Positions 1-11,015 of a DNA stretch of 11,015 nucleotides are shown here, piece by piece. The stretch covers positions 1-11,015 of the forward strand of contig JADGKB010000211.1 in NCBI GenBank assembly GCA_027604185.1, written 5' to 3'. The translations under genes were made by a program, and so were the position numbers. Origin of the DNA: Boothiomyces macroporosus (taxonomy: Eukaryota > Chytridiomycota > Chytridiomycetes > Rhizophydiales > Terramycetaceae). The notes beneath the pieces were generated by a model. It saw nothing but the letters and a program-made list of their open reading frames with translations. It did no database searches and was not told the DNA's origin. Positions within the stretch are counted from its first letter, which is position 1; each line of letters starts with the position of its first letter.

Positions 1-55
1 TTCGACTCAAGTTCGAATCTCGTAAGAGGCGTGGGTTCGAATCCCACTTCGCTCA
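1..55 (+). tRNA. tRNA-Leu(CAA), 3' part, cut by left window edge
   Basis: The window opens inside a class II tRNA. Bases 1-5 and 13-17 form the anticodon stem around loop 6-12, which carries anticodon CAA at 8-10. A variable arm (CTC-GTAA-GAG, 19-28) follows, then the T arm (31-47, B box 34-44) and the acceptor 3' strand 48-54 with discriminator A55. The long variable arm, A discriminator and CAA anticodon all indicate leucine. The D arm and 5' acceptor strand lie outside the window. The anticodon loop is continuous, so this gene has no intron at the usual site 3' of the anticodon, although many eukaryotic tRNA-Leu(CAA) genes do. Bases 26-56 are identical to 661-691 in the next tRNA-Leu. Confidence 0.93.
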
Positions 56-57
56 TC

Positions 58-62
58 TTTTT
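58..62 (+). terminator. RNA polymerase III terminator of tRNA-Leu(CAA)
   Basis: A run of five T begins three bases after the discriminator base, as expected for Pol III termination. Confidence 0.7.
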
Positions 63-608
63 GCATTTCAAATGCTTTATTTTTAATTGCCATCTTGTGG
101 TTAAATGGGGAATGCTGAATTACGTTGATCTGTCATCTGAAAACCTTTCTCCAAAAAGTTTTCCCAGCTGTCAAACATTTTCTTTTGGTTGAACTAATTT
201 TAAGTAACAGTGCAACTGAATAGATCTGATCAGTGATATATTTGTAGATGCTTTTATAACAGATCCTGCATAAACACGTTTCATGTGACTTTGCATTATT
301 AGATATTGCTTGTGTTGAGGATTGCGGCTGAGAAGAAACAGGGATTATATATGGGTGAATAGTAAGTAATTTAAGTTGAACACGTTGTTTATTATCATCA
401 AACAATTTCTTTTATACTTGTCACAAAGTAGCACAGAAATTGATTACCACACAAGTAATTTAACACCACCAAACCCGTGGTTGGAGTGATTGTTCTTTAA
501 TGGGCGAGGTTTCTTTGACTCTAACTTGAATGCACTAAATAACAAATAAACACGTGACCTAGAAAAGGAAGATATAGTTTATGATTGTTACTCGGAAAGA
601 CAATCCAT
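63..608. other. Intergenic region between the tRNA-Leu genes, no supported gene
   Basis: This stretch of about 545 bp is AT-rich. Its only long open frame is on the minus strand (133-405); it has no ATG, no recognisable domain and no matching short-intron signals. I see no RNA gene, repeat array or mobile-element ends. Confidence 0.6.
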
Positions 609-690
609 GGGCGGATGGCCGAGCGGTCTAAGGCGTCACGTTAAGGCCGTGATCTCTTCGGAGGCGTGGGTTCGAATCCCACTTCGCTCA
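609..690 (+). tRNA. tRNA-Leu(AAG)
   Basis: This is a complete class II tRNA. The acceptor stem 609-615 pairs with 683-689 (seven pairs, two of them G-U) and the discriminator is A690. The D arm is GCC/GGC with an A box TGGCCGAGCGG at 616-626. The anticodon stem TCACG/CGTGA encloses a seven-base loop TTAAGGC with anticodon AAG, so A34 is expected to become inosine and read CUU/CUC codons. The variable arm is CTC-TTCG-GAG. The T arm holds B box GGTTCGAATCC at 669-679. There is no intron. Its 3' part is identical to that of the tRNA-Leu(CAA) at the window start, so the two isoacceptors probably share an ancestor or have undergone gene conversion. Confidence 0.97.
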
Positions 691-694
691 TGTC

Positions 695-707
695 TTTTTT
701 CTTTTTT
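695..707 (+). terminator. RNA polymerase III terminator of tRNA-Leu(AAG)
   Basis: Two T6 runs (695-700 and 702-707) separated by one C lie just after the tRNA. The second could act as a back-up stop. Confidence 0.75.
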
Positions 708-999
708 GCTGGGTATCTTGGCGATAAATTAACTGATTCAATTGGGTTAAAGATTATGCATTGGTAACACCAGCTTACCAAATAGTTTATTGAAAGTGCG
801 AAACAGTATTTCTAAATCTTGCATTATCCAAACTGGCTGATTTCAAGTGTTTTGAAACGTATTCGTGTAGTGGTATAATACTTGGGTAATTTGAACAGGC
901 TATCAAGACAGATAGTTGGGTTGTAAGATTAGATACTTTTGATAGTATTCGAAAATTAGTTTACTTCTAGGTAGTGTTTCAAGCAAGTATAGCTAGTTG

Positions 1000-1215
1000 A
1001 TGGATGCAGATTGCCTCTTTGAAACTATTCTTGAGTCTTTTTCTTGGCAGACTACAGTTTTCTTGGTATCTGTGTACTTGAAAACCAAGCCAGATTTCTA
1101 TGATAATTTGAATAAGAGAACTCAGAAATTCGGAGGTCTTCTATTCGTGTTCCTCACAAAGAAATTACCCCAAATAGTAATATTTGACACCAGTTCTAAT
1201 GTCGGGTATTTTTGA
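1000..1215 (+). CDS. Doubtful small ORF, 71 codons, unknown
   Basis: An ATG-started frame of 71 codons lies between the tRNA and HMG gene 1. It has two moderately hydrophobic patches (around residues 19-27 and 46-53) but no convincing signal peptide, known domain or paired cysteines. The frame stops 65 bp before the HMG gene 1 start, and the TATA-like box of that gene lies in the gap. No short-intron signals join it to a neighbour. It may be a chance ORF; I recognise no family. Confidence 0.22.
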   Translation: MDADCLFETILESFSWQTTVFLVSVYLKTKPDFYDNLNKRTQKFGGLLFVFLTKKLPQIVIFDTSSNVGYF

Positions 1216-1244
1216 ATATTTCTGTTGCTGTACAAAGAGTGCCC

Positions 1245-1252
1245 TATAAATT
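1245..1252 (+). promoter_or_regulatory. TATA-like box of HMG gene 1
   Basis: TATAAATT lies 29-36 bp upstream of the chosen ATG at 1281. It supports that start over the longer in-frame reading that begins at a TTG at 1212. Three other genes in the window have a similar element at a similar distance. Confidence 0.5.
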
Positions 1253-1280
1253 ATACCACAATTCGACAGTTTTCAGTGTC

Positions 1281-1622
1281 ATGTCTTTGAAAAAGATCCA
1301 AACAAAAGAAAATCTACCTCTCAATGGCTTCTTTTTATACAAGAAGCAGCATTATCAAAAGATTAAGGAAGAATTCAACCTGAGCAAATCAAATCAAGTC
1401 ACAGCAATTGCTGCCAAAAGGTGGGCATTAGAGCCTAAATCCGTAAAGGATCAGTACAGAGTAAAGGCGAAAGAACAATTCAAAATATATAAACAGACTA
1501 GGCAAACAGAAGTTCAAAAGCTCACTGATTTGTCTAAACTGATACCAGAACCCCTACACGAAGATAAAGATTTCATTAGACTAGAGCAGGAATTGTTTAG
1601 CGAAATGCACCTTATACTTTAG
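1281..1622 (+). CDS. HMG-box (MATA-type) DNA-binding protein 1
   Basis: This predicted 113-residue protein consists mostly of a single HMG box at residues 12-71. Visible landmarks are P-L-N-G-F-F-L-Y (13-20), the central K-R-W (46-48), E-P (51-52), Y59 and Y70. This is the pattern of sequence-specific MATA/SOX-type boxes, which bend DNA by minor-groove binding; a nuclear transcription factor is therefore likely. A short charged tail follows the box, with no second domain. The start at 1281 gives an N-terminus the same length as HMG gene 2 and sits downstream of a TATA-like box. The box shares about 33 of 59 residues with that of HMG gene 2 (2808-3331), so the two are paralogues. Unlike its paralogue it has no intron at the N-G-F-F position. 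A mating-type or developmental role is possible but is inference only. Confidence 0.85.
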   Translation: MSLKKIQTKENLPLNGFFLYKKQHYQKIKEEFNLSKSNQVTAIAAKRWALEPKSVKDQYRVKAKEQFKIYKQTRQTEVQKLTDLSKLIPEPLHEDKDFIRLEQELFSEMHLIL

Positions 1623-1940
1623 AATATTTAATATATTAGCTCTAGTTACCCTGTCAGCTTTGCAATTTTCCATGGATTGAACCTACAATACAAAACGGTG
1701 TTGTGGTTGATATATTTCAAACTTTTCTGCAAATTGTGATTAGCATGTCGGGTGAAATCCTCTTTAATAAAGTTGATAGGATGAATATCTATTTCTAACC
1801 AGCATAGATAAATTTGCAATGTATTAACAAAATCCCTTGGGACTGATTGATTAAAAAAGGGTCCCAAACTGTTTCACAACAATGACTAGCCCACAAGAGC
1901 CGATAGAGCCCTTAAGATAGGGATCAGTGAGCCCCAAATG
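1623..1940. other. Intergenic region between HMG gene 1 and the cysteine-rich gene
   Basis: A minus-strand open frame (1646-1867) occupies part of this stretch but has no ATG, and no GTA donor upstream would connect it to one. It may be a chance frame or gene debris. Nothing else stands out. Confidence 0.5.
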
Positions 1941-1948
1941 TATTTAAA
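1941..1948 (+). promoter_or_regulatory. TATA-like box of the cysteine-rich gene
   Basis: TATTTAAA lies 31-38 bp upstream of the ATG at 1979, matching the spacing of the TATA-like elements before three other genes here. Confidence 0.45.
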
Positions 1949-1978
1949 CTGTCCCAAAAAATCATTTTTCCCAACTCA

Positions 1979-2371
1979 ATGAATTATATTGTATTGCTCT
2001 TATCTACATTAGCATTTGCTTACCCTCAACAATCTGTGTGCGACAATCACTGCCAGATTAAAAGAGATAACTGTAAACAAGGGCAAGCTCAATGTGATAC
2101 TAATTTGAAATCATGCTTGCTAGGATGTACAGTCGGTAGAGACTTTTTCGACCCTGCTGAATTTCCACAATCTGCTTCGTCAGCAACATCTGCCACGCAA
2201 CCAGTTGCTCAAACTGCAGGGTCAACTCAAACGTGCCAAGATCACTGTGAAATCAAAAGAAAGTTTTGTAAACAGGGTGACGCTCAATGCAACACCAATT
2301 TAAAGTCGTGTCTTACAGGTTGCACCGTTGGACGAGACTTTTTCGATCCAGCGGAATTCCCAAATGCATAA
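1979..2371 (+). CDS. Secreted protein with two six-cysteine repeats
   Basis: This 130-residue protein has a clear N-terminal signal peptide (hydrophobic core at residues 4-14, likely cut after A14), so it should enter the secretory pathway. The mature part is two copies of a 43-residue module at residues 21-63 and 86-128, joined by a Ser/Thr/Ala/Gln linker (64-85). Each module has six cysteines spaced C-x3-C-x6-C-x6-C-x6-C-x3-C, a symmetric pattern suggesting disulfide-pinned helices, and ends in T-V-G-R-D-F-F-D-P-A-E-F-P. The modules match at 35 of 43 residues, yet many codons differ silently, so the protein is under selection. No transmembrane segment or GPI signal is visible after the repeats. 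I do not recognise the family. An extracellular, wall-associated or host-facing role is possible but unproven. Confidence 0.82.
   Translation: MNYIVLLLSTLAFAYPQQSVCDNHCQIKRDNCKQGQAQCDTNLKSCLLGCTVGRDFFDPAEFPQSASSATSATQPVAQTAGSTQTCQDHCEIKRKFCKQGDAQCNTNLKSCLTGCTVGRDFFDPAEFPNA
2039..2167 (+). repeat. Cysteine module copy 1
   Basis: First 43-codon unit of the duplicated module (residues 21-63 of the secreted protein), with cysteines at 21, 25, 32, 39, 46 and 50. Confidence 0.85.
2234..2362 (+). repeat. Cysteine module copy 2
   Basis: Second 43-codon unit (residues 86-128), with cysteines at 86, 90, 97, 104, 111 and 115. It matches copy 1 at 35 of 43 residues; the last 15 codons are identical in protein but differ silently at ten codons. 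Confidence 0.85.
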
Positions 2372-2429
2372 TTGGCTGCATATATCTATCTGCTCAGGCA
2401 GACGACTTCTTGTGTTTGAAGGTGGTGGA

Positions 2430-2435
2430 AATAAA
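2430..2435 (+). promoter_or_regulatory. Possible poly(A) signal of the cysteine-rich gene
   Basis: AATAAA lies 58 bp downstream of the stop codon at 2371. In an AT-rich genome this could also be chance. Confidence 0.35.
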
Positions 2436-2522
2436 GCATTTTAACTTATGGCTGTTTGCTTTTGGCATTTGGTAATTCGTAAATTTTACTACACAATAAT
2501 CTCATTTATAGTTGAAAGAACT

Positions 2523-2720
2523 CTAATTGGAATTCCGAATTTCAGGAGAGATGATATCGTGGAAATAGTTTCTATCAAATTTAGATCTGATGGCTCGTTT
2601 AGTGTATTGACACAAAGAAAATAAATCAACCACATTCAGAAATTCACCCAAAAAATATTCTTTGAAAGTTTTCGGTGTGTTTTGATCATAGAAAATCGGC
2701 GGAAAATCGGAAATTGACAT
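2523..2720 (-). CDS. Doubtful small ORF, 65 aa, weakly F-box-like
   Basis: This minus-strand frame has a true ATG at 2720 and is divergent from HMG gene 2, whose ATG lies 87 bp away. The middle (V-V-D-L-F-S-L-C-Q-Y-T-K-R-A-I) loosely resembles the second half of an F-box, but the proline-rich first helix is not convincing. Its F-Y-D-Q-x-x-P-K-x-F stretch resembles one in another minus-strand frame at 1646-1867 (F-F-N-Q-x-x-P-R-x-F). I see no TATA-like box, and no short intron extends it. It may be a chance ORF or a remnant. Confidence 0.25.
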   Translation of the reverse strand: MSISDFPPIFYDQNTPKTFKEYFLGEFLNVVDLFSLCQYTKRAIRSKFDRNYFHDIISPEIRNSN

Positions 2721-2807
2721 TCATTAAAAGTGCAAAAGCTTCAACCATCATACATCATTGGATATTTGGAAACCAAAAAACTTTGAATCACTGGCGAACG
2801 AATTAAC

Positions 2808-3331
2808 ATGGACGGCTTGGAGGAATCTGCAATGAAACCGCCTGTCAACGGGTAAGCCAGCACTAACTTGGGTTCTTTTTATATAAACGAGAAATAAAGC
2901 CATTCCTGATGCAGGAATATGGAATCACGCAATCTAATCAAATAACTTCACTATCAGCCAAAAGATGGGCACTTGAACCCAAATCAATAAAAGAGAAATA
3001 TCGACAGATAGCAAGGGAGCAGTTCAAAGCATACAAAGCACTCAAAAAACCAGTTCAAAAAACAAACAACAGACTAGCAAACTTGAATGCAATGCCGCTA
3101 TTCATTGAATTCAAAGAAAGTAATCGAAATTTCGCAGAAACCAACACAAGCTCTATTCTTGTGCCAAAAGTTAATTCACCAAATTTGCTACCCCAGTTAA
3201 ATTATCAGCAAACTCAATATAATCGTAGAATTTGTGACACGACTAGCATATATTGTAAATCTAATCTTTCCAATGCCAACCCATGTATTGCATATCCACC
3301 ACGCGACGATCAAGAGCCCTTTCGTCATTAA
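2808..3331 (+). CDS. HMG-box (MATA-type) DNA-binding protein 2, noncanonical intron
   Basis: Proposed CDS is join(2808..2851, 2872..3331), giving 167 residues. Exon 1 encodes 14 residues ending K-P-P-V-N, and the split G codon joins to F-F-L-Y-K in exon 2, exactly rebuilding the start of an HMG box (residues 10-70; W47, Y58, Y69). This parallels P-L-N-G-F-F-L-Y-K in HMG gene 1. The 20-nt intron has a good donor (GTAAG) and branch element (CTAAC) but would end in GG. No AG acceptor can serve, because an in-frame TAA at 2865-2867 precedes the box frame with no AG between. A noncanonical acceptor, a sequence error or a disabled allele are the options. Beyond the box lies a polar Asn/Gln/Ser-rich tail of about 95 residues without a recognised domain. 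Likely a nuclear transcription factor; it ends 68 bp before SMU1. Confidence 0.75.
2852..2871 (+). other. Proposed 20-nt GT-GG intron in HMG gene 2
   Basis: The donor GTAAG, branch-like CTAAC and 20-nt length match the other short introns. Removal restores the HMG-box frame between N14 and F16. The last two bases (2870-2871) are GG rather than AG, one base away from a normal TTAG acceptor. Confidence 0.6.
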
Positions 3332-3399
3332 CAATATACTCTATCAGTATCTCAAAGTTTTCATCTTTGGCAATAAAATATTTTTTTTGTTCTCAATCA

Positions 3400-4992
3400 A
3401 TGGAAATTGAAAAAGACCAAGTTCTACGAGTTATTCAACAATATTTAAAAGAAAATAATTTGCATGATTCATTAAGAGCGCTTCAAGCGGAAACAAAGAT
3501 TCAGTTGAATTCAGTTCCAAATGACCAGATCTTACATTCAATCAGGGCCGGAAAGTACGACAAAGCCCTGGAGATTCTCTGTGATTTAGATATCAAGCCA
3601 AAGCTCTTGATTGATTTGTACGAGCTGATCATCAAGGAATTGATCGAAATGGACGAAAAGCAAGCAGCAAGGACATTACTGAGACAAACAGAGCCAATGG
3701 AAGTAATGAGGAATATTCAACCGGATAGATATTTGGAACTAGAGTCTCTAATAGCTCAACAAAATCCAAAACTGTGGCAGACAGATAAACAGAAATTACG
3801 AAATTCGATTGCAAATGAATTAGAGAAACACCTGGTTATTGTGGATGAAAATAGATTACTTACTATTATTGGCCAGTCAATCAAATGGCAAGTATCGCAA
3901 AATATGATTTCAACAGAATCTGCCTACGATTTATTCAAAGGACAAGTCCCAAAAGCACAATTTGAAGACGACGCCCCAGTAATCACTCTAAGCAAGACAA
4001 TCAAAGTAAGATATACTAATACAGTTTCCAAAAAAGCAGTATGCAGAATCTGGGTGTTTCTCACCAGATGGCAAGTACTTTGTTACAGGGTCTGTTGATG
4101 GTTTTATCGAAGTATGGAATTATTTCACTGGTAAACTGCGTACAGACTTGCTTTATCAGACAAATGTACATTTCTTTAACTGTAGGAAAACAACATGCTG
4201 ATGGAAACTGCCTGTCTTTGCTTGAACTTTAGTTCTGACTCTGAAATGCTGGTTTCTGGAGCACAGGATGGATCTATATCCGTTTGGAAAGTGTCCACTG
4301 GAGAGTGTGTAAAAACCTTTAGTTCTGCACATACACAAGGTATAACTTTTGTCCAGTTTGCCAAAGATCCATCACAAATACTTTCAGCGAGCTTTGATCA
4401 CACGATAAAGTAACATTATCTAATACAGAATACATGGAATGAAATCTGGCAAAACCTTGAAAATATACAAGGGACACACGTCTTTTGTCAATTCTGCAGT
4501 ATTTTCACATGACGGCTCTTGTATAATCAGTGGAAGCAGCGACGGAACTGTTAGAATCTGGAATGCGCTAACTACAGAGTGCATCCAAACGATAAATCTT
4601 GCAAACGGAGAACTAACTTCAAAAGGTGTAAATATACCAACAGTGCATACCGTGATCAGACACCCTAAAGACGAATCTTTTATAATTTCAAATCAAAGTA
4701 ACTACATTTATCACATTTCAATTAAAGGAAAGGTAATACGAGTTGATTGTAGCTGTTGAAACATTGGAAAATTGAGAAATCGAGTGATATTTTGGCAATT
4801 ACCATTTCACCAAGCTTCGAGTATATTTACGTGGTTAATGAAAAACAAGATTTTATATGTATAGGTGAAAATCAAGGCAATATCATATCTAGAATCAATT
4901 TAAAAGCAGATATAGTGGGATTAAAACATCATCCATTTTCTAATGTGATTGCAATATACACAGACGACGGAAACGTTAGTATATGGAAATAA
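3400..4992 (+). CDS. SMU1: SMU1, spliceosomal WD40 protein
   Basis: CDS is join(3400..4005, 4025..4165, 4186..4409, 4429..4732, 4753..4992), 504 residues; human SMU1 has 513. SMU1 works with RED/IK in the nucleus to activate the precatalytic spliceosome and is known to help with short introns. The N-terminus has a LisH motif (about residues 6-38: [11 protein letters not shown]) followed by a CTLH region with the family-typical [11 protein letters not shown]. The C-terminal half is a WD40 propeller with repeats ending E-V-W-N, S-V-W-K, R-I-W-N and S-I-W-K. Four introns of 19, 20, 19 and 20 nt lie only in the WD40 half; each join restores conserved sequence, such as C-F-S-P-D-G-K after the first. 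Without splicing the gene looks broken into five frames. The ATG at 3400 gives the family-typical N-terminus; a longer upstream reading overlaps the end of HMG gene 2. Confidence 0.97.
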
Positions 4993-5040
4993 ATAACAGT
5001 TACCCCGCTTTACGAGTTTTGCAAGGCTGTCAAATTTGAG

Positions 5041-5053
5041 GGGGCTGAGCCCC
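5041..5053 (+). other. Small GC hairpin between SMU1 and RGS gene
   Basis: GGGGC-TGA-GCCCC could fold into a five-pair stem with a three-base loop, about 50 bp after the SMU1 stop. It stands out as a GC-rich patch in AT-rich surroundings. Its function is unknown; it could lie in the SMU1 3' UTR. Confidence 0.3.
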
Positions 5054-5088
5054 ATTGAGGCAAATGAGGCACCAATGACCACTGGAGC

Positions 5089-5097
5089 TATAAAAAG
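5089..5097 (+). promoter_or_regulatory. TATA-like box of the RGS gene
   Basis: TATAAAAAG lies 22-30 bp upstream of the ATG at 5119. The same nonamer precedes the TFIIB gene on the other strand at nearly the same distance. Confidence 0.5.
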
Positions 5098-5118
5098 AAA
5101 ATTAAAGATGTAATATTA

Positions 5119-5804
5119 ATGACATCTATCAGTGATTCCAACTCCATTACCTCATTCAACAGCTATATCCCTAGTGAAAACACTTATCACCTGCCCCTCA
5201 TTGAACGAAAGCAACAAAAGCTGCACAAACTACTGGGAAATGGATTTCTGCTTGATGTATCTCAAAGTGAAATCCAATCCAAGGGATTTGAAGCCCTCAT
5301 ACAATCGAAAATCCCACTAACTTATTTCTTGATCAGTCTGATTAAAAATTATTCCTCAGAGTTGTTGGTAAGATTAGCTTAACCCAGTTTTTCTATCTTG
5401 ACGTTGAACAGTATGACAGGACTATTTTTGCAGACGCTGAATCTCAATTAGCCGAAGCTGAGCGTATCTACAAAATGTACTTGTTGACCTCATCTCCGCT
5501 AGAAATCAACGTTCCCTGCACCACAAAGAATATTGTCAGCAAACTGATGGAAGAAGGAAGGCTAAAGAAATGCTTCGAGCACGCAAAGACGCATGTATCT
5601 CAGCTGCTCTCTGAACGGTACAGAGAGCAAAAGAGTGAGATTTTCAATAATATCTGCAACAACGTAATCACAAAAAAAGAAGTCGACAATATTCTGGAAA
5701 TAATGAAACCATATTTCCCACGTGACTCGACTACAGACTCTATTGAAGTTCTAGTTAGCGAATTAGTGTACAAATTCTGTGAAAACCGTTTGAATAAATT
5801 CTAG
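5119..5804 (+). CDS. RGS-domain protein (regulator of G-protein signalling)
   Basis: CDS is join(5119..5367, 5388..5804), 221 residues. The RGS domain spans about residues 57-161. Landmarks are F-F-Y-L-D-V-E-Q-Y (84-92), matching the F-W-x-x-x-E-E-F helix, A-E-R-I-Y-K-M-Y (107-114) and L-E-I-N-V (121-125), whose Asn is the conserved Galpha-contacting one. RGS proteins speed GTP hydrolysis by heterotrimeric Galpha subunits at the membrane. A Ser/Thr-rich N-terminus precedes the domain and a helical tail of about 60 residues follows. One 20-nt intron splits the domain at residue 83/84; the join is exact in frame. The first conserved Asn of the family (the E-N before the F-W helix) appears to be Leu82, so GAP activity may be weak or altered. 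No DEP, PX or membrane segment is present. It ends 45 bp before U1-70K. Confidence 0.88.
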
Positions 5805-5849
5805 TTTTACATTCATTTTTTTTCTGATCACAATTACCATCACTCTGGA

Positions 5850-6834
5850 ATGACTTCGCAGCTTCCGCCAAACTTGTTGAGATTATTTGCACCTCGACCA
5901 CCATTACCATACCTACCTCCAGTAGATCCAGATCCAAAAAATCGTAAATTACCAAAATACACTGGAGTTGCAAAGTACTTGGAGGAACATAAAACGCATG
6001 ATTTGGATTACATCCCAACGGAAACGATGGCTCAAAAGCAGCAGAAGCGAGTATGATTTGTTTAATTGTAGATGGAGGAAAAGAAGGAAGCAATTGCTAA
6101 AAAAGCGGTTAAAATGAGAGAAATGTGGGATCCGCTTAATGACAAGAATGCAACATCAGACCCTTACAAAACATTATTCATTTCAAATTTAGTAATCAGT
6201 GTTAATCTAGGCATACGAAACTACCGAAGCGCAATTGCGAAAGGTAATGGAAGCATACGGGGAAGTTAAACATGTAGATTCTCTTAACCGTAGGTGTTTA
6301 CTGTCCAGGATCATAATAGAGAACGATCGAAAGGATACGCATTTGTAGAATTTGAAAAAGAGAGCGGAATGAAAGTTGCGTACAAGGAAGCTGAAGGTGT
6401 AAAGTTAAATGGAAGGAGGATGCTGGTGGATGTTGAACGTGGACGAACGGTTAAAGGATGGCTGCCAAAGAAGCTTGGAGGAGGGCTTGGAAAAAAGAGA
6501 GTGGGACATCCACCAAGACAATTTCATAATCACACTCGTGCAACTCCTAAAGAACGGCCTGTTGAAAGTAGGTCAGAGAGAAAAGATAGTCGGTCTGATA
6601 GGGACCGCGAAAGGCCTTCAGATAGAGACAGGGACAGAAATGATAGAGATCGTGAAAGATATGATAGGGATAAATCATATAGGGGACCTCGATCGGATCG
6701 TGACAGATATGATCATCGAAGCGACAGAAGAACATACCACGATAGAGACTCTGAGCGTCGCTGGGATGACAGAAGAATGGATGACCGCAGAGATGACCGC
6801 GGAAGGTAAGTGGTACTAATCCAGGCGTTATTAA
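5850..6834 (+). CDS. SNRNP70: U1 snRNP 70-kDa protein (U1-70K)
   Basis: CDS is join(5850..6050, 6072..6191, 6211..6273, 6294..6805, 6825..6834), 301 residues. U1-70K binds stem-loop I of U1 snRNA and helps U1 snRNP recognise 5' splice sites. The N-terminus has the family hallmark L-P-P-N-L-L-x-L-F-A-P-R (5-16). M-W-D-P (about 86-89) precedes the RRM (about 99-175), with RNP2 L-F-I-S-N-L (102-107) and RNP1 K-G-Y-A-F-V-E-F (141-148). The invariant V-D-V-E-R-G-R-T-V-K-G-W (173-184) follows, then a Gly-rich patch and an Arg/Asp/Ser-rich tail from about 214, shorter than in animals. Introns are 21, 19, 20 and 19 nt. The last intron (6806-6824) has a perfect TACTAAT and leaves a terminal coding exon of only 10 nt; if it is retained, the donor itself supplies a TAA stop at 6807. 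Confidence 0.97.
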
Positions 6835-6853
6835 AAAGTATAATATATATCAA

Positions 6854-7208
6854 TTATATTTCATATTCCTCTTTGGTTTTAGTAGTAAGTGATAATGCAT
6901 GTAATCCTTGTTTAAGTTCATCCCCAAGAATCGAATAAATCAACCTGTGTCTCTGAACCAACGGTTTTCCTTTAAATTCATCCGATACTACAGTAACCCT
7001 ATCTTAACACCAATTACCTAAAATGGGTTTCAATAGCATCCACACCTCGCATTGCGGAATGCTTTGCATGCTTGGAGCTATCATCAATGATATCGAGAAA
7101 GGTTGGGTTCAACGCTAGAGTTAATTTGCTTTCTATTTGTGAGTAAACTGGTCCTTTTTGAGTCATGAATTCCTTTAGAAAAGTTGATTTGAACCTTTTG
7201 AAAATCAT
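6854..7208 (-). CDS. BOL1: BolA-family protein, BolA1/BOL1-like
   Basis: CDS is complement(join(6854..6998, 7018..7208)), 111 residues. BolA proteins partner monothiol glutaredoxins in [2Fe-2S] handling, and BOL1-type members act in mitochondrial Fe-S cluster delivery. The BolA fold covers about residues 22-106: L-D-I-I-D-D-S-S-K-H (38-47), E-T-H-F-R-V (60-65), then F-K-G-K-x-L-V-Q-R-H-R-L-I-Y (72-85) with the signature R-H-R, and H-A-L-S (97-100). A 19-nt intron splits the Arg64 codon. The first ATG (7208) gives a basic, phenylalanine-rich, acid-poor stretch (M-I-F-K-R-F-K-S-T-F) that could be a mitochondrial presequence; Met15 is an alternative start. The frame also runs upstream to a GTG but has no earlier ATG. 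Its stop lies 19 bp from the U1-70K stop, so the transcripts probably overlap. Confidence 0.93.
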
Positions 7209-7343
7209 GAAAAAAGAGGTTGAATTCTCCACCACAAAAAAATAATTTGGAGTGGAGATAGAGTTAGACCTTCTTGGCTATGTATCCTGGAGGACAGGGA
7301 TAATGTGTTGGAGATGTGGTGTAAATTTAAACAGGAATATTTA

Positions 7344-8282
7344 TTAAGAATCTTCTTTGTTTAGACATATTATTCGGTACGCATTACGCAAAGTGTTTTC
7401 CGCACAGTGTACAGCACCGGATATTTCATGTGCAGACTTGGGATCGTTTGACATAGAAGTGGCATAGTAGATACAAGCGCCGACTATCGTAATAGGAGAC
7501 TTTCCTGTTAGCAATCCTTTTCCGGTAACTAATTGGCAAGTTTCTTCAGCAGTTTTGATTACTTGTTTATCCAGCGACAGCAAGCTGCCAAATCTTCTAA
7601 TATGAGTCAGTAGAAAGATTGAATCTTGTTCTACTGGGTGTGTTTTGAGAATTGGTTTGATGATATTGAAGCAACTGCCAATCAGTCTCTTTGGAGTAAG
7701 AGTCAGGTAGCTAATCTCTTTAAAAGATCGTTCAGCATGGTGCATCCTACAGGCTATAAACAGACAAGTGGCGATAACAGCATTAGTAGGCTTACCCCGC
7801 AATAGCTTCTCATCGTCAACCTTTAGTTTTAGATAAAAATAAACCTTTTTGAATAGCTGCTTTGCCGAGTCTGAAACTGCTTTTGGTAAATTGATTTTAT
7901 CAGCCATTTGTTGGATAATCTGAAACGATTCCATCAAATTGTGATAATTCTTACCTTTGGAAACCATTTGTTGAGTCCTGCTCAAGATTTTTGATATTGT
8001 CTTTCCATCATCAATCACCGCAGTAGAGTCCAAATAGTCACTTCCCATCAAATGATTTGAATTTCCTACCCTATTTGGATTGACAGAATTCTTATCATCA
8101 CTTGAAAATGTCCTCCATTCTGGTCTGGTGTCTATCAATCTGCTTCCAAGTATAAGGCCGCAACTTCCGCAAATCAAGTCGCCCCTTGCAAAGTCTTCTA
8201 CAATATTTGGGATTTCATCCCGGCAGTCCGAGCATATTAAGTACAAATTTAAATCCTGGTTGGTCATTACTGCTGTTGGCAT
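7344..8282 (-). CDS. GTF2B: Transcription factor TFIIB
   Basis: TFIIB (312 residues, close to 316 in human) bridges TBP on the promoter and RNA polymerase II and helps set the start site. The N-terminal zinc ribbon uses Cys17, Cys20, Cys38 and Cys41, with the family-typical G-D-L-I-C-G-x-C-G-L. The B-reader/linker contains I-D-T-R-P-E-W-R-T-F and N-R-V-G. Two cyclin folds follow (about 108-195 and 205-300), including A-C-R-M-H-H-A-E-R-S-F-K-E-I in the first. There is no intron. The first ATG (8282) is chosen; Met6 is possible. A TATAAAAAG element lies 24-32 bp upstream. The stop codon overlaps an AATAAA, so the 3' end may form very soon after it. Confidence 0.97.
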   Translation of the reverse strand: MPTAVMTNQDLNLYLICSDCRDEIPNIVEDFARGDLICGSCGLILGSRLIDTRPEWRTFSSDDKNSVNPNRVGNSNHLMGSDYLDSTAVIDDGKTISKILSRTQQMVSKGKNYHNLMESFQIIQQMADKINLPKAVSDSAKQLFKKVYFYLKLKVDDEKLLRGKPTNAVIATCLFIACRMHHAERSFKEISYLTLTPKRLIGSCFNIIKPILKTHPVEQDSIFLLTHIRRFGSLLSLDKQVIKTAEETCQLVTGKGLLTGKSPITIVGACIYYATSMSNDPKSAHEISGAVHCAENTLRNAYRIICLNKEDS

Positions 8283-8305
8283 TTTCAATTATCTCTTTGT
8301 TGTCT

Positions 8306-8314
8306 CTTTTTATA
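8306..8314 (-). promoter_or_regulatory. TATA-like box of TFIIB
   Basis: On the minus strand this reads TATAAAAAG, 24-32 bp upstream of the TFIIB ATG, the same nonamer as before the RGS gene. Confidence 0.5.
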
Positions 8315-8517
8315 CTGGTGGTGAGTCATCGGATATTAAGCTGTTTCGGATAAACACAAATTAAATGGCAATCCAACACTGATATTTTCCACTGATTCAA
8401 ATCACCTGAGTGCATACAGTGTGTATTGTATTCTGACATGAAAGCAGAAAATAGTTATCCTGCAATTCAAGTACTGTCGCTCCTGTCAAAGAGTCCTATG
8501 ACACATGCAATAAGCTA

Positions 8518-8525
8518 GCCAATCA
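8518..8525 (+). promoter_or_regulatory. Possible CCAAT box upstream of PSMA3
   Basis: GCCAATCA lies about 90 bp upstream of the PSMA3 ATG, a typical position for a CCAAT element bound by the HAP/NF-Y complex. The match is short and could be chance. Confidence 0.3.
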
Positions 8526-8610
8526 AATTCATTCAATTCGTAGATTCAAAAAAGAAGAGATCAACAATATTTTACAAAGCCACTTTTTGACCCTTGTCTA
8601 AAATTCAAAA

Positions 8611-9467
8611 ATGGGTTCAATCGGAACAGGAGTAAGAAATTCCCTAACCAAGTACGATCTCTCTGCGTCCACTTACGCTCCAGATGGAAGAATTTTTCAA
8701 GTCGAGTACGCAATGAAAGCGGTCGAGAACAGCGGGTATTTCCATTTTAAAACAGGACATGTATAGGGATTAAAGCTGTCGATGGTATTGTATTAGCACA
8801 TGAAAAGTTGATTACTTCGAAATTACTAGTATCTCAATCAAACAACCGCATTCAGACTATAGATACACATATCGGATTTGTTGCTGCTGGACTACTTGCA
8901 GATTCAAGACATTTGGCTGGAAGAGCAAGAGAGGAAGCCGAAAGTTACAAAAATATTTACCGTCAACCAATTCCATCAATGATGATTGCTAAAAGAGTTG
9001 CTGGTTATGTTTCAGCATTTACATTATATTCATCTGTAAGACCATTTGGCTTGGCTTCTATCATTGGATCAGTAGATGTCCATGGACCAGCGTTATATAT
9101 GTTTGAACCATCTGGATTGTATTACGTACTTTTTCATGCTAACAAAAGGGTTACAATGCAACCGCTGTTGGAAAAGGATCTACCCTAGCCAAAACAGAGC
9201 TTGAAAAATTAGATTTCTCTACTCTGACTTGTGAAGAGGCAGTCAAGCATGCTGCAAGAATGTAATTGGTATTAACCGTAGTATGTATTTAGTTCACGAC
9301 GATGCCAAAGATAAAGATTTTGAACTAGAGTTGACTTGGATTTCTCCTCAGTCCGGCAACAAGCATAAAGTAGTACCAAAGGAATTGAAGGATGAAGCCG
9401 AAAGATTAGCAAAGGTAATTTATCTTGACTTTAGGCAGCATTGGATGATGGAATGGATGAAGATTGA
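8611..9467 (+). CDS. PSMA3: 20S proteasome subunit alpha 7 (PSMA3/PRE10)
   Basis: CDS is join(8611..8631, 8653..8735, 8756..9125, 9149..9261, 9282..9414, 9435..9467), 250 residues; human PSMA3 has 255. It is one of seven alpha subunits in the outer rings of the 20S core, which gate substrate entry. The start M-G-S-I-G-T-G-Y-D-L-S-A-S-T runs into the alpha-subunit signature [24 protein letters not shown]-like [14 protein letters not shown] and F-E-L-E-L-T-W then follow as in PSMA3, and the acidic C-terminus ends D-D-G-M-D-E-D. Five introns (21, 20, 23, 20 and 20 nt) interrupt it, the most in this window. Exon 1 codes only seven residues and the last only ten plus the stop. Each join restores conserved sequence. 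The stop is TGA. Confidence 0.97.
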
Positions 9468-9578
9468 TTTAAATAAACCCATCTCGTTATTAGTATTTCT
9501 AGTCTCTTATTAGTGTGATTTACCGTTGGGCTTGTGATTTCCTTTTTCATGCTGTCCACATGAAACTTTCCAAATTCA

Positions 9579-11015
9579 ATGCTATCAGAAAAAGAAATCC
9601 CAATAGAAGAGAGATTACCACTGGCGGTGCTGTTATACATTCAATTACAGCTTAAACTAGTAGAGCTACGAAACTCCTCGAAAGATACGAGAGCTGAAGA
9701 TGAATACCAACACTATATTCAAATGACCATGCTGCGACTGAAAATACATTACGAATTTACTGAGCAAGGTACACTTTACTGATTCAGAAATTGAGTGGAT
9801 GGATGAAATGGTGTTACCTGATATCCCTGTACTGGAAACCTTGGAGCAACGAATGATTGAAAAGATCCGCATTGAAGATAACATCCATGCTGCTCAGTCT
9901 CTCGTTGCGCACATTCTGTATATACTATTGGACATTAAAGGGAATAACCCTGTGGAATACGATGCACGATTACGTACTGGATTAAAGAGCATGGCAATGA
10001 AAATTATGGATTATGATTCGAAAAGTTTAAAAATGAAAGAACCAAATGATCAGAGCTATTTAGATGAAGCAACAGTGGAGAGTTCTGATAAGTGTGATGA
10101 CAAGCAAAAGAAAGCGCCTTTTATATTATTCTTGGCCGAATGTGAAGTTATCAAAAAGATTGCCGAGATTAATAGTAGTTTGTCAGAGGCAGCACCAAGC
10201 AAAGAAGAGGAAAGTGATAGCAAGCGGCTATCTAGATGGGCAGGTGTCGGATTAGCAGCAGTAGGTGGAGGGCTCCTAATTGGAGTAACTGGGGGTCTGG
10301 CTACTCCGCTTATTGCTGCTGGATTGGGAACACTGGGAACGAGTCTGGGAGTTGCTGGTGCCGCTGCTAGTTTTACTGCTTTGGGGTCAGTAACCGGAGC
10401 AGCTATTGTAGGAACATTGTTTGGAGTATCTGGGGCAGGACTAGCAGGCTACAAAATCAATAGGCGCTTAAAAGATCTGGAAGAGTTCTTCTTTACTCCA
10501 ATCAACGATGTTCCTCCAGGGTTGTCGTACTACATTGCAATCTCTGGATGGCTTACCGACATCAATGACAGCACTAACCAATGGGCACATTTATCTGACT
10601 GGAATCCAATGGTAGAAATCCTGACTTTGAGTTTTGATAGACAGAGCTTGGTTGATCTAACTACTGCTGCTTCTGAATTTATCAAGACTAGTTTGATTAC
10701 CTATGGTGCTAGTGGAATAGCTGCAGTTACCGCCGCTTCTACGTTGGCGTTTGCATTAGGGTGGCCAGTTGCGCTTTTGCAAACCGCTGCCATGCTGGAT
10801 AACCCATGGAATATGGCACTGGATAAAGCTGAGCAAGCAGGCAGGCACTTGGCTAGATCTGTATTGGCAACTCATGTTGGTGGAAAACGACCAGTGACTT
10901 TGATTGGACATGGAATGGGTGCAAGAGTTATAGTATACTGTCTATTGGAACTATACGCAATGACTGATATCGAATGTGATATATACAGTATGATTGACAG
11001 TGTCTACCTTTTTGG
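9579..11015 (+). CDS. TMCO4: TMCO4/MIL1-like DUF726 membrane protein, 3' end off window
   Basis: CDS is join(9579..9768, 9788..>11015), about 472 residues within the window, open at the right edge. DUF726 proteins (human TMCO4, yeast MIL1) have membrane segments followed by an alpha/beta-hydrolase-like domain. A charged helical N-terminal region (1-210) precedes a Gly/Ala-rich hydrophobic stretch (about 214-286) with several potential membrane segments. Next come family features I-A-I-S-G-W-L, a second hydrophobic region, and D-N-P-W-N (about 401-405). The region P-V-T-L-I-G-H-G-M-G-A-R-V-I matches the nucleophile elbow, but the expected Ser is Gly439, so catalysis at this site looks impossible. 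A 19-nt intron (9769-9787) splits codon 64. The ATG at 9579 is the first in frame, 111 bp after PSMA3; an upstream exon cannot be excluded. Confidence 0.92.

Follow-up and report, generated by a model that had tools for sequence, protein, structure and literature searches.

The free-living (PMC10245619) heterotrich ciliate Stentor coeruleus is reported to carry uniform introns of 15–16 nt, mostly GT-AG, and all five of its major snRNAs have been found (PMC9505925). Chlorarachniophyte nucleomorph introns measure 18–21 nt (as cited in PMC10245619), Mikrocytos mackini is described as having 224 introns of 16–17 nt and a spliceosome reduced to 17–19 proteins (PMC10245619), and in Paramecium and Nyctotherus ultrashort introns (around 25 nt) form the main class (PMC5014332). 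In humans, about 50 nt are reported to be needed for efficient splicing in vitro, and the splicing of short introns depends on SMU1 and RED, with SMU1 relieving short distances from the 5′ splice site to the branch (PMC6692369).

The window analysed here (the whole stretch of 11,015 nt) comes from a host outside the heterotrich, nucleomorph and mikrocytid lineages, a chytrid fungus. An initial annotation had named nucleomorphs and heterotrichs as precedents for its tiny introns, which are among the shortest known; both stand, but the mikrocytids (16–17 nt; PMC10245619) belong with them. Among the literature matches listed (titles and abstract openings, with subscription literature largely outside), there was no report of a fungus with ~20-nt introns as the rule.

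On the accounts cited above, the chytrid resembles Stentor in its uniform, ultrashort, mostly GT-AG introns, in the short 3′ tail past the branch A and in being free-living, but the branch A lies at position 10–11 in Stentor and 14–15 in the chytrid, no strong branch consensus is described there whereas YTAAY is clear here, and the hosts are unrelated. Nucleomorph introns span nearly the same length range, yet belong to relic, extremely reduced genomes rather than to a fungal 15.2-Mb assembly. Mikrocytos mackini shares narrow sizes and conserved signals, but combines few introns with a reduced spliceosome, whereas the chytrid has ~1.5 introns per kb of coding sequence (genome sample, motif-based finder) and six named splicing genes. 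Introns in Paramecium and Nyctotherus are longer and the hosts different, and a stop-codon bias in 3n introns is not established in the chytrid. With human short introns the chytrid has in common the presence of SMU1, encoded in the window, and the problem of a short distance from 5′ splice site to branch; ~50 nt are needed there for efficient splicing in vitro, against 14–15 nt here, and RED was not detected in the chytrid by Pfam search.

Tiny introns in seven genes of the window

The initial annotation had proposed sixteen GT-AG introns of 19–23 nt in six genes, whose removal would restore the protein frame. All 16 segments were found at their coordinates with a GTA start and an AG end (19 nt, n = 6; 20 nt, n = 7; 21 nt, n = 2; 23 nt, n = 1), and all six genes are continuous once spliced and broken when unspliced. 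YTRA occurs in 16/16 and YTRAY in 14/16, with the branch A 5 or 6 nt from the end in every case and ~14–15 nt from the 5′ end of the intron.

The SMU1 gene (3400..4992, forward strand) holds introns at 4006..4024 (19 nt, GTAAGATATACTAATACAG), 4166..4185 (20 nt, GTACATTTCTTTAACTGTAG), 4410..4428 (19 nt, GTAACATTATCTAATACAG) and 4733..4752 (20 nt, GTAATACGAGTTGATTGTAG), each supported by ends, frame and alignment to SMU1, the first two also by a motif-based intron finder and the last two by both this and a second gene-finder run. Residues 2–504 of the 504-aa spliced product align to a solved SMU1 chain (E 2.3e-140). Similarly, the PSMA3 (proteasome alpha-7) gene (8611..9467, forward) encodes 250 aa when spliced, of which 1–246 align to a solved PSMA3 chain (E 3.5e-85). 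Its introns at 8632..8652 (21 nt, GTAAGAAATTCCCTAACCAAG) and 9415..9434 (20 nt, GTAATTTATCTTGACTTTAG) are backed by ends, frame, alignment and the motif-based finder, while those at 8736..8755 (20 nt, GTATTTCCATTTTAAAACAG), 9126..9148 (23 nt, GTACTTTTTCATGCTAACAAAAG) and 9262..9281 (20 nt, GTAATTGGTATTAACCGTAG) are backed by ends, frame, alignment, both finders and the Pfam domain, which covers 3/5 junctions. Neither spliced protein showed a gap at any junction against the solved orthologue chains, which we take to be human.

In the U1-70K (SNRNP70) gene (5850..6834, forward; 301 aa spliced), the Pfam domains U1snRNP70_N (residues 4–91) and RRM_1 (102–171) cover three of the four junctions. 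The introns at 6051..6071 (21 nt, GTATGATTTGTTTAATTGTAG; both finders), 6192..6210 (19 nt, GTAATCAGTGTTAATCTAG; motif-based finder) and 6274..6293 (20 nt, GTAGATTCTCTTAACCGTAG; motif-based finder) are supported by ends, frame and domain. The fourth, at 6806..6824 (19 nt, GTAAGTGGTACTAATCCAG), is a probable intron with a perfect motif and neutral coding evidence; as the initial annotation had cautioned, it alters only the last residues at the C-terminus.

Three further genes carry one intron each, all with supporting ends and frame and called by both finders. In the RGS-domain gene (5119..5804, forward; 221 aa spliced) the intron at 5368..5387 (20 nt, GTAAGATTAGCTTAACCCAG) interrupts the RGS domain, which spans the junction at residues 57–169. 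In the BolA-like gene (6854..7166, reverse; 97 aa spliced) the intron at 6999..7017 (reverse, 19 nt, GTAATTGGTGTTAAGATAG) lies within the BolA domain, recognised across the junction (E 3.8e-31). The TMCO4/DUF726 gene (9579..11015, forward, cut by the window end; 472 residues spliced; DUF726 E 2.8e-64) has an intron at 9769..9787 (19 nt, GTACACTTTACTGATTCAG) that rests on frame and motif because it is located upstream of the recognised domain.

An overlooked intron brings the total from sixteen in six genes to 17 in seven. It lies in a second HMG-box gene (2808..3331, forward; 167 aa spliced, HMG_box 2.8e-8), whose protein is 49% identical over 81 aa to that of the HMG gene at 1281–1622. This 20-nt intron (2852..2871, forward, GTAAGCCAGCACTAACTTGG) has a CTAAC branch motif and GT...GG ends, so that the GT-AG rule holds for the sixteen but not for the seventeenth. 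Its removal restores PVNGFFLYKRE, a 40-nt alternative ending in AG breaks the frame, and none of the gene-finder runs called it. Among the 17 introns one measures 23 nt and none is longer.

Within the window, the motif-based finder recovered 15/16 of the listed introns, missing 6806–6824 and adding a probably false one at 6568–6589; a free-length finder, which is crude, placed 11/16 exactly and called 8 others (one of 19 nt). Other gene-finder settings gave 6–13 of the 16 exactly, and the first settings fragmented genes. That each frame breaks when read continuously would also be expected if assembly or sequencing errors had disrupted real frames; errors, however, would produce neither the branch motif and GT-AG ends nor a 19–22 nt mode over 20 contigs, and we give this explanation practically no weight.

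Intron lengths in a genome sample

We surveyed 190 kb from 19 other contigs, or 201 kb over 20 contigs, representing ~1.3% of the 15.2-Mb assembly. In the 190 kb, splice-site and branch motifs spaced for introns of 19–22 nt occurred 199 times against 48.5 ± 7.0 expected (order-2 Markov model, 10 sets; a first-order version was also run). The free-length finder, allowed 10–120 nt and run with the same fixed setting for GT-AG as for every control, placed 112/231 GT-AG introns at 19–22 nt in the 201-kb sample, compared with 14/227, 19/244, 12/224, 11/213 and 5/226 for five control pairs. Across 31 donor/acceptor pairs, only GT-AG peaked at this length (125/210, vs 4–20 in the other 30). The motif-based finder put 236/245 introns at 19–22 nt, a figure that is not independent, as its prior favours these lengths. 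Among the first 100 listed genome matches (contigs C1–C4) to GTAAN{5,35}CTAACN{2,4}AG, which allows 18–50 nt, 67 measured 19–22 nt; this whole-genome search is informative only through its length distribution, since the backwards-read control exceeded the pattern (1886 vs 1248 matches). The pattern is far beyond chance. The sharp 19–20 nt mode that the initial annotation had named as supporting evidence is present in the DNA of the 201-kb sample, a narrow mode below ~25 nt like that of ultrashort-intron genomes having been found on 190–201 kb of 15.2 Mb, and nearly all recognisable introns in the sampled 1.3% are, as predicted from their motifs, ~19–22 nt long.

Of the 245 introns of the motif-based finder, 140 begin with GTAA, 41 with GTAT, 24 with GTAC and 21 with GTAG, and 78/245 are without a YTRAY having its A 4–7 nt from the end. 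With five predicted introns removed, COPB2 aligns to coatomer beta′ over 1–466, gap-free at the junctions; spliced MCM7 aligns over 121–713 of its 725 residues and weakly over 37–114. In Slu7, the Pfam model matched two exons without the help of a gene finder; the matches meet 17 nt apart, and the gene finder places a 20-nt intron at this point.

Could the ~20-nt class sit beside many ordinary introns of 50–150 nt missed by these methods? Longer-spaced motif pairs show a small, diffuse excess (27–40 nt, 192 vs 170.5 ± 9.5 expected; 81–100 nt, 287 vs 235.2 ± 11.3; 151–200 nt, 703 vs 589.2 ± 32.4), which leaves room for a minority of longer introns. Three zero-exon tandem pairs in the sample are readable either as single introns of 38–43 nt or as two back-to-back tiny ones, and 7/56 finder introns of 61–120 nt contain the motif, although by eye at least two of those seven (L008:1128-1247 and L010:4345-4460) have a complete tiny intron at either end. 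The motif-spacing analyses of the sample contigs revealed no peak at any longer spacing, finder introns of 27–60 nt numbered 37, below the 64–89 in the five control pairs, and the longest intron in the window is 23 nt (1/17). Such a mixed population we regard as unlikely.

In Paramecium, 3n introns are under selection to contain in-frame stops. We do not claim this pattern here (37/47 vs 98/181, p 0.0025), because the finder preferentially detects stop-holding 3n introns and because stops also occurred in 62/94 other frames of the same introns (p 0.17). A search for hidden stopless 21-nt introns inside exons gave 7 sense vs 3 antisense motifs, no clear excess.

Host and splicing machinery

An MCM7 phylogeny (29 rows used among 120 listed matches) places the host in the Rhizophydiales (Chytridiomycota), near Terramyces: the protein is 91% identical and sister to its homologue in Terramyces sp. 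JEL0728 (support 100/98), within a 100/99 clade with Globomyces, Gorgonomyces and Batrachochytrium. In the SMU1 tree (43 rows used among 120 listed matches) the window sequence, flagged as long, groups with Globomyces (100/99), with Batrachochytrium apart; for TFIIB the best named match is Batrachochytrium. An affinity to Neolecta was rejected, as SMU1, TFIIB and MCM7 all lead to chytrids. The Terramyces MCM7 (P0182) is neutral on tiny introns in that organism, since its annotated start corresponds to residue 142 of the host protein and it crosses three host junctions gap-free. An insertion in Globomyces MCM7 was ruled out as a GT-AG intron by back-translation. Separately, five metagenome proteins (SMU1 P0027, P0042 and P0086; TFIIB P0129 and P0151) terminate at a common position with K-V followed by 3 to 8 residues, as if translated into a GT-starting intron, which may serve as a lead.

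The genome holds two U2 snRNA copies with GUGUAGUA (142.2 and 135.4 bits, over the cut-off), both containing GUAGUA, a U6 snRNA (62.2 bits, over the cut-off) whose ACAGAG box appears when the printed strand is reverse-complemented, and a U1 snRNA that starts AUACUUACCUG and scores 68.8 bits, 0.7 bits below the cut-off. The introns could pair through their 5′ sites with U1 and through their branch motifs with the GUAGUA of U2. A U12-type 5′ site, RTATCCTT, occurs in 0/16 listed introns. Genes for SF1, a U2AF65-like protein, Slu7 and Prp18 were found in addition to SMU1 and U1-70K in the window; the U2AF65-like match is below the whole-protein cut-off and the same search was positive in 2/14 control genomes. 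Neither of the Pfam models detected RED, with which SMU1 partners, and they gave no match in the controls either. With a 15.2-Mb assembly and these six genes, the host appears to lack the strong reduction of the nucleomorph and mikrocytid type.

Short ciliate IESs are also of small, uniform size, with TA-type boundaries, and excision of the present segments is not directly observed, so that one might take them for IES-type DNA removed by programmed elimination. Their ends are GT-AG rather than TA, the only pair of the 31 to peak at 19–22 nt, and all 16 listed segments carry a U2-pairable branch motif 5–6 nt from the end in a genome with spliceosome genes and snRNAs; we consider DNA elimination very improbable. 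With high confidence, we read the segments as true introns of the U2 (major-spliceosome) type, in a chytrid of the order Rhizophydiales near Terramyces. Spliceosomal introns of ~20 nt in an opisthokont are supported as far as DNA shows.

A likely mechanism and its implications

We infer that these introns are spliced, in what order the steps run, what part SMU1 plays and that the sample represents the genome. Each intron retains a bare minimum of a GTA 5′ site, a YTAAY-like branch and an AG 5–6 nt beyond the branch A, on which an ordinary spliceosome would act by intron definition. U1 would pair with the 5′ splice site, and SF1/U2AF, then U2, would recognise the branch site; as the usual geometry leaves scarcely any room for both sites to be bound simultaneously, U1 would have to leave or shift early. 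SMU1 may help with the short distance between them.

Among opisthokonts this could be the first lineage whose spliceosome is specialised for ~20-nt introns, measuring off a fixed 14–15 nt between the 5′ splice site and the branch and 5–6 nt to the 3′ end, with no normal simultaneous occupancy by U1 and U2, and perhaps no ability to splice long introns, longer insertions surviving mainly as back-to-back tiny ones; the condition might extend across much of the Rhizophydiales, masked by annotation with larger minimum intron lengths. We offer this composite proposal tentatively, judging the balance to lie somewhat against it.

Public chytrid annotations may need to be read with missed tiny introns in mind. 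AUGUSTUS models for the Rhizophydiales genome C06 are reported to reach 40.5% BUSCO at protein level vs 76.9% at genome level, a gap attributed by the authors to fragmentation of the models (PMC13391722). Missed tiny introns may lie behind it, a suggestion of ours and not of those authors, weakened by the 77.7% protein-level score they give for the same species from a single-cell genome with JGI annotation (PMC13391722).

In the human B complex, the estimated minimum between 5′ splice site and branch is ~52 nt (PMC6692369); set against this, a spacing of 14–15 nt in the chytrid bears on how short a spliceosome can go and what must change, as a splicing apparatus that looks ordinary would have to cope with introns far below the usual limits. 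The organisms so far known for ultrashort introns lie far from the standard models of splicing, whereas the chytrid is an opisthokont. Its nearest named relative, Terramyces sp. JEL0728, carries a collection number, making a culture plausible. The splicing proteins of the chytrid align readily with those of animals and yeast, and such an organism would make the question of minimum intron length testable by comparison and structure.

Ultrashort introns in the window

All sixteen short introns listed by the initial annotation in the SMU1, RGS, U1-70K, BolA, PSMA3 and TMCO4 genes lay exactly where it had placed them, and each starts with GTA and ends in AG. Lengths are 19 nt (six introns), 20 nt (seven), 21 nt (two) and 23 nt (one). 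A branch-site-like YTRAY motif is present in 14 of the 16 and YTRA in all 16, with its branch-like A invariably 5 or 6 nt upstream of the intron end. As the initial annotation stated, excision restores continuous proteins, which are broken if unspliced; the probable intron at 6806–6824 has a perfect motif but affords no coding test. After splicing, Pfam recognised RGS, U1snRNP70_N with RRM_1, BolA, Proteasome and DUF726 domains, with the TMCO4 intron (9769–9787) falling outside the recognised domain. Residues 2–504 of the 504 in spliced SMU1 aligned to a solved SMU1 chain (E-value 2.3e-140) and residues 1–246 of the 250 in spliced PSMA3 to a solved PSMA3 chain (both chains presumably human), with a handful of small gaps, all away from the junctions.

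The count of sixteen proved incomplete, as a seventeenth intron, of 20 nt, lies at 2852–2871 (GTAAGCCAGCACTAACTTGG) in an HMG-box gene at 2808–3331. Excising it restores PVNGFFLYKRE, matching the neighbouring HMG paralogue, and the spliced protein gains an HMG_box match (2.8e-8) that is absent with the downstream frame alone, sharing 49% identity with the paralogue over 81 amino acids. This intron has GT...GG ends; identical letters in the flanks let the exact cut slide, and no slid position yields AG. A 40-nt GT-AG alternative was rejected, as it broke the frame. None of the gene-finder runs described below called 2852–2871, and GT-GG as a class showed no length peak across 201 kb. The two divergent HMG-box genes (1281–1622 and 2808–3331) sit within about 2 kb of each other, a pair that may be mating-type-like.

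Intron lengths across the genome sample

The assembly comprises 15,203,306 bases in 216 contigs, from which we drew a sample of nineteen 10-kb stretches, each from a different contig other than that of the window (C211). Across this 190-kb sample, spans of the form GTA...YTRAY...AG numbered 61 at 19 nt, 81 at 20 nt, 47 at 21 nt and 27 at 22 nt, against a first-order Markov expectation of 13–15 each. A stricter version required the motif A to lie 4–7 nt before the end and used a second-order Markov model; it gave 199 spans of 19–22 nt against 48.5 ± 7.0 expected, with no excess in the same 190 kb at 12–18 nt (81 versus 77.9) or 23–26 nt (46 versus 44.4). Longer spans, up to 200 nt, showed a diffuse excess of some 13–22% without a peak, which may be a compositional effect or reflect a few longer introns. 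A whole-genome pattern search admitting lengths of 18–50 nt returned 1248 matches, a total that is uninformative because it falls below the 1886 of the reversed-pattern control; of the 100 matches listed, which come from contigs C1–C4 and include a few places more than once, 67 fall at 19–22 nt.

A Viterbi gene finder was trained on 80 long open frames, given a flat intron length of 10–120 nt and GT and AG as its only signals, and run on 201,015 bases including the window. Tabulated in this way, intron lengths bore out the short mode anticipated by the initial annotation, with 112 of 231 introns at 19–22 nt (33, 47, 23 and 9, respectively), against 14/227, 19/244, 12/224, 11/213 and 5/226 for five control pairs. 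Of the 16 listed introns in the window, this finder recovered 11 exactly, and it made eight further calls there. A dinucleotide scan pairing GT with all 16 acceptors and AG with 15 further donors (maximum length 60) found a peak for GT-AG only (125 of 210 introns at 19–22 nt, versus 4–20 elsewhere).

A second finder carried priors for both motif and length and is therefore not independent for length. It predicted 245 introns (236 of them at 19–22 nt) in 132 genes with 300 or more coding bases; 50 of these genes were intronless. Density was 1.46 introns per coding kb, which would be some 18,500 introns in 15.2 Mb when extrapolated from 1.3% of the genome; a figure of 3.93 per kb is given for Chytridiomycota, from two species (PMC8476143). 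YTRAY with its A 4–7 nt before the end occurred in 167 of the 245 introns and was lacking from 78. Among the 167, the A lies mostly 5 nt (89) or 6 nt (65) from the end, and at position 14 (86), 15 (62), 16 (16) or 17 (3) from the 5′ end. Phases were distributed 100/71/57 among the 228 introns of known phase. Three zero-exon tandem pairs of tiny introns were seen on other contigs (L006:89–131, L017:6978–7015 and L018:8325–8364), and each pair may be removed as two separate introns or as a single one of 38–43 nt; both halves of the L017 pair end in GCTAATATAG, as after tandem duplication.

Six of nine spliced proteins from outside the window were checked against known structures or domains. With five predicted introns removed, residues 1–466 of COPB2 (contig C90) aligned to coatomer beta′ (E-value 1e-226) with no gap at any junction. 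Residues 121–713 of the 725-residue MCM7 (contig C8) aligned to a solved MCM7 chain, and residues 37–114 did so weakly, while the ERGIC-like, BING4-like, Brix and thioesterase proteins matched their Pfam domains. In Slu7, two exon matches to the Pfam model lie 17 nt apart and meet at the same model position, where the finder places a 20-nt intron.

Host placement and other features of the assembly

Among the best 120 matches to SMU1, Cladochytrium and Paraglomus tie for top score. A tree of 43 of these grouped the window protein, on a long branch, with Globomyces and three metagenome proteins (support 100/99), with Batrachochytrium apart and animals among the fungi. The best named TFIIB matches among those listed were Batrachochytrium, Cladochytrium and Spizellomyces; in the protein database, the window's own TFIIB was represented solely by the window, and the assembly therefore seems unannotated there. 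For MCM7, the top score among the best 120 belonged to a Lingula protein of 1143 residues (51% identity), followed by Terramyces sp. JEL0728 (Rhizophydiales, Terramycetaceae; 91% identity over 81%), with a Brassica protein fourth and Globomyces at 71%. The MCM7 tree drew on 29 of these 120 matches, taken from named fungi together with four metagenome rows and omitting Lingula and Brassica; it placed Terramyces as sister to the MCM7 of contig C8 (100/98), within a 100/99 clade including Globomyces, Gorgonomyces and Batrachochytrium. Genomes of 15.36 Mb are reported for Rhizophydium megarrhizum, one assigned to Globomycetaceae, in a paper that uses the word "intron" once, in its methods (PMC13391722). 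Metagenome proteins for SMU1 (P0027, P0042, P0086) and TFIIB (P0129, P0151) stop after K-V and a few more residues at shared positions, as though an unrecognised intron starting with GT had cut them short.

By eye, the 3′ part of a tRNA-Leu (AAG) gene (608–691) seems to recur at the beginning of the contig (25–56), where it apparently forms a partial tRNA copy. A small protein at 1979–2371, with two cysteine-rich repeats and a hydrophobic start (also by eye), had no Pfam match and is perhaps secreted. Identical pattern matches recur at a distance on contigs C2 (near 287388 and 329984) and C3 (near 193597 and 215214), as do equal protein matches on C20 (near 74242 and 119309), which suggests large duplicated segments or assembly duplication.

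Splicing machinery and known ultrashort introns

The genome encodes a U6 snRNA (62.2 bits) and two U2 snRNAs (142.2 and 135.4 bits), all above cut-off, and a U1 snRNA scoring 68.8 bits against a cut-off of 69.5. U1 starts with AUACUUACCUG, both U2 copies contain GUGUAGUA, and the ACAGAG box of U6 is read from the strand opposite to the one printed. SF1, Slu7 and Prp18 scored above cut-off. The best U2AF65 match in an intron-blind search, on C2, reached 230.7 bits against a cut-off of 310.3, with two of 14 control genomes also matching below cut-off; the finder places four introns of 19–20 nt in this U2AF65-like gene. RED_N and RED_C had no match in the genome, nor in any control genome.

Judged from the motif A, the distance from 5′ splice site to branch in the chytrid introns is 14–15 nt. 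For the human B complex, a minimum of 52 nt has been estimated, and SMU1/RED is described as needed when this distance is short (PMC6692369). On such a short intron, U1 would be lost or displaced early and the intron would follow a compact path. In Stentor, the branch A is at 10–11 with a 5-nt tail, and the authors conjecture avoidance of a steric clash (PMC9505925). The 3′ tail is much alike in the two (5 versus 5–6 nt), and the length difference resides in the 5′ part of the intron.

Published ultrashort introns are those of heterotrichs (15–16 nt), mikrocytids (16–17 nt) and nucleomorphs (18–21 nt) (PMC10245619); the initial annotation cited the first and last correctly but omitted mikrocytids. 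A 2025 paper counts a 23-nt Trichomonas intron among the shortest known and finds comparable cases only in Stentor and Bigelowiella (PMC12316389). Because the literature searched, judged by titles and the start of abstracts, showed no fungal case, the chytrid is, as far as could be seen, a new, fungal instance of ultrashort introns; it is unusual in that its genome measures 15 Mb and carries several spliceosome factors besides those of the core.
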